NCBI GenBank assembly: GCA_003327435.1
Contig: QOQV01000008.1
Coordinates: forward strand, 62,001 to 126,000
Origin: Ignavibacteriota bacterium
GTDB lineage: Bacteria > Bacteroidota > Ignavibacteria > UBA10030 > BY39
Length of the DNA: 64,000 bases
Direction: 5' to 3'
Shown: one piece after another, positions 1 through 64,000 of the stretch
How the letters are laid out: every line of letters starts with the position of its first letter
How positions within the stretch are numbered: the stretch's first letter is position 1
Position numbers and translations under genes: made by a program
Notes under the pieces: generated by a model
What the model was told of the DNA's origin: nothing
Seen by the model: the letters and a program-made list of their open reading frames with translations, nothing else
Database searches by the model: none

Positions 1-1634
1 ACTAAACCGCTGTCGCCAATTGCCCAAACCGAATTATGTGATATTCCGCTCGCTATATAAATATTTCGAGATGTGCCTGTTATTAATTTTTCCCAGTTTG
101 TACCGCCGTTAGTGGTTTTTAAAATTAAACCGTTTGTTCCAGCACAGTAACCGTTATTTACATCAAAGAAATCTACATAAAAGATAGTTTCAGTGGTGTT
201 GCTCAATTGTTGAGTCCAAGAATTTCCACCGTTCGTTGTACGAAGAATGAGTCCACCGTCACCAACTATCCATCCATTATTTGCATCTTTAAATTTTACA
301 CCAAAAAATATATTCGACCAACCTGTTACTCTTTTAATCCAGGAGTTACCTGAATTTGTTGTATAGAAAAATTCACCTACGTCTCCAACGACCCATCCTT
401 GAGTTCTATTAATAAAGCTTATACTTAAAAGTGTGTTAAAAGTATTAGTTGTTTGTTGGATCCAACTGTTGCCACCATTTGAGCTATGTAGAATGACTCC
501 ACCATCGCCAACAGCCCAAACATAATTAGAATCAATAAGCTCAGCACCGTAAAAAGAATCTCCAGTTATACCGTTGTTAAGATCGATCCAGGTGTTACCT
601 CCATTTGTGGTACGGGCTATTTTGCCATATTGTCCGAATACGAATCCATAAAGATGATTTGAAAAAGTCACCCAGTTAATGCTCTTATTTATTCCAGTAT
701 TGTTGTATGTCCAGTCAGATCCATTTTTATAACCTAACAAACCGTACTCACCGACTATAAAGGTTGTTGTGTTTACACGTGTAATTCCATATATCGAGGC
801 ATAAGTTGGAATTGACTCTGAAAACCAGCTTGTACCGGAATTTGTCGACCGTAAAATAGTACCGTTATGTCCTACTATTAAGAATTCAGTGCTGGATGCG
901 AATAAGATCTCGTTTAAACCTTGTGTTGTACCAGAGGGGATTTTTGTCCATGTATCACCTGAGTTTGCTGTGAAATATATAGAACCATCAGCACCGACGA
1001 CAAAGCCTTGGTTATTGTTATAAAATTTTATATTATAGCCTGCTTGTGTAGTATTGTATTGCAGGGACCAAGTGATACCACCGTCAGTAGTTTTTAATAT
1101 ATATCCATTTGAACAGGTTGCCCACCCGTTGCTTAATGAAGTAAAGAAGATGGAGTTTATTCCGGTTCCAATAGGTACACCCATCAATGGAACTTTTGTC
1201 CAATTTGCTCCACCGTTTGTGGTTTTTAAAATAGTTTTTTCATCTCCTCCTGCCCAGCCATTTATTTTATCATAGAAAAAAATTGAATTTAAACCATACT
1301 GTGGAAAACTTGTTTGGTCGATCCAAGTAGCTCCGTTGTTAGTTGTATAGAAAATTGTTCCGTTGTCGCCAGCGATCCAGGCTGTAACAGAATCTTTTAC
1401 ACAAATATCACGAAGATTATCAGTAATACCTTCATACTGAATTTCCCACGTTGTTCCTTTATCTGATGTGAACATAATGGTGCCGTAATCACCGATTGCA
1501 TAACCGTACCATTCATTGTAAAAGGAAATTTTATATAATGTATTACCCTGGGGTAAAGGATTCTGCCATATCCACTCAGCAGAAAATCCGATTGAATTAA
1601 TGAACAAAACAAAAAGTATTAATCTGTATTTCAT
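1..1634 (-). CDS. YCF48/BNR-type repeat secreted protein (3' end cut by window edge)
   Basis: The frame stays open from an ATG at 1634 to the window edge, giving about 544 residues without a stop. The start is set by AGGAG six bases upstream and by a signal peptide (MKYRLILFVLFINSIGFSA). The rest is about twelve repeats of roughly 45 residues, each ending in a form of G-D-x-G-x-I-x-x-T-T-N-G-G-x-x-W, the hallmark of YCF48/PSII-BNR beta-propeller repeats. Such proteins form propellers and in this phylum are usually secreted and often end in a T9SS sorting domain; the C-terminus here is outside the window, so that cannot be checked. It starts 9 bases after the stop of the barrel-like gene, so it is probably the last gene seen of the exopolysaccharide-type operon. 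Its function is unknown; a surface adhesin or scaffold is a guess. Confidence 0.85.
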   Translation of the reverse strand, partial: MKYRLILFVLFINSIGFSAEWIWQNPLPQGNTLYKISFYNEWYGYAIGDYGTIMFTSDKGTTWEIQYEGITDNLRDICVKDSVTAWIAGDNGTIFYTTNNGATWIDQTSFPQYGLNSIFFYDKINGWAGGDEKTILKTTNGGANWTKVPLMGVPIGTGINSIFFTSLSNGWATCSNGYILKTTDGGITWSLQYNTTQAGYNIKFYNNNQGFVVGADGSIYFTANSGDTWTKIPSGTTQGLNEILFASSTEFLIVGHNGTILRSTNSGTSWFSESIPTYASIYGITRVNTTTFIVGEYGLLGYKNGSDWTYNNTGINKSINWVTFSNHLYGFVFGQYGKIARTTNGGNTWIDLNNGITGDSFYGAELIDSNYVWAVGDGGVILHSSNGGNSWIQQTTNTFNTLLSISFINRTQGWVVGDVGEFFYTTNSGNSWIKRVTGWSNIFFGVKFKDANNGWIVGDGGLILRTTNGGNSWTQQLSNTTETIFYVDFFDVNNGYCAGTNGLILKTTNGGTNWEKLITGTSRNIYIASGISHNSVWAIGDSGL

Positions 1635-1643
1635 ATTGAACTC

Positions 1644-3038
1644 CTAATAAATTCCAATTCCAAAACCTCCAGATATACCCTGGAGTGAAAAATCATTATA
1701 ATTATCATTAGATTGATTTCTTAATAAAACACCGCTTAAATATATGTCTAAACCTAAACCATCGGTGATGTCGATATATTTTGATAGATATATTTCAACC
1801 GATGACCTGAGGTCCTTTCTGTTTGTAGAAATTTTTTCACCAACCAAATTTAACGCAGGGGCTTCAAACCTTTTTTGCTGATAAACTATATCGAGTAACA
1901 TATTTATCTTGAATGGAAGAATCTGTTTAAATCGGATCTTAGTTTCTATTCCTCGGTAGGAAAAATGGTCGTTATATATATCATCGGTAAGAATTGAAGA
2001 ATTTACATATTGTGCTAAATATCTAACCGCAGCTCTTGGATTGTACCGATACAACACCGATGCTTCGATACCTGTATTGTTCCATTGCTTCTCGAAAAAT
2101 AGACCTGTTGCAATTTGTAAAATTCCATTAGCCTGTGGTTTAGTAAGTATTTTTTTGTCAGAATATATCTTCAATTTTGCACCCGGTTTACCAACTCCAG
2201 TCTTTTTTTCTACAAAGGTTCTAACAGGTTCAAAACGGCTTGTATCGTATACTGTTTTTGTATAGAATTTATAACCTACAAATAGATCGATGCCATAGTG
2301 TATTTCTTTATTATTGTTATTACCTAATTGTAAAAAGAATTGTTCTGTTATGTTTGATAATTCCATTAGATTATTGTAATTTCTGTAGCCAAATGAATTA
2401 TATATCCTGTAATAAACATTCTCAAATAGAATTGACCTGTAACTTAATAACAAATCAACACTAAAATTGTCGAACTCTTTATAAGCTTTTTTATCGTGTC
2501 GGGAGCTTAACAATATTCCATTATCAAGAAAATTACCTGTTGAATCTTCAGCGAGCAAAATCTCATCATTGGATGGTTCCGAGTTTTCAGTTCCCAATTC
2601 AAATTTGTTTTCAGCTAAATCCTCTTCTTCTGTTAAAAGCTCATCATCTTGTTCTGTTTCTTCTTGTCCATCCTGTTGTTCATCTTCCAGTTCTGGTTCG
2701 TACTCTACTGAAGTTTTTTGGTCATTAGCTTTATCCGTTTTATTAGAAAATTTTATTTTATAGTTACCCAAAAATTTATGTTCGTAATAATTCCTCGCTT
2801 CGAAACGGTTAAATAACATTAAACCGCTAACATACTTTAGTTCAAGTTTGGATGTTTTATATTCTTTCTTAAAATTTAACTCTGTGTAAGTTTGTTTAAG
2901 CTGATCTGCCAGTTTTTGATAATTGTAGAGTGGGTTGTTGTTATACCCATAACCAACAGATGTAAATCCAGAAAATTGGGAATAGAGAATTGAACAATTT
3001 AGAAAAACTAAAGCTACTATGTGTATTATAAATTTCAT
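1644..3038 (-). CDS. Outer-membrane beta-barrel-like protein of the exopolysaccharide-type operon
   Basis: The 464-residue protein has a signal peptide (about residues 1-20, ending near LYSQ) and many alternating aromatic/polar stretches with Tyr/Phe/Asn-rich turns, as in outer-membrane barrels. A very acidic, low-complexity insert (about residues 105-165, rich in Glu, Asp and Gln) splits the N-terminal strands from the rest; it may be a periplasmic or surface loop. The ATG overlaps the GT2 stop by 4 bases, so the two are translationally coupled. From context I infer an outer-membrane exit pore or anchor for the polysaccharide, taking the place of PgaA or AlgE. I see no TPR region and recognise no named family, so the function rests on position and predicted fold only. 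Confidence 0.7.
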   Translation of the reverse strand: MKFIIHIVALVFLNCSILYSQFSGFTSVGYGYNNNPLYNYQKLADQLKQTYTELNFKKEYKTSKLELKYVSGLMLFNRFEARNYYEHKFLGNYKIKFSNKTDKANDQKTSVEYEPELEDEQQDGQEETEQDDELLTEEEDLAENKFELGTENSEPSNDEILLAEDSTGNFLDNGILLSSRHDKKAYKEFDNFSVDLLLSYRSILFENVYYRIYNSFGYRNYNNLMELSNITEQFFLQLGNNNNKEIHYGIDLFVGYKFYTKTVYDTSRFEPVRTFVEKKTGVGKPGAKLKIYSDKKILTKPQANGILQIATGLFFEKQWNNTGIEASVLYRYNPRAAVRYLAQYVNSSILTDDIYNDHFSYRGIETKIRFKQILPFKINMLLDIVYQQKRFEAPALNLVGEKISTNRKDLRSSVEIYLSKYIDITDGLGLDIYLSGVLLRNQSNDNYNDFSLQGISGGFGIGIY

Positions 3039-4312
3039 AAAGATGTTTTTGTTATTTCTGTTTCAAACCTAATGGTCTTATCCCATACTCGTTTTTCTTT
3101 TTTGATATACTCTAAATAAACAGCTCTAATCACTATATAAATCCAAAGTTGACAGTATGTAAAATACATCAAAATAATTAACAAAACTTTTTTCGAGCTA
3201 TCTTCAGAGTCGAAAGAAATTGCAAACATAATTTCGAAAATAAATAAAATGAAAGCTATTATCCATATTAATGTATATGGACCTGGAACGGATATGCTGA
3301 CAAGATTAAAAACACCAGAAAGAAATATTAAATCAGAAATCAGTATTGCAATGAAAAATAGGTAGTATAAAGAAAGAGTGTATAGTACATCGAAAGCAAG
3401 CCTTTTGTTTTTGAAGCTTGGTATCTGTTTAAAGAATTTTGCAATTACATAGTTATTGCCCCTCACCCAACGGATACGTTGGCGCACCCACACACTCCAT
3501 TTTTCAGGTTCCTGTTCATAAGTTATAGCATACGGAACAAATTTGATTTTATAACCCTCTTTATAAATTCTGATACTCAACTCTGAGTCTTCAGTTAACG
3601 CCTCCTCATCCCATCCGTTCAGGCGTTCAATCAACCATGACCAGATAACGAGATTAGTTCCCGGAAGTGTAGCAATACCATGCATTTCCCATCTGCCCGC
3701 TTGAAGCATAGATTGAAAACTTAGAGTTTCGATGTTAATAAACTTTGTTAGGATATTTCTATTTTTATTCACTGTACGGAATTTTCCAATTGCCGCTCCC
3801 AATTCTTTGTGAGTTAACAGCTGTACGACAAGATAGCGAAGGGCATTTTTATCGGGAGTGTTGTCAGCGTCGTAGATTGCGATGATCTCAGAGTCAGTTT
3901 GCTTAACCCCAATATTTAAAGCCCGCGATTTGCCTTTACCGCCTTCTCCCTTTGCTATATTGTAAAGCGTTATCCGACTATCCAGTTTAGCGTAATGATG
4001 AGTAATCTCACCTGTCCGATCTGTAGAACCATCATTTATTACAATTATCTTCAACTTATCCTTTGGATAGTTTAATTTCATCATTGCTTCTAATGTTTTG
4101 CCTATAACTTTTTCTTCATTGTGTGCGGGGATAAGTATTGAACAGGTAGGGAACTGATATTCATTACGGTCAATTTTCTCTTTTTCTTTCAAAGATTTTA
4201 CATAGTTTTTAAAACCGAATACTGTTAAACCAAATTGGTAGGCAATCATAAACCAAATTATGATTACTGAAAGAACAAAGAAAAAACTTAAAACAGTTTC
4301 AAATCCTACCAT
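3035..4312 (-). CDS. Processive family 2 glycosyltransferase (polysaccharide synthase, PgaC/cellulose-synthase-like)
   Basis: The 425-residue membrane enzyme has one N-terminal transmembrane segment (residues 8-30), a cytoplasmic GT2 domain and about three C-terminal membrane segments (roughly 308-332, 345-366, 375-400). The processive synthase motifs are all present: INDGS (Asp94), DAD at 148-150, TEDSE at 240-244 with the catalytic Asp, and QRIRW at 278-282 (the QxxRW motif). These mark beta-linked polymer synthases that extrude the chain while making it, such as PgaC, hyaluronan synthase and BcsA. No PilZ domain is fused. The start overlaps the upstream deacetylase/hydrolase gene by 14 bases. 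The polymer is unknown; partnership with a deacetylase suggests an acetylated amino sugar. Confidence 0.9.
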   Translation of the reverse strand: MVGFETVLSFFFVLSVIIIWFMIAYQFGLTVFGFKNYVKSLKEKEKIDRNEYQFPTCSILIPAHNEEKVIGKTLEAMMKLNYPKDKLKIIVINDGSTDRTGEITHHYAKLDSRITLYNIAKGEGGKGKSRALNIGVKQTDSEIIAIYDADNTPDKNALRYLVVQLLTHKELGAAIGKFRTVNKNRNILTKFINIETLSFQSMLQAGRWEMHGIATLPGTNLVIWSWLIERLNGWDEEALTEDSELSIRIYKEGYKIKFVPYAITYEQEPEKWSVWVRQRIRWVRGNNYVIAKFFKQIPSFKNKRLAFDVLYTLSLYYLFFIAILISDLIFLSGVFNLVSISVPGPYTLIWIIAFILFIFEIMFAISFDSEDSSKKVLLIILMYFTYCQLWIYIVIRAVYLEYIKKEKRVWDKTIRFETEITKTSL

Positions 4313-7300
4313 TTACTACCTCGTTATTTTTTAGAAAATATTTTTTATTAATTCTTTTAACATATATTTGCATTACAACTAATGTTGTGATTGCGAGAAT
4401 ACCAAAAATGGATATGCTGATGCTTGACCATAAACTTGTTAAATTTATTCCATAAGTAACCATACTACCACCAACAATTTTAACAGAATGTTTTCCTGCT
4501 GGAAGAAGTACAGTAAAACAATCGTTGCCTCTCATTGCATAAAAAACATATTTTTCGTTATCGATTGTAATTTCTGTAGGTTCCATATTAAGAGATATAA
4601 GTGTTCTTGTGTCTGAATCGTAACTGAATTTTACATCTCGCATGCCATATGAAACCTCGAGAATATTAGCCGTCGTAGACAATATTTTTATCTGCAATTC
4701 GTGTGTGGAATAGGTATTGATTATATCAACACCAAGTTTAACAGTATGGTTACCAGCAGGGATTAGAAAAGAACTTCCTCTTGAGGATGAAATTGGATTA
4801 CCGTCGAGTGTAACTACCTCAATTCCTTCTTTTAGTTTTAGATAAAATGAATAAGGTGAATCGAATTCATATCCATTATCGATGTGTTTATATTTCACCT
4901 CACTTGCTAAAGCGTAAGGAAGGAAAATCATATCTTGAGGATTGATACTTGATTCAGAATATATAACAACTCGTGATGCACCTAATGATGCGGACTTGAC
5001 GAGCTGAAAACTTTCTGTCCCCGTCTGTATCAAAGTAGGGAAGGGTGTGATCTCATCTTCTCGCCTGAAACTCATAATGTTCAGGTCGAGTAATAGTTTC
5101 TCTTTCCCACCTAATAGTGTTGAATATGTATTACCTATGTCTTTATATCGTAGTGGATCAGTTGACCAATGATGTTGTGGATCCTGAATGTTAAGTGAAA
5201 AATTGTATTTTTTCTGTAAATGCAATATTTTTTCTATATCAACAGCTATATGTTCTTTTAGTTCAGGGGAATTATAACTGTCCATCGCAGTTACGATAAT
5301 GTGGAAACCCGGTTTCGATTTCGCATGTTCAGAGAATTTACTCAGTAAAAGTTCATAGATTTCGTTTAACTTGTTAATACGGTATTCAATGATGGATTTT
5401 TTTACATAATGATTGTTTTGCCAATAATATTTAGAATTCGGATTAAAGATATTTTCAAGCTCGATGTTATATTTTTCCTTAACCTCCTTAATTGCCGAGG
5501 GGTGCATCGGTGTAAAATGATTTGGTTCATCGAATCCTTTGCCAGCTTCAAAATAAAGTTCTGCAAGATTAATCCCATCGAAGTCGTAAATTTCAAGAAG
5601 TTTCATAAATTCTTTCAACATCTCAGCAACACAGTTTTTATCCGTCATTGCAACTGGATACCGCCACGATGGTTTTGCATCTTCTCCTAAGTAGTTCTTT
5701 TCACGCCATTCAGGGTGTGTAGCCCAAAACATTTGACTGACTTGAGGAGGTTCTAACCATGCATAAACTAAAATTCCGTTTGCATGAGCTAATCTTATTA
5801 ATCGATTGTAATCATATGTATATTTTGGATATTGATGCCATCCAGCAACATGAACGACACGGATTCCCTGATTTACCCATTGCTTAATCAAATTTTCAAT
5901 ACTGTAAGTATGGCGGAAACCGGGGTCAAAAAATACTTCAAGGTTCTCCCTTCTGATTATTGGTGTTAGTTTAAAATATTTACGAACATATTCCAATAAG
6001 TATGGATATAAACTGTATCCTTCTTGCGAATATGGGTCAAAGATAGAACTAATAAAAATAAGTTTTCCTTTTCCAACCCTTTTTCCAATAATAATTGGTG
6101 CGTCTGTGATTTCGTCAACGCAGAATATCTCTTCAATGTCATCACATTCAAACTTGTTGATTAACTCTGTATATCTCCAGCTGATTGGTTCTTCTGGGAA
6201 ATAACGGTCTCGGATTTTTCTTACTCTAAGCTTGTTCTCAATATACTTAATTCCTAATTCCTCTGCTAAATAATTTTTTGAATCGGTGATTATGTTTCCA
6301 CCATCTTCCACAAACTTAGTTATAATATCGAAATCTGTTAAGCGTAATGAATCCACAAAACTAAAAGGAACTAACAGGAGGTTATAGTTTTTTAAGTCAA
6401 TTTTTTGCCCCACATAAATAGTATCTACATTGATATTAACACTACGAAAGACTGAAACCAAAGCTGCCTGATCATTGTATGCTGCCCCCTTAGCATAATG
6501 ATTCCATAAGACAACCGGTCTTGCTTCTTCTAACTGGTTTGGAGATGTAATGATTTTACTTATTAATTTTTGTAATTTATAATAAGTATCTTCATAAAAG
6601 TCTTTTTTTCGCTCTTTAAATTCTAACACCTCTGCTTTGTAAAATTGTCCCGGTTTTAAATCGCCTCCAATTTCGAGAGTTCCTCTTATTCTCTTCTCAG
6701 ATTCTTTTCGTTTAATTATTTCACCCGATGGATTAAAGTAAGCTTCAACCAAATATTGATCCTCAAGCGTAAGGGTGTGCTTTTGATTTCCACTTATTAT
6801 TAGTTTATCCTTAGTTTTAACCCAGTTGCTTTCATATTTCAAATCGATATATGTATAACCTAAAGCTTGAACACTATCGACTAACTCCTGCAATAAATCC
6901 AAATCAAGAAAGGGGTGGAAGAAGCAGGAGGCGAAACCATCACGAACATACAGATTTGTTTTTGCTCCTTTTAAAATATTTTGAACAGCATTTCGACTTA
7001 CTTGTTTGTTTGATTCATCAAGAGGAACATATCCAAGATTTTCAGGATAGATGGTTTGTCCAAATAGATCCTTTTGAATAATATATGGGAAGAACTGGCT
7101 GTAATCGTAATTTTCGATAGAAAGCCGCTGCTCAATTGCGGTACTGAAATATTTTGAAACTGTTTTGTAAAATAAAAGTGATGCAGTATAATGTGGGGTT
7201 TCCCAAACGAGTGGGTATAATCCATTCTTCATAAATTCCTGAATTCCAAGATCGAGCTTTTTTGAGAATGCCTCCTCAGATTCATCTTTAATTGGTGAAT

Positions 7301-8273
7301 TTGTGCTTTCGTCCCAGAACTCAAAATCTGTTGCTGATATACCCTTGTATTGGTGAGTTACACCGTGCATCACTAACGTTCCACCATTTCGGACCATATA
7401 TTTTAAAGCATCGACTAATTCTGGTTTATCCGATAAACTGACCCGAATACCTTCGGATGGATCCACATAAAAAGGATATACACTAATTAGAAATGGAATT
7501 CCTTTATCAGCTAATAAATCTGCAATATCTCTTAAATTATTAGGGTTATCCAGAGGACCTATGTCTTCAATTCTAAGTATTGCAGAGTGAGATTCTTCGT
7601 GTTCTTCGCCTAAAATGTCGTGTAACATATCGGCAAATAGAAGGTAACGATCAGTTTCAGTAGCAGATGCAAACGGAGAATCAGCAATGTAATAAAAATT
7701 TTTAGACTTGACTATATAAGGTATTTCGATGTCGGACTTTGATGAAATTGCAACAGCGAGGGTACTCACCATTCTTTTGTCACTTATGTTAATAATGTTT
7801 GCATTTGGCTCGCCTTTAGTAAATATTTTTTTTCCCGATTTCACAAAATCGAAATTAGTAACTGTATCCAATTTAAAAACATCAAATCCAAAAATTTTCT
7901 TCAAATTATAACTTTTTGAAAATTCTGCAAATCCAGTATTTATCCAAACGATTGTTTTTGTCGATTTTACAACATCAATTAAAAATTTTGGTGGAACAAT
8001 GTTATCAGCATGGAAACCGATATAAAATGTAAAATCGTAATTGTTGAGTTCGTGTGGGATATAATCGTTGACGCCTTTAATGACTGTTGAGGTATTAAAG
8101 TGTCCTAAAAGCGCAGCGAGTTGCCGACCATCCCCCATAGCCAGATTGTTCAGCTGGCTCGATCCTTCTACTACAATGAGTATTTTCTTTTGATTTTGTG
8201 TCTGAGAACTTGAGACTTCGGGAGCTCCAAAAAAAACAAAAATACATATGAGTATATGTAAATATTTTATCAT
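4299..8273 (-). CDS. Periplasmic fusion: DUF2334-type polysaccharide deacetylase, GATase-like domain and TIM-barrel glycoside-hydrolase-like domain
   Basis: The 1324-residue protein has a signal peptide (about 1-22) and a single C-terminal membrane segment (about 1283-1305). Residues 25-220 form a Rossmann/GATase-like region. Residues 225-480 look like DUF2334, a deacetylase-fold family, with the likely metal-binding set RIED (around 233-236), MHGVTH (302-307), ETPH (358-361) and FFHPF (451-455). Residues 585-770 resemble a second GATase-like fold. Residues 775-1140 resemble a TIM-barrel glycosidase, with YAWLEPP (837-843) and DFDGINLAE (897-905). PgaB likewise joins an N-terminal deacetylase to a C-terminal hydrolase, and PelA joins the same activities in another order. 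With the GT2 synthase directly downstream, I infer that it trims and deacetylates the nascent polymer in the periplasm. Domain edges are approximate. Confidence 0.8.
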   Translation of the reverse strand: MIKYLHILICIFVFFGAPEVSSSQTQNQKKILIVVEGSSQLNNLAMGDGRQLAALLGHFNTSTVIKGVNDYIPHELNNYDFTFYIGFHADNIVPPKFLIDVVKSTKTIVWINTGFAEFSKSYNLKKIFGFDVFKLDTVTNFDFVKSGKKIFTKGEPNANIINISDKRMVSTLAVAISSKSDIEIPYIVKSKNFYYIADSPFASATETDRYLLFADMLHDILGEEHEESHSAILRIEDIGPLDNPNNLRDIADLLADKGIPFLISVYPFYVDPSEGIRVSLSDKPELVDALKYMVRNGGTLVMHGVTHQYKGISATDFEFWDESTNSPIKDESEEAFSKKLDLGIQEFMKNGLYPLVWETPHYTASLLFYKTVSKYFSTAIEQRLSIENYDYSQFFPYIIQKDLFGQTIYPENLGYVPLDESNKQVSRNAVQNILKGAKTNLYVRDGFASCFFHPFLDLDLLQELVDSVQALGYTYIDLKYESNWVKTKDKLIISGNQKHTLTLEDQYLVEAYFNPSGEIIKRKESEKRIRGTLEIGGDLKPGQFYKAEVLEFKERKKDFYEDTYYKLQKLISKIITSPNQLEEARPVVLWNHYAKGAAYNDQAALVSVFRSVNINVDTIYVGQKIDLKNYNLLLVPFSFVDSLRLTDFDIITKFVEDGGNIITDSKNYLAEELGIKYIENKLRVRKIRDRYFPEEPISWRYTELINKFECDDIEEIFCVDEITDAPIIIGKRVGKGKLIFISSIFDPYSQEGYSLYPYLLEYVRKYFKLTPIIRRENLEVFFDPGFRHTYSIENLIKQWVNQGIRVVHVAGWHQYPKYTYDYNRLIRLAHANGILVYAWLEPPQVSQMFWATHPEWREKNYLGEDAKPSWRYPVAMTDKNCVAEMLKEFMKLLEIYDFDGINLAELYFEAGKGFDEPNHFTPMHPSAIKEVKEKYNIELENIFNPNSKYYWQNNHYVKKSIIEYRINKLNEIYELLLSKFSEHAKSKPGFHIIVTAMDSYNSPELKEHIAVDIEKILHLQKKYNFSLNIQDPQHHWSTDPLRYKDIGNTYSTLLGGKEKLLLDLNIMSFRREDEITPFPTLIQTGTESFQLVKSASLGASRVVIYSESSINPQDMIFLPYALASEVKYKHIDNGYEFDSPYSFYLKLKEGIEVVTLDGNPISSSRGSSFLIPAGNHTVKLGVDIINTYSTHELQIKILSTTANILEVSYGMRDVKFSYDSDTRTLISLNMEPTEITIDNEKYVFYAMRGNDCFTVLLPAGKHSVKIVGGSMVTYGINLTSLWSSISISIFGILAITTLVVMQIYVKRINKKYFLKNNEVVNGRI

Positions 8274-8324
8274 ACTATAATCTTTTATTTAACGATAATT
8301 ATTGTGGACAAAACAAATATGTTG

Positions 8325-8357
8325 AACCCTCACAGGTTAGTAAAACCTGCGAGGGTT
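8325..8357. repeat. Intergenic hairpin (14-bp arms, 5-nt loop)
   Basis: The left arm AACCCTCACAGGTT (8325-8338) pairs with AACCTGCGAGGGTT (8344-8357), with one G-U type mismatch. It lies between the lipoprotein gene stop and the start of the deacetylase gene. No U-run follows on the minus strand, so it is a poor intrinsic terminator; mRNA processing or a dispersed palindromic repeat is as likely. Confidence 0.7.
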
Positions 8358-8365
8358 AAAAAAAC

Positions 8366-9148
8366 TTAATTCGTCTGCAGTGTTATTGTTCCAAGGTTTG
8401 TGTCTTGTTGTTTAACGACCGAAACATTGTTAATAGTTGTATCCTTATATATAGAATTCCCTGGAATAATTTTTATAGAATAAGTGCCTTCGGGTAAAGC
8501 AACTAATTTGAAGTTACCTGAAGTATCGGGCAATGTTGATACTGTGTCAGAACCTACCAGGGTTTGAACTAATGCATTAGCATCAAGTGGTAAAACTTTT
8601 CCTGATATTGTGCCAGATATTACATTTGCAACAACCCGTATTGTCGGCTGTAGTTTGTATGCATTATTTCCTTGTTTTACAATAGATTTATTTGCATCGA
8701 AATCAAGTGTGAGTTCGTATAGCTTATCCGATTCAATCCAGAAAGCGTGAGTAAGCTTCAAACCGCTTTCCATTCCGCTTGGAATTTCTAATGGATATGA
8801 AATCCCATTTACAACAACAGTACTACCAGAATCAATCAATAAACGAATTTGCGTATAATGACCTGCTGTTAGTTTTGCAGTACCTAATATAGCGCTTGCA
8901 CCATTACGAAGCTTGAGTAAATCGTAAGTTGCTGGAGTGTTATTAATAATCGTCCAGCCAGTAATAGTGTCTGTGTCAGATTTATGAACCGCAACACTCT
9001 TGACAACTATGTTTACTTCTTCGTAATCACCGGGCGAATCTACAAGGTATAACCTGAGTTCCCCCTGGCCTGATGGTGGCTCTGTTGACTTTTCGCATCC
9101 ACTAAATATTAAGAAGGAAGCGATAATAAGAATTAATAATTTGTTCAT
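8366..9148 (-). CDS. DUF4382 lipoprotein with C-terminal carboxypeptidase-regulatory-like domain
   Basis: I place the start at the ATG at 9148, preceded by AAAAGGAG seven bases upstream; an in-frame ATG at 9181 would add 11 residues ahead of the signal peptide and has no comparable site. The 260-residue product has a lipoprotein signal (LIFSGCEKS, lipidated Cys near residue 19), then a DUF4382 domain opening with GELRLYLVDSPGDYEEVNI (about 30-175), then a short Ig-like carboxypeptidase-regulatory domain (about 180-260). DUF4382 proteins are surface or periplasmic lipoproteins of unknown function. It is the last gene of the five-gene set that follows the sigma-54-like promoter at 11764-11778. 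Confidence 0.85.
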   Translation of the reverse strand: MNKLLILIIASFLIFSGCEKSTEPPSGQGELRLYLVDSPGDYEEVNIVVKSVAVHKSDTDTITGWTIINNTPATYDLLKLRNGASAILGTAKLTAGHYTQIRLLIDSGSTVVVNGISYPLEIPSGMESGLKLTHAFWIESDKLYELTLDFDANKSIVKQGNNAYKLQPTIRVVANVISGTISGKVLPLDANALVQTLVGSDTVSTLPDTSGNFKLVALPEGTYSIKIIPGNSIYKDTTINNVSVVKQQDTNLGTITLQTN

Positions 9149-9184
9149 AATATTTCTCCTTTTTTTGTTAAAATGAATCATTTA

Positions 9185-10330
9185 TTAAAATCCTAAATCA
9201 AAACTTATTGCCCAAACATTGTTTTTGTAATTGTAGAAATCATCATTCGATGCATTACGTATGTAATCATACATTAAACTTATCGTGAATCCGTTTAACA
9301 GATTGAACTCTTTTTCAAGTATTAATGATACCATGTATACATTATCTATTCTTTCGTTGGATTTGATATTATCCGACAAGTCATAAGCTGGTCTGTTTAC
9401 ATAATTTTTATTCATGAAATTAAAAGAAACTTTTCCCATCATTAACCATGGTAAAACTTGAGTTAATGTAGCTTCAAAACTCGGACCTTCGTATCCATAA
9501 TTATCATCAAATAAGTCATCATCTGAAATGATATATCCTGAAGAAAGATATCTTGTTTCCTGCTGAATATTTTTTTGATAACCTCCGGCTATGCTTAATC
9601 CTGTTTCATCAAAAATTGATTGTGCAATTCTAATGTTGCCAGCAAGCTGAATAACACTTGGATTATTATCCTTTATCGTACTTTTTCCTCTCCCCATGCC
9701 AGGATTAATTACAGTTGTTTCTGGAGGGGCATTTGTGTAGGACTTAATTCCGAGATTTGCCTCGAGTGCCAATGTGGTTCGTGAAGGGAAGAAGTTCGTC
9801 AGCTGTGCAAAGAAATAATTCTCAAGATTATTCAAGTCGGATAATTCTTTGTATGTAAGATATCTTATTCTGTAACCCAACTTGCCGAAAGTTCTCTCAG
9901 ATATTTGATGCTTTATATTCAGGTATCCTATGTACTGACTGTTATCAAAGTAAGTAAAATCTTCTCGTCCAATTCTCAGATTATAATTAGCACCTAAGTT
10001 GAGTGCGGTTTCGGATTCTTCACCGTATAATTTGGTGTAAACAAGTCCTGTGGAATGTGTATGAAAACTTCTTGCAATGACATTTCGGTAATAATTGTAA
10101 GTACCAATATAAAATACCTGAAAGTTTTTTCTTTCCCCTTCAAAATCGTAACCTGTTTGCAAAGAAAATTGTGTTAATCTATCGTAAGTGTTCAGGTAGT
10201 TATTGTTTACATTATCATCGAATGCATTATGGATACTTGTACTTAATAGGAATTGTGATTGTGTCTCCGAAATTCCTAGAATAATTGATACAGTAATTCC
10301 CATCAGATAAATTAGTTTAGATTTATCCAT
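9185..10330 (-). CDS. Outer-membrane beta-barrel-like protein
   Basis: The 381-residue protein has a signal peptide (about 1-25, ending SETQS-Q) and a body made of alternating amphipathic strands rich in Tyr, Asn, Phe and Gly. It ends in an aromatic residue after an alternating strand (AISFDLGF), as expected for an outer-membrane barrel. AGGT lies ahead of the ATG. It sits 6 bases after the small acidic-motif protein gene and 36 bases before the DUF4382 lipoprotein, so the three are probably co-transcribed. I recognise no named family. An outer-membrane channel or anchor for the neighbouring secreted proteins is an inference. Confidence 0.75.
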   Translation of the reverse strand: MDKSKLIYLMGITVSIILGISETQSQFLLSTSIHNAFDDNVNNNYLNTYDRLTQFSLQTGYDFEGERKNFQVFYIGTYNYYRNVIARSFHTHSTGLVYTKLYGEESETALNLGANYNLRIGREDFTYFDNSQYIGYLNIKHQISERTFGKLGYRIRYLTYKELSDLNNLENYFFAQLTNFFPSRTTLALEANLGIKSYTNAPPETTVINPGMGRGKSTIKDNNPSVIQLAGNIRIAQSIFDETGLSIAGGYQKNIQQETRYLSSGYIISDDDLFDDNYGYEGPSFEATLTQVLPWLMMGKVSFNFMNKNYVNRPAYDLSDNIKSNERIDNVYMVSLILEKEFNLLNGFTISLMYDYIRNASNDDFYNYKNNVWAISFDLGF

Positions 10331-10335
10331 AAATT

Positions 10336-10659
10336 TTACCTGTTACCTAATCGTTTTTTTCCACCTTGTTGGTCTTGTTTAACCCCGTGACGAGAACGTA
10401 TTCCAACGCCACCAGAGCGTCCGTCACAAATACCGTCGCCGTCTAAATCAACAAATCTATCTCTCAATCGCTTCTGTTTTCCAACACCCTGTTGTTTCTC
10501 AATTCTATCGTCGACACCGTTTGCATTCTCGTCTATAAAATCGGATTTTTTCTCAATCTCTTGTGACTTATTGTCTTTCAGGGAATCTGATTGACTTTGA
10601 GCAAACGATAGCCCACTCAACAGTACCAACATTAACATTATTTTTAACAATTGTTTCAT
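10336..10659 (-). CDS. Small secreted protein with Asp-rich calcium-binding-like motifs
   Basis: The 107-residue product has a clear signal peptide (about 1-21, ending LSFA-Q) and AGGAAATG upstream of the ATG. The mature part holds DENANGVDDRI and DLDGDGICDG, which match the D-x-[DN]-x-[DN]-G-x-x-D calcium loops of thrombospondin type 3, dockerin and EF-hand-like repeats. The C-terminal 30 residues are very basic and Gly/Arg/Lys-rich. It resembles the secreted protein encoded at 11290-11700, which suggests two related components of one surface structure. Calcium binding is inferred from the motifs only. Confidence 0.75.
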   Translation of the reverse strand: MKQLLKIMLMLVLLSGLSFAQSQSDSLKDNKSQEIEKKSDFIDENANGVDDRIEKQQGVGKQKRLRDRFVDLDGDGICDGRSGGVGIRSRHGVKQDQQGGKKRLGNR

Positions 10660-10689
10660 AACATTTCCTATGGTTTTATTTTAATATAC

Positions 10690-10729
10690 TTCGGATGCAG
10701 GAGATAAAAAATTTTCTCCGGCATCCGAA
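10690..10729. repeat. Intercistronic hairpin
   Basis: TTCGGATGC (10690-10698) pairs with GCATCCGAA (10721-10729), and inside it GGAGA (10700-10704) pairs with TCTCC (10715-10719). It lies between two genes of the envelope operon. No U-run follows on the minus strand, so mRNA stabilisation or differential expression is likelier than termination. Confidence 0.65.
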
Positions 10730-10742
10730 CTGGGTCAACAAA

Positions 10743-11186
10743 CTACTTATTACCACCTTTAAACTTACCGCTCTTGCCACTTTTACCTGAGCGTTTACCA
10801 TCTTTACCGCTTGACCACTTGGGTTTACCATTCTGATCAGCTAAAGATATCTGTTTGCCATCCTGAGTAATTTCCCAGGGATAGAATTCATATCTACCCT
10901 GAACCTGTTTTACTTCACCTTTAATTTGAGCCTGAACATTGTGTCTTAACTGGAATTTTTCTCGTTCCCAGTACCATTGTGGTCCTAAATGAACGCGATA
11001 TTCTTTTCCGTCTTCACCTTTAAAAGTTGCATAAGGATGTTTTACTTCAGTAATTGTTCCTTTGATAGTTTGAACATTATCCACATCATTCTTTTCGGAA
11101 CCCTGTGTTGCTCTACCTTCAGTTTGAGCATACACTAATGCTGGAACAATGAGAGCTATCAAAATTATTCGTTGTAATGTTTTCAT
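10743..11186 (-). CDS. Secreted basic protein with a small OB-fold-like core
   Basis: I choose the ATG at 11186: AAAGGAG sits seven bases upstream and the signal peptide (MKTLQRIILIALIVPALVYA) begins directly there. An ATG at 11219 would place 11 charged residues in front. The 147-residue product has a beta-rich core (about 40-110: TIKGTITEV, YATFKGEDGKEYRVHLG, VQAQIKGEV) resembling small OB-fold or DUF5666-like secreted proteins. It ends in a lysine/glycine/serine-rich tail. The tail could bind a negatively charged surface polymer, but this is a guess. A strong hairpin (11241-11278) separates it from the upstream gene, so its mRNA level may differ from that gene's. Confidence 0.7.
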   Translation of the reverse strand: MKTLQRIILIALIVPALVYAQTEGRATQGSEKNDVDNVQTIKGTITEVKHPYATFKGEDGKEYRVHLGPQWYWEREKFQLRHNVQAQIKGEVKQVQGRYEFYPWEITQDGKQISLADQNGKPKWSSGKDGKRSGKSGKSGKFKGGNK

Positions 11187-11240
11187 TTTATCATCTCCTT
11201 TTATTTTTTGTTTATACATAGTTTATTTTCTCTTTTGATA

Positions 11241-11278
11241 AAAGAATGACGATGAACGAAGGTTCACCGTCACTCTTT
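11241..11278 (-). terminator. Intrinsic terminator or attenuator inside the envelope operon
   Basis: Seventeen-base arms (11241-11257 and 11262-11278) pair fully apart from two G-U pairs, around a 4-base loop. On the minus strand the stem runs into ATTCTTTTATC. It lies just after the stop of the gene at 11290-11700, so part of the transcription from the sigma-54-like promoter probably ends here and the genes below depend on read-through. Confidence 0.65.
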
Positions 11279-11289
11279 ATAATCTATTT

Positions 11290-11700
11290 TTATTTACCTC
11301 TTCGTGTTTGCTTAACACTACCTTTGGGACCAGTACCGTCACAGTTACCTGATTTTGTTCCAGGTCCGTATCCAGTGCCATCTCTCGGACCAATTCCGCT
11401 CTTACCGGTTCCGTCACCAGGTCCGTATCCACCTTTGCCGTTCTTTGCAGATTTACCATTCATCAATTTGCGACCGGTTCCATCCTGCGGTTTTACAAAG
11501 TCGGGATCTTTTCCGTTTGGAATACCATCGCCATCTGAATCAATTGCGTTATCGTTTATGCCATCGCCATTAAGGTCTACGAAACCTTTTGTACCTTTGC
11601 CGCCCTTTGCACTCTGGGCGTTTGCATCTGTTGATGTTAATAAGAATATTACTGCTACTAAAGTCAGTAATGTTGCGAGTAATTTAATGTTGCCTTTCAT
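11290..11700 (-). CDS. Secreted Gly-rich protein with thrombospondin type 3-like calcium loops
   Basis: The 136-residue product has a signal peptide (about 1-29, ending DANA-Q). Next come two consecutive calcium-loop motifs, DLNGDGIND and DSDGDGIPNGKDPD, typical of thrombospondin type 3 repeats. The last 70 residues are a repetitive Gly/Lys/Pro/Asp-rich tail with DGTG recurring four times (DGTGRK, DGTGKS, DGTGYG, CDGTGP). AAAGGATT lies ahead of the ATG. It is the first gene after the sigma-54-like promoter and the regulator-type palindromes, so it is probably the most strongly induced product of the two-component system upstream. I recognise no named family. Confidence 0.75.
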   Translation of the reverse strand: MKGNIKLLATLLTLVAVIFLLTSTDANAQSAKGGKGTKGFVDLNGDGINDNAIDSDGDGIPNGKDPDFVKPQDGTGRKLMNGKSAKNGKGGYGPGDGTGKSGIGPRDGTGYGPGTKSGNCDGTGPKGSVKQTRRGK

Positions 11701-11763
11701 TTTATGAATCCTTTATTTTTATTATTGATATTGTTATTTATTTATTCTTTGATTTGAATAAAG

Positions 11764-11778
11764 ACATTTATCGTGCCA
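11764..11778 (-). promoter_or_regulatory. Sigma-54-like (-24/-12) promoter
   Basis: On the minus strand the site reads TGGCACG-ATAA-ATGT against the consensus TGGCACG-N4-TTGC. The -24 element matches fully; the -12 element matches two of four bases. The expected transcript start is near 11752, about 50 bases ahead of the ATG at 11700. The gene cluster upstream encodes a sigma-54 activator, and paired palindromes lie at a suitable enhancer distance. Confidence 0.6.
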
Positions 11779-11839
11779 GAAAGAAAATTGGCGAAATTGT
11801 GCATTTTTCAATGAAATATTTGGCTTCGTACGATAGGTA

Positions 11840-11877
11840 TCGACATCTTCGTCGAGTGGGTTCGACTATTTTGTCGA
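11840..11877. promoter_or_regulatory. Two tandem palindromes, candidate enhancer sites for the adjacent NtrC-family regulator
   Basis: Two copies of TCGAC-N6-GTCGA lie at 11840-11855 and 11862-11877. Their centres are 22 bp apart, so they sit on the same face of the helix. They are about 90-125 bp upstream of the predicted start of the sigma-54-like promoter, the usual place for NtrC-type activator dimers. A third, partial site (TCGTACGA, 11826-11833) lies next to them. Confidence 0.7.
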
Positions 11878-11923
11878 GGTGGGAAAACGAAAGTAGAGAG
11901 AATTATAACTTGTTATTGCACTT

Positions 11924-13285
11924 TTACTTCACTCCCCACTTTTTCAATTTATATCTTAAATTTCTTTCCGATATTCCTAACATCTCCGCTGCTTTTGATT
12001 GATTTCCGTTTGTTAATCGAAGTGCCTCGAATATTAATTCCTTCTCAAGTTTTTCAACCTGTGCAGGAAGGGAAGTCAACATCTCAGGTTTTTGTAAATC
12101 ACCTTCTTTTTGAAATTCTTTTACCACTTGAGGTAATTCATTTGTTGTTATTAAATTTTGACGTGATAATATTACCGCACGCTGAACAATATTCTCTAAC
12201 TCACGAATATTTCCCGGATAGTTATAACGTAAAAGCAACTCCCAAGCTTCTTTTGAGAAAGCAATGTTATCCCGTTTCTGTTCCGAAGCGAATTTTTTTA
12301 AAAAGTATTCGAGAAGTGCCGGAATATCTTCTCTGCGATTTCGAAGCGGTGGAATGTCTATTGTCACAACATTTAATCTATAATATAAATCTTCGCGAAA
12401 TGTACCTGCTTTTATCAAATCCTCAAGATTTCTGTTGGTTGCTGCAATTATTCTTACATCAACTTTTATTGTTTCGCTTCCACCAACGCGCTCAAATTGC
12501 TGTTCCTGAAGAACTCTTAATAACTTTACCTGAGTTGCTAAAGGAATATCACCAATTTCGTCAAGAAAAATTGTCCCACCATCTGCAAGTTCGAAACGAC
12601 CTCTTCTTTGTTTATCTGCTCCTGTGAATGCACCTTTCTCATGTCCAAACAATTCGCTTTCTAACAGGTTCTCGTTTAAAGCTGCACAGTTTACTGCAAT
12701 AAATGGTTTTTCTTTTCGTTGGCTGTTAAAATGAATTGCTTTTGCGATGAGTTCCTTTCCTGTTCCGCTTTCACCGCGAATTAGCACCGATGCTTTGCTT
12801 CGAGCTACCCGCGAAGCGGTGTTCAACACATTTTCCATCGCAGCCGATTGTGAAACAATTCCTGGAAATGTCAATCGTTCAATTAACTGTTCTTTGAGTA
12901 ATTTGTTCTCCGAAACCAATCTTTGTCTTTCAAAAGTGCGGTTAATCAACAGTTCAAGTTCGTCAAGGTTAATTGGTTTGGTCAGGTAGTTGTAAGCTCC
13001 TTCGCGCATAGCTTCGACGGCGGTTTCAATAGTTCCGAATGCTGTCATAATAATCACAGCAATTTCTGGATTTATCGATCGTACCAATTTTAATACTTCG
13101 ATGCCTGATATATCGGGCATTTTAAAATCTGTAATAACCAAATCTATTATGTTTTTCGAAGCAATCTCAATCGCCTGGTTGCCAGAGCTTGCTTCATAAA
13201 TTTTGTAGCCCTGCTTTTTTAAAAAACCAGAAAGAACTTTTCTCTGTGTGGCTTCGTCATCAACTATTAAAATTGTGTATTCCAT
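11924..13285 (-). CDS. Sigma-54-dependent response regulator (NtrC/AtoC/ZraR family)
   Basis: The 453-residue protein has the three classical domains. A receiver (1-120) carries Asp53 in VITDFKMPD and the acidic pair VDDE. An AAA+ sigma-54 activator domain (about 140-370) carries Walker A GESGTGKE, GAFTGA (about 215) and the switch region GTIFLDEIGD. A Fis-type helix-turn-helix closes it (NGNQSKAAEMLGISERNLRYKL). Phosphorylation by the kinase encoded 11 bases upstream should drive assembly and open sigma-54 promoters. The paired palindromes at 11840-11877, directly downstream of its own gene, are the obvious candidate sites, and the target is then the envelope operon 11700-8366. Confidence 0.95.
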   Translation of the reverse strand: MEYTILIVDDEATQRKVLSGFLKKQGYKIYEASSGNQAIEIASKNIIDLVITDFKMPDISGIEVLKLVRSINPEIAVIIMTAFGTIETAVEAMREGAYNYLTKPINLDELELLINRTFERQRLVSENKLLKEQLIERLTFPGIVSQSAAMENVLNTASRVARSKASVLIRGESGTGKELIAKAIHFNSQRKEKPFIAVNCAALNENLLESELFGHEKGAFTGADKQRRGRFELADGGTIFLDEIGDIPLATQVKLLRVLQEQQFERVGGSETIKVDVRIIAATNRNLEDLIKAGTFREDLYYRLNVVTIDIPPLRNRREDIPALLEYFLKKFASEQKRDNIAFSKEAWELLLRYNYPGNIRELENIVQRAVILSRQNLITTNELPQVVKEFQKEGDLQKPEMLTSLPAQVEKLEKELIFEALRLTNGNQSKAAEMLGISERNLRYKLKKWGVK

Positions 13286-13296
13286 ATAAAACCTTT

Positions 13297-15324
13297 TTAT
13301 TTATACGGTAACTCGATAATAAATTTTGTTCCTTTTCCCAAATGCGACTCAACAGAAATATTACCATTATGTTGAGAAATTATTTGCTGAACAATACTCA
13401 AACCAAGTCCTGTTCCGCTTTTTTTGGTGCTGAAATAAAGATTGAAAATCTTGGATAAATTTTCTTGTGGTATTCCTTCGCCTGTGTCCTCAATTGTAAA
13501 AATAGCTTTATTTTTATCTGATTTTAGAGATAATTTTATAAATCCACCTTTTTGTGTTGCATCTAAGGCATTCTGTAATATGTTTAAAAGGGCTTGCTTC
13601 ATTTTGTCATAGTCAATTTTTAGAACCATTGCATCGTGTTGTATAGTTTCAAAGTTGACTCCTTTCTCCTTAGCCTGTGATGAAAAAATTATTTCAATAT
13701 CTTCTATTAATTTTTTTGAGAATACTTCCGTTAAATTTAGTTTTGGTGGACGAGCAAAACTTAAAAATTGTTGTATAATCCTATTTACTCGCTGTATTTC
13801 AGATAACAAAGCTTCTGTGAGCAAAACATATTCTGAAACATTTGCTGCAGGCTGGAATTCCTTTTTGAATCTCTGTCCAATCATGTAAATTGAATTCAGA
13901 GGATTTTTGATTTCATGTGCAACACCTGATGCTAATTCACCCATAGCGCTTAATCTTTCCCGCTGCTTTATCTGGTTTTCCATTTTCCTTACTTCGGTAA
14001 GGTCTCTTATGACAGCTGTAAATGCATCTAATTCACCCAGTTGATTATTGATTAAAGTTGTGTTGACAGATAAAATTTTTCCATTGTATCCAAAATCGAT
14101 TTCGAATTCTTCGTTTTTAAGTGGACTGTAGTTTTTCAGGCTTTCGTATATTGTGTTTAGTTTTCCACCTAAAATCTCTTTGAGATTTTTTCCAATTGCG
14201 TCTTTTGTTTTGATTCCAAAGATTTTAGATGCTTGCTCATTGAAAATTGTGATAATACCATTTTTATCTGTTGTGATTACGGCGTCTGCCATGTTCTGTA
14301 AAATATTTCCAGTATATGTCTGAATTTTCTCATATTCTCTTGAAACAAACTGTAAATTTTGGTTTATAAAGATGATGCTAATAACAATTGCTAAGATTAC
14401 TAACAAGACAAGCGAAATGATGATTGATCTTCTTATCATTCTCTGATTCAAAGCATGAATCTCATCCATTGCAAGCCCGAGCCGTAGTAATCCAATCTTT
14501 TCACCTTCAACATTAAAAGATTTCACAACCTCAAATACTTCTTTACCATTTGTTGTGTGGATGCGTGTATGAATTGTATCGGTTTGATTTGCATTTAAAA
14601 GGAAAGTATCTCCTTCAATCGGTTCGGTTTCGATTACCGATTGGCTTGCTGCGATAATTCCTTCTTCATCTTGCAAAATTATATATTCTATACCATCATT
14701 GTTACCAATGTCCTGCAGGATTTTACCAATACCTATTTTCTTTCTGAAATCGAGTAGATACTTTGCATCGACATTTAACACAATGGCACCGGGCTTATTT
14801 TTTGTCCGCCGCACGGCAACAGTATAACGCATTCCGTTTTCATATCTTGCTTCTTTAAGTCCAATTACCAGCTCCTGTTTTTGGTCTTGTAAGATAGGTT
14901 TGATGAAATCAACCGGCGAGTTTTTAGCTTCGAGATTTTTATGCTCAGGTTCGGGTGTATGATTGCTTAAGATTTTGTTTCCATTTTTATCAAAAATGTT
15001 TATTCGGTAAATATTATTTTCTTCAGCAAATTTTATGAGGTCGGTTTGTTTTAAATGTGTGATACTGTCTAAGCGTGCAATCATTCTACCAGCTGTAAGC
15101 AACCTCTGTGCGATAAGGTCTTCGATCTCTGAGCTTGATGTGAGAGTGTTGCTGCTACTTATTGTAATTGTCTCAATTAATGAAATGGCTTGTTCAGTCA
15201 TTAAATGAAAAAGCTCAAGGCGACTTTGTGTAAGTTCAAGATAGGCAGAAACTACCATAATTAACGCGATAAAGGCGGTAATAGCAATAATATAACGTGG
15301 TTTGATGTTGAGAAATTTTTTCAT
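13297..15324 (-). CDS. Membrane sensor histidine kinase with PAS domain
   Basis: The 675-residue protein has membrane segments at about 10-28 and 299-320 enclosing a 270-residue periplasmic sensor region of likely Cache/PAS-like fold. A cytoplasmic PAS domain (about 340-445) follows, then HisKA with the phospho-acceptor His470 in GVAHEIKNPLNS. The HATPase domain has N-box NILQNALDA, DTGEGIP and GTGLGLSI. This is the layout of ZraS/AtoS-type partners of NtrC-family regulators. The regulator gene follows after 11 bases. The ligand is unknown; the targets being secreted and envelope proteins suggests an extracytoplasmic signal. Confidence 0.93.
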   Translation of the reverse strand: MKKFLNIKPRYIIAITAFIALIMVVSAYLELTQSRLELFHLMTEQAISLIETITISSSNTLTSSSEIEDLIAQRLLTAGRMIARLDSITHLKQTDLIKFAEENNIYRINIFDKNGNKILSNHTPEPEHKNLEAKNSPVDFIKPILQDQKQELVIGLKEARYENGMRYTVAVRRTKNKPGAIVLNVDAKYLLDFRKKIGIGKILQDIGNNDGIEYIILQDEEGIIAASQSVIETEPIEGDTFLLNANQTDTIHTRIHTTNGKEVFEVVKSFNVEGEKIGLLRLGLAMDEIHALNQRMIRRSIIISLVLLVILAIVISIIFINQNLQFVSREYEKIQTYTGNILQNMADAVITTDKNGIITIFNEQASKIFGIKTKDAIGKNLKEILGGKLNTIYESLKNYSPLKNEEFEIDFGYNGKILSVNTTLINNQLGELDAFTAVIRDLTEVRKMENQIKQRERLSAMGELASGVAHEIKNPLNSIYMIGQRFKKEFQPAANVSEYVLLTEALLSEIQRVNRIIQQFLSFARPPKLNLTEVFSKKLIEDIEIIFSSQAKEKGVNFETIQHDAMVLKIDYDKMKQALLNILQNALDATQKGGFIKLSLKSDKNKAIFTIEDTGEGIPQENLSKIFNLYFSTKKSGTGLGLSIVQQIISQHNGNISVESHLGKGTKFIIELPYK

Positions 15325-15428
15325 ATAAAATTTTATTAAAGTTATGAAAATATTTGAATAAAATCCAATGAATAAATTTTTTAATAATCGAAAATAGGTG
15401 TTATATTTAAATAAAAGTCAAATAAATT

Positions 15429-16550
15429 ATGACTGCCAATAGCTATCAAAAACTTGCTCAGGAATTATTATCAATAGCGGGAATTTCAATAAATGGGAAA
15501 AATCCATGGGACATTCAGGTATATAATAGTAAATTTTATAGAAGAGTCTTGACTGAAGCTGAACTTGGACTTGGTGAATCTTATATGGATGGTTGGTGGG
15601 ATGCTGAAAAAGTTGACGAGTTTATTTGCAAAGTTTTGCAAGCAGAGCTTGATAAAAAGATTAAAAGCAAGTTATCTATTTTAATAACACTACTAATTGC
15701 TCGAATTTTTAATCTGCAATCAAGAAGCAGAGCGTTTATCATTGGTGAGCGACATTATGATTTAGGTAACGACTTATTCCAGAATATGCTTGATAAGAGG
15801 ATGAACTATAGTTGCGCATACTGGAAAGATGCTACGTCACTTGATGAAGCTCAGGAAGCCAAACTTGAGTTGATATGTAAAAAATTATATCTCGAACCAG
15901 GAATGAAAATTTTAGATATTGGTAGTGGTTGGGGGTCTTTTGCAAAGTATGCTGCAGAAAAATATAATGTCAACGTTGTTGGAATTACTGTATCTAAAGA
16001 ACAGGTAACGCTCGCAAAAGAATTATGCAAAGATTTACCAGTCGAAATACGCCTCCAGGATTACCGAGATGTTAATGAACTTTTTGACAGGATTGTTAGT
16101 GTCGGTATGATTGAACATGTTGGATACAAAAACTATAAAACATATTTTAAGATAGCTTACCGATGCTTAAAGGATAAAGGATTATTTCTGCTTCATACAA
16201 TTGGTAGAAACACATCTACTACAACCGTTGATCCCTGGACTCACAAATACATTTTTCCCAATGGCATGCTTCCATCAATTTCACAGATTGCAAAAGCAGT
16301 GGAAGGATTTTTTATTATTGAGGATTTACATAATTTTGGAACCGACTATGATAAAACTCTTACTGCGTGGTATAATAATTTTCAAAATAATTGGGATAAA
16401 ATAAGAAACAAATATGGAGATAGATTTTTCCGTATGTGGAAATATTTTTTGTTATCCTCTGCTGGAGCTTTCAGAGCCCGTCATAATCAACTCTGGCAAA
16501 TTGTTTTATCAAAAGGTGGTATTGTCGGTGGTTATAAGTCAATTCGTTGA
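15429..16550 (+). CDS. cfa: Cyclopropane-fatty-acyl-phospholipid synthase
   Basis: The 373-residue enzyme methylenates cis double bonds of membrane phospholipid acyl chains using S-adenosylmethionine. The family's features are in place: an N-terminal lipid-binding region (about 1-110), the start of the catalytic domain with GERHYDLGNDLFQNMLD, the YSCAYW motif, the SAM loop ILDIGSGWGSFAKYAAE and VSVGMIEHVG. Length fits the E. coli type (about 380). The ribosome site is weak (GTCAAATAAATT). It is divergent from the kinase gene across 104 bases. A 9-base gap links it to the next small gene, so the two are probably co-transcribed. Confidence 0.95.
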   Translation: MTANSYQKLAQELLSIAGISINGKNPWDIQVYNSKFYRRVLTEAELGLGESYMDGWWDAEKVDEFICKVLQAELDKKIKSKLSILITLLIARIFNLQSRSRAFIIGERHYDLGNDLFQNMLDKRMNYSCAYWKDATSLDEAQEAKLELICKKLYLEPGMKILDIGSGWGSFAKYAAEKYNVNVVGITVSKEQVTLAKELCKDLPVEIRLQDYRDVNELFDRIVSVGMIEHVGYKNYKTYFKIAYRCLKDKGLFLLHTIGRNTSTTTVDPWTHKYIFPNGMLPSISQIAKAVEGFFIIEDLHNFGTDYDKTLTAWYNNFQNNWDKIRNKYGDRFFRMWKYFLLSSAGAFRARHNQLWQIVLSKGGIVGGYKSIR

Positions 16551-16559
16551 GAGGAGTTT

Positions 16560-16871
16560 ATGAAAAAAGTTGTAATCGAATTTCAGTATTTCGAAAGTTG
16601 CCCTAATCATAAAAAATTATATGAGAACCTGCTTTCTGCAATTAGTGACATTGAAGAAAAAATCATATTGAGAATAAAGCAGGTAATTGATGAGAAAGAT
16701 GCCAGAGCAATTAAATTTCGTGGTTCACCTACAATTTTAATTAATGGTGAGGATTTAGAGAATATGCCTGAACCGGATTTTCCAACTCTTTCCTGCAGAT
16801 TTTATGCTAATGGCTTACCGGATTCGGAAACAATCAAGAAAAATATCCTAAAATATTTAAGTCAAAATTAA
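16560..16871 (+). CDS. Small thioredoxin-fold-like protein
   Basis: The 103-residue product starts after a strong GAGGAG site. It has the pattern of small thioredoxin-like proteins (EFQYFESCPNHKKLYENL near the N-terminus, and KFRGSPTILINGEDLE near residue 60, where the cis-Pro and beta-strand of the fold would be). The usual CxxC pair is CPNH here, so only one Cys remains and classical dithiol chemistry is unlikely. Similar FRGSPT-x-L-x-N-G strings occur in DF-family and alkylmercury-lyase-related proteins. No substrate can be named. Confidence 0.6.
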   Translation: MKKVVIEFQYFESCPNHKKLYENLLSAISDIEEKIILRIKQVIDEKDARAIKFRGSPTILINGEDLENMPEPDFPTLSCRFYANGLPDSETIKKNILKYLSQN

Positions 16872-16929
16872 TTAAAACCTTATATATTCAAGATATTTTA
16901 TTCTTACTTGGAAATTACTTACAATGAGG

Positions 16930-16951
16930 TAGGAACTTTATAAAGGTACTA
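16930..16951. promoter_or_regulatory. Imperfect palindrome upstream of the CDF exporter
   Basis: The sequence TAG-GAA-CTTTATAAAG-GTA-CTA is symmetric apart from two triplets, and it sits inside a wider pair TTGGAAAT (16908-16915) / ATTTCCAA (16951-16958). A T-rich tract follows (16959-16976). It is about 50 bases ahead of the exporter ATG. It may be a metal-sensor operator, or a terminator for the upstream pair. Confidence 0.4.
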
Positions 16952-16999
16952 TTTCCAATTATCTATTCTTTTTTTTAAATTTAAACAAAATATTTATTT

Positions 17000-17887
17000 A
17001 TGCATAATAATGAGAATTCATATATAACATCTAGTAAGCGACTTTTTATAACGATCGCGCTTAACTTTCTAGTTACTTTGACTGAAATAGTTGGCGGGAT
17101 AATTTCTGGTAGTTTAGCTTTGATTTCTGATGCAATGCACAATTTTAGCGATGGGGTTGCAGTCATCATCACATATATTGCACTTCGTTTAAGTAAAAAA
17201 CCTAAAACTATTAAATACACATTTGGATTAAAACGTGCTGAAATTATTGCTGCAATCTTAAATGCCAGCACATTGATAATAATCAGTTTCTTTTTGATAA
17301 AAGAAGCTATTGAGCGGTTGTACACACCATCAAAGATAAGTGGAGATTTGATGTTGGTGGTTGCTATTATAGGTTTGCTTGCCAATGTTGTAGGGACTTT
17401 ACTCCTAAAAAAAGATTCAAAAGCTAATATTAATATCAGAGCTGCATACTTCCATTTACTCAGCGATGTGTTTTCAAGTATAGCAGTTATAATCGGCGCA
17501 ATTTTTATAATTTATTATGAAATATACTGGATTGACCCAGTCCTGACAATTTTAATTTCACTTTATATTCTTCGAGAAACATATAAAATTGTAAAAGAAT
17601 CCATCGACATTCTGATGATGTCCAACCCTGAAGAGATAGATTTACATGAGATAAAGGATATAGTTGAAAAAATCCCGGGCGTTAATAATATCCATCATAT
17701 CCATCTCTGGAAATTAAATGATGTTGAAAAACATTTTGAAGCACACATAGAAGTTGAAGATATGATAATAAGCAAAACTACAGAAATACAAAACAAGATT
17801 GAATTAGAACTAAAGAAAAGATACAACATAAATCATTTAACACTTCAATTTGAATGTGGTAAGTGCGAAGAGAAAAAAATTTTATAA
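17000..17887 (+). CDS. Cation diffusion facilitator, zinc-type (CzcD/ZitB-like)
   Basis: The 295-residue protein has six predicted membrane segments and a cytoplasmic C-terminal domain (about 200-295). The transport site is HD-HD type: HNFSD in the second segment and HLLSD in the fifth. In known CDF proteins this arrangement goes with zinc (and cobalt/cadmium), whereas DD-type sites carry Mn or Fe. It exchanges protons for metal and exports the ion from the cytoplasm. The C-terminus ends CGKCEEKK, a possible extra metal ligand set. No good ribosome site precedes the ATG. The gene stands 22 bases before the PLP enzyme gene. Confidence 0.92.
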   Translation: MHNNENSYITSSKRLFITIALNFLVTLTEIVGGIISGSLALISDAMHNFSDGVAVIITYIALRLSKKPKTIKYTFGLKRAEIIAAILNASTLIIISFFLIKEAIERLYTPSKISGDLMLVVAIIGLLANVVGTLLLKKDSKANINIRAAYFHLLSDVFSSIAVIIGAIFIIYYEIYWIDPVLTILISLYILRETYKIVKESIDILMMSNPEEIDLHEIKDIVEKIPGVNNIHHIHLWKLNDVEKHFEAHIEVEDMIISKTTEIQNKIELELKKRYNINHLTLQFECGKCEEKKIL

Positions 17888-17908
17888 CTAATAAGAAAAG
17901 GAAAATTT

Positions 17909-19090
17909 ATGAAAACAGAAAAACTTGGTTTTGAAAGCAAATTAATTCACGGTGGTGAGTTTGAAGATCAATTCGGAAGTGCAACCGTTCCAATATATCA
18001 AACTTCTACATTTAAATTTAAAAATGCTCAACATGGTGCCGATTGCTTTGCTGGTGTTAGCGAAGGATATATCTATACCAGAATTGCAAATCCAACTATA
18101 AGAGCACTTGAAAAGTTGGTTGCTGAACTTGAAAATGGTTACGACGGAATCGCTACCAGTTCTGGAATGGGAGCTATAACAAGTATCTATATGTCGCTTT
18201 TAAGCAACGAAAGCCATCTGATCAGCACCGCTGCTGTTTATGGTCCTGCACGAGTTATCCTTGAGAAAGATCTATCAAGGTTTGGTGTTCAGGCAAGCTT
18301 CGTTAACACTTCTGATTTGAATGCTATCAAATCAGCAATTAGAGAAAATACAAAAATGCTTTATATCGAAACCCCTGCAAATCCAACCATGGAGCTAACA
18401 GATATACGGGCTTGTGCTGAGATAGCAAAGAAAAATAATTTGATTTTGGTTGTGGATAATACATTTGCAACTCCATACCTGCAAAAGCCACTCGATTTAG
18501 GTGCCGATGTTGTCTTACACTCCGTCACAAAATTTCTTAACGGTCATGCCGACATTGTTGGAGGTGTTATCGTTACGCGAGAAAAAGAACTTTATAAAAA
18601 AATCAGACATATGATGGTTTATATGGGATGCAATATGGACCCGCATCAGGCATATATGGTAATTCGTGGACTAAAAACCCTCTCTCTAAGAGTCGAACGT
18701 GCACAATTAAATGCACAAAAAGTTGCCGAATTTTTAATTGCACATCCTAAAGTTGCATGGGTGAAATATCCAGGACTTACAAGCCATCCTCAATATCAGC
18801 TGGCAAAGCAGCAAATGAGCGGTTTTGGTTCAATGATTAGTTTCGGACTTAAAGGTGGACTCGAAGCGGGTAGAAAACTTATGGACAGTGTTCAACTCGC
18901 TCTTCTGGCAGTTTCGCTTGGTGGAGTTGAAACATTAATCCAGCATCCTGCTTCAATGACTCATGCATCGGTTTCTAATGAAGAAAAACTAAAAGCTGGA
19001 ATAACAGATGATTTGGTACGACTTTCAGTTGGAATAGAAAATGTTGAGGATATTATAAACGATTTAAAACAAGCTCTCGAAAAAGTTTAA
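17909..19090 (+). CDS. PLP-dependent trans-sulfuration enzyme (Cys/Met metabolism family)
   Basis: The 393-residue enzyme is fold-type I of the cystathionine gamma-synthase / methionine gamma-lyase family. The PLP lysine is Lys208 in [15 protein letters not shown], with the phosphate-binding SSGMGAI (84-90) and [11 protein letters not shown] (182-192). Family-wide motifs YTRIANPT and the C-terminal [18 protein letters not shown] are present. Overall pattern is closest to methionine gamma-lyase, but the position of that enzyme's active-site Cys (Cys116 in the Pseudomonas enzyme) is Pro113 here (VYGPAR). I cannot decide between gamma-lyase, gamma-synthase and O-acetylhomoserine sulfhydrylase activity. 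AAGGAAAA precedes the ATG. Confidence 0.9.
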
Positions 19091-19097
19091 GGGTTTT

Positions 19098-19679
19098 ATG
19101 GGAGAAAAAACCTTCTCACCAAATAATTGGGAACGCCTTGTTAGCGCAGATAGAGAAAGAATGCTACCTGTAGAATCTTTTATTGAACTATCCAAACCGC
19201 AAGCAAGCGAAATTTGGGCTGACATTGGTTGCGGACCTGGTTACTTTACACTACCAATTGCAGAAAGAGTAAAAAAAATTTATGCTATTGATATAAGCGA
19301 TGAAATGCTACAGGTTTGCAGAAACCGTGCCCTGGAAAAAAAGATAACAAACATTGAGTATGTAAAAATTAAGAATGAAAGGCTTCCATTTTCAAAACAG
19401 TTTTTTGATAAAATACTTTTAGTTAATGTCTATCATGAGTTAGAAGATAGCAAGAAAATAATTAATGAGTTGAAAAGGACAATCAAGTCCAATGGTCGAA
19501 TTTATTTAATCGATTGGAAGTATGAAGAAATGGAATTTGGACCACCACTTGAACACAGAATTCCACCTGATAAAGTTGTCGACGAATTTAAACAGAAAAA
19601 TATTTCATTGATTGAAATATCAGAAATCTATCGCTTTAATTATGTTTTAGTTTTTGGAAGAAGGGATGGAGATGAATGA
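19098..19679 (+). CDS. Class I SAM-dependent methyltransferase
   Basis: The 193-residue protein is a single Rossmann methyltransferase domain: motif I DIGCGPGYFTLPIAE, the acidic strand YAIDISDEML and a motif IV-like LLVNVYHELED. No extra domain indicates a substrate. It begins 7 bases after the PLP enzyme stop, and its own stop overlaps the ADP-ribosylglycohydrolase start. The substrate is unknown. Confidence 0.85.
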   Translation: MGEKTFSPNNWERLVSADRERMLPVESFIELSKPQASEIWADIGCGPGYFTLPIAERVKKIYAIDISDEMLQVCRNRALEKKITNIEYVKIKNERLPFSKQFFDKILLVNVYHELEDSKKIINELKRTIKSNGRIYLIDWKYEEMEFGPPLEHRIPPDKVVDEFKQKNISLIEISEIYRFNYVLVFGRRDGDE

Positions 19680-20610
19680 CCAACTTCTTGGTGGTTTATT
19701 TGGACTTTGTATCGGAGACGCGTTAGGAGTCCCATACGAGTTCACTGAGAGAAATACTTTAAGAAACAATCCCGCAAAGGATATGATTGGTTATGGTACA
19801 CACTTTCAACCTCCAGGTACCTGGTCAGATGATAGCTCGCTTACTTTTTGTCTTGCAGAATCACTTTGTTATGGTTTGAATTATAATGATATCGCTAAAA
19901 AGTTTTGTAGCTGGTTAAACGATGGTTATTGGACACCCCATGGCCAAATATTTGATATCGGGAAAACCACATTAAAAGCTATTAAAAGAATGGAAAGTGG
20001 AGTGGATCCACTTTTTGCTGGAAGTACTGGTGAATTAGATAATGGCAATGGTGCTTTAATGCGAATATTACCCATTGCTTTTTACTTGAAAAACCGTAAT
20101 TTAAATGATCAATTTAAAGTAACGCACAGCGTGTCAGATTTAACACACCGAACGCGACGTTCAGAGATAGCGTGTGGAATGTATATACAATTTGCAATTA
20201 ATTTGTTGAATGGTTATGATCTCCAAAGTTCTTACAATAAAATGAAAAATGTAACTAACCAATATTATTCTAAATCTGAGTATGAAAGAGAATTGTATCA
20301 TTTTGATAGAATTTTAAAATCAGACATTTATAAAATTCCTGAAAATGAAATTTATTCTGATGGATATGTTGTTCATACACTTGAAGCAAGTTTGTGGTGT
20401 GTTTTAAATAATAAATCTTATTCAGATACAGTTCTATCTGCAGTGAATTTAGGAGGAGATACAGATACAACAGCGTCTGTTGCTGGAGGTCTTGCAGGAA
20501 TATATTATGGATTTAAAGCAATTCCAAGTAAATGGATTGATAGAGTGGCAAGAAAAGAAGATATATTAAATTTAGCAGAAAGGTTTTATAAGGGTTTATC
20601 TGTAAAATGA
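19666..20610 (+). CDS. ADP-ribosylglycohydrolase (DraG/ARH family), intact metal site
   Basis: The protein is about 314 residues. Candidate starts are the ATGs at 19666 and 19672, both behind the GGAAGAAGGG stretch; a TTG at 19654 is less likely because family members begin close to the LLGGLFGLCIGDALGVP motif. The magnesium ligands of the family are present: WSDDSS near residue 54 and GGDTDTTAS near residue 265. These enzymes remove ADP-ribose from Arg, Ser or other acceptors, or cleave ADP-ribosyl compounds. No ADP-ribosyltransferase lies in the window. The stop overlaps the next gene by 4 bases. Confidence 0.9.
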   Translation: MEMNDQLLGGLFGLCIGDALGVPYEFTERNTLRNNPAKDMIGYGTHFQPPGTWSDDSSLTFCLAESLCYGLNYNDIAKKFCSWLNDGYWTPHGQIFDIGKTTLKAIKRMESGVDPLFAGSTGELDNGNGALMRILPIAFYLKNRNLNDQFKVTHSVSDLTHRTRRSEIACGMYIQFAINLLNGYDLQSSYNKMKNVTNQYYSKSEYERELYHFDRILKSDIYKIPENEIYSDGYVVHTLEASLWCVLNNKSYSDTVLSAVNLGGDTDTTASVAGGLAGIYYGFKAIPSKWIDRVARKEDILNLAERFYKGLSVK

Positions 20611-21410
20611 ATAACAAAAAAATATCAGAGAGCATTAAGGGATTATTTTTAGGACTGGGGGCAGGCGATTTGATTGGTGGACCAACAGCAATGAATATTA
20701 TCTTTGCCGAAAGCTTGCTAGCTTTAAAATATTTTGATTTCCAAGATTTAAAAAATAGATACATTGACTGGTTTATAAAAGATGGCTTTGATACTGGTTT
20801 TGTTACAGGAAAAGTATTAGAATTGTTATCTCAAGGTGCTGATGTCCAGGTTGCAGTTGAGCTGGTGCATAATAATCACTCGTATATGACAGGAGGATGT
20901 AATCCTGTACATCGGGCTTTTCCACTTGCAGCAGCTTCGTTTATCTCAGATGAAGCGATTGTAAAATGTGCAATTGCTCAGGCATCTCTTACGCATTACT
21001 CAAAAATTGCAGGCGATGTGGCGGCAGCAACTCTGGTTCTAGTAAGACAATTGATAAAAGGACAAAGTTGGGAGGAGGCAAAGCAAATTGCTGCTGAAAA
21101 TAGGATGGAAGAAACAAAATATGCATTATTGGATGTTGCGAAGAATAAAATAAGTTCATCTGGTTATGCACCCGATGTATTAAGAACTGCAATTTACTTT
21201 TTAGATCAATTTGAAAATTTTCAAGTTGCGCTTGAAAATTCAATAAAATTTGCCGGTGGTTCTAATTACTCTCCAATTTTAGTTGGAGCTATCGGAGGTG
21301 CCAGGTGGGGAGAAAAAGAAATTCCAGAAACATTATGGGAGAGGAATAAAAATCATTTAAAATTGATAGAAATTGCCGAAAAAATGCTCTTGAGCTGGCA
21401 GAAGATTTAA
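20607..21410 (+). CDS. ADP-ribosylglycohydrolase-like protein lacking metal ligands (probable pseudoenzyme)
   Basis: The 267-residue protein follows the previous gene with an ATGA overlap and shares its all-alpha layout: N-terminal IKGLFLGLGAGDLIGGP matches the paralog's LLGGLFGLCIGDALGVP, and the C-terminal AGGSNYSPILVGAIGGARWG matches GGDTDTTASVAGGLAGIYYG. The DraG-family ligands are missing: the first DD pair (WSDDSS in the paralog) has no counterpart, the region being shortened to GPTAMNIIFAESL, and GGDxDT is replaced by GGSNYS. I infer loss of hydrolase activity. It could be a partner or regulatory subunit of its neighbour, or act on another ligand. Confidence 0.8.
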   Translation: MNNKKISESIKGLFLGLGAGDLIGGPTAMNIIFAESLLALKYFDFQDLKNRYIDWFIKDGFDTGFVTGKVLELLSQGADVQVAVELVHNNHSYMTGGCNPVHRAFPLAAASFISDEAIVKCAIAQASLTHYSKIAGDVAAATLVLVRQLIKGQSWEEAKQIAAENRMEETKYALLDVAKNKISSSGYAPDVLRTAIYFLDQFENFQVALENSIKFAGGSNYSPILVGAIGGARWGEKEIPETLWERNKNHLKLIEIAEKMLLSWQKI

Positions 21411-21439
21411 AATCAAAATTTTAATTCCCACTTGATTAT

Positions 21440-21468
21440 TTGACTTTTACAAAATATTCTTTTATATT
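21440..21468 (+). promoter_or_regulatory. Sigma-70-type promoter of the DUF134 cluster
   Basis: TTGACT (21440-21445), a 17-base spacer and TATATT (21463-21468) make a near-consensus promoter. Transcription should begin near 21475, inside the palindrome at 21470-21491. The same hexamers with the same spacing recur ahead of the gene at 23045. Confidence 0.65.
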
Positions 21469-21469
21469 A

Positions 21470-21491
21470 ATTATGAGCATATGCTCATAAT
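21470..21491. promoter_or_regulatory. Perfect 22-bp palindromic operator
   Basis: ATTATGAGCAT (21470-21480) is followed directly by its reverse complement ATGCTCATAAT (21481-21491). It covers the predicted transcription start of the promoter at 21440-21468, where a bound repressor would block initiation. The first gene downstream encodes a helix-turn-helix protein, so autoregulation is the simplest model. Confidence 0.7.
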
Positions 21492-21517
21492 ATAGAAAAT
21501 AAATATAAGGTTAATAA

Positions 21518-21916
21518 TTGGCAAGACCACACAAATGTAGAAAAGTTGAACTTATTCCGGGGATTACATATTTCAAACCCCGCGGAATTCCAATGGATAT
21601 GTTGGAAGAAGTTAAATTATCTGTAGATGAATTTGAATCGCTTCGGCTGGCAGATTATAATGCCTTCTCCCATGAAGAATCTGCAGAGAGAATGAATATA
21701 TCGCGCGCTACATTCGGACGCATTGTTGAAAAAGCTCGTTATAAAATTGTTGATGCATTGTTAAACGGAAAAGCCATCATCATTGAAGGTGGTAATTATA
21801 AACCTTCTGACACTTTCGAATACAGATGTAGGCGTTGTCATAGAAAATGGCAATTTACTGTTGAGAGAAGAAAAAATGCGAATTGTCCACATTGTGAAAA
21901 AGAAAATATTACTTAA
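21518..21916 (+). CDS. DUF134 (UPF0251) helix-turn-helix protein
   Basis: The 132-residue protein starts at a TTG, fixed by the family's conserved opening MARPHKCRKVE; AAGG lies 7 bases upstream. A helix-turn-helix resembling sigma-factor region 4 spans about 35-85 (SHEESAERMNISRATFGRIVEKA). The C-terminal part is a four-cysteine zinc-ribbon-like element (CRRC...CPHC, about 104-127). DUF134 proteins are putative DNA-binding regulators commonly found beside NifX/NifB-type iron-molybdenum cofactor proteins, as here. It probably binds the palindrome at its own promoter, but that is untested. Confidence 0.9.
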   Translation: MARPHKCRKVELIPGITYFKPRGIPMDMLEEVKLSVDEFESLRLADYNAFSHEESAERMNISRATFGRIVEKARYKIVDALLNGKAIIIEGGNYKPSDTFEYRCRRCHRKWQFTVERRKNANCPHCEKENIT

Positions 21917-21986
21917 ATAAAATGATGTTTGGTTACAATAAATTTCTATTTATAATCTTAAATGAAATTATTCAAGGAGATAAAAA

Positions 21987-22214
21987 ATGCCTAATTTAAA
22001 TCAGACAGGACCATTTGGTCGGGGACCTCTAACAGGAAGACGTAGAGGTCGATGTGTAAACACTACCACAACGCAAACTACTCAATCAGAATTAAAACCA
22101 GATGAAACAAAAGGAACTCTATATAGAGTAGGACGTGGAGGAAGACCATATGGTGGCGGTAAAGGTTACTGCCATGGTGGTCCAAACCACAAAGAAAAAG
22201 ATGTGAAACAATAA
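21987..22214 (+). CDS. DUF5320-like small Gly/Arg-rich protein
   Basis: The 75-residue protein has AAGGAG seven bases ahead of the ATG. It opens with MPNLNQTGPFGRGPLTGRRR, the signature of DUF5320 proteins (M-P-x-x-x-x-T-G-P-x-G-x-G-P-x-T-G-R). Such proteins accompany DUF134 and NifX-like genes in many anaerobes. Two cysteines (RGRC and KGYCHGG) and neighbouring His could bind metal. The function of the family is not established. Confidence 0.85.
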   Translation: MPNLNQTGPFGRGPLTGRRRGRCVNTTTTQTTQSELKPDETKGTLYRVGRGGRPYGGGKGYCHGGPNHKEKDVKQ

Positions 22215-22302
22215 TTGACTTAAAAAAATTTGGGCGATAGGATAATTCCGATTTGCCCAAAAATCTATTAATTTAACAAGCAAAAATATGAAAGGATATA
22301 TT

Positions 22303-22716
22303 ATGGAAACAAAAAATATTAAAGTGGCTTTTGTTACAGACGATGGTAACACAATTAGCCAACATTTTGGTCGTGCAAGGTTTTATGAAGTTGTGACTAT
22401 TGAAGATGGCAAGATAACACATCGTGAACGTAGAGAGAAGGCTGGTCATCATACTTTCCATGGACAAGAAGAGCATGGGGAACATCATGGTCCCGGACAT
22501 GGTTTTGATGAGCATTCACAGGGTAAACATCGTATGATGGCTGATATTATCACAGATTGCCAGATGTTGGTTGCTCGTGGGATGGGTAACGGTGCATATC
22601 AGCACATGCTAAATGCGAATATTAAACCGATTATCACAAATATTCCGAAGATTGATGATGCTATTCAAGAAATAATTAAAGGTACGATAGTTAATTTTAC
22701 TGAGAAACTACACTGA
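22303..22716 (+). CDS. NifX/NifB-type dinitrogenase iron-molybdenum cofactor-binding protein with His-rich insert
   Basis: I choose the ATG at 22303 because AAAGGA lies at the right distance; an ATG at 22288 lacks a site. The 137-residue protein has the family's fold: VAFVTDDGNTISQHFGRARFYEVVTIEDGKI at the start (given here as the strand and the SQHFGRA loop) and ADIITDCQMLVARGMGNGAYQHM later. Members bind iron-sulfur or iron-molybdenum clusters. An insert near residues 45-75 holds nine histidines, much richer than in typical relatives, suggesting an added metal-binding loop. No nitrogenase genes are present, so the role is probably metal or cluster handling. Confidence 0.88.
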   Translation: METKNIKVAFVTDDGNTISQHFGRARFYEVVTIEDGKITHRERREKAGHHTFHGQEEHGEHHGPGHGFDEHSQGKHRMMADIITDCQMLVARGMGNGAYQHMLNANIKPIITNIPKIDDAIQEIIKGTIVNFTEKLH

Positions 22717-23044
22717 ACATTTTCAATCTTTTAAATTTAAAATAGAACAATCTCCCTTTTATTCTCTAACTTAACTGTTAAATTTTGTCTGGACTTTTAC
22801 AGAGTCAACTCCTGGAAGTGTATTAGTTATCGATTACTAATTTAGCTGTAACATATTGAGGAATAAGAAGATAAAGTGATTTTAAATTGCGCGTAAATTA
22901 TATTTAAGTATGAGAATAAAAAAAGTGAATTCGAAAATCCCCCTGGACTTGACTTTTAAAATCTTATATATTATATTTACAAAGAATCGGTATTTCTCCC
23001 CCCGATGCCCACATCCAATAACCATTTAACCTAAGGAGGTTAAT
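22717..23044. other. Intergenic region, 328 bases
   Basis: It holds a promoter for the T9SS cargo gene (22949-22977) and its untranslated leader, which includes a C-rich stretch (CTCCCCCCGATGCCC) ahead of the Shine-Dalgarno TAAGGAGGT. I see no gene, tRNA or terminator-like hairpin in the first 230 bases. Confidence 0.6.
22949..22977 (+). promoter_or_regulatory. Sigma-70-type promoter of the T9SS cargo gene
   Basis: TTGACT (22949-22954), a 17-base spacer and TATATT (22972-22977). Transcription should start near 22984, giving a leader of about 60 bases that ends in the strong ribosome site TAAGGAGG. Confidence 0.6.
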
Positions 23045-25021
23045 ATGAGTAAATTTAACATTAACTTAATTATTTTATTCTTTTTAGTTTCGTCTGTTGT
23101 TTTTGCACAAACCGTTCCATTACCACCTGAAAATCTAAATGTAACTGCTACAGTGGAAGGTTATGCAAAACTTATGTGGGATTATCCAAATATAATGGGG
23201 ATCAAGTTTAAGATTTACAAATCGGTTGATGATTCCCCATTCGCTCCATTACCAGCTGTTGTGCAGATGAAGAATTTCATGGATATGAATGTACCAGCTG
23301 GTCACGTCTATCGGTATTATGTTACAGCTTTCAATTCTTTTGGAGAAAGTCAGCCGAGTAACGATGTAACCTTTATTCCAGGTCAGACACCTCCACCACC
23401 AATGTTTCGAAAAGGTTTTATTCAAGGAAACATTGTGGATGATAGCACCGGCTTACCTATCAAAGGAGTACGTGTCAGATTCTATACACCTGATGGGTTA
23501 CTTTATTTTCGTGAAGCATGTACAGATACATTCGGTAACTATTTCGCTCCGCTTGACTCAGGCACATATTTAATTTATGCTACAAAGTGGTGCTATGTTC
23601 CCGAATGGTACGATGATGTTTTAACTCGTGAAGAAGCAACTCCAGTAACAATTGTTCCGAATGATACCACTACTGCAAATTTTGATCTAAGGCATACACT
23701 TTATCCTACTACTCCAGTACTGGTAAGTGTTAGCGGTACTGTGATTGATAGTGTAACCGGTCTGCCTATAAAAGATGCACTTGTTGTATTTCTCAGGACT
23801 AACAGGCAAATGAATATGATGATGTATCAAAATGGTACATTAATGGGTAGTAGAGATGAGATGTTTTTTGTACCACCATTTGGAACACTCATTGGAGTCG
23901 TAGGTAAAGCTAAAACTGATAATGATGGTAACTATACTGTGCTTCTGCAGAAAAACATTACCTACATTGCGGTTGCTGTAAAGATTGGTTATATACCGGA
24001 GTTTTATAATAATAAAAGCTCACCACTTGACGCTGATAGATTATTTATCGTTTCCGATACTTCTGGGATTAATTTTGATTTAATTCAAAATCCAAATGTA
24101 CAGAACAGTTTGAGTGGTATTGTAAAAGATGTAGATGGAATAGGTGTGTTATCGAGAGTGGTTCTATTTCAGAAAACTCCAAAAGGAATTCATCCGGTGC
24201 GCTTTACTGTAACTGATACAACAGGTAATTACTATTTCAATTATCTCTACTCAGGTTATTATTATGCAAAAGCAATTCCGTTTACACTTTATGCACCGGC
24301 ATGGTATGATGCCAATCCAGATAGTTGTGGTGTCTTCTGCTGGGTAAATGCCGATAGTTTTCTTGTGCAGGGCGCAACGGAAAATATTAATATTTGTGTG
24401 GTTCCATATCAACCTGCAGGTTTTGCTTCTATAAGCGGAACTGTTTCAGCAACCAGCAAAGTAGCAGGTGTCCAATCAGCAACAGTTTATGTTGTAGATG
24501 TAGTAAGTAAGAAAATTGCTGGATATGATATAACTGAAGAAGATGGCTCATTTTCAATAAATTATTTGGCACCAGGGACTTATCAGATAATTGCAGATAA
24601 GGAAGGTTATACAATAGATAGTAAAACTTATGAGCTTAACGCAACCAACAACTATAAAGTTACTGATGCTGAATTGCTAATTTCTGGAACCGCACTGGGT
24701 ATTGGTGAAGAGAAAGAAATTCCTGCTCGATATTATTTATCTCAAAATTATCCCAATCCATTTAATCCAACAACGGAAATTAAATTTGGCATACCAGCAT
24801 TAAGCAAAGTAACTTTGAGTATTTATAACTTGCTTGGACAACGGGTTAATGTACTGTTAAGTACCGAACTTTCTGGAGGTAATTATTCAGTTAGTTGGGA
24901 TGGAACTGATACCTATGGAAGAGCACTGAGTAGTGGATTATATTTTTACAAACTCGATGCCAGTTCAATTAATGACAATGGAAAATTTACAAGTGTAAGG
25001 AAAATGCTACTTGTGAGATAG
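23045..25021 (+). CDS. T9SS-secreted multidomain protein (FnIII, carboxypeptidase-regulatory-like repeats, type A sorting domain)
   Basis: The 658-residue protein has a signal peptide (about 1-22, ending VVFA-Q) and a fibronectin type III domain (about 28-115). At least three and probably four carboxypeptidase-regulatory-like Ig domains follow, recognisable by ISGTVxD...TGLPIKGVRV, DxxGNYxxxLxxGTY repeats. The final 90 residues are a T9SS type A sorting domain, opening YYLSQNYPNPFNPTTEI and ending SGLYFYKLDA...VRKMLLVR. The protein should cross the outer membrane by the type IX system, whose SprA subunit is encoded at 54918-61859, and be anchored or released. No catalytic domain is seen; a surface adhesive or structural role is likely. 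Confidence 0.93.
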   Translation: MSKFNINLIILFFLVSSVVFAQTVPLPPENLNVTATVEGYAKLMWDYPNIMGIKFKIYKSVDDSPFAPLPAVVQMKNFMDMNVPAGHVYRYYVTAFNSFGESQPSNDVTFIPGQTPPPPMFRKGFIQGNIVDDSTGLPIKGVRVRFYTPDGLLYFREACTDTFGNYFAPLDSGTYLIYATKWCYVPEWYDDVLTREEATPVTIVPNDTTTANFDLRHTLYPTTPVLVSVSGTVIDSVTGLPIKDALVVFLRTNRQMNMMMYQNGTLMGSRDEMFFVPPFGTLIGVVGKAKTDNDGNYTVLLQKNITYIAVAVKIGYIPEFYNNKSSPLDADRLFIVSDTSGINFDLIQNPNVQNSLSGIVKDVDGIGVLSRVVLFQKTPKGIHPVRFTVTDTTGNYYFNYLYSGYYYAKAIPFTLYAPAWYDANPDSCGVFCWVNADSFLVQGATENINICVVPYQPAGFASISGTVSATSKVAGVQSATVYVVDVVSKKIAGYDITEEDGSFSINYLAPGTYQIIADKEGYTIDSKTYELNATNNYKVTDAELLISGTALGIGEEKEIPARYYLSQNYPNPFNPTTEIKFGIPALSKVTLSIYNLLGQRVNVLLSTELSGGNYSVSWDGTDTYGRALSSGLYFYKLDASSINDNGKFTSVRKMLLVR

Positions 25022-25057
25022 TATCTGTTGATTGAATCCCAGCGACGGATACTTAAT

Positions 25058-25091
25058 AAAAGCCGACACAATGATTATGTGTCGGCTTTTT
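25058..25091 (+). terminator. Rho-independent terminator
   Basis: AAAAGCCGACACA (25058-25070), a 7-base loop, and TGTGTCGGCTTTT followed by more T. The perfect 13-bp stem with a U-run ends transcription of the T9SS cargo gene 37 bases after its stop. Confidence 0.93.
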
Positions 25092-25139
25092 AATTTTAAT
25101 ATTTCTATAAAGCTCTCTATTGAAAAACAGGTTTATAAT

Positions 25140-25168
25140 TTGAAGTCAAATCAAACTCTTTGTATTAA
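25140..25168 (+). promoter_or_regulatory. Possible promoter of the heterocycle-catabolism operon
   Basis: TTGAAG (25140-25145), 17 bases, TATTAA (25163-25168). It matches the local promoter pattern only partly. The predicted start leaves a leader of about 20 bases with no clear Shine-Dalgarno before the ATG at 25195. Confidence 0.35.
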
Positions 25169-25194
25169 TTCTTTGAGTTGTTTATATTTAGTTT

Positions 25195-26577
25195 ATGAAA
25201 ATTCTGATAAAAAATGGAAAAGTAATCAACTCTGATAAAGAGCTCAATGCTGATATTTTAATCGATGGTGGTAAAATATCACTCATAAAAGAGAATATTA
25301 ACATTGAGACGGAGTTCACAATAGAGGCTTCAAATAAATTAGTTATTCCTGGTGGAATTGATGTTCACACGCATCTGGATATGCCTTATGGCGATATTAA
25401 AACAAGAGATGATTTTGAAACCGGAACAATAGCAGCAGCATTCGGCGGAACAACATCGATTATTGATTTCGCCATTCAATCAAAAGGGCAAACTCTTAAG
25501 GACTCACTCAACATCTGGCTTGATAAAGGCAAAAATGCCGTTCTGGATTTTGGCCTCCATTTAATAATAACCGATGTTAACCCATATGTGCTTTCAGAAA
25601 TTAAAGAAGTAATTGAAAAAGGAGTAACCAGTTTTAAACTATTTACTGCTTACCCAAACAGGTTAATGCTAAGCGATGAGAAAATTTTTCAGGTAATGTT
25701 AAAAGCCAACGAAAATGGTGGTCTAATCTTAATGCATGCTGAAAATGGTGAAGCTATAGAATATTTAATTAACCAAGCACTACAGCAGGGAAAGAAGGAA
25801 CCAATTTATCATGCACTCACACGACCATCACAACTTGAAGCCGAAGCCGTTTATCGTTCCATAATGCTTGCGTCACTGGCTGATGTGCCAATATATTTTG
25901 TACATATTTCTTCCGGTGATGCTATGGATGTTATAAATTTCTCAAAGCAAAGATATGAAAAAATATTTTCGGAAACCTGTCCACATTATTTACTGCTTAC
26001 TGAAGACGAACTACGAAAGCCCAACTTTGAAGGTGCCAAATATGTACTGTCTCCACCTTTGAGGAAGAAAGCTGATCTTAAAAAATTGTGGTCTGCAATT
26101 CAAAAAAATGAGATCGATACAATTGCAACGGATCATTGTCCATTAAATTTTGAAACCGATAAAAAACTTGGTATAGATGATTTCACAAAAATTCCAAATG
26201 GTGGACCAGGAATTGAAAACAGAGTTCAACTGATGTACCATTTTGGTGTAGTCGAAGGTAAAATTTCCTTAAACCGCTGGGTCGAATTAATTTCCACAAA
26301 TCCAGCAAAAATTTTTGGTCTCTATCCTGAAAAAGGCACAATTTCAGTCGGTTCCGATGCAGATATCGTAATCTGGAATCCTGATGTTGAACACACCATT
26401 AGCGCAAACACACATCATATGAATGTCGATTATAATATGTTTGAGGGTTTTAAAATAAAAGGAAATGCAGAAGTTGTGATATCAAATGGCGAGATAATAA
26501 TTCAGAACAACAAATTTGTAGGCAGGCGAGGTAGAGGGAAATTTTTAAAAAGAAAACAATTTGAATTAGCGAGATAA
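25195..26577 (+). CDS. Dihydropyrimidinase/hydantoinase (cyclic amidohydrolase)
   Basis: The 460-residue enzyme hydrolyses a cyclic imide or ureide ring. Binuclear-metal ligands are visible: DVHTHLDM (57-64), the lysine that is carbamylated in this family in SFKLFTAYP (about 145), HAENG, HISSGDA and ATDHCPLN. The C-terminal RGRGKFLKRK is typical of dihydropyrimidinases and D-hydantoinases, more than of allantoinases. It opens a ten-gene operon that also has a molybdenum hydroxylase and an FdrA set. I infer that it cleaves the ring of the hydroxylated heterocycle to an N-carbamoyl product. Confidence 0.92.
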   Translation: MKILIKNGKVINSDKELNADILIDGGKISLIKENINIETEFTIEASNKLVIPGGIDVHTHLDMPYGDIKTRDDFETGTIAAAFGGTTSIIDFAIQSKGQTLKDSLNIWLDKGKNAVLDFGLHLIITDVNPYVLSEIKEVIEKGVTSFKLFTAYPNRLMLSDEKIFQVMLKANENGGLILMHAENGEAIEYLINQALQQGKKEPIYHALTRPSQLEAEAVYRSIMLASLADVPIYFVHISSGDAMDVINFSKQRYEKIFSETCPHYLLLTEDELRKPNFEGAKYVLSPPLRKKADLKKLWSAIQKNEIDTIATDHCPLNFETDKKLGIDDFTKIPNGGPGIENRVQLMYHFGVVEGKISLNRWVELISTNPAKIFGLYPEKGTISVGSDADIVIWNPDVEHTISANTHHMNVDYNMFEGFKIKGNAEVVISNGEIIIQNNKFVGRRGRGKFLKRKQFELAR

Positions 26578-26580
26578 AAT

Positions 26581-27771
26581 ATGAGTAAATTACCACTTTC
26601 TGGAATTAAGGTTTTAGATTTTACACGAATACTTTCGGGTCCATATTGCACAATGAAGTTGGGTGATATGGGGGCTGATATAATAAAAATCGAAATGCAG
26701 GGTTCAGGTGACGATACCCGTTACTGGGCGCCACCATATGTTGGAAACGAGAGTGTTTATTTTCTGAGTGTGAACAGAAACAAAAAAAGTATAACTCTGG
26801 ATCTGAAATCAGATGAAGGGAAGGAAATTGTAAAGAAGCTTATAAAGAGGAGTGACATATTAGTAGAAAATTTTCGTGCAGGTGTAATGCAAAAACTCGG
26901 ATTCGAATATAAAAATGTAAAAAAAATCAATCCAAAAATTATATACTGCTCGATTTCCGGTTATGGTCAAAACAGCCGTAAAAGTAATGAGCCAAGTTTT
27001 GATCTTATTGTTCAGGGTGAGTCAGGATTTATGGATTTGACCGGGTTTCCCGAGGGGAGTCCTACAAAAGCAGGTATTTCGCTTGCAGATCTTGCTGCCG
27101 GACACGCAGCATTTGAAGGAATATTACTTGCTTTAATTCACAGACAAAAAACAAAACGGGGTCAGTATATTGATATTAGCTTACTTGATAGTATAATCTC
27201 GATGTTCACATTTCAATCGCAAATAGCGCTTTCGACTGAAACAGTTCCAAGGCGAAAAGGAAATTTACATCCAACTATAACTCCTTACGAAACATATCAA
27301 ACCAGCGATGGATACATTAACATTGCAGCAGGTAATGAAGGACTGTGGAAGAACTTCTGTAAAGCAATTAACCGTGAGGATTTATTATCAAACGAAAAAT
27401 TTAAAGTTAATCCGGAACGCGTAAGGAACAGAGCTGACCTCGAAAAAGAATTAGTTCCGATACTTAAACAAAAAACTACTAATGAATGGATAAAAATATT
27501 TCAACAATTTGATGTACCGGTTGGAAGAATAAATTCAGTCAAAGAAGCATTAAATTTACCCGAGATGATTGAACGCAATATGATAATAGAAGTAAACCAC
27601 CCAACGATTGGTAAGATGAAAACAGTAGGAAACCCAATCAATATGAGCGAGATTAAAAAACATTCTTATAAACCAGCACCAACCATTGGTCAACACACCG
27701 AACAGATTTTGAGAAGTTTAGGTTACACAAAGAAACAGATTGACCATTTTAAAGAAAAAAACATAGTATAA
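26581..27771 (+). CDS. Class III (CaiB/BaiF) CoA-transferase
   Basis: The 396-residue protein has the family's N-terminal motif (LSGIKVLDFTRILSGPYCTM), GADIIKIE, NRNKKSITLDLKSDEGKE, and the nucleophile-region Asp in FDLIVQGESGFMDLTG. These enzymes move CoA between carboxylic acids. It starts 3 bases after the hydantoinase stop, so it belongs to the pathway, perhaps activating the ring-opened acid or a later product. The acid is unknown. Confidence 0.9.
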   Translation: MSKLPLSGIKVLDFTRILSGPYCTMKLGDMGADIIKIEMQGSGDDTRYWAPPYVGNESVYFLSVNRNKKSITLDLKSDEGKEIVKKLIKRSDILVENFRAGVMQKLGFEYKNVKKINPKIIYCSISGYGQNSRKSNEPSFDLIVQGESGFMDLTGFPEGSPTKAGISLADLAAGHAAFEGILLALIHRQKTKRGQYIDISLLDSIISMFTFQSQIALSTETVPRRKGNLHPTITPYETYQTSDGYINIAAGNEGLWKNFCKAINREDLLSNEKFKVNPERVRNRADLEKELVPILKQKTTNEWIKIFQQFDVPVGRINSVKEALNLPEMIERNMIIEVNHPTIGKMKTVGNPINMSEIKKHSYKPAPTIGQHTEQILRSLGYTKKQIDHFKEKNIV

Positions 27772-27837
27772 AATTTGTTTTAAAATTCTAAGTTTTGTAA
27801 CTTAAAAACACAATTTTTTAAAAAAAAGAGGTATAAG

Positions 27838-28665
27838 TTGATAAACAATTTTTTATACTTCAGACCAGAATCTGAAGATGAAGTGATAGAAAGATTAAAA
27901 CAATATGCAGCTGAATCGAAAATATTAGCGGGTGGAACCGATTTGTTAATCTATATGAAGCAGTATTCACTTTTACCTTCCGTCTTGATTGATATCAAGG
28001 GTATAAAAGATTTATCAAAGATTGATTTGGATTCAGATGGGAATTTGATAATAAATGCTGCAGTCACCTGCAATGATTTGATTGAAAATAATTACATTCG
28101 TAAACATTATCCTGTTCTTGCCGAGGCTGCCCATACGATCGGTTCTTATCAAATCAGAAACCGGGCTACAATTGTTGGGAATATATGCAATGCATCACCT
28201 GCTGCTGATATGGCTGGACCATTACTTGTCCTTGATGCTGCTGTTGTGATTCACAACGGTGAGTCAATTTATGAAGTACCAATAAAAAACTTTTTTACTG
28301 GTGTGAAGAAAACAGTACTAAAACCGACTGAGTATGTAAAGGCAATAAAAGTTCCAGGGAAATATAAGGATAAAGAAAGCGGATATTTAAAAGCCAGCAG
28401 AATTAAAGGACATGATCTTGGAATTTGCAATGTTGCTGTAAGTAAAAACAACGGAACAGTCAAAGTTGCGATCGGCTCGTGCAACATCACACCGGTTCTG
28501 CTACCAGATTTTGAAAGCAAACAGTTAGATGTTAAGGAAGTTATAGATGTTGCAATGAAAAATATTAATCCAATAGATGATGTCAGAGGTTCGAAGGAAT
28601 ACCGGCGTCATCTTGTAAAAGTGTTCATTCAGCGATTGTTAACAAAAGAGGAGATAAGCCATTAA
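27838..28665 (+). CDS. FAD-binding subunit of a xanthine-dehydrogenase-type molybdenum hydroxylase
   Basis: The 275-residue medium subunit starts at TTG, with AGAGG ahead. It carries the FAD-binding KILAGGTDLLIYMK loop (about 31-44) and the second loop GSYQIRNRATIVGNICNASPAADM (the family's TVGGNxxxxSPxxD counterpart). It passes electrons from the 2Fe-2S subunit to NAD or another acceptor. Together with the next two genes it forms the complete L/M/S enzyme. Its stop overlaps the next gene's ATT start. Confidence 0.92.
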   Translation: MINNFLYFRPESEDEVIERLKQYAAESKILAGGTDLLIYMKQYSLLPSVLIDIKGIKDLSKIDLDSDGNLIINAAVTCNDLIENNYIRKHYPVLAEAAHTIGSYQIRNRATIVGNICNASPAADMAGPLLVLDAAVVIHNGESIYEVPIKNFFTGVKKTVLKPTEYVKAIKVPGKYKDKESGYLKASRIKGHDLGICNVAVSKNNGTVKVAIGSCNITPVLLPDFESKQLDVKEVIDVAMKNINPIDDVRGSKEYRRHLVKVFIQRLLTKEEISH

Positions 28666-29143
28666 AACGATAAAAGTAAATGTAAACGGAAGAACCTATA
28701 CAAAATCTGTTCCTCCAAATAAATTATTACTTGATTTTTTAAGGGAAGAGCTTTCGCTTCTTGGTGTTAAGGAAGGTTGTGGTGAAGGAGAATGCGGTGC
28801 CTGTACAGTACTGATGGATGGTAAACCAGTAACTTCCTGTTTGGTACTTGCGGTAGAAGCAGATGGAACTTCTATCACTACAATTGAAGGCGAATCAGTC
28901 GATGGTAAGTTATCGCCATTGCAGGAGGCATTTAAGAATAATCATGCAACTCAATGTGGTTTTTGTACACCAGGTATGATAATGTCGGCAAAAGCTTTGC
29001 TTCAAAGGAATCCGAATCCAACAGAGGAAGAAATTAAAGATGCAATTGAAGGCAACTTTTGTAGATGTACAGGCTATAGGCAAATCATCGATGCAATAGA
29101 AGAAGCTGCAAAAATAATTCAAAGTGAGGTAAGAAATGCCTGA
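28661..29143 (+). CDS. 2Fe-2S subunit of the molybdenum hydroxylase; apparent ATT start
   Basis: The 160-residue small subunit has both cluster motifs: plant-type CGEGECGAC (with the distal Cys in SCLV) near 41-49, and the alpha-helical CGFC...CRC pair near 102 and 134. The reading frame opens at 28658 after a stop at 28655-28657. No ATG, GTG or TTG occurs before the ATG at 28814, and starting there would delete the plant-type cluster. An ATT at 28661 lies 6 bases after GAGGAG and overlaps the previous gene's stop as ATTAA. I therefore take ATT as the start. ATA at 28670 is the only other near-start. Confidence 0.85.
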   Translation: MKTIKVNVNGRTYTKSVPPNKLLLDFLREELSLLGVKEGCGEGECGACTVLMDGKPVTSCLVLAVEADGTSITTIEGESVDGKLSPLQEAFKNNHATQCGFCTPGMIMSAKALLQRNPNPTEEEIKDAIEGNFCRCTGYRQIIDAIEEAAKIIQSEVRNA

Positions 29144-31511
29144 GAAGAGAGAATATAAATACATTGGTAAAAGTTATCCACGTTTGGATGCAGATGAGAA
29201 ACTTACAGGTCAAGCACGATATGTTGCCGATATTGTGTTGCCCGGAATGCTCTATGCTAAGATGCTTACATCACCGTATGCTCATGCAAAGATAAAAAGT
29301 ATCGATGTTGAAAAAGCAAAGTCACTCGAAGGTGTTGTTGCTGTTCTAACCGGCGAAGATTTAGATTACAATGTTGGATTATACTTAGTTGACAAAAGAA
29401 TACTTGCTCGCGGAAAAGTTAGATATCAGGGTGAACCGGTAGCAGCGGTAGCTGCAGAAACACTTGAAATTGCTGAGAAAGCTGTGAGATTGATTGAAGT
29501 AGAATACGAACCACTAAAACCCCTTCTTGATGTAGAAGAAGCTTTTAATGAAAGAGAAAATTTAGTCCATCCCGATTTAGGCAGTTATAGTTATCTCAAA
29601 GCAGCTTTTTATCCACAACCAGGGACTAACATCTGTCATGTAACAAAAATTCGAAAAGGAGATATCGAAAAAGGTTTTTCAGAAGCCGATATAATAGTGG
29701 AAAGGGAATACAACAATCCATCAGTTCAACATGTGCCAATGGAAACTCACGGTGCAATTGTACAGTGGGGAATAGGAGATAAAGTTTTAATTTATACAAG
29801 CGCGCAGTCGCCTTTTACAGTAAGAAACTTATTCTGTCATACATTCAAACTACCCCACCAAAATGTGAGGGTGATAGTTCCTTATGTTGGTGGTGGTTTT
29901 GGAGGGAAAGCTGGAATTCATTTAGAGCCGCTTGTTGCTTGCCTCTCGCATGCTGCTGGTGGAAGACCGGTAAAATTAATTGCAACAAGAGAAGAGGAGT
30001 TTAACACACTCCCCTGTAGATGCGGACTTAAATTTAAAATCAAGACAGGTTTGAAAAAAGACGGAAAGATTACTGCTCAGAAGTTAATACTTTTATGGAG
30101 TGCTGGAGCTTATGCTGATTATGCTGTAAATGTAACTCGTGCTTCTGGTTATTCTGCTGGTGGTCCGTACTTTTATGAAAATCTTTATATAGATTCTTTT
30201 GCAGTGTACACAAATCAGGTTTTTGGAACTGCATATCGAGGATTTGGGCATGTAGAACTTTTCTGGGGACTTGAGCGACATATGGATTTTTGTGCAAAGA
30301 ATTTAAATATGGATCCATATGAATTCCGTAAGATTAATCTGATTAAACCAGGTGATACCACAGCGACACAGGAACCTGTCGTAGATTCTACGGGTAGTGT
30401 TCGCAAATGTCTGGATGCTGTTGTTAAAGCAATTGAATGGAGAGGAAATAAAACCGATTCAGAAAGAGAAAAAGAAATTAAATCAAAAAAAGTTCGCGGG
30501 AAGGGATTTGCTGTGCTTCATAAAGCTCCTGCTATGCCAACGAATACCTCAAGCTCCTGTGTAATTAAGATGAATGAAAACGGCTCCATAATATTAAATA
30601 TTTCATCAACAGATTATGGAAATGGCACTTATACACCAATGGCTCAGGTTGTTGCTGAAGAATTGGATATACCATTGTCAAAAATTCATGTTGCATTTGA
30701 AACGGATACTGATCGCGATCCATACGATTGGCAAACTGTAGCTTCGCGTTTCACCCCAATGGGGGGAAGAGCCGTTGTTAATGCTTGCAACAATCTAAAA
30801 AACAAAATGGCTGCTGTAGCAGCACAGGTTTTTAATTGTTCTCCTGATGATTTTATTTTCCAGGATGAGAAAGTGATTTACAAAAATGATTTAACTAAAT
30901 TTATACCTTATAGCCAATTGGCTACCGGTTATGTTTTTCCGAATGGGAATGCAATTGGTGGACCTCTAATTGGTGTAGGTGTTTACATTGCCGAAGGTTT
31001 AACCCATCTTGATAAAGAAACAGGTAAAGGTTTGCCTGCTTTTAACTGGACTTTTGGCGCACATGCTGTCGAAGTTGAGGTGGATACTGAAACAGGAGAA
31101 TATCAAGTTCTAAAAATTGCCTCTGCTTTTGATGTCGGTAAAGTTATGAATTACGCCTCTTTGAAAGGCCAGGTTATTGGTGGAGTGGTTCAAGGTCTTG
31201 GTACTGCAATGTGTGAAAGGTATGTTTATGATTCACAGGGTCGTTTAATTAACAAAACCTTTACTGATAATAAAATTCCAACTGCAAAAGATATCCCGAA
31301 TGAGTTTATACCAATTTTTATAGAAACAGCACATGATAAAGGCGCATATGGTGCTCGTGGCGCAGCAGAACATCCAATGATTTCAGTTGCACCTGCTATA
31401 GGTAACGCCTTGAGAGATGCTCTCGACATTGAACTCACCTCTATGCCAATCCGAGCCGAAGATGTTTGGTTAGCTCTAAATAATAAAAAGGTACTTGTTG
31501 ATAGTAAATGA
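29136..31511 (+). CDS. Molybdopterin-binding large subunit of the molybdenum hydroxylase
   Basis: The 791-residue subunit shows the XDH/CoxL fold. It has an N-terminal aldehyde-oxidase a/b hammerhead domain (about 14-130) and Moco-binding GGGFGGKAG (about 251-259). TAYRGFGHVE is the counterpart of the substrate-Arg motif of xanthine dehydrogenase. The catalytic Glu is conserved in RGAAEHPMIS (the GxGE counterpart) near residue 750. This argues for hydroxylation of an N-heterocycle with water as oxygen source. It lacks the CODH copper loop. The exact substrate cannot be read. It overlaps the small subunit by 8 bases. Confidence 0.92.
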   Translation: MPEKREYKYIGKSYPRLDADEKLTGQARYVADIVLPGMLYAKMLTSPYAHAKIKSIDVEKAKSLEGVVAVLTGEDLDYNVGLYLVDKRILARGKVRYQGEPVAAVAAETLEIAEKAVRLIEVEYEPLKPLLDVEEAFNERENLVHPDLGSYSYLKAAFYPQPGTNICHVTKIRKGDIEKGFSEADIIVEREYNNPSVQHVPMETHGAIVQWGIGDKVLIYTSAQSPFTVRNLFCHTFKLPHQNVRVIVPYVGGGFGGKAGIHLEPLVACLSHAAGGRPVKLIATREEEFNTLPCRCGLKFKIKTGLKKDGKITAQKLILLWSAGAYADYAVNVTRASGYSAGGPYFYENLYIDSFAVYTNQVFGTAYRGFGHVELFWGLERHMDFCAKNLNMDPYEFRKINLIKPGDTTATQEPVVDSTGSVRKCLDAVVKAIEWRGNKTDSEREKEIKSKKVRGKGFAVLHKAPAMPTNTSSSCVIKMNENGSIILNISSTDYGNGTYTPMAQVVAEELDIPLSKIHVAFETDTDRDPYDWQTVASRFTPMGGRAVVNACNNLKNKMAAVAAQVFNCSPDDFIFQDEKVIYKNDLTKFIPYSQLATGYVFPNGNAIGGPLIGVGVYIAEGLTHLDKETGKGLPAFNWTFGAHAVEVEVDTETGEYQVLKIASAFDVGKVMNYASLKGQVIGGVVQGLGTAMCERYVYDSQGRLINKTFTDNKIPTAKDIPNEFIPIFIETAHDKGAYGARGAAEHPMISVAPAIGNALRDALDIELTSMPIRAEDVWLALNNKKVLVDSK

Positions 31512-32343
31512 TAACCAAATAAGTTCATATCTAATAAAAAATTTCTCTGACATCAAATCAGAGAAATTTTTTGTTCATTCTATTTTTAAGCATACTATCA
31601 ATTTTACCAATGATAAACTTCTTTTTTCTGTATCACCTAAATTAAATTTTTCACCAATAAATATTTCAATAGAAAGTAATCTGTTTGATCTTATCTACAA
31701 CTATTCACATGACTACAAGTCAATTAATTTAAATTTTCCATATATAGATTTTAATTTCTATGAAACAAATCTAAATAGTTTTTCTTTAATCAATACACAA
31801 ATAGAATTCATTAAGTTACCCACTGAAGATTATATAAGAGATTTTATTTTTGTGTGTCTAAACTCGATTAACAATTCCGAAAGTTTAATCAATATCTTTC
31901 AAAATTCTGAACCCACAGATGCAATAATAAGAAAATTTAAGATGATACATCGAAAATTTACAGAGATATTGCAATGCAATAATGTAAGCTCCTATAGGAA
32001 TATTTTAGACGAGATATCTGGATTTGGAAAGGGTTTAACTCCAGCTGGCGACGATTTTTTATATGGAATTCTCGCTACATGGAAAACCTTTTCTTTAAGA
32101 CAGGAATTTGTTTCATATACTGAGAAATATATTCTTGAAAACCAGAATAAATTTAATCTTATAAGTTTTAATTTTTTAAAATCACTCATCGAAGGTGAAA
32201 TATCACTAACAGTGAAAAATATTTTAATAAATATCTCTCCCCAAAAAGATTATAAATCCGAAATAACTGTATTGTTAAATTATGGACACACTTCTGGTGG
32301 GGATATACTAACTGGAATCTTAACGGCTATACAAAATAAATAG
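31495..32343 (+). CDS. DUF2877 protein (AllH-like), partner of FdrA
   Basis: The 282-residue protein starts at a TTG (31495 or 31498, with AAAAAGG just ahead) inside the end of the large-subunit gene; no ATG is available near. DUF2877 motifs are clear at GFGKGLTPAGDDFLYG (about 176-191) and near the C-terminus, SGGDILTGILTA. In E. coli the DUF2877 protein YlbF (AllH) is reported, as I recall it, to form the oxamate carbamoyltransferase with FdrA (AllF) and a DUF1116 protein (AllG). All three lie in a row here, which supports the same complex. Confidence 0.85.
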   Translation: MLIVNDNQISSYLIKNFSDIKSEKFFVHSIFKHTINFTNDKLLFSVSPKLNFSPINISIESNLFDLIYNYSHDYKSINLNFPYIDFNFYETNLNSFSLINTQIEFIKLPTEDYIRDFIFVCLNSINNSESLINIFQNSEPTDAIIRKFKMIHRKFTEILQCNNVSSYRNILDEISGFGKGLTPAGDDFLYGILATWKTFSLRQEFVSYTEKYILENQNKFNLISFNFLKSLIEGEISLTVKNILINISPQKDYKSEITVLLNYGHTSGGDILTGILTAIQNK

Positions 32344-32349
32344 GAAAAT

Positions 32350-33897
32350 ATGAGAACAAAAATCGTAGTCAAAAAGAATCTTTTCTTTGATTCAGTATCG
32401 CTAATGCAACTCTCAGATAAAGTTAAATCGCTCCAGAATATATTAGAAGTTGTAATTCTAATGGCAACGGATACAAATAAATACTTACTTAAAGATATTG
32501 ACTTATATGAAAAAGAACTTGATAACTCAACCCCAAATGATTTGATAATAGCAATAAAAGCAGAAGATGATGAGTCTTTGAAAAGAGCTTTTGATTATAT
32601 TGAAGTTTCTTTGACACAGAAAAGCATAACAAATTCAAGTCAGAGTGAACCAGAAATTGTAATTCAAGAGTATGCTTACCGGGTGCATCCAGATATCAAT
32701 CTCGTTTTAATTTCAACTCCTGGTGAATATGCTGCACTCGAGGCAAAAAAAGCTCTGCTTTCTAACAAGCATGTGATGATTTTCAGCGATAATGTTAAGT
32801 TAGAAGATGAAATTGAGCTTAAGGATTTAGCATTATCCAGAGGTTTGCTATTAATGGGACCGGATTGTGGAACAGCAATGATTAATCATATACCACTTGG
32901 TTTTGCAAATGAAGTTCCTGCAGGTCCAATAGGAATTATTGCTGCATCTGGTTCTGGAAGTCAGGAAGTGGCAAGCTTAATCGCAAAACTTGGCTCAGGA
33001 ATTACTCAACTCATAGGTGTTGGTGGACGCGACCTTAATGAGCAGGTTGGTGGTAAAATGATGCTTCAAGCACTTCAAAGTTTAAACAATGATCCTGAAA
33101 CAAAAGTTATTGTTCTGATTTCAAAACCACCAGCAAAAAATGTAGCTGAAAAAATTTTGAACGAAGCAACCAAAGTTAATAAACCAGTTGTTATCTGTTT
33201 CCTTGGCGCTGATAACTCTTCACAAGAAAGTAGAAATTTACACTTTGTAAAATTTTTAGAAGACGCTGCATTAAAAGCAGTTGAATTAGTAACAGGTAGA
33301 AAAGCAATTTATACGAGATTTAACATTTATGAATTAGCAAAAATAGAATCAGCTAAGCTAAATGAAAACCAAAAATACATTCGTGGATTGTATGCAGGTG
33401 GAACTCTGTGTGATGAAGCAATAATCTACCTATCACAGGAGTTTAATACAATTTATTCAAACATTCATTTTGATAATAAATATAAACTCTCTGATAATAA
33501 AATTTCGATAAAGGACACACTCCTTGACCTCGGTGATGATGAATTTACCAGAGGTAAGGCACATCCAATGATTGATCCACAGTACAGAAATATCCGACTC
33601 TTGAATGAATCGGATGATCCTGATGTTGCAATTGTTCTTCTGGATTTTGTACTTGGATATGGAGCTCATCCTGATCCAGCTGGTGTAGCTATTGGTATCA
33701 TCCAGAAAGCAAAAGAAAAATTTATGAAAAGAAACCAGCATTTAATAGTGATTGCATCAATAACTGGAACGGAAAATGATCCACAAATTTTATCGCAACA
33801 ACAAAAGAAATTAGAAGATGCTGGCGTAATTTGTATGCCAAGCAATTTACAGGCAGTAAAATTAGCAGCATTGATTAAGAAGGAATTAATTCAATGA
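32350..33897 (+). CDS. fdrA: FdrA-type carbamoyltransferase subunit
   Basis: The 515-residue protein is FdrA-like, distantly related to succinyl-CoA synthetase: CoA-ligase-like motifs GPDCGTAMINHIPLGFAN and GIIAASGSGSQEVASLI (about 175-210), and GVGGRDLNEQVGG. The His of acyl-CoA synthetases is not needed for the proposed role. FdrA with the two flanking proteins would transfer a carbamoyl group from an N-carbamoyl acid to phosphate, giving carbamoyl phosphate. AGGAAAAT precedes the ATG. A carbamate kinase to make ATP from it is not in the window. Confidence 0.9.
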   Translation: MRTKIVVKKNLFFDSVSLMQLSDKVKSLQNILEVVILMATDTNKYLLKDIDLYEKELDNSTPNDLIIAIKAEDDESLKRAFDYIEVSLTQKSITNSSQSEPEIVIQEYAYRVHPDINLVLISTPGEYAALEAKKALLSNKHVMIFSDNVKLEDEIELKDLALSRGLLLMGPDCGTAMINHIPLGFANEVPAGPIGIIAASGSGSQEVASLIAKLGSGITQLIGVGGRDLNEQVGGKMMLQALQSLNNDPETKVIVLISKPPAKNVAEKILNEATKVNKPVVICFLGADNSSQESRNLHFVKFLEDAALKAVELVTGRKAIYTRFNIYELAKIESAKLNENQKYIRGLYAGGTLCDEAIIYLSQEFNTIYSNIHFDNKYKLSDNKISIKDTLLDLGDDEFTRGKAHPMIDPQYRNIRLLNESDDPDVAIVLLDFVLGYGAHPDPAGVAIGIIQKAKEKFMKRNQHLIVIASITGTENDPQILSQQQKKLEDAGVICMPSNLQAVKLAALIKKELIQ

Positions 33898-35294
33898 GTG
33901 AAAAAATTCATCAGCTCTTTTCGCAAAAAATATCTGTTTTGAATATTGGTATAAAATGGTTTTCTGATAATGTAAATCTAAAAGGTGCAAAAGCTATTCA
34001 ACTTGAATGGAAACCACCTGCCTCTGGAAATATAGATTTAATTAATATATTAAAATCGCTTTACAACGAGGAGGTTGAGGATGCAAATCAAAAAGTGATT
34101 GAGATAATCCAGAATGGACACCCAAAATTAATTGGACTGGGAACTGCCAGAGATGTAATTCCCGGGTTTGATGAATGGACAATTTTGCATGCTGGCCCAC
34201 CAATTGAATGGGAGCTAATGTGTGGACCAATGAAAGGTGCTGTAATTGGTGGATTAATTTATGAGCAAAAAGCCAGAACTAAAAAGGAAGCAGAAGAAAT
34301 TGCAAAAACAAAGGTAAAATTTTCACCCTGTCATCATTTTCATGCTGTAGGACCTATGGCAGGAATTATTACATCTTCAATGCCTGTGTGGATAATAGAA
34401 AACTCAACCTACGGTAATAAAGCATTTGCGACTTTGAACGAAGGTTTAGGAAAAGTTTTAAGGTATGGTGCATTTAGTACCGAAGTAATTGAGCGTTTGA
34501 ATTGGATGAGAGATGAACTTTATCCGATTTTAAGAGATGCTATTGAAATGAAAGGTTATATTGATTTGCGGTCATTAATAGCTCAAGCATTACAAATGGG
34601 TGACGAGTGCCACAATCGTAACAAAGCAATTACTTCATTATTTTATCGTGAGATTGCACCTTTTGTGATAAGAACAAAATTTTCAGATTCACAAAAAGCA
34701 AAAGTATTGGAGTTTATAAATTCAAATGATCACTTTGGATTAAATCTTTCGATGCCTGCCTGCAAATCCATAATGGAGCCAGCTGAAGGAATTCCCAAAT
34801 CAACAGTTATTACAACTATGGCGAGAAACGGTGTAGAATTTGGAATCAAAGTGTCGGCATTTAAAGATATTTGGTTTACTGCACCATCACCAAGAGTTAG
34901 AGGATTGTATTTTCCAGGTTTCACCGAAGCAGATGCAGCATTGGATCTTGGTGATTCAGTAATAACAGAGACCTCCGGGATTGGTGGTTTTGCAATGGCA
35001 ACTGCACCTGCAATTGTGGGTTTTGTTGGTGGCTCAGCTAACGATGCACTTAATTATACAAAGATGATGTATCAGATTACATTAACAGAAAACAAAAACT
35101 ATCAGATACCTATTTTAAATTTCCGAGGTACACCAACGGGAATTGACTTGCGCAAGGTCATCGAAACGGGAATTCTCCCGATAATTAATACAGGTATAGC
35201 ACATAAAAATGCTGGCGTTGGACAAGTAGGCGCAGGACTTGTTAACCCACCAGTTGAATGTTTCGAAAAAGCCTTAAGAAAATTTAAAAAATAA
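33894..35294 (+). CDS. DUF1116 protein (AllG/YlbE-like), partner of FdrA
   Basis: The 466-residue protein begins in an ATGA overlap with fdrA, after AAGGAATT. It has the DUF1116 landmarks: GLGTARDVIPGFDEWTILH (about 81-99), HFHAVGPMAGI, MGDECHNRN (about 239) and a Gly-rich C-terminus GVGQVGAGLVNPP. DUF1116 proteins occur with FdrA and DUF2877 in carbamoyltransferase loci. It is a probable catalytic or structural subunit; its separate role is not settled. Confidence 0.88.
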   Translation: MSEKIHQLFSQKISVLNIGIKWFSDNVNLKGAKAIQLEWKPPASGNIDLINILKSLYNEEVEDANQKVIEIIQNGHPKLIGLGTARDVIPGFDEWTILHAGPPIEWELMCGPMKGAVIGGLIYEQKARTKKEAEEIAKTKVKFSPCHHFHAVGPMAGIITSSMPVWIIENSTYGNKAFATLNEGLGKVLRYGAFSTEVIERLNWMRDELYPILRDAIEMKGYIDLRSLIAQALQMGDECHNRNKAITSLFYREIAPFVIRTKFSDSQKAKVLEFINSNDHFGLNLSMPACKSIMEPAEGIPKSTVITTMARNGVEFGIKVSAFKDIWFTAPSPRVRGLYFPGFTEADAALDLGDSVITETSGIGGFAMATAPAIVGFVGGSANDALNYTKMMYQITLTENKNYQIPILNFRGTPTGIDLRKVIETGILPIINTGIAHKNAGVGQVGAGLVNPPVECFEKALRKFKK

Positions 35295-35306
35295 AAGGAG
35301 ACAAAA

Positions 35307-36086
35307 ATGAGAATCATTGATTTAACACAAAAATTATCAGTACTAACACCCGCCTGGCCAACATATGAGCCATTACATGTTCATTTCTTCAAGCGACTTT
35401 CTTCAAATGGAGCAAATGGTCAGATAATTACAACAAGTAATCATATTGGAACACATATGGATGGCGAAATTCATTTTCACACTGCCGGAAGAACAATCGG
35501 CAATCAACCAATTGAAGATTTTGTCGGACCAGGTGTCGTAGTTGATATTTCAGATGCAGTTGGAGATTATGATATTTACACTTCAAAAATGTTGATGGAG
35601 CGTGCAGATATCCGCAAAGGTGATATACTTATTATAAATACAGGCTATCACCGCTATGCCTGGGATCAGCCCGAAGCAGATGAAATAAGATATTTTTGCA
35701 AACATCCAGGTCCTGCTCGTGAGTTCGTTGATTGGTGCCTAAAAATGGAGTTCAAGTGGATTGGTGTTGATTGTGGTAGTGCTGACCACCCTATGAATAC
35801 AATAATCAGAAAATGGTCAGAAGATTTATATGGACTTGCAACTAAATGTTCAGAACATATGAAGCAGAAGTACGGAAAAACTCTAGAAGAAATTTTTCCA
35901 AAAGAGGATTATCAGCAAATGCATTTTAAATTATTCCCTAAAGGAATCATTCATGCTGAAAATATTGGCGGCGATATAGATAAACTTTCAAATCAAAGAA
36001 CATATATTGGAGCTTTTCCCTGGAGGGCAATTGAACTGGAATCCTGTATTTGCCGAATTGTAGCTTTTCCTGATATCAAAGAATGA
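35307..36086 (+). CDS. Cyclase-family metal hydrolase (kynurenine formamidase/isatin hydrolase type)
   Basis: The 259-residue enzyme has the family's metal motif HIGTHMDGEIHFH (about 46-58, the HxGTHxDxPxH form with Gly in the Pro position) and a downstream catalytic His in the VDCGSADHP region (about 154). AAAGGAG precedes the ATG. Members open cyclic amides or remove formyl groups with manganese or zinc. Within this operon it may open or hydrolyse a second cyclic or N-acyl intermediate; the substrate is unknown. Its stop overlaps the amidase start. Confidence 0.88.
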   Translation: MRIIDLTQKLSVLTPAWPTYEPLHVHFFKRLSSNGANGQIITTSNHIGTHMDGEIHFHTAGRTIGNQPIEDFVGPGVVVDISDAVGDYDIYTSKMLMERADIRKGDILIINTGYHRYAWDQPEADEIRYFCKHPGPAREFVDWCLKMEFKWIGVDCGSADHPMNTIIRKWSEDLYGLATKCSEHMKQKYGKTLEEIFPKEDYQQMHFKLFPKGIIHAENIGGDIDKLSNQRTYIGAFPWRAIELESCICRIVAFPDIKE

Positions 36087-37402
36087 AAAATTTCAAAGTA
36101 GAGCCAAAATCTAACTCGCTCAAACATATTCTGGATTCTCTGATAGAAGGTAAATTAAATTATCATAATTATATTGAAACAATTATTGAGCGAGTGAAAT
36201 GGGTTGAGCCGCTGGTTATGTCATTTGTACAACCAGCGGAATTTTTGATAAAAAATTTAAAGTTACTATTGAACAAATCAGAAAAGCTTTCTACTGATGT
36301 GTTCTTAGAGCAGACACTTTTTGGAATTCCTGTCGGGTTTAAAGACCTCTACCATGTTGAGGGTTTTCCTACATGTGCTGGTAGTAAATTACCATCAGAC
36401 CTTTTTGACTCAGGAGAAGGTTCTGTTGTCAAAAGAATTAGAAAAGCAGGTGCTCATATTTTAGGGAAAACTGTTACCACAGAATTTGCATATTTTGCTG
36501 CTGGACCTACAAGAAATCCGAATAATATAGATTATTCTCCCGGTGGTTCGAGTAGTGGTTCAGCAGCAGCTGTCGCTGCAGGTATTGTTCCACTATCGTT
36601 TGGTACTCAAACTATTGGTTCAATTATTAGACCCGCTGCTTTCTGTGGAGTTGTAGGATTCAAACCATCACAATATAAAATTCCAACAGATGGAATAATA
36701 CCACTTTCGCCTACGCTTGATCAGGTAGGATATTTCACATCAGATGTTGAAAGCACAACACTTGTGTACTACTTGTTGTGCGGTCAAAGAGAAAATCCAA
36801 AACAATTTTACAGATTATGTATACCTGAAGGAAATTATTTGAAAAAAGCAAATCAGGAAATACTAAAACTTTTTGAAGATTTTATAAGTCAATTGAATAG
36901 TGAACAAATCGAAATTATAAAGATTAACTTTCTGGATAATATTGATGAGATAAAAGAAAAGCATTACAAACTTCTCTCAGCTGAAGCTGCAATGGTACAT
37001 AAGGATTGGTTCAATAAATTCAAAAACCTTTATCATCCTAAAACAGTTGAGTTAATAGAAAGTGGCTTAAAGATAACTCCTCAAGAAATTAAAGATACTA
37101 TTGAATCCAGAGAAGAAATTAGATTAGAGATGAAGAGCTTCTTTGAATTAAACGATGTTGATGCTATAATAACTCCGTCTACTGTAGAATTGCCGCCAAT
37201 TGGTTTAGATTATACAGGAAATCCAATAATGAGTTTGCCCTGGACATTCGCCGGTTTGCCGATAATTAATATTCCTATCGCAAATTATAGAGAAAATCTT
37301 CCGTTTGGAGTTCAAATCGTTGGGAAGTATTTTGAAGATGAAGTAGTGTTAACTATTGCAGGAATTATTGAGAGGAGTATAAAACAATTGCAAATATTGT
37401 AA
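36083..37402 (+). CDS. Amidase-signature enzyme
   Basis: The 439-residue enzyme has the Ser-cisSer-Lys centre of the amidase-signature family: Lys in GIPVGFKDLYHVEG (about 93), and both serines in the signature region from PGGSSSGSAAAVAAG to TQTIGSIIRPA (about 154-180). Usual members have GGSIR; here it is GSIIRP. It would hydrolyse an amide of the ring-opened product, releasing ammonia. An ATGA overlap couples it to the cyclase gene. It closes the ten-gene operon. Confidence 0.9.
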   Translation: MKNFKVEPKSNSLKHILDSLIEGKLNYHNYIETIIERVKWVEPLVMSFVQPAEFLIKNLKLLLNKSEKLSTDVFLEQTLFGIPVGFKDLYHVEGFPTCAGSKLPSDLFDSGEGSVVKRIRKAGAHILGKTVTTEFAYFAAGPTRNPNNIDYSPGGSSSGSAAAVAAGIVPLSFGTQTIGSIIRPAAFCGVVGFKPSQYKIPTDGIIPLSPTLDQVGYFTSDVESTTLVYYLLCGQRENPKQFYRLCIPEGNYLKKANQEILKLFEDFISQLNSEQIEIIKINFLDNIDEIKEKHYKLLSAEAAMVHKDWFNKFKNLYHPKTVELIESGLKITPQEIKDTIESREEIRLEMKSFFELNDVDAIITPSTVELPPIGLDYTGNPIMSLPWTFAGLPIINIPIANYRENLPFGVQIVGKYFEDEVVLTIAGIIERSIKQLQIL

Positions 37403-37537
37403 AAGGATATACTTATGCTTTTCTTCATCTTGGAATCAGAAAAATTATGGAAATGAAATTTTTTTAAAAAGATAGATTTCATAAATTATCATATTGTAGA
37501 ATTCAAAGATTTATGCTATTAAAAAGGATATATCATC

Positions 37538-37561
37538 AGCCCCGACTTTTAAGTCGGGGCT
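37538..37561. repeat. Strong palindromic hairpin between convergent genes
   Basis: AGCCCCGACTT (37538-37548) and AAGTCGGGGCT (37551-37561) pair over 11 bp around two bases. It lies between the amidase stop and the katG stop. Neither side has a good U-run, so it may be a bidirectional terminator of modest strength or a dispersed REP-like palindrome. Confidence 0.7.
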
Positions 37562-37571
37562 ATAATAAGTT

Positions 37572-39800
<2,229 letters not shown>

Positions 39801-39806
39801 TTATTT

Positions 39807-40214
39807 TTATTGTCTTTTTGTTTTGATCATTAAAATATGAATTGTTACTCCAATTGCAATTATTAGTAAAAGTATCTTTATATAAAGTTCATTTGTCAAA
39901 AAATATGCTGATATAAGAATCATAACCCACAGATATAAAAGGTTAAAAAATTTTGCTTGAATTGATAATCCTGAATTGTCTTGATAATTTTTTATGTAAG
40001 CTCCAAATATTCTATGATTTCTTAGCCATTCATTTGCTTTTAGGGAACTTTTAATAAAACACATTGAAGCAAGTAATAAAAAAATTGTTGTTGGTAAAAC
40101 CGGCAACACAATTCCAATTACACCAACCCCTGTAAGCAGTATGCCAGAAGTGAGATATAAATATCTTTTTATTTCGTTTGATGCTATTTGTTCAGATTTA
40201 TGATTATCAATCAT
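39807..40214 (-). CDS. DUF454 inner-membrane protein (YbaN-like)
   Basis: The 135-residue protein shows the DUF454 opening (YLYLTSGILLTGVGVIGIVLPVLPTT, given as the LTGVGVIGIVLPVLPTTIFL motif) and LLLASMCFIKSS...NHRIFGAYIKNY. About four membrane segments are predicted (near 18-38, 40-58, 88-105, 110-128). The family's function is unknown. It is the first gene of the katG operon, so it may serve in the oxidative stress response. Confidence 0.88.
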   Translation of the reverse strand: MIDNHKSEQIASNEIKRYLYLTSGILLTGVGVIGIVLPVLPTTIFLLLASMCFIKSSLKANEWLRNHRIFGAYIKNYQDNSGLSIQAKFFNLLYLWVMILISAYFLTNELYIKILLLIIAIGVTIHILMIKTKRQ

Positions 40215-40285
40215 TATATTATTAAGTTCTTAGTAGGGTAAAATTGTTTGTTTTTCTGGAAAACAGATTCCAGTTTAATCTTTTT

Positions 40286-40312
40286 GTATAAACTATCTCA
40301 ATGTTTATACCA
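40286..40312 (-). promoter_or_regulatory. Sigma-54-like promoter overlapped by a perfect inverted repeat, ahead of the DUF454-katG operon
   Basis: On the minus strand TGGTAT-AAACA-TTGA (40298-40312) fits the -24/-12 spacing with 7 of 10 key bases. The perfect inverted repeat GTATAAAC-N9-GTTTATAC (40286-40310) covers it. A second inverted repeat CTGGAA-N6-TTCCAG lies in the presumed leader (40256-40273). The gene divergent to it encodes a sigma-54 activator. The start would be near 40287. Confidence 0.45.
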
Positions 40313-40432
40313 GAATAGAATTTCTGCAAAATGATGAGTTTATTAAGAAAAAGGAATAAATTTGTTTTTTGCAACTATATTGCGTAATTTAATCAAGCTA
40401 AATATCGTTGTTAACTAAATATCGGTGTAAAA

Positions 40433-41929
40433 ATGATAGAACCAGATTTGATGCAAAAATATTTGCAACTTTTAACCCCTGAGAAAACAATGGAGATAGT
40501 GCTTGATACGATTGAAGAGATTATTCCGTTCGAGTTGGCTGTTATATTGAGCAGAGAGAGCAATGATTACTTAAAAGTTCGTTATGCTCATGGACCTCTA
40601 GCTTCGAGTAAGTTAAGAAATTTTAAGTTACAACTCACTCAACATCCAGAAATTATTGAAGTATTGCAAAGTGGTAAAGTAAAAGTTGTAGAAGAGACTG
40701 TAAACCCTGAGCATCGAGATACATATGATGGGGTTATTGATTTACCAGCAGGTCATTCGTGTATGCTTGCACCGCTGTTAATTGACGGTGAAGTAGTGGG
40801 ATTAATGACGCTTGATCACAGTAGTTGTGATATTTTTACACCACAGCGTGTAGCGGTGGCAAATTCACTTGCGAAATTAATTGTACTTGCTTTAGTGCAG
40901 GCAATATCGACAGATTCCTTATTGAGCGAGAAAGAAGCATTGATGTATGAAAGAACTTCGCTACTTGGTAACATTGGTTCTATGATTGAAGGACTTGTTG
41001 GGAATTCGCCAGTGTGGATACAGGTTCTTGAAAAAATAAAACTTGTTGCTCCAACCGATTCACATGTATTGATTTTAGGTGAAACAGGAACTGGAAAGGA
41101 ATTGGTTGCTAAGGCAATTCATACTCTGTCAAAGAGAAGCGCAAAACCATTTATAACATTAAATTGTTCTGCGTTGAATTATAATCTTGCTGAAAGCGAA
41201 TTATTTGGACACGAGAAAGGTGCATTTACAGGTGCAATATCATCAAGAAGAGGAAGATTTGAATTAGCCGATGAGGGAACACTTTTTCTGGATGAAATTG
41301 CAGACTTACCAATTGATATTCAACCTAAACTTTTGAGAGCAATTCAGGAAGGTACATTTGAAAGATTAGGGAGCGAAAAAACTTTGAATGCAAATGTTAG
41401 AATAATTTGTGCTACAAATGTAGATCTTGAACAAAAGGTAAAGGAAGGGAAATTCCGTGAAGATTTGTTTTATAGATTGAATGTATTTCCGATTCAGCTT
41501 CCACCGCTGAGAGAACGAAAGGAGGATATTTATTTACTCGCTAACTATTTTATACAAAAATTTTCAATTAAGTTTAACAACAAAAACATAATTCTTACAC
41601 CGGAAGCAATAAATGTTTTATATAACAATCCTTGGTATGGTAATGTACGCGAATTACAAAATGTTCTCGAGCGAGCAATAATACTTAGTAAAGATGGTGT
41701 TATTAACCCTGAACATTTAATATTTCAAAGTAGAAAATCGTTGGATGTATTAGTTAGAGAATCTAACAGAATTGTTAAATCTTTTAATGAAGAAATAAAA
41801 GAAATTATTGAACATGCATTAAAATTATCAAATGGTAAAATTTATGGGAAAAACGGTGCAGCCGCTTTACTTAAATTGAAACCTACGACTCTTCAGAGTA
41901 AGATGAAAAAATTAGGTATAAAAAGATAA
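40433..41929 (+). CDS. GAF-domain sigma-54-dependent transcriptional activator (NorR/FhlA-like)
   Basis: The 498-residue protein has a GAF sensor domain (about 15-165) and an AAA+ sigma-54 activator domain (about 190-420) with Walker [15 protein letters not shown] and [11 protein letters not shown] Fis-like helix-turn-helix ends it ([23 protein letters not shown], of the NorR/FhlA type). It has no receiver domain, so a small molecule or redox cue bound to the GAF domain should control it. It is divergent from DUF454-katG across 218 bases, which suggests that operon as a target. Two direct repeats of CTAAATATCG (40398-40407, 40415-40424) lie just before its start. Confidence 0.92.
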
Positions 41930-42316
41930 TCATTTAATTTATTTAACTATACCTGTAAAAGATATATTGAATTAATTAACAAAAATATTTAAGCCAAAGA
42001 GTATCTTTATCTGGCTTTGTCCGCCTCCCGAGCGAGCATACCATTTATTATAATTTATACTCTTTGGCTTTGTTCATAATATATACCACTACTTTATAAA
42101 TGTCAATACCCCATTTGCGGTATTTTTAAAAAACCTTTAAAATCTTATTATTTTAGGCATATTTTAAGTTAAAAAAATTTATATTATTTTATCTTTTTGG
42201 GTTAACTATTTTTTCTATTAAACATTAATATTTTATCATATTAATAAAGAAACTCGGTATGTTTTGATAATTACAATTTAAAATATTAACTTTAGAAAAA
42301 TTTTTTTAGGTTAAAT
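41930..42316. other. Intergenic region, 387 bases
   Basis: Most of it is very AT-rich and carries no gene that I can support. It contains the inverted-repeat element at 41991-42070 and, near the next gene, a weak promoter-like pair TTGATA (42264-42269) and TAACTT (42287-42292). Confidence 0.5.
41991..42070. repeat. 80-bp element with perfect 14-bp terminal inverted repeats
   Basis: AAGCCAAAGAGTAT (41991-42004) and ATACTCTTTGGCTT (42057-42070) are exact reverse complements flanking 52 bases. The interior has a GC-rich island (GTCCGCCTCCCGAGCGAGC) unlike the surroundings. TCTGGCTTTG within it echoes the arm. It could be a MITE-like repeat, a structured RNA or a recombination site. No open reading frame fits. 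Confidence 0.6.
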
Positions 42317-43018
42317 ATGACAGTTAAGTTATCTGTTGTGATTCCTGTTTATAATGAAGTCGCAACTATCAAAGAAATTGTCCAAAGAGTATTGGATGTA
42401 GATATTGAAAAAGAGATCATTATTGTTGATGATTATTCAACTGATGGAACAAGAAAAATATTAGATGAATTATCAAACAACTATCCCAACATAGTTAAAG
42501 TTATATTTCATAATTTTAATCAAGGTAAAGGCGCAGCATTACGAACTGGGTTTGCTGAAGCGAGTGGTCATGTTGTAGTTGTACAGGATGCGGATTTGGA
42601 ATACAACCCACAGGAATTCAAAAAATTACTAAAGCCGATACTGGATGGTAGGGCGGATGTTGTATATGGTTCACGATTCCTTGGAGGAGATGAACATCGT
42701 GTTTTATATTTCTGGCATTATGTTGGTAATAAGTTTTTAACTTTAATATCAAATATGTTTACAAATTTGAATTTGACAGATATGGAGACCTGTTATAAAA
42801 TGTTTAAAAAAGAAGTACTTGATAAAATAAAAATTGAGGAAAATCGTTTTGGTTTTGAGCCGGAAATTACTGCAAAAGTTGCAAAGCTTGGTTGTAGAGT
42901 TTATGAAGTTGGAATTTCTTATAGTGGTAGAGATTATTCACAGGGGAAAAAAATTACCTGGAAAGATGGATTACGGGCTTTATGGTGCATCTTAAAATAC
43001 AATTTTAAGAAGGTATGA
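42317..43018 (+). CDS. Family 2 glycosyltransferase (polyprenyl-phosphate sugar synthase type)
   Basis: The 233-residue enzyme is a dolichyl-phosphate-mannose-synthase-like GT2: VVIPVYNEVATIKEIV, VDDYSTDGT (about 32-40), QDADLEYNPQEF (the DxD region, about 92-103) and GSRFLGGDEHRV. No membrane segment is present. Such enzymes charge undecaprenyl phosphate with a sugar, which a GT-C enzyme then uses outside. The next gene is such an enzyme and overlaps it by 4 bases. Confidence 0.9.
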   Translation: MTVKLSVVIPVYNEVATIKEIVQRVLDVDIEKEIIIVDDYSTDGTRKILDELSNNYPNIVKVIFHNFNQGKGAALRTGFAEASGHVVVVQDADLEYNPQEFKKLLKPILDGRADVVYGSRFLGGDEHRVLYFWHYVGNKFLTLISNMFTNLNLTDMETCYKMFKKEVLDKIKIEENRFGFEPEITAKVAKLGCRVYEVGISYSGRDYSQGKKITWKDGLRALWCILKYNFKKV

Positions 43019-44604
43019 AAAAATTTGATTGGTTAATCTCAGTAGTAGCCGGCGTGGTATTTTTATTTTTAAGTTCGTGGTACATTTCATTACCTGGGCT
43101 TAATTATGATGAAAGTTTGTGTGCTGCTCCTGCAGTAAATTTTGTTGTTGATGATCCTAAATCTGAACCCACCCAAATTAATCCATCGGTTATTTATTTA
43201 TTTGGAAGACCGATACCGATGATGTTAATGACATATATAGGTCCAGTTAAAACAATTTTATATATTCCAATATTCTGGATATTGGATGTGTCTGTTTTTA
43301 CTGTCAGACTACTTCCGTTAATTATAATGTTTCTCTGTTTTCCGTTAGCATATTACTTGTTTAAGGAAATATTTAATCGGGAAGTTGCTATTTTTACAGT
43401 ATTTTTAATGTCAGTAGACCCATCTATTGTTTTCTATTTGACAAGGGATGTTGGACCAGCTACATTACAAGTTTTTTTTAAACTTTTGGCTCTAATGTTT
43501 TTCATAAAATGGTGGGAATTGAAAAAGAATATATTTTTATATTTAGGGTTTTTTGTTTTAGGTTTAGGCGTAACGCATAAGGTTGATTTTTTATGGGTAA
43601 TTGTTGGAATGATTATTCCAGTTACAATATTTTATTTTGGTAAATTGAAAGAGCGATTGAACATTAAAGTTTTAATGTTTTCAGGTTTGTTCTTTGCGAT
43701 AGGTGCGTTTCCCATAATATTATTTAACATTTACACTGGTGGATACACTTTTTCACCTATGACGGATAAGTTCCTATCCAGTAAATTACCAAGCGATGCT
43801 TATTTTCTAAGCAATCTAATCACACGAGCTAACCAGATTATCGAAATACATAATGGAAATTTTATCGCTTTTTTATTCTGTGAGAAAAATGTTTATGATG
43901 GGTTCTGGAAATATATACATTTGATCTTTTTATCGATAAGTATTTTTAGCATATTGTTTTATCTGATTATAAAAAACAAGCCTAAAAATTTCTTAAATAT
44001 ATTAGCAATTGTAGTATATATATTAATTGTAACAATCGAAACCTGTTTTTCCCCAACTGTGTTAAGCGGTCATCATCTACTGGCATTGACTCCATTTATT
44101 ACGGTAGTAATTGTATATGCAATTCTATCAATGAAATATTTGAAAAATGCAGCAAAGTATTTTGTTCTTATTTTTTTAATGATTTATTTGCTGTATTCTT
44201 CAATAAGAATTAATGTAATCTTTGAAGAAACAGGTGGAGCTGGTCATTGGTCAAATAGTGTTTATGAGCTAAATGATTATTTAAAAAAGGAAAATAAAAC
44301 AATTGGAGCGCTGGATTGGGGATACACTAATAACTTAATTGTACTTTCCAAGAGTCAGTTTAAAATAAAACGACTCTACACTTCTGTATGGAAAAATGTT
44401 GATGTAAATAATTACATAAAAGAAAATTTGAGCGATTCAATAATATACTTAGCTTATTCAGAAAAATATACAACTTTTCCTGTTGTGAAAAATGTTTTTT
44501 TTGAAACTGCAAAAGAAGCTGGGTATGATATAATCTTAGAAAAGGAATTTTATCAGGGGAGCGGGGAGGTTGTGCACAGGGTTTTTAAGTTAAAAAAAGA
44601 TTAA
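43015..44604 (+). CDS. Multi-pass membrane glycosyltransferase (GT-C/GT39-like)
   Basis: The 529-residue protein has about ten membrane segments and an early luminal loop with the acidic LNYDESLCAAP (about 28-39), where GT-C enzymes carry their catalytic Asp. Long hydrophobic stretches then alternate with loops, and a C-terminal soluble part of about 120 residues ends it. Mannosyltransferase-type GT39/ArnT enzymes take the sugar from a polyprenyl phosphate. Coupling with the GT2 gene supports that donor. The acceptor (protein, lipid or polymer) is unknown. Confidence 0.8.
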   Translation: MKKFDWLISVVAGVVFLFLSSWYISLPGLNYDESLCAAPAVNFVVDDPKSEPTQINPSVIYLFGRPIPMMLMTYIGPVKTILYIPIFWILDVSVFTVRLLPLIIMFLCFPLAYYLFKEIFNREVAIFTVFLMSVDPSIVFYLTRDVGPATLQVFFKLLALMFFIKWWELKKNIFLYLGFFVLGLGVTHKVDFLWVIVGMIIPVTIFYFGKLKERLNIKVLMFSGLFFAIGAFPIILFNIYTGGYTFSPMTDKFLSSKLPSDAYFLSNLITRANQIIEIHNGNFIAFLFCEKNVYDGFWKYIHLIFLSISIFSILFYLIIKNKPKNFLNILAIVVYILIVTIETCFSPTVLSGHHLLALTPFITVVIVYAILSMKYLKNAAKYFVLIFLMIYLLYSSIRINVIFEETGGAGHWSNSVYELNDYLKKENKTIGALDWGYTNNLIVLSKSQFKIKRLYTSVWKNVDVNNYIKENLSDSIIYLAYSEKYTTFPVVKNVFFETAKEAGYDIILEKEFYQGSGEVVHRVFKLKKD

Positions 44605-44642
44605 AAAAATTACAGGACAATTTTACCATATCCATGTAAATT

Positions 44643-44741
44643 TTACCTACTATTAAAAATAAGCATTGAAAATATTGAAAATTTAGCATTTTTTATTCTG
44701 GCATTATATTGGTAGGATATAATAATAGTTAAGTTTTTCAT
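44643..44741 (-). CDS. Possible small ORF, 32 codons
   Basis: It starts at an ATG at 44741 with AAAAGGAG six bases upstream, which is better than many real genes here. The product (begins MKNLTIIISYQYNARIK, ends NSR) has no recognised feature, and the region after it is AT-rich. It may be a leader peptide, a decayed gene start or chance. Confidence 0.2.
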   Translation of the reverse strand: MKNLTIIISYQYNARIKNAKFSIFSMLIFNSR

Positions 44742-44794
44742 GGTAAGCTCCTTTTGTTGTTAGATCGCTCAGCTCCTCCTGAGGGTCGTAAGTT

Positions 44795-44826
44795 AAAACC
44801 CCAGTATCCAGCAACTGGGGTTTTTT
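44795..44826. terminator. Bidirectional rho-independent terminator
   Basis: AAAACCCCAGT (44795-44805), an 8-base loop, and ACTGGGG plus TTTTTT (44814-44826). A U-run exists on both strands. It lies between convergent genes: the membrane glycosyltransferase ends at 44604 and the amylase-like gene stops at 44825, inside the element. Confidence 0.92.
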
Positions 44827-46624
44827 ATTTCAATTCAAAGATATAATAACCAAACGCCTTAGTAGAAACCTGAATTTTATCAGTATCAATTTTGTGAATT
44901 TCTACAACTTCGTTAGTTAAAATGTTTTCAAAAATTTGAAACCCTTCATTCAATTTTAGCTTCGGCTTTTGAGTTTTATCTGAAAAGTTTAAAACTACAA
45001 GTATTTTTTCATTATTTTTTCTTCTTAAAAATGCATACACTGAAGATGAGTTTATGACTTCAATTGGTTGGAATGTTCCGTCAACAAGTGCTCGATGTTT
45101 TTTACGAAGAGAAAACAAAGTTTTATATAAATCATACATATCTGTTTTTTTCTTCCAATTGATCTCTACTTTTTCAAATAGATCTAAGCGCTTGTCGTTT
45201 GCGACTTCTTCACCATTGTAGAGTAGAGGAATACCGGGTATGGTATTTATCAAGACAGCTGATAATTTTAATCCATCAATGCCAAATTTGCGTACTGCTG
45301 GCATATCCCAGGCATTCTTATCATGGTTTGTATTAAATCTTAATCGTAATGAACCTTTCGGAAAACGCAAACCTTCCTTTTTGAATATTTCGTCTAATGT
45401 TTTTGCCTGACTTTTTCCTTTGATTAAAGGTTCTAATTTATCATACACATTCCAGGAGTATGTAATATCGAAAGCTTTAAGATGATGTTCTGGTAATGAA
45501 CCCTCAGAGAGCATCATTATAGGTTTAATTTGATTAAGTTCATCTCGAGCAGCTTCCCAGAATTCTGTTGGTACAAGTTCAGCTACATCGCACCTGAAAC
45601 CATCAATATCAATTTCTTTGATCCACCACTTCATCATTTCTATCATATAATTCCACAGTTCCTTATTTGAGTAATCAAGATCTGCTACATCTGTCCAGTC
45701 AGAATTTGGAGAAATAATTTTTCCTTCACTATTTTTTGTAAACCATTCAGGATGTTTTTTGATCAACTCGCTATCCCAGGATGTATGGTTGGCAACTAAA
45801 TCAATAATAATTTTTAATCCATTAGTGTGAATTGTTTGAACAAGAGATTTAAAATCTTCCAATGTACCAAATTCTGAATTTACAGCATAATAATCCTGCA
45901 CAGAGTATGGACTGCCTAAAGTTCCCTTTCTTTTTATTTTTCCTACAGGGTGAATTGGCAGGAGCCAGATAACTGTTACACCAAGTTCTTTAAGTTCAGG
46001 TATCTTTTTTTCAAGCGCTTTAAATGTTCCCTCGCTCGAAAAGGATCTAAGATAAACTGAGTAGATAATTGCTTCCTGTACCCAATCTGCACTTTTTCTC
46101 GCGGTTAGTTCGGCATATTTATCTTTGAGGTATTTTTCTATATCTTTCGATTCTATAATGAAAACAGGTTTATAAATTCCACCAGGACCTCCATAGTCAA
46201 TTACCTGCACTACAATTAAATTTTTTCCGTGCACAAGTTTTTCTTTTAAGTCAAAATAAAATGCTTCATTATATCCAGCGTGATTACCAATTTCCTTTCC
46301 GTTAATCCAGATTCTTGCCTCGTCATCGATACCTTCAAAATAAATCGCTAAGTCTTTTGAAACATCATCTATGAAGAATTCTTTTGCGTACCAACCCCAA
46401 CCATCGTAGTTTATTAGAGAGGAGTGATTGTCCCAGAATTTTGGTAGTTCTACAAGTTCCCAGTTTTTTCTATCATAGTTAGTTTTAAAGTAACCATGTT
46501 TGAGACCGTATTGTTTTGGATCAGCCTTAAAAAGCCAATTTCCATTTAATGAAATTTTTTCTTGCATTGTTGGATATGAAAGTGAGATGTTTAATAAAAG
46601 TAAAATACTTATTAAGTATTTCAT
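44825..46624 (-). CDS. Secreted GH13 alpha-amylase-family enzyme with N-terminal GH2-like sugar-binding domain
   Basis: The 599-residue protein has a signal peptide (about 1-18). Residues 20-160 form a beta-sandwich like the sugar-binding domain of GH2 enzymes (SLNGNWLFKAD, FEGIDDEARIWINGKEIGNHAGY). Residues 180-520 are the GH13 barrel with all four regions: DLVANHT, GFRCDVAEL (nucleophile Asp), MLSEGS (acid/base Glu) and FNTNHD (transition-state Asp). It closes with a beta domain. It would act on alpha-glucan oligomers in the periplasm or outside. The pairing of a GH2-like sandwich with GH13 is unusual. Its stop lies within the bidirectional terminator. Confidence 0.9.
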   Translation of the reverse strand: MKYLISILLLLNISLSYPTMQEKISLNGNWLFKADPKQYGLKHGYFKTNYDRKNWELVELPKFWDNHSSLINYDGWGWYAKEFFIDDVSKDLAIYFEGIDDEARIWINGKEIGNHAGYNEAFYFDLKEKLVHGKNLIVVQVIDYGGPGGIYKPVFIIESKDIEKYLKDKYAELTARKSADWVQEAIIYSVYLRSFSSEGTFKALEKKIPELKELGVTVIWLLPIHPVGKIKRKGTLGSPYSVQDYYAVNSEFGTLEDFKSLVQTIHTNGLKIIIDLVANHTSWDSELIKKHPEWFTKNSEGKIISPNSDWTDVADLDYSNKELWNYMIEMMKWWIKEIDIDGFRCDVAELVPTEFWEAARDELNQIKPIMMLSEGSLPEHHLKAFDITYSWNVYDKLEPLIKGKSQAKTLDEIFKKEGLRFPKGSLRLRFNTNHDKNAWDMPAVRKFGIDGLKLSAVLINTIPGIPLLYNGEEVANDKRLDLFEKVEINWKKKTDMYDLYKTLFSLRKKHRALVDGTFQPIEVINSSSVYAFLRRKNNEKILVVLNFSDKTQKPKLKLNEGFQIFENILTNEVVEIHKIDTDKIQVSTKAFGYYIFELK

Positions 46625-46627
46625 TTT

Positions 46628-48274
46628 TTACATTTTTTCTGGTGCTGATATTCCAAGAATTCTTAGTCCGTTTTTCAGCACAGTTTTCGTAGCAATGCAA
46701 AGAGCCGTTCGAGCAGAGGAAAGTAATTTATCCTCGCTAACGACTCTGTAAAGATGGTAAAATTTATGAAAGAAACCAGCTGTATCGTGTAAATATTCTG
46801 CCAGTAAGTGTGGTTGATACGATTGAGCACACATCTCGACTATGTCTGGAAATTGCTCGAGTTGTTTTATTAGTTGTATTTCTTCTGGTTTATCGAGCAG
46901 TTCCAGGTTTAGTGATTCATTTAAGCTTAATCCCTCACTTTCAGCGTATCTTAAAATGCTTGCAATTCTTGCATGGGCATATTGGAGATAATAAACCGGG
47001 TTTTCTTCCGACTGGTTTTTAGCAAGGTTTAGATCAAAGTTAAGATGGCTATCCATACTTCGCATCAGAAAGAAATAGCGTACGACGTCTGCACCAGCTT
47101 CATCAATCAATTCGTCGAGTGTGATAAAGTTTGCTTTACGCGTAGACATTTTTACAATTTCACCATTTTGTAATATGGTGACAAACTGATGGATTAATAC
47201 TTTTACTTTTTTTTCATCATAGCCAAGGGCTTTTAATCCAGCAAGCACATCAGGATAAGTTGCAATATGGTCAGCACCAAGGATGTCAATTATGAGTTCA
47301 AAGCCACGCTGGAACTTGTTCCGGTGATAAGCAATGTCTGGCAGTCGATAAGTTGGTTCTCCAGTACTCTTGATTATAACTTTATCTGATTCGCCACCTA
47401 AAGCTGTTGCTTTAAACCAGATTGCTCCATCTTTCTCGTAAGCAAGATTTTTTGATTTTAAAGTATTAACCACATCCTGGACACTTCCATCATCGTAAAG
47501 TGATTTTTCGTTGAAGAATACATCAAATTCTATATCAAGACGTTTTAATGTCTTTTTAATATCTTCGAAAATCTCCCGCTCAGCTTGTTGCTTGAAAAAT
47601 TCGATATCAGTTTGGTTTTTGAGAGAATCACCATATTGCTCAATTATATGCTGTGCTATATCTTTAATATAGTCACCTTGATAATAATCTTCTGGAAAAT
47701 CTACTGTTTCGCCGAGTAATTCAAGATATCTAAGTCGTACAGAATCACCCAGGACGCGCATTTGCCTGCCTGCGTTATTGAAATAATATTCTCTCACAAC
47801 ATTGTGTCCTGTCCATTCAAGCAGGTTGGCAATTGTGTCTCCAAGGACAGCGCCTCTGCCGTGGCCGACAGTTAAAGGGCCAGTTGGATTTGCACTAACA
47901 AATTCGATCTGTGTTTTTAATCCTTTACCAATATTGGATGAACCAAACCTGTCGCCACTTTGGATTATTTCTTTTAATCGTTCGTAAAAGTATTTTTCTG
48001 TGAAGAAAAAATTAATAAAACCTGCACCTGCAATCTCGATTTTTTTAATGTAAGTTTTATCTATTTCCAATCTGGAAATTAAGTTTTCAGCAAAAGCACG
48101 CGGGGGCTTACCGATTTTTTTAGCAAGAACCATCGCCACATTTGTTGTTAAATCCCCGTGTTCAGCGATTCTTGGCTTTTCAATCACAATCCTGTAAGTA
48201 GATGAACTCTCATCAAAATCTTCTATAATAGATTTTAATGCTGTTATTATTTTATTTCTTAGAAACTCTTTCAC
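46628..48274 (-). CDS. argS: Arginyl-tRNA synthetase
   Basis: The class I synthetase carries the family motifs: SANPTGPLTVGHGRGAVLGD (HIGH counterpart) and KMSTRKANFITLDEL (KMSKS counterpart). The C-terminal anticodon-binding domain ends MRSMDSHLNFDLNLA...LRILGISAPEKM. I place the start at a GTG (48274), because family N-termini begin K-E-F-L; this gives 548 residues. A TTG at 48319 would add 15 basic residues lying in the upstream gene and out of keeping with the family. The gene overlaps rsfS by 23 bases. Confidence 0.93.
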   Translation of the reverse strand: MKEFLRNKIITALKSIIEDFDESSSTYRIVIEKPRIAEHGDLTTNVAMVLAKKIGKPPRAFAENLISRLEIDKTYIKKIEIAGAGFINFFFTEKYFYERLKEIIQSGDRFGSSNIGKGLKTQIEFVSANPTGPLTVGHGRGAVLGDTIANLLEWTGHNVVREYYFNNAGRQMRVLGDSVRLRYLELLGETVDFPEDYYQGDYIKDIAQHIIEQYGDSLKNQTDIEFFKQQAEREIFEDIKKTLKRLDIEFDVFFNEKSLYDDGSVQDVVNTLKSKNLAYEKDGAIWFKATALGGESDKVIIKSTGEPTYRLPDIAYHRNKFQRGFELIIDILGADHIATYPDVLAGLKALGYDEKKVKVLIHQFVTILQNGEIVKMSTRKANFITLDELIDEAGADVVRYFFLMRSMDSHLNFDLNLAKNQSEENPVYYLQYAHARIASILRYAESEGLSLNESLNLELLDKPEEIQLIKQLEQFPDIVEMCAQSYQPHLLAEYLHDTAGFFHKFYHLYRVVSEDKLLSSARTALCIATKTVLKNGLRILGISAPEKM

Positions 48275-48653
48275 TCTTTTTCTTAGTTTGCTTTTTAACA
48301 ACGGGTAGCTTGTCTTCAACAGTTTCTATTTTAGCATCTCCCCAAAGTTTTTCGATATTGTAATATTTACGAACTTCTTTTAAAAAAATATGAACAACTA
48401 CGTCTATATAATCTAAGATAACCCACTGTCGCTGACTTAATCCTTCTGTACGCCAGGCTTTTATGCCCAGTTTTTCTGTTCCATCCAGCACAGCATCGGT
48501 AATTGCCTTTACCTGAACATCTGAATCGGCTGAACACAAAACAAAATAATCTGTTATGTCTGTTATCTTTCTTAAATCCATTATCAAAACATTGCTGGCT
48601 TTTTTGCTTAATGTGAAATTTGCAATTTTTTTAGCTAAAGTTTTTGCTCTCAA
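48252..48653 (-). CDS. rsfS: Ribosomal silencing factor RsfS (Iojap family)
   Basis: The 133-residue protein has the family motifs NVLIMDLRKITDITDYFVLCS and RQWVILDYIDVVVHIFLKEVRKYYNIEKLWGDA (given as WVILDYIDVVVHIF and YYNIEKLWGDA). It starts at TTG with AAAGGAG five bases upstream. Its last 20 residues are a Lys-rich extension. RsfS binds uL14 and blocks joining of ribosomal subunits when nutrients are short. It overlaps argS, so both are translated from one message. Confidence 0.93.
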   Translation of the reverse strand: MRAKTLAKKIANFTLSKKASNVLIMDLRKITDITDYFVLCSADSDVQVKAITDAVLDGTEKLGIKAWRTEGLSQRQWVILDYIDVVVHIFLKEVRKYYNIEKLWGDAKIETVEDKLPVVKKQTKKKSERVSKK

Positions 48654-48664
48654 TTATACTCCTT

Positions 48665-49129
48665 TTACATCATTGGTTTAAGTTGTGTACAATCTTTGCC
48701 AAGTATTAAAGTTATAGAAACAAAATAATCTGGATTGATTTGTTGCAATATGTTCTTTTCAGTTATTCCAATTAATTGTGCAATTTTTTTTGAAGCTTTT
48801 ATATCTCCTATTCGATCTATTATTATTGTGTTTTCAAGAGATGAGGTCTTGTAGTTTCGTACATCTATTACATCTACTCCATTTTTTCTGAGATAGTTTG
48901 TAAATTTTGCACCAGCGCCTTTGATGCCACTTCCATTAAGAATTTCTATTTGTATGATCTGATTGGTAGAATCTATCAATAATGTGGGATCTTGTTTAGG
49001 TTCAGGTACCTGTTGTGAGATAAAGGAATAGAATAAATAAATAACAATTAACGACATTATTACAATAAGAATGTTGAGTATCCATGTGAAAAAATTTTTG
49101 GGTGATTTTTTTGTATTGGGAAGATTCAA
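48665..49129 (-). CDS. Membrane-anchored LytR_C-domain protein
   Basis: The 154-residue protein has a short cytoplasmic end, a membrane segment (about 13-35) and a LytR C-terminal domain: IQIEILNGSGIKGAGAKFTNYL (given as EILNGSGIKGAGA, about 57-69) through LIGITEKNILQQ. It lacks the LytR-CpsA-Psr catalytic domain. No ATG is available; the start appears to be TTG at 49129. LytR_C domains bind cell wall or polymers, but no partner can be named. It lies 11 bases upstream of rsfS. Confidence 0.8.
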   Translation of the reverse strand: MNLPNTKKSPKNFFTWILNILIVIMSLIVIYLFYSFISQQVPEPKQDPTLLIDSTNQIIQIEILNGSGIKGAGAKFTNYLRKNGVDVIDVRNYKTSSLENTIIIDRIGDIKASKKIAQLIGITEKNILQQINPDYFVSITLILGKDCTQLKPMM

Positions 49130-49185
49130 TTCAGTTATATCACAATTCCTTAAGTATGTTAGAACTTAAATACCCGAACACAATT

Positions 49186-49671
49186 TTACTTCTCATCAAA
49201 ATAAAATGGTGATGTATACCAGTGATATGGCATATAATAGCCATAATAACTTGCCGGTAGTTGACGATATTGTAACTGAAGGTGAAAATTTTCCCACGGT
49301 CGATAATTTATCTCCGCACGACTGATAAATAATTTATTGAGATTGTTTCTGTAATCACCAAACGGAGAGCCCATCAAGCTTATATCCAATCTTGCATTTA
49401 GATTGTTTGTAAATTGATAAAACATGCTATTTGTATATGCTGCAATTGAGTTTGCTCCGTTAGCACCTGAAAAATATTGTAGTGAGAAATTGTGATTCAT
49501 TCGAAAATTTTGTGGATTAAACCAACCCAAAATAGATGGATATGGAGTCGGTTTATAAAAAGTATTGACTACACTTGTAGGTTCTGATGTTTGGGTTTTA
49601 AATTGTGAGTTTGAAATATATGGAATTAAACCTAAAATGGTTATTAATGTGTATATTTTTAATGTTTTCAT
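49186..49671 (-). CDS. Small secreted beta-rich protein, unknown family
   Basis: The 161-residue protein has a signal peptide (about 1-22, ending SNS-Q). The mature part has alternating strands rich in Tyr, Phe and Asn (NHNFSLQYFSG, LNARLDISLMGSPFG, FHLQLQYRQLPAS) and ends in Tyr/Trp-rich YYGYYMPYHWY. It may be a fragment of outer-membrane strands, although it is short for a barrel. I recognise no family. It sits between a nucleotidyltransferase gene and the LytR_C gene, all on the same strand. Confidence 0.65.
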   Translation of the reverse strand: MKTLKIYTLITILGLIPYISNSQFKTQTSEPTSVVNTFYKPTPYPSILGWFNPQNFRMNHNFSLQYFSGANGANSIAAYTNSMFYQFTNNLNARLDISLMGSPFGDYRNNLNKLFISRAEINYRPWENFHLQLQYRQLPASYYGYYMPYHWYTSPFYFDEK

Positions 49672-49729
49672 AAGCTCGTTACCTGTTTATCTTTTTACAT
49701 TATTATTATAACCAAAAATTATCAATTTT

Positions 49730-50494
49730 TCAAGAATTAGGTGTTCTTTTTTCAAAGATTTTTCTTGCCAATTCAAGTTGAGTTGCGTCATTAATTCCCA
49801 TAATTTCCAGCGGATCCTCACTTTTTACTGCTATAACTTTGTATTTGTTTTTCCAGAAATATTCAAAAACATCAGTAAGATAATATTCATTTTGGGCATT
49901 ATCAGGTTTTAAGTGCTTGAGGGCTTCGAAGAGTTTTGGTGTATCAAAAAGATAGATACCTGAATTTATTTCTTTAATTTTTAGGATTTCTGGTTCTGCA
50001 TCCTTATGTTCTACAATCTTTAGTACAGCATTGTCGCTGCCACGGACAATTCTTCCATACCCTGTAGGATCATCCATTTCAGTTGTAAGAATAACTGCAT
50101 CAGCATTGTTTGCTGAACATTCATCTATCATTCTTTTAACTGTGGAATAAGTTAAAAGGGGAACATCGCCTGAGAGAATTAGAACTAAACCTGTGAAGTT
50201 TTTCAAGAGCTCTTGAGTTTGCATTACCGCATGACCGGTGCCTAATTGTTCTAACTGTTCAGCAAATTCAACTCTTTCATTTTTAGATTTGAAATAGTCA
50301 ATTATCATTTGCCGTTGCCATCCAACAACTATGATCAAGCGGGCAGGGTTGATTTTTTTGCTCAGTTCAACAACATAGCTTATCATCGGTTTGTTGCCAA
50401 CTTCGTACATTACCTTTGCCATATCGGGGTTTTTCATTCTTTTGCCCTTACCCGCGGCTAAAATTACTACAGCAATATTGTTAGTTACACTCAT
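49730..50494 (-). CDS. GlmU-like sugar-nucleotide pyrophosphorylase domain, standalone
   Basis: The 254-residue protein has the pyrophosphorylase N-terminal signature VVILAAGKGKRMK...MAKVMYEVGNKPMI, QLGTGHAV, and SGDVPLL. It corresponds to the GlmU uridyltransferase half (UDP-GlcNAc from GlcNAc-1-P and UTP). The left-handed beta-helix acetyltransferase half is absent, so it cannot do both GlmU steps. ATGA overlap couples it to panC. It might supply UDP-amino sugar for polymers; the true substrate is unproven. Confidence 0.85.
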   Translation of the reverse strand: MSVTNNIAVVILAAGKGKRMKNPDMAKVMYEVGNKPMISYVVELSKKINPARLIIVVGWQRQMIIDYFKSKNERVEFAEQLEQLGTGHAVMQTQELLKNFTGLVLILSGDVPLLTYSTVKRMIDECSANNADAVILTTEMDDPTGYGRIVRGSDNAVLKIVEHKDAEPEILKIKEINSGIYLFDTPKLFEALKHLKPDNAQNEYYLTDVFEYFWKNKYKVIAVKSEDPLEIMGINDATQLELARKIFEKRTPNS

Positions 50495-51342
50495 CTCTTC
50501 ACCACAATGTTATCAATTAAGCGAACTTTACCAGTTCTTACAGCGAGGGAAATTAATATAGATTTATTTAAATCTGCAATTTTAATCTCTTCCAATGTCT
50601 CAGCATCGTTGAATGATATATAATCTATTGTAAAAATCTGTTTTTCGAGGATCATCTTTTCCATTACGGACTTGATTGTATCAATATTTGTTTGTCCTTT
50701 GATTATTTCCGATTCTGCAAACTTTAATGATTGGTAGAGGACAGTTGCCTTTCTTCTTTCATCGTTATTAAGATATACATTTCTTGAGCTCATTGCCAGT
50801 CCATCGGTTTCGCGAATTGTTGGTCCGATTAATATATTAATATCAAAATTTAAATCTTTAACCATTTTTTTAATAACTATTGCCTGTTGTGCATCCTTTT
50901 GTCCGAAAATTGCGATATGTGGTTTTGTTATATTGAATAATTTTGCTACAACAGTTGTAACTCCTCGAAAGTGTGTTGGTCGGAATTTTCCTTCCAGTAT
51001 GGATGTGATTTTTTCTACATTTACAAATGTTAGAAAATCAGAATTATACATTGCCGAAGTATCTGGTGCGAAAACTACATCAACATCTTCCGCTCTACAT
51101 ATTGCCAAATCTCTGTTCAGGTCTCGTGGATATTTTTCAAAATCTTCATTGGGAGCAAACTGTGTGGGATTTACAAATATTGTGGTAACAACAAAATCAG
51201 AATTTTGTTTTGCAATTCGGATCAAACTGATGTGACCTTCATGTAAATAACCCATTGTGGGAACAACGCCAATTTTATTCCCTGAATTTCTAACCTTATC
51301 GGCGAGTTGCTGCATTTCTAAAATTGATGTAATCAACTGCAT
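50491..51342 (-). CDS. panC: Pantothenate synthetase
   Basis: The 283-residue enzyme joins pantoate and beta-alanine with ATP. It shows VPTMGYLHEGHISLI (HIGH motif HEGH), FVNPTQF, PRDLNRD, FGQKDAQQ and the KMSKS counterpart MSSRNVYL. Length is normal. It overlaps the nucleotidyltransferase gene downstream by 4 bases and follows accD by 25 bases. Confidence 0.96.
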   Translation of the reverse strand: MQLITSILEMQQLADKVRNSGNKIGVVPTMGYLHEGHISLIRIAKQNSDFVVTTIFVNPTQFAPNEDFEKYPRDLNRDLAICRAEDVDVVFAPDTSAMYNSDFLTFVNVEKITSILEGKFRPTHFRGVTTVVAKLFNITKPHIAIFGQKDAQQAIVIKKMVKDLNFDINILIGPTIRETDGLAMSSRNVYLNNDERRKATVLYQSLKFAESEIIKGQTNIDTIKSVMEKMILEKQIFTIDYISFNDAETLEEIKIADLNKSILISLAVRTGKVRLIDNIVVKR

Positions 51343-51367
51343 TTGTCTACTCTGGCTTTTCCGTATT

Positions 51368-52210
51368 TTAAGAGTACATTAATTTGAGAAGGCGAGTTAC
51401 AGTTTCTTTCATATCTTTGCGATGTACGACCAGATCTACAAATCCGTGCTCAAGCTGAAATTCAGCTCTCTGAAAACCAGGTGGTAAATCTTTTCCTATC
51501 GTCTGGCGTATGACGCGCGGGCCTGCAAAGCCAATTAATGCACCGGGTTCAGCTATGTTTACATCTCCCATCATTGCATATGATGCAGTTACACCTCCGG
51601 TTGTTGGATCAGTCAGAATTGAAATATATGGTATCGATTCATTAGCAAGTTGAGCCAACTTAGCGTTAGTTTTTGCAAGTTGCATTAGCGAAAAAGCTCC
51701 CTCCATCATTCGAGCCCCACCACTTGATGAGACAATAATCAAAGGTATTCTGGATTTACGGGCTTTATCTGTTATTCGGGCAACTTTTTCTCCAACTACA
51801 GAACCCATGCTTCCACCAATAAAAGCAAAATCCATACACGCAATTGCGACCGGTATACCATTTATATTTCCTGTGCCAGTTCTGACAGCATCGTTTAAAC
51901 CAGTTTTAGCAATTGATTCTTTTATACGTGCTTTGTAGGGTTTTGTATCCGTGAAGTTCAATATATCTTTTGATTTCATTTTCGCATCAGTTTCTTTAAA
52001 TGTACCTTCATCAAGCAGAATTGATATGTATTCTTTGCTTCCAATCCTGAAATGGAAATTGCATTTCTGGCAGGTGAAAAGTTGCTGTTCAAGAATAGTA
52101 CGGTGAATTATCTCACCACAATTTTCGCATTTTAACCAGAGACCATCAGGGATTTCTTTCTTCTTGGTTTCAGAAGCGATGCTTTCCTTGGATCTTCTAA
52201 ACCATGCCAT
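51368..52210 (-). CDS. accD: Acetyl-CoA carboxylase carboxyltransferase subunit beta
   Basis: The 280-residue subunit has the N-terminal four-cysteine zinc ribbon (CENCGEI ... CQKCNF, about 28-50) and the crotonase-fold core with SSGGARMMEGAFSLMQ and GGVTASYAMMGD. It joins AccA in malonyl-CoA synthesis. Length fits bacterial AccD. It sits 22 bases after tsaB. Confidence 0.96.
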   Translation of the reverse strand: MAWFRRSKESIASETKKKEIPDGLWLKCENCGEIIHRTILEQQLFTCQKCNFHFRIGSKEYISILLDEGTFKETDAKMKSKDILNFTDTKPYKARIKESIAKTGLNDAVRTGTGNINGIPVAIACMDFAFIGGSMGSVVGEKVARITDKARKSRIPLIIVSSSGGARMMEGAFSLMQLAKTNAKLAQLANESIPYISILTDPTTGGVTASYAMMGDVNIAEPGALIGFAGPRVIRQTIGKDLPPGFQRAEFQLEHGFVDLVVHRKDMKETVTRLLKLMYS

Positions 52211-52232
52211 TTTTTATTCCTCTAGTTGTTTC

Positions 52233-52928
52233 TTAATGTTGTGTTTTAACAAGTGTCTGAAAATCTTTTAAATAAATTGGTTCAAGTTCGGCTATAAATT
52301 TCAAATTATACTTAATATCTATTTTTTCAGCCAATAATGCAACCGATGCTGCACTACACAAGTTAACATTACCTGAATAAATTTTCAAGTTTTTTAAAGT
52401 TAACTGATTATTATTGAGGAAAGATTTAAATTTATCTACACCTTCACCAATAACATTGTATTCATTATCTGCTTCAAAAAGCATGATTAAATCTTTAAAT
52501 AATATTGGTTTTGGTGGAAATATTTCTTCTAAATCTTTATTTTCTACTTTGTATAAAGCATAATAAAATTCTTCTCTACGAGCATCCAGCAAGGGTAATA
52601 TTAGGGAGCCATTCTGTAGTTTATGAAGAATTAAATTATAAGCAAGAGCTTTTAAGGTTGATATAGGAACTATTGGCTTCTTGCTTGCATAAGCTAAACC
52701 CTTTGCGGTGCTTAAACCTACTCTTAAACCAGTAAAGGATCCAGGGCCTATAGATACAGCAATTTTATCAAAGTTTTTATTTTCATTTAGTGTTTCATCA
52801 ATTAATGAAATTATTTTTTCTGAGTGAATATTTGGTTCGTATAAGGATTTTTCAACTAATATTTCTCCATTTTCAATTAGAGCAATAGAACAAACACTAG
52901 TTGCAGTTTCAATGCCCAGTGTAATCAT
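52233..52928 (-). CDS. tsaB: tRNA threonylcarbamoyladenosine biosynthesis protein TsaB
   Basis: The 231-residue protein has an ASKHA fold with the family motifs LGIETATSVCSIALI at the N-terminus, SIGPGSFTGLRVGLSTAKGLA (given as GPGSFTGLRVG) and LPLLDARREEFYYALY. TsaB works with TsaD and TsaE to place t6A on tRNAs reading ANN codons. It overlaps tsaE by 20 bases. Confidence 0.95.
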   Translation of the reverse strand: MITLGIETATSVCSIALIENGEILVEKSLYEPNIHSEKIISLIDETLNENKNFDKIAVSIGPGSFTGLRVGLSTAKGLAYASKKPIVPISTLKALAYNLILHKLQNGSLILPLLDARREEFYYALYKVENKDLEEIFPPKPILFKDLIMLFEADNEYNVIGEGVDKFKSFLNNNQLTLKNLKIYSGNVNLCSAASVALLAEKIDIKYNLKFIAELEPIYLKDFQTLVKTQH

Positions 52929-53349
52929 TTTTTTTTATCTCGATTATTCTTTCGTTTTCTTGCTCGGTATGAAAAAAATGTATATCGTATCTTTTATCCG
53001 GTAAAATTTCCGTAACTCTATCAGCCCACTCAATTATTGAGATTGCCTTACTAAAGATGTACTCATCAAATCCTATTTCGGTAAGTTCAGATATGTGATT
53101 GATTCTGTAAAAGTCGAAATGATAAATGGTTATTTTCTCAGATTTATATTCGTTGATTATTGTGAAAGATGGGCTCGATACATTATAATGGATATTGAAA
53201 GCTTTACAAATTCCTTGAACAAATCGTGTTTTACCAGTACCCAAATCGCCATAAAGTGCAACAACGCCACCTTCTTTTAAATTATTCTCGGCAAATTTTT
53301 TACCGAGTTCAATTGTCTCTGTTTCACTTTTTGTTCTAAATGTTTCCAC
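52909..53349 (-). CDS. tsaE: tRNA threonylcarbamoyladenosine biosynthesis ATPase TsaE
   Basis: The 146-residue P-loop ATPase has Walker A LYGDLGTGKTRF (about 33-44), SPSFTIINEY and YHFDFYR. It is the ATPase of the t6A system with TsaB and TsaD. It begins 9 bases after the porX stop, tying tRNA modification genes to the secretion regulator in one unit. Confidence 0.95.
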   Translation of the reverse strand: METFRTKSETETIELGKKFAENNLKEGGVVALYGDLGTGKTRFVQGICKAFNIHYNVSSPSFTIINEYKSEKITIYHFDFYRINHISELTEIGFDEYIFSKAISIIEWADRVTEILPDKRYDIHFFHTEQENERIIEIKKNDYTGH

Positions 53350-53358
53350 TTTTGTAAG

Positions 53359-54921
53359 TTAAATTTTTGGTTCGAGTACAACAAATGGTAGAATCATTTC
53401 TTCTAGAGATATTCCACCGTGTTGAAAACTATCTCGGTACTGGCTTAGATATTTGTGATAATCTGTTGGATAAACGAAGTAATAATCCTCTTTAGCAATT
53501 ATATAATTGACAGTAACTCCACGCTCTGGAAGGTGATAATCTTTCGGGTTTTTTATAATGATTGCATATTTGTCTTCAACTTTCAAATTTCTACCGAATT
53601 TGTATCTCAAGTTTGTTGCCGCTTCTTTGTCGGCAATAACTTTTGCCCCACGCAGGCAACGTACACTACCATGATCCGTTGTAATTATTATCTTTGTGTT
53701 TTTTTGAGTTGAGAGCGTTTTTAAAATATTCAAGAGAGAGGAATGTTGGAACCACGATTGTGTGAGTGAACGATAAGCTGATTCATCAGGTGCAATTTCT
53801 TTCAATAGTTGTGAATCTGATCTCTGGTGTGCAAGCATATCAACAAAATTGAAAACGATAGAAGTTAATTTATTATTGATGAATGAGAGAATGTTCTGTT
53901 CGATATTTTTTCCAAATTCAGGATCAATAATTTTTATGTATTTTGGCTCTGGTTTAAGATTTAATTTTCTTCTCTCAAGCAGGTTTATCAAAAATTGATT
54001 CTCGTACTTATTTCTACTATTGTCATCATCTTCCCATTGTTCCCAGATTTCCGGGAATCTTTTTTCAATTTCATCAGGCCAGGAACCTGAAAATATTGCG
54101 TTTCTGGAATAGGGAGTTGCAGTTGGGAGAATAGAATAATAAAACTGCTTTCTAATGTTGAAATAACCACGCAATATATTTTCCATCCCCATCCATTGAT
54201 CATATCTCAAACAATCAATTACTAAAAAGAAAACTGATTTGTTGGTCTGTAGTTCTGGTATGAGAAGCTTATCAACAATATCTACCGATAGTATAGGTCG
54301 GTTTTTACTCTCCAGCCAGTTTCTATAATTTCTTTCTATAAATTTTGAGAACTCGACATTACAGGATCTAAACTGGTCATAAAGGGTATCTTTTAATCCA
54401 AGTTCCGGATGCTCGTCTATTTCAATTGACCAGTTGACGAGCTTATTGTAAATTTCTATCCATTCTTCATAAGATGGATTTAGTGTAAGTTGATTGGAGA
54501 TTTCGTTAAATTCTTTAATATAATCACGCGAGACGTATTCGCTTTCAATTTTTTTCCCTTCAAGGAATTTTTTACAGGCAAGTAAGATTTGACTTGGGTT
54601 AACTGGTTTAGTAAGGTAATCATCTATTTTGCTTCCTATAGCATTTTCCATAAGACCTTCATCTTCAGATTTAGTAACCATAACCACTGGCAATTCAGGT
54701 CTGATATTCTTAATCTCACTTAGTGTTTTAAGTCCACCCATACCGGGCATCATTTCATCCAGAAATACAAGATCATAATTTCTGGAAGTTACTAAATCGA
54801 GGGCATCCTCTCCGTTAGTTGCAGTTTCAATTATATAACCTTTCTCCTGCAAAAAAATTATATGAGGTTTTAATAGTTCAATTTCGTCGTCTACCCAGAG
54901 TATTTTGCCTTTATTTTTCAT
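53359..54921 (-). CDS. porX: PorX-type response regulator with PglZ domain (T9SS regulator)
   Basis: The 520-residue protein has a receiver (about 1-125; acidic VDDE, phospho-Asp55 in VFLDEMMPG) and a PglZ-type alkaline-phosphatase-fold domain (about 215-515; FLVIDCLRYDQW and TTDHGS mark the metal site). PorX with the PorY kinase controls type IX secretion in Porphyromonas and its PglZ domain has nuclease-like phosphodiesterase activity on oligonucleotides. Its ATG overlaps the sprA stop by 4 bases. No PorY kinase is beside it. Confidence 0.9.
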   Translation of the reverse strand: MKNKGKILWVDDEIELLKPHIIFLQEKGYIIETATNGEDALDLVTSRNYDLVFLDEMMPGMGGLKTLSEIKNIRPELPVVMVTKSEDEGLMENAIGSKIDDYLTKPVNPSQILLACKKFLEGKKIESEYVSRDYIKEFNEISNQLTLNPSYEEWIEIYNKLVNWSIEIDEHPELGLKDTLYDQFRSCNVEFSKFIERNYRNWLESKNRPILSVDIVDKLLIPELQTNKSVFFLVIDCLRYDQWMGMENILRGYFNIRKQFYYSILPTATPYSRNAIFSGSWPDEIEKRFPEIWEQWEDDDNSRNKYENQFLINLLERRKLNLKPEPKYIKIIDPEFGKNIEQNILSFINNKLTSIVFNFVDMLAHQRSDSQLLKEIAPDESAYRSLTQSWFQHSSLLNILKTLSTQKNTKIIITTDHGSVRCLRGAKVIADKEAATNLRYKFGRNLKVEDKYAIIIKNPKDYHLPERGVTVNYIIAKEDYYFVYPTDYHKYLSQYRDSFQHGGISLEEMILPFVVLEPKI

Positions 54922-57900
54922 TGTATTGCTATCCTTAAATCTAACCCGCCTTCGTTTGTAGTTGTTCCTGGAATTAGAGATCCGCCTTCATCAGGTTTAA
55001 TGCTTGTGTATCTATAATATATTGCAGCAGTTATTCTTGAGCTTAATACATAACGTATTCTTGGTTCAATTATTGTTCGTGTAGTTCCTTCAAGAGGTGT
55101 TCCGTCAGGATTGACTTCAAGTAAGTTTACTTCGTATGTTGTGCGTGAGGTGTGATTAAGTGAGTAATTTATAGTTGCTTCAAGATCATTGCTTAAAGAT
55201 AAACCAAAGAGCGGGAACTCGAAACCCCTACGATTATAACTTAGGGAGAATGAAACTTCGGTATTTGATTGCTCAACAATACTGCGTGAAGCAATGTTTA
55301 AATCATAAGATGCACCTTTATTGAATTTAAATGAAAAAGTCATATTCCCTTTTAAAATCTCTCTCATTGTTGCGTCTAAACCTATCAACGGTGCAAAACT
55401 ATAATTTACTCGTTCAGCTTCAACTTTGATTCCTCCATTTGGATTACCTTTCCACTGTTTTGTAAAACTTGAAGTATAGGCATGATTAAATGACAGCCTA
55501 TCTATAAATTTTGTAACTCCTAATGTTTTTTCAACGCCATCCCAGCGCAGTGCGTAGTTAACTCTTGGCAATAATGAGCCAAACAGTTTCTGAAACACAG
55601 GCAATGCTTCCATACCTTTTTCAAATGATTCTGCGAGCTTGACATCATCAGGTGCTCTGTCTGCTATATTATTCCGTCGTTCGTTGTATTTTTTACCAAC
55701 ATCTTCCAGATTACTCTTCAACATTTTAAATAACAGAATTGGTGGCATAGTGAAAAAGGATCTTTCTAAATTTCCACCAACTGCGATAGAGTTGACAGTT
55801 GGAACTCCTTCGGCATCGGTGAATAATGTGGTGTTTTTGTTAATTGACCAGTTGAGGTTCCAGTTTAAATCAATTGAAGCCCCTTCCCAAAGTGGCCTGT
55901 TGGTCCTTAAAGCAATTCTATTTGTCTGACTGAATTGATCAGAAATTTGAGCATTGGGTGCCCTTAATCCTCGGATAACATTAAATTTTATGAAAGGAAA
56001 TCTTGATGAGGAAGAATATTCAAGTTTTCCGGATGGATCGCTTAATATTCCTAACTGGTAAAGTCGAGAAGGGCCATATTCCAGTTTTGGATTTTCGAAG
56101 GGTGGAATTCCCCAGAAGTTCATCATACCTGTATGTCCGCGTACTCCGCTATTAACGCTGCGATTTGTTTGTGCAAATGATATGTTAATAGTTTCATAAT
56201 CCAGGAAAGGATATTTTATAAATATTTTTGAAATAGTTTTTAACTGGTTTAGTATGTTAATTTTTCTTTCTGGTTTTTCTTCTGGTCGTTTCTTTGTCGT
56301 TATAGTATCAGAATCTGCTGAAGTATCAGGTTGTTCAATTCTTGGTTGCTGTCTTTGTCTGATAGGAGCTTGTTGTGGAGCATCTTTAGATGTAAACCAA
56401 GGATCTGTGAGGGATTTTAATCTAAAGTTTAAAGTCAAGTTAATATTATTATCCCAACCAGCACCTTTTCCAATATCGTTTGGTTGAAAGTTATCGGACC
56501 AGCCATAATTTACTGAATACCCCGCACCTAAATCCAGATATTTGTTTATGTCCAATATATTTGGAATTTTTGGTTTGGAATTTATAGTAAATCGCTGTGA
56601 ATATCGAGCTGTTAATCCGAAATTGATTATTTTATTGGTTCTAAAAATATCTCTAAGTATTTGACTGAACGGGCGTTGGTTACCGAGTGAATCGGTCTCG
56701 AGGTGAAGTAATGAACTTTCAATGTTCATACCATAATCACCAGAGAGGTTTGTTAGCCCACCTTCAGATAATCGCCAACCAAAGTTGAGGTTCCTGCTGG
56801 CGCTAAAGGACCTGCTTATTGGTCTTTGTGTGGTTGTTTGCAATCTGGGGGTTTCTCTACCTTGTCCGCGCTGGACGCCTAAACCGGTGTTAAAGTTTGT
56901 AATGGGAATGAAATAAATTTTATAATCTTTGTAATCTCCAAGCAACCATACACCATCAAATAGTTTTTTAAATGGTGAGAAGTAGAAATCTGCTGGTAAA
57001 CTCACTGAATATCCAGTCCTTCCATTCCAGCTCCAGTTGTATCTTTGAACAATCAAAGGATTTCTCTCAGTTGAGCGATTGTAACCGAAGCTCCAGGTAA
57101 TTTTGTTTATGGTTTCATTGATATACCATGCAGAAGATGGGAAAACAATTCTAAGATTTGGTACACCAAAAGATTCGGACATTCTTACAGTTTGTGCCTG
57201 TTTGATTACTTCGTTTTTGAGTTTTTCGGCTTCATCTACTGGTGTACCATTATCAATAGCGGCTTGTTTAACTCTCTCCGCAGCTTGTTTTGTATCTATG
57301 TCGGTATTTGGAAGGTAGAGTGGATTTTCAATACTTTCACTGTGATTGTAATTGAATGGTATTGTTGTACCCTGCCAGTTATTGGGTAAGAATTTTTCCA
57401 ATGAAAAACTTGCCCCGACTGCCCAGTTGTTAGTTGTTCGGCGACTTCCAAACCGCTGATCAAGTCCGTGAAAGTATGGATCCATTTTTGAATAATTGAA
57501 AGATGCATTACCAAAATCAGCGATCTTAAGTTGTGTATCAAATTTATATGCCCAACCAGGAGTATCATCCACATCTGAAACTCTAAGCTCGTTTACCCAT
57601 ACCTCACCGTAAAGAATTGTCTTACCTTTATTTACAGGATTTTCAACACCTATCCAGATGTATTTAATATTTGTCAGCGATGGATTACCTCTAACAACAT
57701 ATACAGCTCCTGGTGGACCATCTGGAACTGGAACTGGAATTGAGCGATTCCGGACTGAATCTCGTCCTTCTTTTATAGCTGTTAGTTCAGCAAATTTAAT
57801 TATAATTTCATTATTGGCTGGATCCCATCCTGGATGTAATGGTGCACGGTACTCATAATAGTTTAATGAGTCGGTTCCAAAACGCAAATAAACTTCGGCA

Positions 57901-60900
57901 TCATAATCGTCCAAGCTGTTAAAGACAAAATTTTTATCTCCGTGTACAAACATTTTCATTGTGCGGTAATTAAAAACATCGAGAGGTTTATAAGAATAGA
58001 ATTTAAATGCTTCTCTTGATTGGCCATCCAACAAACCGTTAATTTTCAGATTTAACGATTGTTCGTTTCCAAAAACTTCTTGATCAGGTTGAGTTCGGTC
58101 GCGTTCTCGAATAACACCTGGTGGACTTGCGTATTCAGGATTGTCTTCAATATTAATTACTGCAACTTTTAAAACGGAATCAGTTTTGATAACTTCCTGC
58201 CACTGATTACCAACTAAACTGATATCCGCTATTCTAATTCTTACAGGTTCATCAAATCCAGATATCCACACTCTTGCATATTGCATATTTTGTAGAATGT
58301 CGATAGCACTTTCATTACCTTGTGTAATTTTTCTTGTAAATTCTGTGAGTGGTATTCTAAATTGGTACCATCCGTAAGTTCCACCACCTACAATGTAGGA
58401 GTTTGTTCTTTCCATACCTGTGGAATCGATATAAACAGAATCCAGTGGAATTTCATATTCAAGATAGCTACTAAGTAAATCTAATTCTCCGTTTGAATTT
58501 AAATCTTCAGTGTCAGGGAATCGTCCCTCTGGACTCAATTCATTTTTCTCGGATCCGTTTATTCTGCTAAAATCTCTACCTCCAGTCGTGTATGCAAAAT
58601 TATCACCACTTGGATCATCATATAATTCTGGATATTTTGCAATTAAATCAGCATAGACCTGCCGTTCTTCAGCATCTGTTAACATATCCAGACCAACATC
58701 CTCACCTGGATTTAAAACACCATTTGGAATATTGCTTTTAACAAGATCTTCACTGTTTAATTTCCTATTTGGAATAACATCTTCACTGATTTTACCCAAG
58801 TTAACAAAAATTCTACCTTTTTTTAGGTTTGGTATTGCTGATGGATTAATTTGTTCAGTTTTTAACCAGAGTTCTATGTAATTGATATTTTGCTCTATTA
58901 TATTAGTGCCTGCTGCACCTAAGTATTTCATTATCCCAGCCCAATTTTTAGTCGGTTCAGCTAATAGAGTTCTTTCGATGTCCATTGAGTAATTGAACTG
59001 TCCTCGTTCCTTCGGGAAAAAGTCTAAATTTAAAACAGTAACCTGTTCCTGCCCCCTTCTTACACTTTTATTAGGCCAGATGTCTGTAACAATTACATCA
59101 CTTGGTAGACGGTTGTACCACCAGAGTTTTGCTTTCGAATATGTCTTTGTACTATCAGCTATGTTTCCGAGGTAAGTATACACTGGTGGACTTGCGAGCC
59201 GCCAGGTTGAATAACCTACACCGAGTGGAATGCTTCTGCGAGCACCTTCAAAATCATCAATATATGCAATTCCAGAACCTTTATCGCTTGCAATTGTGCT
59301 CTTTTTTGTGTTTGGATCCGGAAGCATATATGCAGCTTCACCAGAAAACTTAATTGTTGACATTTCCTGTGTTCGAATAAATGGAAGTGCATCAATTGCT
59401 TTTGTCAAAAAACCAAGATTTAAAGATGTCATTGCATCTATTCCAAAAATCGAATTGTTTGTTGGTTCTTCATTTAGGCGTACTTTATCGCTTAAAGTTT
59501 CCTGGTTCAAATTCATAAAAGTGAAACCTAATTTGGTGTTTGGAAGTGGATCCATTTCACCTCTTGCACCAATTAATGTTTTAGAAGCTAATTGGAACAA
59601 ATCGTTTTGTTCATATTTGATTTGCAAATTTGCTCCTGGCATTAAAGCTCTTTGATTTCTGATTATCACTTCTCCAATCATATAATCAACTGAATAATCA
59701 ACATTGGGTGTAAGAGGTGAACCATCAAGTAAAACCTGAACACTTCCTTCAACTACATTGAATCCAAGATTATACTTGCTCTGGCGTTCAGTAGCAGATT
59801 TTCCCTTCAATATATATTTATTTCTAATACTTTGTTGAGCGACGGTTCTTAATGTATCATAAATTTCGGGATAAGTTAGAGAGTCTATTTCTGTTTCTGA
59901 TTTTCCAATACTTAATAAAAATTCTCTAATTGATTTTCTAAATGGTTCCAGTGTAGGAAAAATTATTTCAGCACGTGCTTCATCAATTGTAAGACCTCTA
60001 ATATAGTCAAATTTATCATCAGGTTGAGTTGCATTATTTTCTCCATATTTATCCAATCCCAAAATGGTAATAAGTGAAGTACCAAATAATTGATCTTGAT
60101 CCGATTGGGAACCTTCTTCCCTGTAAATTTTTAACTCGAAACCCTGTTGCTTTAGATTTGAACCTCCCAGTGAATAAATGTTCTTTAGCATTAGATTCCA
60201 GGCATATTTATGACTTGGAACAAGGTTTTTGGGGCGTATTAGTTTTAATATTAAAGGTTTTGTTGATGAAGTATCCAATCCAGAAAATTCACCAAATAAA
60301 ATATCATCATCAATTGCACCGGTCGGTCCTTGAGTTCTAAAAGCGACTGCAAGTGCTTGATCTGCTTGCAAACTCGTATTTAGCGAAATATACCCTGATT
60401 GGTCATTTAGCTTATATTCATTTGGCTGTAATTTAATCCATGTGCCACGTTCAATAATGCCAGAAATGGAATTCAATTCTCTTAAAGAATCCGCATAAGC
60501 GTTACCTGCCAAAATTGGAGGAAGGTCAACAATTGCAACTGCTTCTTTTTGTCCAGCCTGATAAACAGCGCCCTGGCGAGTTTTCCATACTTCTATTTCA
60601 ACAACATTGAATTGTGCCAAATTTATAGGTAGTTGGACATTTAACCCGGAGTGTGTAATCTCAAAAATGCTGCGGTATAATGTATCTAAAAAATAATGAT
60701 TTGTAGAATACTCGAATGCTCTAATTACAAATTCTCTTTCCTGCGCACCACCTGAAGCAGTTAATTCCCTTGTTTGACCCTTCTTTTGAGACATAACAGT
60801 TTGTAGTGTTAAAGGGCCAAGCTGGAATTTACCTTTTATACCAAAAAGTGCCTGACTGCTTCCAATGTAAGAAGCTGGAGATTGAAGCGAAACATTTCCA

Positions 60901-61859
60901 GCTTCTATGCTCTGTATAATTTCATCTTCGTATCCTGTGTATTTAATCTTCAACTGGTTCTCGTATTCAAATGTTCGCTGTGTATTCCAGTCGGCGGTAA
61001 TATTAAGTTTATCGCCAATTGTACCGTTAACATTAACCTGCACTTCCTGATTGAAATTTGGTTCGTTTCGTATTTGATCCTGCCGTGATATTGTTGCCTG
61101 ATCTGATTTTTGACTTCTAAAACCAGCTTTGATATTGACTGCGCCACTTATTCTAATATTTATTTTTGGAGGCCCAAAAATACTCAAGAACGGAACAGAT
61201 GGAACAGGAATATCGATGTTTGTTACAGAACCTAAAAATTCGCTTAAACCAGCTCCATGTTCCTTTTCTTTGTAAACTTTTACTAACGATTCCCAGTTTT
61301 TGTATCTGTCGTACTCGAGTCGTCTGCGTATGTATTCATCTAATGTCAAGCGAATTGGTATTTTAACATCTTTTCCATAAATAGTCTCTGTTACATTTAC
61401 ATATGAGCCTGTACTGTCAAGTTCAACGTTTACTTGATATGCTGTTGAGCGGTTTTCAAGAAATAATGGATGCGGTCGTTTGTTAAAAGCATTTGCATAG
61501 ATTGGATCTGTGCGACGGTAGACGAAGTGTTCAACTCTTGCCGAGGAATCGATGTATATATATGCAGTTGAATCAATCCATTCTTTTATGTTTGTATCCT
61601 GTACATTTAATTGCTGTGATATGGTGTCTGGTTCTGTTGTATCTTCTATATCTTGCTCTGTATCTGATGTGTCGGATTCAAAATCTAAATCAGTTGTGTC
61701 TGCATTTTGAATATGTAAGTTGTGTAGATCGGGAAAATTTTTGTTTTCAGGATTAAAAAAAGATAGGGAATTGAATACTATGATGAAGAGTATTGGTAGC
61801 GAGATCAGAAAGTGTAAAAAATACTTTCTTTTAGTTGATATGTTGGAAAATATATACAC
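54918..61859 (-). CDS. sprA: SprA, giant outer-membrane translocon of type IX secretion
   Basis: The 2313-residue protein matches SprA/Sov in length and pattern: an N-terminal hydrophobic signal region (about 13-35) after an apparent GTG start, an acidic linker, then the two SprA N-terminal-type domains and a very long outer-membrane barrel ending GLDLRIAIQ. Visible SprA strings include YVNVTETIYGKDVKIPI, GPPKINIRISGAVNIKAGF and DDFEGARRSIPLG. It is the pore for proteins with C-terminal sorting domains, such as that at 23045-25021. No good ribosome site precedes the GTG; I find no ATG nearby in frame. Confidence 0.95.
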   Translation of the reverse strand: MYIFSNISTKRKYFLHFLISLPILFIIVFNSLSFFNPENKNFPDLHNLHIQNADTTDLDFESDTSDTEQDIEDTTEPDTISQQLNVQDTNIKEWIDSTAYIYIDSSARVEHFVYRRTDPIYANAFNKRPHPLFLENRSTAYQVNVELDSTGSYVNVTETIYGKDVKIPIRLTLDEYIRRRLEYDRYKNWESLVKVYKEKEHGAGLSEFLGSVTNIDIPVPSVPFLSIFGPPKINIRISGAVNIKAGFRSQKSDQATISRQDQIRNEPNFNQEVQVNVNGTIGDKLNITADWNTQRTFEYENQLKIKYTGYEDEIIQSIEAGNVSLQSPASYIGSSQALFGIKGKFQLGPLTLQTVMSQKKGQTRELTASGGAQEREFVIRAFEYSTNHYFLDTLYRSIFEITHSGLNVQLPINLAQFNVVEIEVWKTRQGAVYQAGQKEAVAIVDLPPILAGNAYADSLRELNSISGIIERGTWIKLQPNEYKLNDQSGYISLNTSLQADQALAVAFRTQGPTGAIDDDILFGEFSGLDTSSTKPLILKLIRPKNLVPSHKYAWNLMLKNIYSLGGSNLKQQGFELKIYREEGSQSDQDQLFGTSLITILGLDKYGENNATQPDDKFDYIRGLTIDEARAEIIFPTLEPFRKSIREFLLSIGKSETEIDSLTYPEIYDTLRTVAQQSIRNKYILKGKSATERQSKYNLGFNVVEGSVQVLLDGSPLTPNVDYSVDYMIGEVIIRNQRALMPGANLQIKYEQNDLFQLASKTLIGARGEMDPLPNTKLGFTFMNLNQETLSDKVRLNEEPTNNSIFGIDAMTSLNLGFLTKAIDALPFIRTQEMSTIKFSGEAAYMLPDPNTKKSTIASDKGSGIAYIDDFEGARRSIPLGVGYSTWRLASPPVYTYLGNIADSTKTYSKAKLWWYNRLPSDVIVTDIWPNKSVRRGQEQVTVLNLDFFPKERGQFNYSMDIERTLLAEPTKNWAGIMKYLGAAGTNIIEQNINYIELWLKTEQINPSAIPNLKKGRIFVNLGKISEDVIPNRKLNSEDLVKSNIPNGVLNPGEDVGLDMLTDAEERQVYADLIAKYPELYDDPSGDNFAYTTGGRDFSRINGSEKNELSPEGRFPDTEDLNSNGELDLLSSYLEYEIPLDSVYIDSTGMERTNSYIVGGGTYGWYQFRIPLTEFTRKITQGNESAIDILQNMQYARVWISGFDEPVRIRIADISLVGNQWQEVIKTDSVLKVAVINIEDNPEYASPPGVIRERDRTQPDQEVFGNEQSLNLKINGLLDGQSREAFKFYSYKPLDVFNYRTMKMFVHGDKNFVFNSLDDYDAEVYLRFGTDSLNYYEYRAPLHPGWDPANNEIIIKFAELTAIKEGRDSVRNRSIPVPVPDGPPGAVYVVRGNPSLTNIKYIWIGVENPVNKGKTILYGEVWVNELRVSDVDDTPGWAYKFDTQLKIADFGNASFNYSKMDPYFHGLDQRFGSRRTTNNWAVGASFSLEKFLPNNWQGTTIPFNYNHSESIENPLYLPNTDIDTKQAAERVKQAAIDNGTPVDEAEKLKNEVIKQAQTVRMSESFGVPNLRIVFPSSAWYINETINKITWSFGYNRSTERNPLIVQRYNWSWNGRTGYSVSLPADFYFSPFKKLFDGVWLLGDYKDYKIYFIPITNFNTGLGVQRGQGRETPRLQTTTQRPISRSFSASRNLNFGWRLSEGGLTNLSGDYGMNIESSLLHLETDSLGNQRPFSQILRDIFRTNKIINFGLTARYSQRFTINSKPKIPNILDINKYLDLGAGYSVNYGWSDNFQPNDIGKGAGWDNNINLTLNFRLKSLTDPWFTSKDAPQQAPIRQRQQPRIEQPDTSADSDTITTKKRPEEKPERKINILNQLKTISKIFIKYPFLDYETINISFAQTNRSVNSGVRGHTGMMNFWGIPPFENPKLEYGPSRLYQLGILSDPSGKLEYSSSSRFPFIKFNVIRGLRAPNAQISDQFSQTNRIALRTNRPLWEGASIDLNWNLNWSINKNTTLFTDAEGVPTVNSIAVGGNLERSFFTMPPILLFKMLKSNLEDVGKKYNERRNNIADRAPDDVKLAESFEKGMEALPVFQKLFGSLLPRVNYALRWDGVEKTLGVTKFIDRLSFNHAYTSSFTKQWKGNPNGGIKVEAERVNYSFAPLIGLDATMREILKGNMTFSFKFNKGASYDLNIASRSIVEQSNTEVSFSLSYNRRGFEFPLFGLSLSNDLEATINYSLNHTSRTTYEVNLLEVNPDGTPLEGTTRTIIEPRIRYVLSSRITAAIYYRYTSIKPDEGGSLIPGTTTNEGGLDLRIAIQ

Positions 61860-62017
61860 GTTGTTATACGATACTTTTTCAATTAAAAGGGAATTTCATA
61901 AAATTATTTTAATAATCTATAGCAAAATATCGATAACAACGTGTCCTTTAAATGTTTTTGATATAATTTCAGAAAAAAGTTATAAAAAAGCAAATTAAAT
62001 TGCAAGTTTTTTCAAAA

Positions 62018-64000
62018 TTAGCGAATTTGCATTTCTTTTAAAAGGTTTTGTGCGTTTGAAAATTTATCTAAAATAAATAAGACATATCTTGAATCAACGC
62101 TGATTGCGCGGTTCATTGGCTCTTCAAAGTAATAGTCGCCGACTACACCTTCCCAATTACCATCGAAGGCAACACCTGCCAGTTCGCCTTTTCCGTTAAT
62201 TATCGGACTGCCTGAGTTTCCACCAGTAATATCCAGATTTGATATAAATGCTACAGGCACATCATTTATCTTTTCATCTCTATAATTTCCAAAATTTTTG
62301 GTTTCCCAGAGGTTTTTAAGCTTAACTGGAACTTCAAATGGTTCGCTACCAGTCTCTTTCTCCATGACCCCTTTGAGCGATGTTACATAATCCCAGTAAA
62401 CGGCATCTCTTGGTTTCAACGGTTTGACCGTTCCATAAGTAAGTCGCATAGTTCTGTTTGCATCGGGGTAAATATTTTCCCCCTTCCATTTCAAATAAGC
62501 TTCCATTAAGTTTTTTCTTAAAAAATTCATTTTTGATTCATAAGCTGAATATTTTTCGCGAATAGGAGCATCATCTTTTTCAAGCTCAATTGCAAACTCA
62601 ACAAATTCGTCTTCTCGAATATCCTCATCATCCTTCATTAGAAGTTTTTCAGCAGACTCAAGTGAGTTTAATTTTGTATCATCATATAATTCATCGACAA
62701 ATTTCCGGATTGCCTTTTCCAATTTCTCTCCAGTTTTACCCTTTGTAATTTTCTGTATAATCTTTATGCTTTGAGCTTCCGGTAGTTCGGCGGCTTGAAG
62801 CATTATGGCTATTAAGTTTTCTTTGTCAACTTCTGGAATAAAAGTTTTATGAACCGAATTAATAAAACTTTTTACCTGAGAGCGCTCAGCTTCCGTCTTT
62901 GGTTTAATTTTTCCTGTTGAGTCCTTTACCTGCATTGTAGTGTAGTTCATCAAACGCTGACCTAATCTTAACATATCGCAACTCATAAACATTGTTGCAA
63001 GTATTGTTCTCTTTTTGTTATATGTCCTCAAATCATTTATCTGTGTTTCGATTTCATTTAAAATATTTCCATACTTTGATTTTAATTCAGGATTTGAGGA
63101 GAGAAAATCCATGAATTTCTGCTCTTCCTGAGTTTTCAGCTGTATCAACTTTAATCTTCTCATTCCATCTAACACACCTAAGTAGTTTTTGTATGTATTT
63201 TCAAGACCTCTTAACCTGCTGGCAAGCTTTAATTCAATTGCTCTATCCTTTTTAGCCCATTTGTTTAGAATATCGATTCGTGTTTTAAACAAATCAATGG
63301 ATAATGGAAGAGCTTCTTCATAAGCGAACTTTATATCGGCTGAAGTTCTGTAGCGGAAAGTTCTGCCAGGATATCCAATTATCATCATAAAAGAACCTTC
63401 CTGAAATCCCTGAGTTGAAATTGGTAAAAAATGTCTGGGTACATATGGAACATTATCTTTTGAGTATTTTACTGTTTTACCTTCTGGTGATACATAAGCT
63501 CGCAGAAAGGAAAAATCGCCAGTATGTCTGGGCCAAATCCAGTTGTCAATTTCTCCACCGTAGTTACCAATTGCATTGGGTGGGCAATATACAAGTCGAA
63601 TGTCTTTTATTACCTCATATGTGAATAGGTAGTACTTTACGCCATAGAATATTTCACTTGCTCTGCATTCGTATTCGGTGTTGCCTTTTTCTCTTGCTTC
63701 AATTTCACGGAGCTTTGCGTTTATTGCTTTTTGTTGTTCGGCTGGACTCATATCTGGTTTAATTACACTTGTGACTTCATTGGTAATATCTTTCATCGAA
63801 ATCAACACTTGAGCGGTCATATTTTCGACTGGAATTTCTTCTTCATATGTTTTCGCTAAAAAACCATCCTTTAATCTGTCCTGTATAACAGTACTTACAG
63901 AGACGATTGCACCATACGCAACATGGTGATTGGTGATTATTAAACCTTTATTAGAAACAAATGAACCTGTTCCTCCGCCTAAACTCACTATTGCATCTTT
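62018..64000 (-). CDS. S46 dipeptidyl peptidase (DPP7/DPP11 family), N-terminus cut by window edge
   Basis: The frame is open to the window edge (KDAIVSLGGGTGSFVS at its visible start), so the signal peptide and about 60 residues are missing. Catalytic His is in TNHHVAYGA and the nucleophile Ser in GNSGSPIING. Counting from that Ser in DPP7/DPP11 numbering (Ser655), residue 673 is Gly (AFDGNWEG), as in DPP7, not the Arg of the acidic-specific DPP11. It should release dipeptides with non-acidic P1 residues in the periplasm. It ends 158 bases before sprA. Confidence 0.93.
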   Translation of the reverse strand, partial: KDAIVSLGGGTGSFVSNKGLIITNHHVAYGAIVSVSTVIQDRLKDGFLAKTYEEEIPVENMTAQVLISMKDITNEVTSVIKPDMSPAEQQKAINAKLREIEAREKGNTEYECRASEIFYGVKYYLFTYEVIKDIRLVYCPPNAIGNYGGEIDNWIWPRHTGDFSFLRAYVSPEGKTVKYSKDNVPYVPRHFLPISTQGFQEGSFMMIIGYPGRTFRYRTSADIKFAYEEALPLSIDLFKTRIDILNKWAKKDRAIELKLASRLRGLENTYKNYLGVLDGMRRLKLIQLKTQEEQKFMDFLSSNPELKSKYGNILNEIETQINDLRTYNKKRTILATMFMSCDMLRLGQRLMNYTTMQVKDSTGKIKPKTEAERSQVKSFINSVHKTFIPEVDKENLIAIMLQAAELPEAQSIKIIQKITKGKTGEKLEKAIRKFVDELYDDTKLNSLESAEKLLMKDDEDIREDEFVEFAIELEKDDAPIREKYSAYESKMNFLRKNLMEAYLKWKGENIYPDANRTMRLTYGTVKPLKPRDAVYWDYVTSLKGVMEKETGSEPFEVPVKLKNLWETKNFGNYRDEKINDVPVAFISNLDITGGNSGSPIINGKGELAGVAFDGNWEGVVGDYYFEEPMNRAISVDSRYVLFILDKFSNAQNLLKEMQIR

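Follow-up and report, generated by a model that had tools for sequence, protein, structure and literature searches.

Do the genes at the edge of this 64,000-nucleotide stretch of DNA (the window, a piece of one contig of a 2.6-Mb genome) encode a synthase-dependent exopolysaccharide system, and if so, is it one of the systems already known? A preliminary description had proposed a four-gene operon with coupled overlaps that functionally mirrors PgaB-PgaC-PgaA. We found all four open reading frames in place (Table 1): a large protein that we call BIG, a processive GT2 synthase, an outer-membrane barrel (BARREL464), and a protein with YCF48-like repeats. By their coordinates, the ORFs of BIG and GT2 share 14 nt, and those of GT2 and BARREL464 share 4 nt. 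Upstream of BIG, in the same direction and outside the range first proposed for the operon, lie the genes for a DUF4382 protein, a second, shorter barrel (BARREL381), and a response regulator with its sensor kinase. The DUF4382 gene sits between this barrel and BIG, a place where sister genomes do not have it. The regulator pair may control expression of the operon, and genome G003 encodes an NtrC-type regulator and kinase in the same order upstream of BIG. Two small, secreted-looking proteins (10336-10659 and 11290-11700) with calcium-binding-type DxDGDGxxD repeats and Gly/Lys-rich tails are encoded in the stretch from the regulators to the barrel, and G003 has relatives in the same order.

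Table 1. Positions of the genes and of the domains of BIG in the window.
Feature	Position	Strand	Basis
BIG, 1324 aa	8273-4299	minus	ORF list, Pfam, AlphaFold, TM prediction
BIG, first GATase-like alpha/beta domain, about residues 27-205	7659-8195	minus	AlphaFold secondary structure
BIG, DUF2334 deacetylase domain, residues 231-466	6876-7583	minus	Pfam, conserved residues
BIG, second GATase-like (GH42 trimerisation-like) domain, about residues 586-767	5973-6518	minus	PF08532 trace, model
BIG, predicted glycoside-hydrolase-type barrel, about residues 778-1122	4908-5942	minus	Model, Foldseek, weak GHL6 trace
BIG, C-terminal TM anchor, residues 1278-1296	4386-4442	minus	TM prediction
Processive GT2 polysaccharide synthase, 425 aa	4312-3035	minus	ORF list, Pfam, curated models
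BARREL464, outer-membrane barrel, 464 aa	3038-1644	minus	AlphaFold model, Foldseek
YCF48-like beta-propeller gene	1634-1, running off the window edge	minus	Pfam YCF48 repeats
DUF4382 protein, hydrophobic N-terminus	8366-9181	minus	Pfam
BARREL381, shorter BARREL464 paralogue with SlipAM match	9185-10330	minus	Pfam
NtrC-type response regulator	11924-13285	minus	Possible regulator
Sensor kinase	13297-15324	minus	Possible regulator

BIG had been described as a fusion of a DUF2334-like deacetylase and a TIM-barrel hydrolase-like part, with two GATase-like regions and a C-terminal membrane anchor. The deacetylase part matches DUF2334 (PF10096) in Pfam with an E value of 1.4e-49 (168.9 bits vs a gathering score of 26), and the match recurs in 26 of 26 BIG homologues. 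For residues 25-1224 AlphaFold gives a confident multi-domain model (pLDDT 84.9, pTM 0.68), in which we read a GATase-like domain followed by the deacetylase barrel and a beta region, and then a second GATase-like domain followed by a (beta/alpha) barrel and beta domains. The two GATase-like domains share a similar order of strands and helices in the model, so that, on this reading, a GATase-like domain precedes each catalytic barrel. The second of them is also traced by a sub-threshold Pfam match to the beta-galactosidase trimerisation (GATase-like) domain at residues 609-663, and the PF08532 trace is found in all 26 members (E up to 0.1). A signal peptide is predicted from the sequence, and the C-terminal TM segment is kept in 75 of 77 homologues. 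The DUF2334 assignment, both GATase-like regions and the anchor were thus borne out, as was the fusion itself, with its hydrolase part a prediction.

That prediction comes mainly from structure. The nearest PDB neighbours of the BIG model in Foldseek are GH42, GH164, GH36 and related TIM-barrel hydrolases, with low TM-scores; because so long a query can be aligned only in part, we take these hits to support a hydrolase-type fold and not a family assignment. No named GH family reached threshold for this half, either in Pfam searches of BIG and its 26 homologues or in a profile search of the PDB, and there was a weak trace of GHL6. Of the further families suggested for comparison, GH153 (GHL13) was not found, and DUF2194 appeared in 2 of 26 members at an E value of 0.018. 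Whole BIG gave nothing useful against PDB sequences; profiles of its halves gave weak traces, to a CE4 peptidoglycan deacetylase for the N-terminal half (E 0.04) and to an alpha-galactosidase for the C-terminal half (E 0.12). Among the residues that never vary across 26 homologues of 46-83% identity are E236-D237, H303-x3-H307, R444 and H453 of the deacetylase domain, together with four residues of the second barrel, D899, E905, Y907 and D1063. CE4 enzymes usually begin the acidic pair of the deacetylase motif with Asp; BIG has Glu there. In the literature searched, we found no paper that ties DUF2334 to exopolysaccharide.

The second gene agrees with its description as a processive GT2 between the large protein and the barrel: Pfam recognizes GT2 domains, the motifs NDGST, DAD, TED and RQRIRW (i.e. 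QxxRW) can be read from the sequence, and four hydrophobic stretches lie near the ends. BARREL464 is modelled by AlphaFold as a barrel of ~16 strands (pLDDT 70.7), for which Pfam returns no match and in which neither Pfam nor the model reveals TPRs, consistent with the barrel-like pore lacking TPRs that had been proposed. Its Foldseek matches are OprD- and OmpG-type porins, with the PgaA barrel 4y25 at rank 19. The propeller gene expected after the barrel encodes YCF48 repeats, and its ORF is complete at 920 aa, with its end outside the window. This end (L031:16872-16950) reads SLSQNYPNPFNPMTIINCR, which is how a typical T9SS-type C-terminal tail begins, and a stop follows; a search for Por_Secre_tail gave no match in the protein, and its tail looks truncated from the sequence.

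We asked if these genes occur together elsewhere. Half of the genomes in the window's order (49/98) encode BIG, as do 14 of 395 genomes sampled from the phylum. It was found on 128 genome contigs, among them contigs from Ignavibacteria, Bacteroidales, Kapaibacterium, Kryptoniota, Spirochaetes and Acidobacteria MAGs, and the system recurs in many uncultured Bacteroidota and Ignavibacteria. There are 88 non-redundant BIG loci, 78 of which have room downstream for GT2, and a GT2 gene directly follows BIG in all 78 (73 by ORF, 5 by tblastn). At the latter five, the apparent lack of GT2 was an artefact of gene calling. GT2 orthologues are present in 46 of the 98 genomes of the order, and all 46 encode BIG; the three BIG-positive genomes without a GT2 match have cut or fragmented BIG genes. 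Full-length relatives of BARREL464 occur in 21 genomes of the order, every one of them BIG-positive (Fisher p 6e-8, a value that ignores kinship), while genomes with only weaker, BARREL381-like matches do not track BIG (6/20). No recognizable barrel adjoins BIG-GT2 in most loci, and the full order BIG-GT2-barrel-YCF48 is found in 8. The expectation that the four genes co-occur therefore holds for BIG and GT2, with the barrel and YCF48 as frequent but not universal neighbours. Because intact homologues are found in about 90 loci, the cluster is not due to chance. A 99% complete genome of the window's own genus, G001, has no BIG, GT2 or barrel match, which indicates an accessory system even at genus level.

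Relatives of parts of BIG also exist in other arrangements. Free-standing proteins of ~730 aa that correspond to its C-terminal half (residues about 570-1270; 26-30% identity), and that lack the deacetylase, are encoded at L064-L069, L096, L097 and L127, with no Pfam match. In some Bacteroidales, such a relative adjoins the BIG-GT2 pair on the opposite strand. At L145, L146 and L149, a divergent BIG of ~1670 aa carries one more hydrolase domain, of GHL6 type, on the N-terminal side of DUF2334 and is followed by GT2.

What sugar might such a system use? The third gene most often found beside BIG-GT2, more frequent than the barrel or YCF48, is wecB. In 34 of 80 loci it is the gene immediately upstream of BIG, with the same orientation and usually no more than 60 nt away, and it encodes a non-hydrolysing UDP-GlcNAc 2-epimerase (TIGR00236, 487-500 bits vs 210 for the two tested). 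The product of WecB is UDP-ManNAc, which would be the likely precursor where WecB adjoins BIG. In the window genome, WecB is unlinked to BIG: there is only one strong match, which shares 54% identity with a BIG-adjacent WecB and lies in another glycan cluster, and we rejected it as a dedicated enzyme. Among 17 further BIG-positive genomes checked, WecB was missing from G025 and from the incomplete G041. The window and its sister branch from among WecB-bearing loci when BIG sequences are placed in a tree, which makes loss the simpler reading, and the window lineage thus appears to have lost a BIG-linked WecB. We would guess that UDP-ManNAc is supplied in the window genome by the WecB encoded elsewhere; that the polymer contains ManNAc is a reasonable but unproven guess.

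Altogether, we consider it probable, with good confidence, that these genes form a synthase-dependent exopolysaccharide system in which GT2 polymerises, BIG deacetylates and trims, and the barrel exports. The analysis shows what the genes are, how their products are built, which residues are conserved, and that the genes are syntenic and co-occur; the chemistry and export we infer from the protein families. GT2 would polymerise a nucleotide-activated N-acetylhexosamine and extrude the chain through the inner membrane, where BIG, held beside the synthase by its C-terminal TM segment, would meet it as it emerges. There the DUF2334 domain would partly de-N-acetylate the chain and the hydrolase-type barrel would trim or cleave it, while the two GATase-like domains would probably bind or guide it. 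BARREL464 would then pass the modified polymer through the outer membrane. More tentatively, and with somewhat less than even confidence, we suggest that this is an undescribed class of synthase-dependent machine, making a partly de-acetylated, cationic ManNAc-type polymer with an inner-membrane-tethered, fused deacetylase-hydrolase, and that this class, common in Ignavibacteria and Bacteroidales, also extends to Kapaibacterium, Kryptoniota, Spirochaetes and Acidobacteria MAGs. If so, a protein seated in the inner membrane beside the synthase could carry out both de-acetylation and cleavage. With the conserved BIG-GT2 core as a sequence handle, exopolysaccharide machines of a separate class could be found and tested in uncultured groups; the prediction is a cationic polymer, possibly of ManNAc, and the dedicated hydrolase part of BIG could reveal the identity of that polymer.

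Alternatively, the locus could encode a divergent PNAG system that makes poly-beta-1,6-GlcNAc from UDP-GlcNAc, with BIG in the role of PgaB, the barrel in that of PgaA, and WecB serving some other surface glycan. The likeness to E. coli PgaABCD is real at the level of plan, as had been noted: both have a processive GT2, a periplasmic protein in which a deacetylase and a hydrolase are fused in the same order, and an outer-membrane barrel. PgaC_IcaA (TIGR03937) is the nearest curated model to GT2, which is 24% identical to E. coli PgaC over 328 residues, but the model scores only 157 bits against a cut-off of 422.3. The other components differ further. Profile comparison detected no similarity between BIG and E. 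coli PgaB, which carries Polysacc_deac_1 and GHL13 (GH153) where BIG matches neither, and BIG has a C-terminal TM anchor and two GATase-like domains that are foreign to Pga. Although the PgaA barrel is among the fold matches of BARREL464, the fold is all that the two have in common: E. coli PgaA carries TPRs and PgaA_barrel, neither of which is found in BARREL464, and profile comparison of the two detected no similarity. The ORF list, which covers neighbours of at least 100 aa, contains no recognizable PgaD gene. The occasional absence of WecB from BIG-positive genomes would suit a PNAG system, whereas its position immediately upstream of BIG in so many loci would not, and we regard this alternative as rather unlikely.

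A polymer of another amino sugar, e.g. GalNAc as in Pel and fungal GAG, is suggested by the N-terminal half of BIG. Judging from the model, the nearest domain order to this half is that of Agd3 of Aspergillus, a deacetylase of a GalNAc polymer in which a GATase1-like CBM87 precedes a CE18 deacetylase, and whose bacterial homologues lie in exopolysaccharide clusters (PMC7229062). In both proteins a GATase1-like domain stands directly before a metal-type deacetylase barrel, and the motif order of acidic pair, HxxxH, Arg and His agrees. Agd3 has no counterpart to the second GATase-like domain, the hydrolase-type barrel or the TM anchor of BIG, and a profile search of solved structures detected no sequence link between the two, the weak CE4 trace being all that it returned. 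Moreover, WecB would supply UDP-ManNAc and not UDP-GalNAc, and no GT4 PelF-type synthase adjoins BIG. We therefore think a GalNAc-type product improbable. That BIG is a catabolic enzyme which degrades foreign polysaccharide and is paired with GT2 by chance would fit its mostly catabolic Foldseek neighbours and the existence of free-standing relatives of its C-terminal half, but the strict pairing with GT2 in every locus with room for it and the conserved inner-membrane anchor make this very hard to credit.

Returning to the reading of the locus as a synthase-dependent exopolysaccharide system, we compared it with the remaining systems that resemble it. PelA of Pseudomonas combines hydrolase, alpha/beta and deacetylase domains in one periplasmic protein (PMC12022489), and BIG likewise joins a hydrolase and a deacetylase, but in the opposite order and from families other than the GH166 and CE21 of PelA; the Pel synthase complex is of GT4 type (PelF), whereas the window synthase is a GT2. 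The NGR system of E. coli (NfrA-NfrB-WecB), for which a ManNAc polymer has been proposed (PMC8669472), shares with our loci a GT2, an outer-membrane protein and WecB. However, no deacetylase fusion such as BIG is described for it, and Pfam finds MshEN in E. coli NfrB and TPRs with NfrA_C in NfrA, none of which is matched by the window proteins. GT2 shows marginal similarity to NfrB (E 0.002), and profile comparison of BARREL464 with E. coli NfrA detected none. Listeria Pss is known to yield a ManNAc polymer (PMC6307706), and such a polymer has been predicted for a C. difficile cluster that combines WecB with a deacetylase and GH113 (PMC7710045). Both resemble our system in pairing a GT2 with a deacetylase (PMC4125290, PMC6307706, PMC7710045); these are Gram-positive systems with a BcsB-type partner, whereas the window has no BcsB match. 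Listeria PssB is named in the literature only as a deacetylase; it may be a DUF2334 protein, which we do not claim here. Because the plan is Pga-like but the sequence tests against PgaC, PgaB and PgaA failed, we call this system a variant of the synthase-dependent exopolysaccharide systems that, by its sequences, is distinct from Pga, Pel and NGR.

Follow-up and report, generated by a model that had tools for sequence, protein, structure and literature searches.

A Conserved Palindrome at DUF134 Promoters, Probable Operator of a Regulator Family Linked to NifX-like Genes

A 22-bp perfect palindrome at the head of a small DUF134/DUF5320/NifX-like gene cluster is very probably (probability of about 0.85, judged from sequence comparison) the operator of the DUF134 protein encoded directly behind it. 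We favor this reading because the palindrome accompanies the gene across genomes, lies on its promoter, is dyad-symmetric, and covaries with the recognition helix of the protein. Autoregulation by DUF134, as proposed in a preliminary description of this DNA, is strongly supported: a helix-turn-helix (HTH) protein is encoded under the operator, and the operator is conserved with the regulator gene (123/139 distinct genes), in the same class and across phyla. Most simply, DUF134 would be the autorepressor of the NifX-like operon.

The palindrome and its operon

The palindrome, ATTATGAGCATATGCTCATAAT, occupies positions 21470-21491 of the window (the whole 64-kb stretch of DNA that was analyzed) and contains the conserved 20-bp operator core TTATGAGCATATGCTCATAA at 21471-21490. 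The window holds no other perfect palindrome of at least 18 bp, and 30 first-order Markov sequences of its length yielded a total of one palindrome of at least 22 bp. The 16-bp core has a single exact match in the 2.63-Mb genome; the eight other matches each carry exactly three mismatches, compared with five matches for the reversed pattern.

On the forward strand, a −35 box TTGACT (21440-21445) and a −10 box TATATT (21463-21468), separated by a 17-bp spacer, together match the promoter consensus at 10/12 positions, in a stretch where promoter-like matches are near background (12 vs. 8.4 expected). A single base (21469) lies between the −10 box and the palindrome, and the inferred +1, at ~21475, falls inside it. 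This is the arrangement set out in the preliminary description, namely, a perfect 22-bp palindrome at the cluster start, one base past a near-consensus −10 box and over the predicted +1. The same TTGACT-17-TATATT combination, with both boxes identical to those of the DUF134 promoter, recurs without a palindrome at 22949-22977, ahead of a gene at 23045 for a secreted carboxypeptidase-regulatory-like protein. Two ADP-ribosylglycohydrolase genes lie in tandem and overlap at 19654-21410; the second matches only positions 52-286 of the 287-position profile and is perhaps missing N-terminal elements.

The 3′ end of the palindrome is 26 bp upstream of the TTG start codon of the DUF134 gene (21518-21916, forward strand), which encodes a 132-residue protein that is a clear member of PF02001 (90.7 bits against a cut-off of 27, E = 9e-26), with additional weak Pfam matches to a Zn-ribbon and sigma-4. 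Two further genes on the same strand are presumed to share its transcript: a 75-residue DUF5320 protein (PF17253, E = 4.5e-9; 21987-22214) and a 142-residue NifX/ORP-like protein (PF02579, Nitro_FeMo-Co, E = 1.3e-14; 22288-22716). The latter carries a His-rich insertion of ~30 residues (HHTFHGQEEHGEHHGPGHGF...), whose composition suggests transition-metal binding.

The first gene had been described as encoding an HTH plus zinc-ribbon protein. DUF134 consists of a sigma-region-4/DeoR-like HTH, formed in the predicted structure by helices 52-58 and 63-83 (pLDDT ~95 there), followed by a C-terminal zinc-ribbon-like Cys4; the modeled recognition helix, residues 63-83, is encoded at 21704-21766 on the forward strand. 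The HTH superposes on DeoR:operator and sigma-4 structures with an rmsd of ~0.7-0.9 Å over 39-50 columns. Fold searches with this small domain gave a Foldseek E-value of 0.08 at best, and a structure search found no solved DUF134 structure, its best match (E = 0.05) being DeoR. The likeness to DeoR/SorC-type proteins and sigma region 4 lies in the superposable HTH; DUF134 differs in having no sugar-binding domain, in not being a sigma factor, and in possessing its own N-terminal strand region and Cys4 tail.

Conservation, specificity, and promoter geometry of the site

We scored 143 DUF134 loci with a symmetric weight matrix, passing sites above the 99% null within 200 bp upstream of the gene. 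These loci combine 63 from the class and family of the window, leaving out class hits below the Pfam cut-off and one truncated hit (genome G124), with 80 found by searching GTDB genomes across phyla with a DUF134 alignment, a scan that favors relatives of the query; loci superseded by longer stretches were dropped. Four loci are common to both sets, giving 139 distinct ones; the duplicates are included in the 143-row counts of promoter geometry, gene neighbors, ribbon, dyad, and tree, and removed from the residue/base coupling counts. A TTATGAGCATATGCTCATAA-like site passed ahead of 123 of the 139 distinct genes (127/143 loci), that is, 59/63 in the class and family set, where most upstream regions hold the site or a symmetric variant of it, and 68/80 in the cross-phylum set. 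By a simpler measure, 65 of these 80 loci have a 20-mer with at most five mismatches to the consensus in the 150 bp upstream, compared with 3 of 1600 control stretches. The scan reached Desulfobacterota, Planctomycetota, Omnitrophota, Spirochaetota, Zixibacteria, Verrucomicrobia, Acidobacteria, Hermodarchaeota, and others. The palindrome therefore stands ahead of other DUF134 clusters, within the class and across phyla, and not ahead of unrelated genes only, the outcome on which the preliminary description had staked its proposal.

At 16 of the 143 loci no site passed within 200 bp, and four of these, all in the class (L055, L057, L058, and L066), are explained by a NifX-like gene that precedes DUF134: the site lies at or just ahead of the NifX-like open frame, with 2, 7 (weak), 3, and 2 mismatches, respectively. 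Of 197 class genomes, 59 gave a DUF134 hit (over the Pfam cut-off in 50), as did 90/119 of the Hermodarchaeota phylum and 166/249 of the phylum of Desulforamulus (Bacillota). Among 29 and 30 loci sampled from the latter two phyla, mostly best-scoring matches, a site with at most five mismatches was present in only 7/29 and 8/30, respectively. By these counts, the motif is near-universal in the class of the window and frequent in the relatives reached by the scan; in many others, it is diverged, displaced, or missing. Four loci from one family of the class (L009, L011, L014, and L015) carry two copies of the motif (GAACATATGT) ~35 bp apart upstream of DUF134, which suggests a double operator.

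The site is also specific. Across the 197 class genomes, all 22 sites with zero or one mismatch abut DUF134 genes. At up to two mismatches there are 34 sites (counted from the listing), 33 of them in DUF134-bearing genomes: 31 are directly upstream of DUF134, two lead operons in which a NifX-like gene comes before DUF134, and one is in G148, a genome without detected DUF134. An operator-like palindrome with two mismatches in a genome without detected DUF134 (L082, 1501-1520) is possibly a relic. At up to three mismatches, the pattern occurs in 65 genomes vs. eight for the reversed pattern, and almost every site not at DUF134 has three mismatches. Five such sites were inspected: three lie inside coding sequence, and two overlap or adjoin ArsR-like genes (so named from sequence), where the palindromes read ATATGAG(C/T)ATAT(A/G)CTCATAT (L250 and L251, positions 1001-1020). 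Given the mismatch level and the coding location of three of the five, we make no claim of a wider regulon beyond the operon.

The site also follows the promoter. Close to the 127 operators, the word TTGAC was counted 83 times, compared with four for the reversed word CAGTT, and the positions of TTGAC peak at 31, 25, and 8 bases before the site. It stands at an assignable distance in 79 of the 127, and among these promoters, with starts inferred from sequence, the +1 falls inside the site in 49, another 28 have the site between −35 and +1, and neither holds in two, so that the site overlaps the core promoter in 77/79. A repressor operator has this layout, and it is from this geometry that we infer repression rather than activation.

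Dyad symmetry and the recognition helix

At several positions of the half-site, a base change is accompanied by the complementary change in its mirror base, as is expected for a symmetric protein dimer. Half-site base 7 is altered in both arms of 19 sites, 18 of which remain complementary (3.3 expected), and base 5 in both arms of 18 sites, all of them complementary (8.7 expected). When all 1000 pairs of operator base and protein column (10 half-site bases × 100 columns) were ranked, the top two were base 7/residue 67 and base 5/residue 68, and these two residues, G67 and R68 in the window protein, are neighbors on the modeled recognition helix. All 17 distinct proteins with Asn68 have T on both arms at base 5; T/T occurs there in none of 106 with Arg68, six of which have T on one arm. 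At base 7, G/G accompanies Gly67 in 96 of 98 distinct proteins, and A/A replaces it in 16 of 17 with Ser67 or Thr67. The exceptions to the residue-67 rule are Gln67 (three of four keep G) and Ala67 (two of three).

The archaeal and Bacillota loci played no part in finding this rule. They gave 16 held-out sites, 15 with at most five mismatches and one with six; residue 67 is never Gly in their proteins, and no half-site has G at base 7, though the search consensus had G. On the best DUF134 tree, Asn68 and residue 67 require six changes each; the tree is poorly resolved, with one contrast only on well-supported branches, and so does not establish that the coupled changes arose independently. If the residue-to-base code is true, an R68N replacement would shift preference to TTATTAGC half-sites, and G67S or G67T to TTATGAAC half-sites.

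Mode of control and alternative explanations

In the mechanism that we propose, a DUF134 dimer would place one recognition helix in each 10-bp half-site, cover the −10/+1 region, and block RNA polymerase, thereby repressing its own operon. That operon comprises here DUF134, DUF5320, and the NifX-like cofactor-binding protein, presumably joined elsewhere, in many cases, by Mrp/NBP35- and ferredoxin-ParA-type ATPases. With low confidence, the state of a metal cluster, detected by way of the ribbon and/or the NifX-like partner, might relieve this repression. The metal response, also part of the preliminary description, is a fair hypothesis drawn from gene neighbors, not a result.

Those neighbors were counted on the same strand with one profile per family built here; the profiles partly overlap, and examples were checked by Pfam. 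A NifX-like gene is near DUF134 in 104/143 loci, a ferredoxin-ParA-like gene in 42/143, an Mrp/NBP35-like gene in 36/143, and a DUF5320-like gene in 16/143. In one locus of the order of the window (L054; G130:C99:56499-60780), DUF134, a Cys-rich linker, and a NifX/Nitro_FeMo-Co domain form a single 285-residue protein, with its own symmetric operator variant, TTATGCGCGTATGCGCATAA, upstream; its NifX domain has a His-rich loop similar to that of the window protein. L164 and L129 at first seemed to hold DUF134-NifX and DUF134-ATPase fusions as well, but the added parts begin at offsets from the DUF134 start that are not multiples of three and are thus out of frame with it, which leaves L054 as the one fusion retained. 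The NifX-like, Mrp/NBP35, and ferredoxin-ParA types adjoining many DUF134 genes are also those of the orange protein (ORP) operons of Desulfovibrio, where similar proteins are described as the ORP complex (PMC6345978). The same account places the D. vulgaris orp operons under a sigma54 promoter (PMC6345978), from which the window operon differs in its sigma70-like promoter with a DUF134 site.

Could another regulator bind the palindrome? ArsR-type operators resemble it in size and base make-up, as the two three-mismatch sites at ArsR-like genes illustrate, and this likeness makes cross-talk between the two kinds of operator conceivable. Control of the DUF134 operon by an ArsR/SmtB-type metal sensor is nonetheless improbable: sites with at most two mismatches are confined to DUF134-bearing genomes, with one exception in 34, and the operator bases change with DUF134's own recognition helix. 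ArsR/SmtB proteins differ from DUF134 in fold, there is no coupling to an ArsR protein at DUF134 loci, and Pfam found no ArsR domain in the window operon, where it matched DUF134 (with the weak Zn-ribbon and sigma-4 hits), DUF5320, and Nitro_FeMo-Co. Still more remote is an RNA hairpin acting in leader stability, attenuation, or translation control. An RNA copy of a perfect palindrome can fold on itself, the window +1 is within the palindrome, and folding of the rest of the leader is weak (z = −1.6). However, the inferred +1 is downstream of the site in the 28/79 promoters noted above, leaving those sites untranscribed, the central CATATG, which would form the loop, is conserved, and the site is coupled to HTH residues of DUF134. 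The many sites upstream of the inferred +1 led us to reject the hairpin.

A more serious question is what DUF134 does once bound. It may activate, or it may be a constitutive, homeostatic autorepressor without a ligand, and we regard this pair of options as unlikely but deserving real weight. The CxxC...CxxC tail of the Cys4 ribbon is present in 114 of 143 members and absent in 29, so that no metal-binding site common to all DUF134 members was found; Cys4-type ribbons are often structural. Since 24 of the 29 ribbon-less members keep the operator, the ribbon is dispensable for having one, and short DUF134 forms consist of little beyond the HTH, both of which would suit a protein that needs no ligand. 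Against activation stands the overlap of the operator with the −10/+1 region, which favors repression; against a ligand-free repressor stand the linkage to NifX-like proteins and the one fusion, which suggest a ligand. An autorepressor DUF134 thus continues to be the reading that we prefer.

COG1342 (DUF134/UPF0251) is annotated as a predicted DNA-binding protein, and a literature search with the DUF134/UPF0251 names and the motif letters found no operator, target, direction of control, or role. A wider picture can be drawn tentatively, at somewhat less than even odds: DUF134 may be an ancient, mostly one-operator family of bacterial and archaeal regulators through which NifX/ORP-type metal-cluster genes respond to the cluster itself. 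The NifX-like protein, fused to DUF134 in one relative, would then be the sensor or co-repressor, and helix positions 67 and 68 would carry a readable residue-to-base code. The present analysis turns DUF134, for which we found no published role, into a directly testable regulator family through its defined operator, its promoter layout, and a recognition code of two residues, and it offers a handle on how anaerobes may control their NifX/ORP-type metal-cofactor genes.
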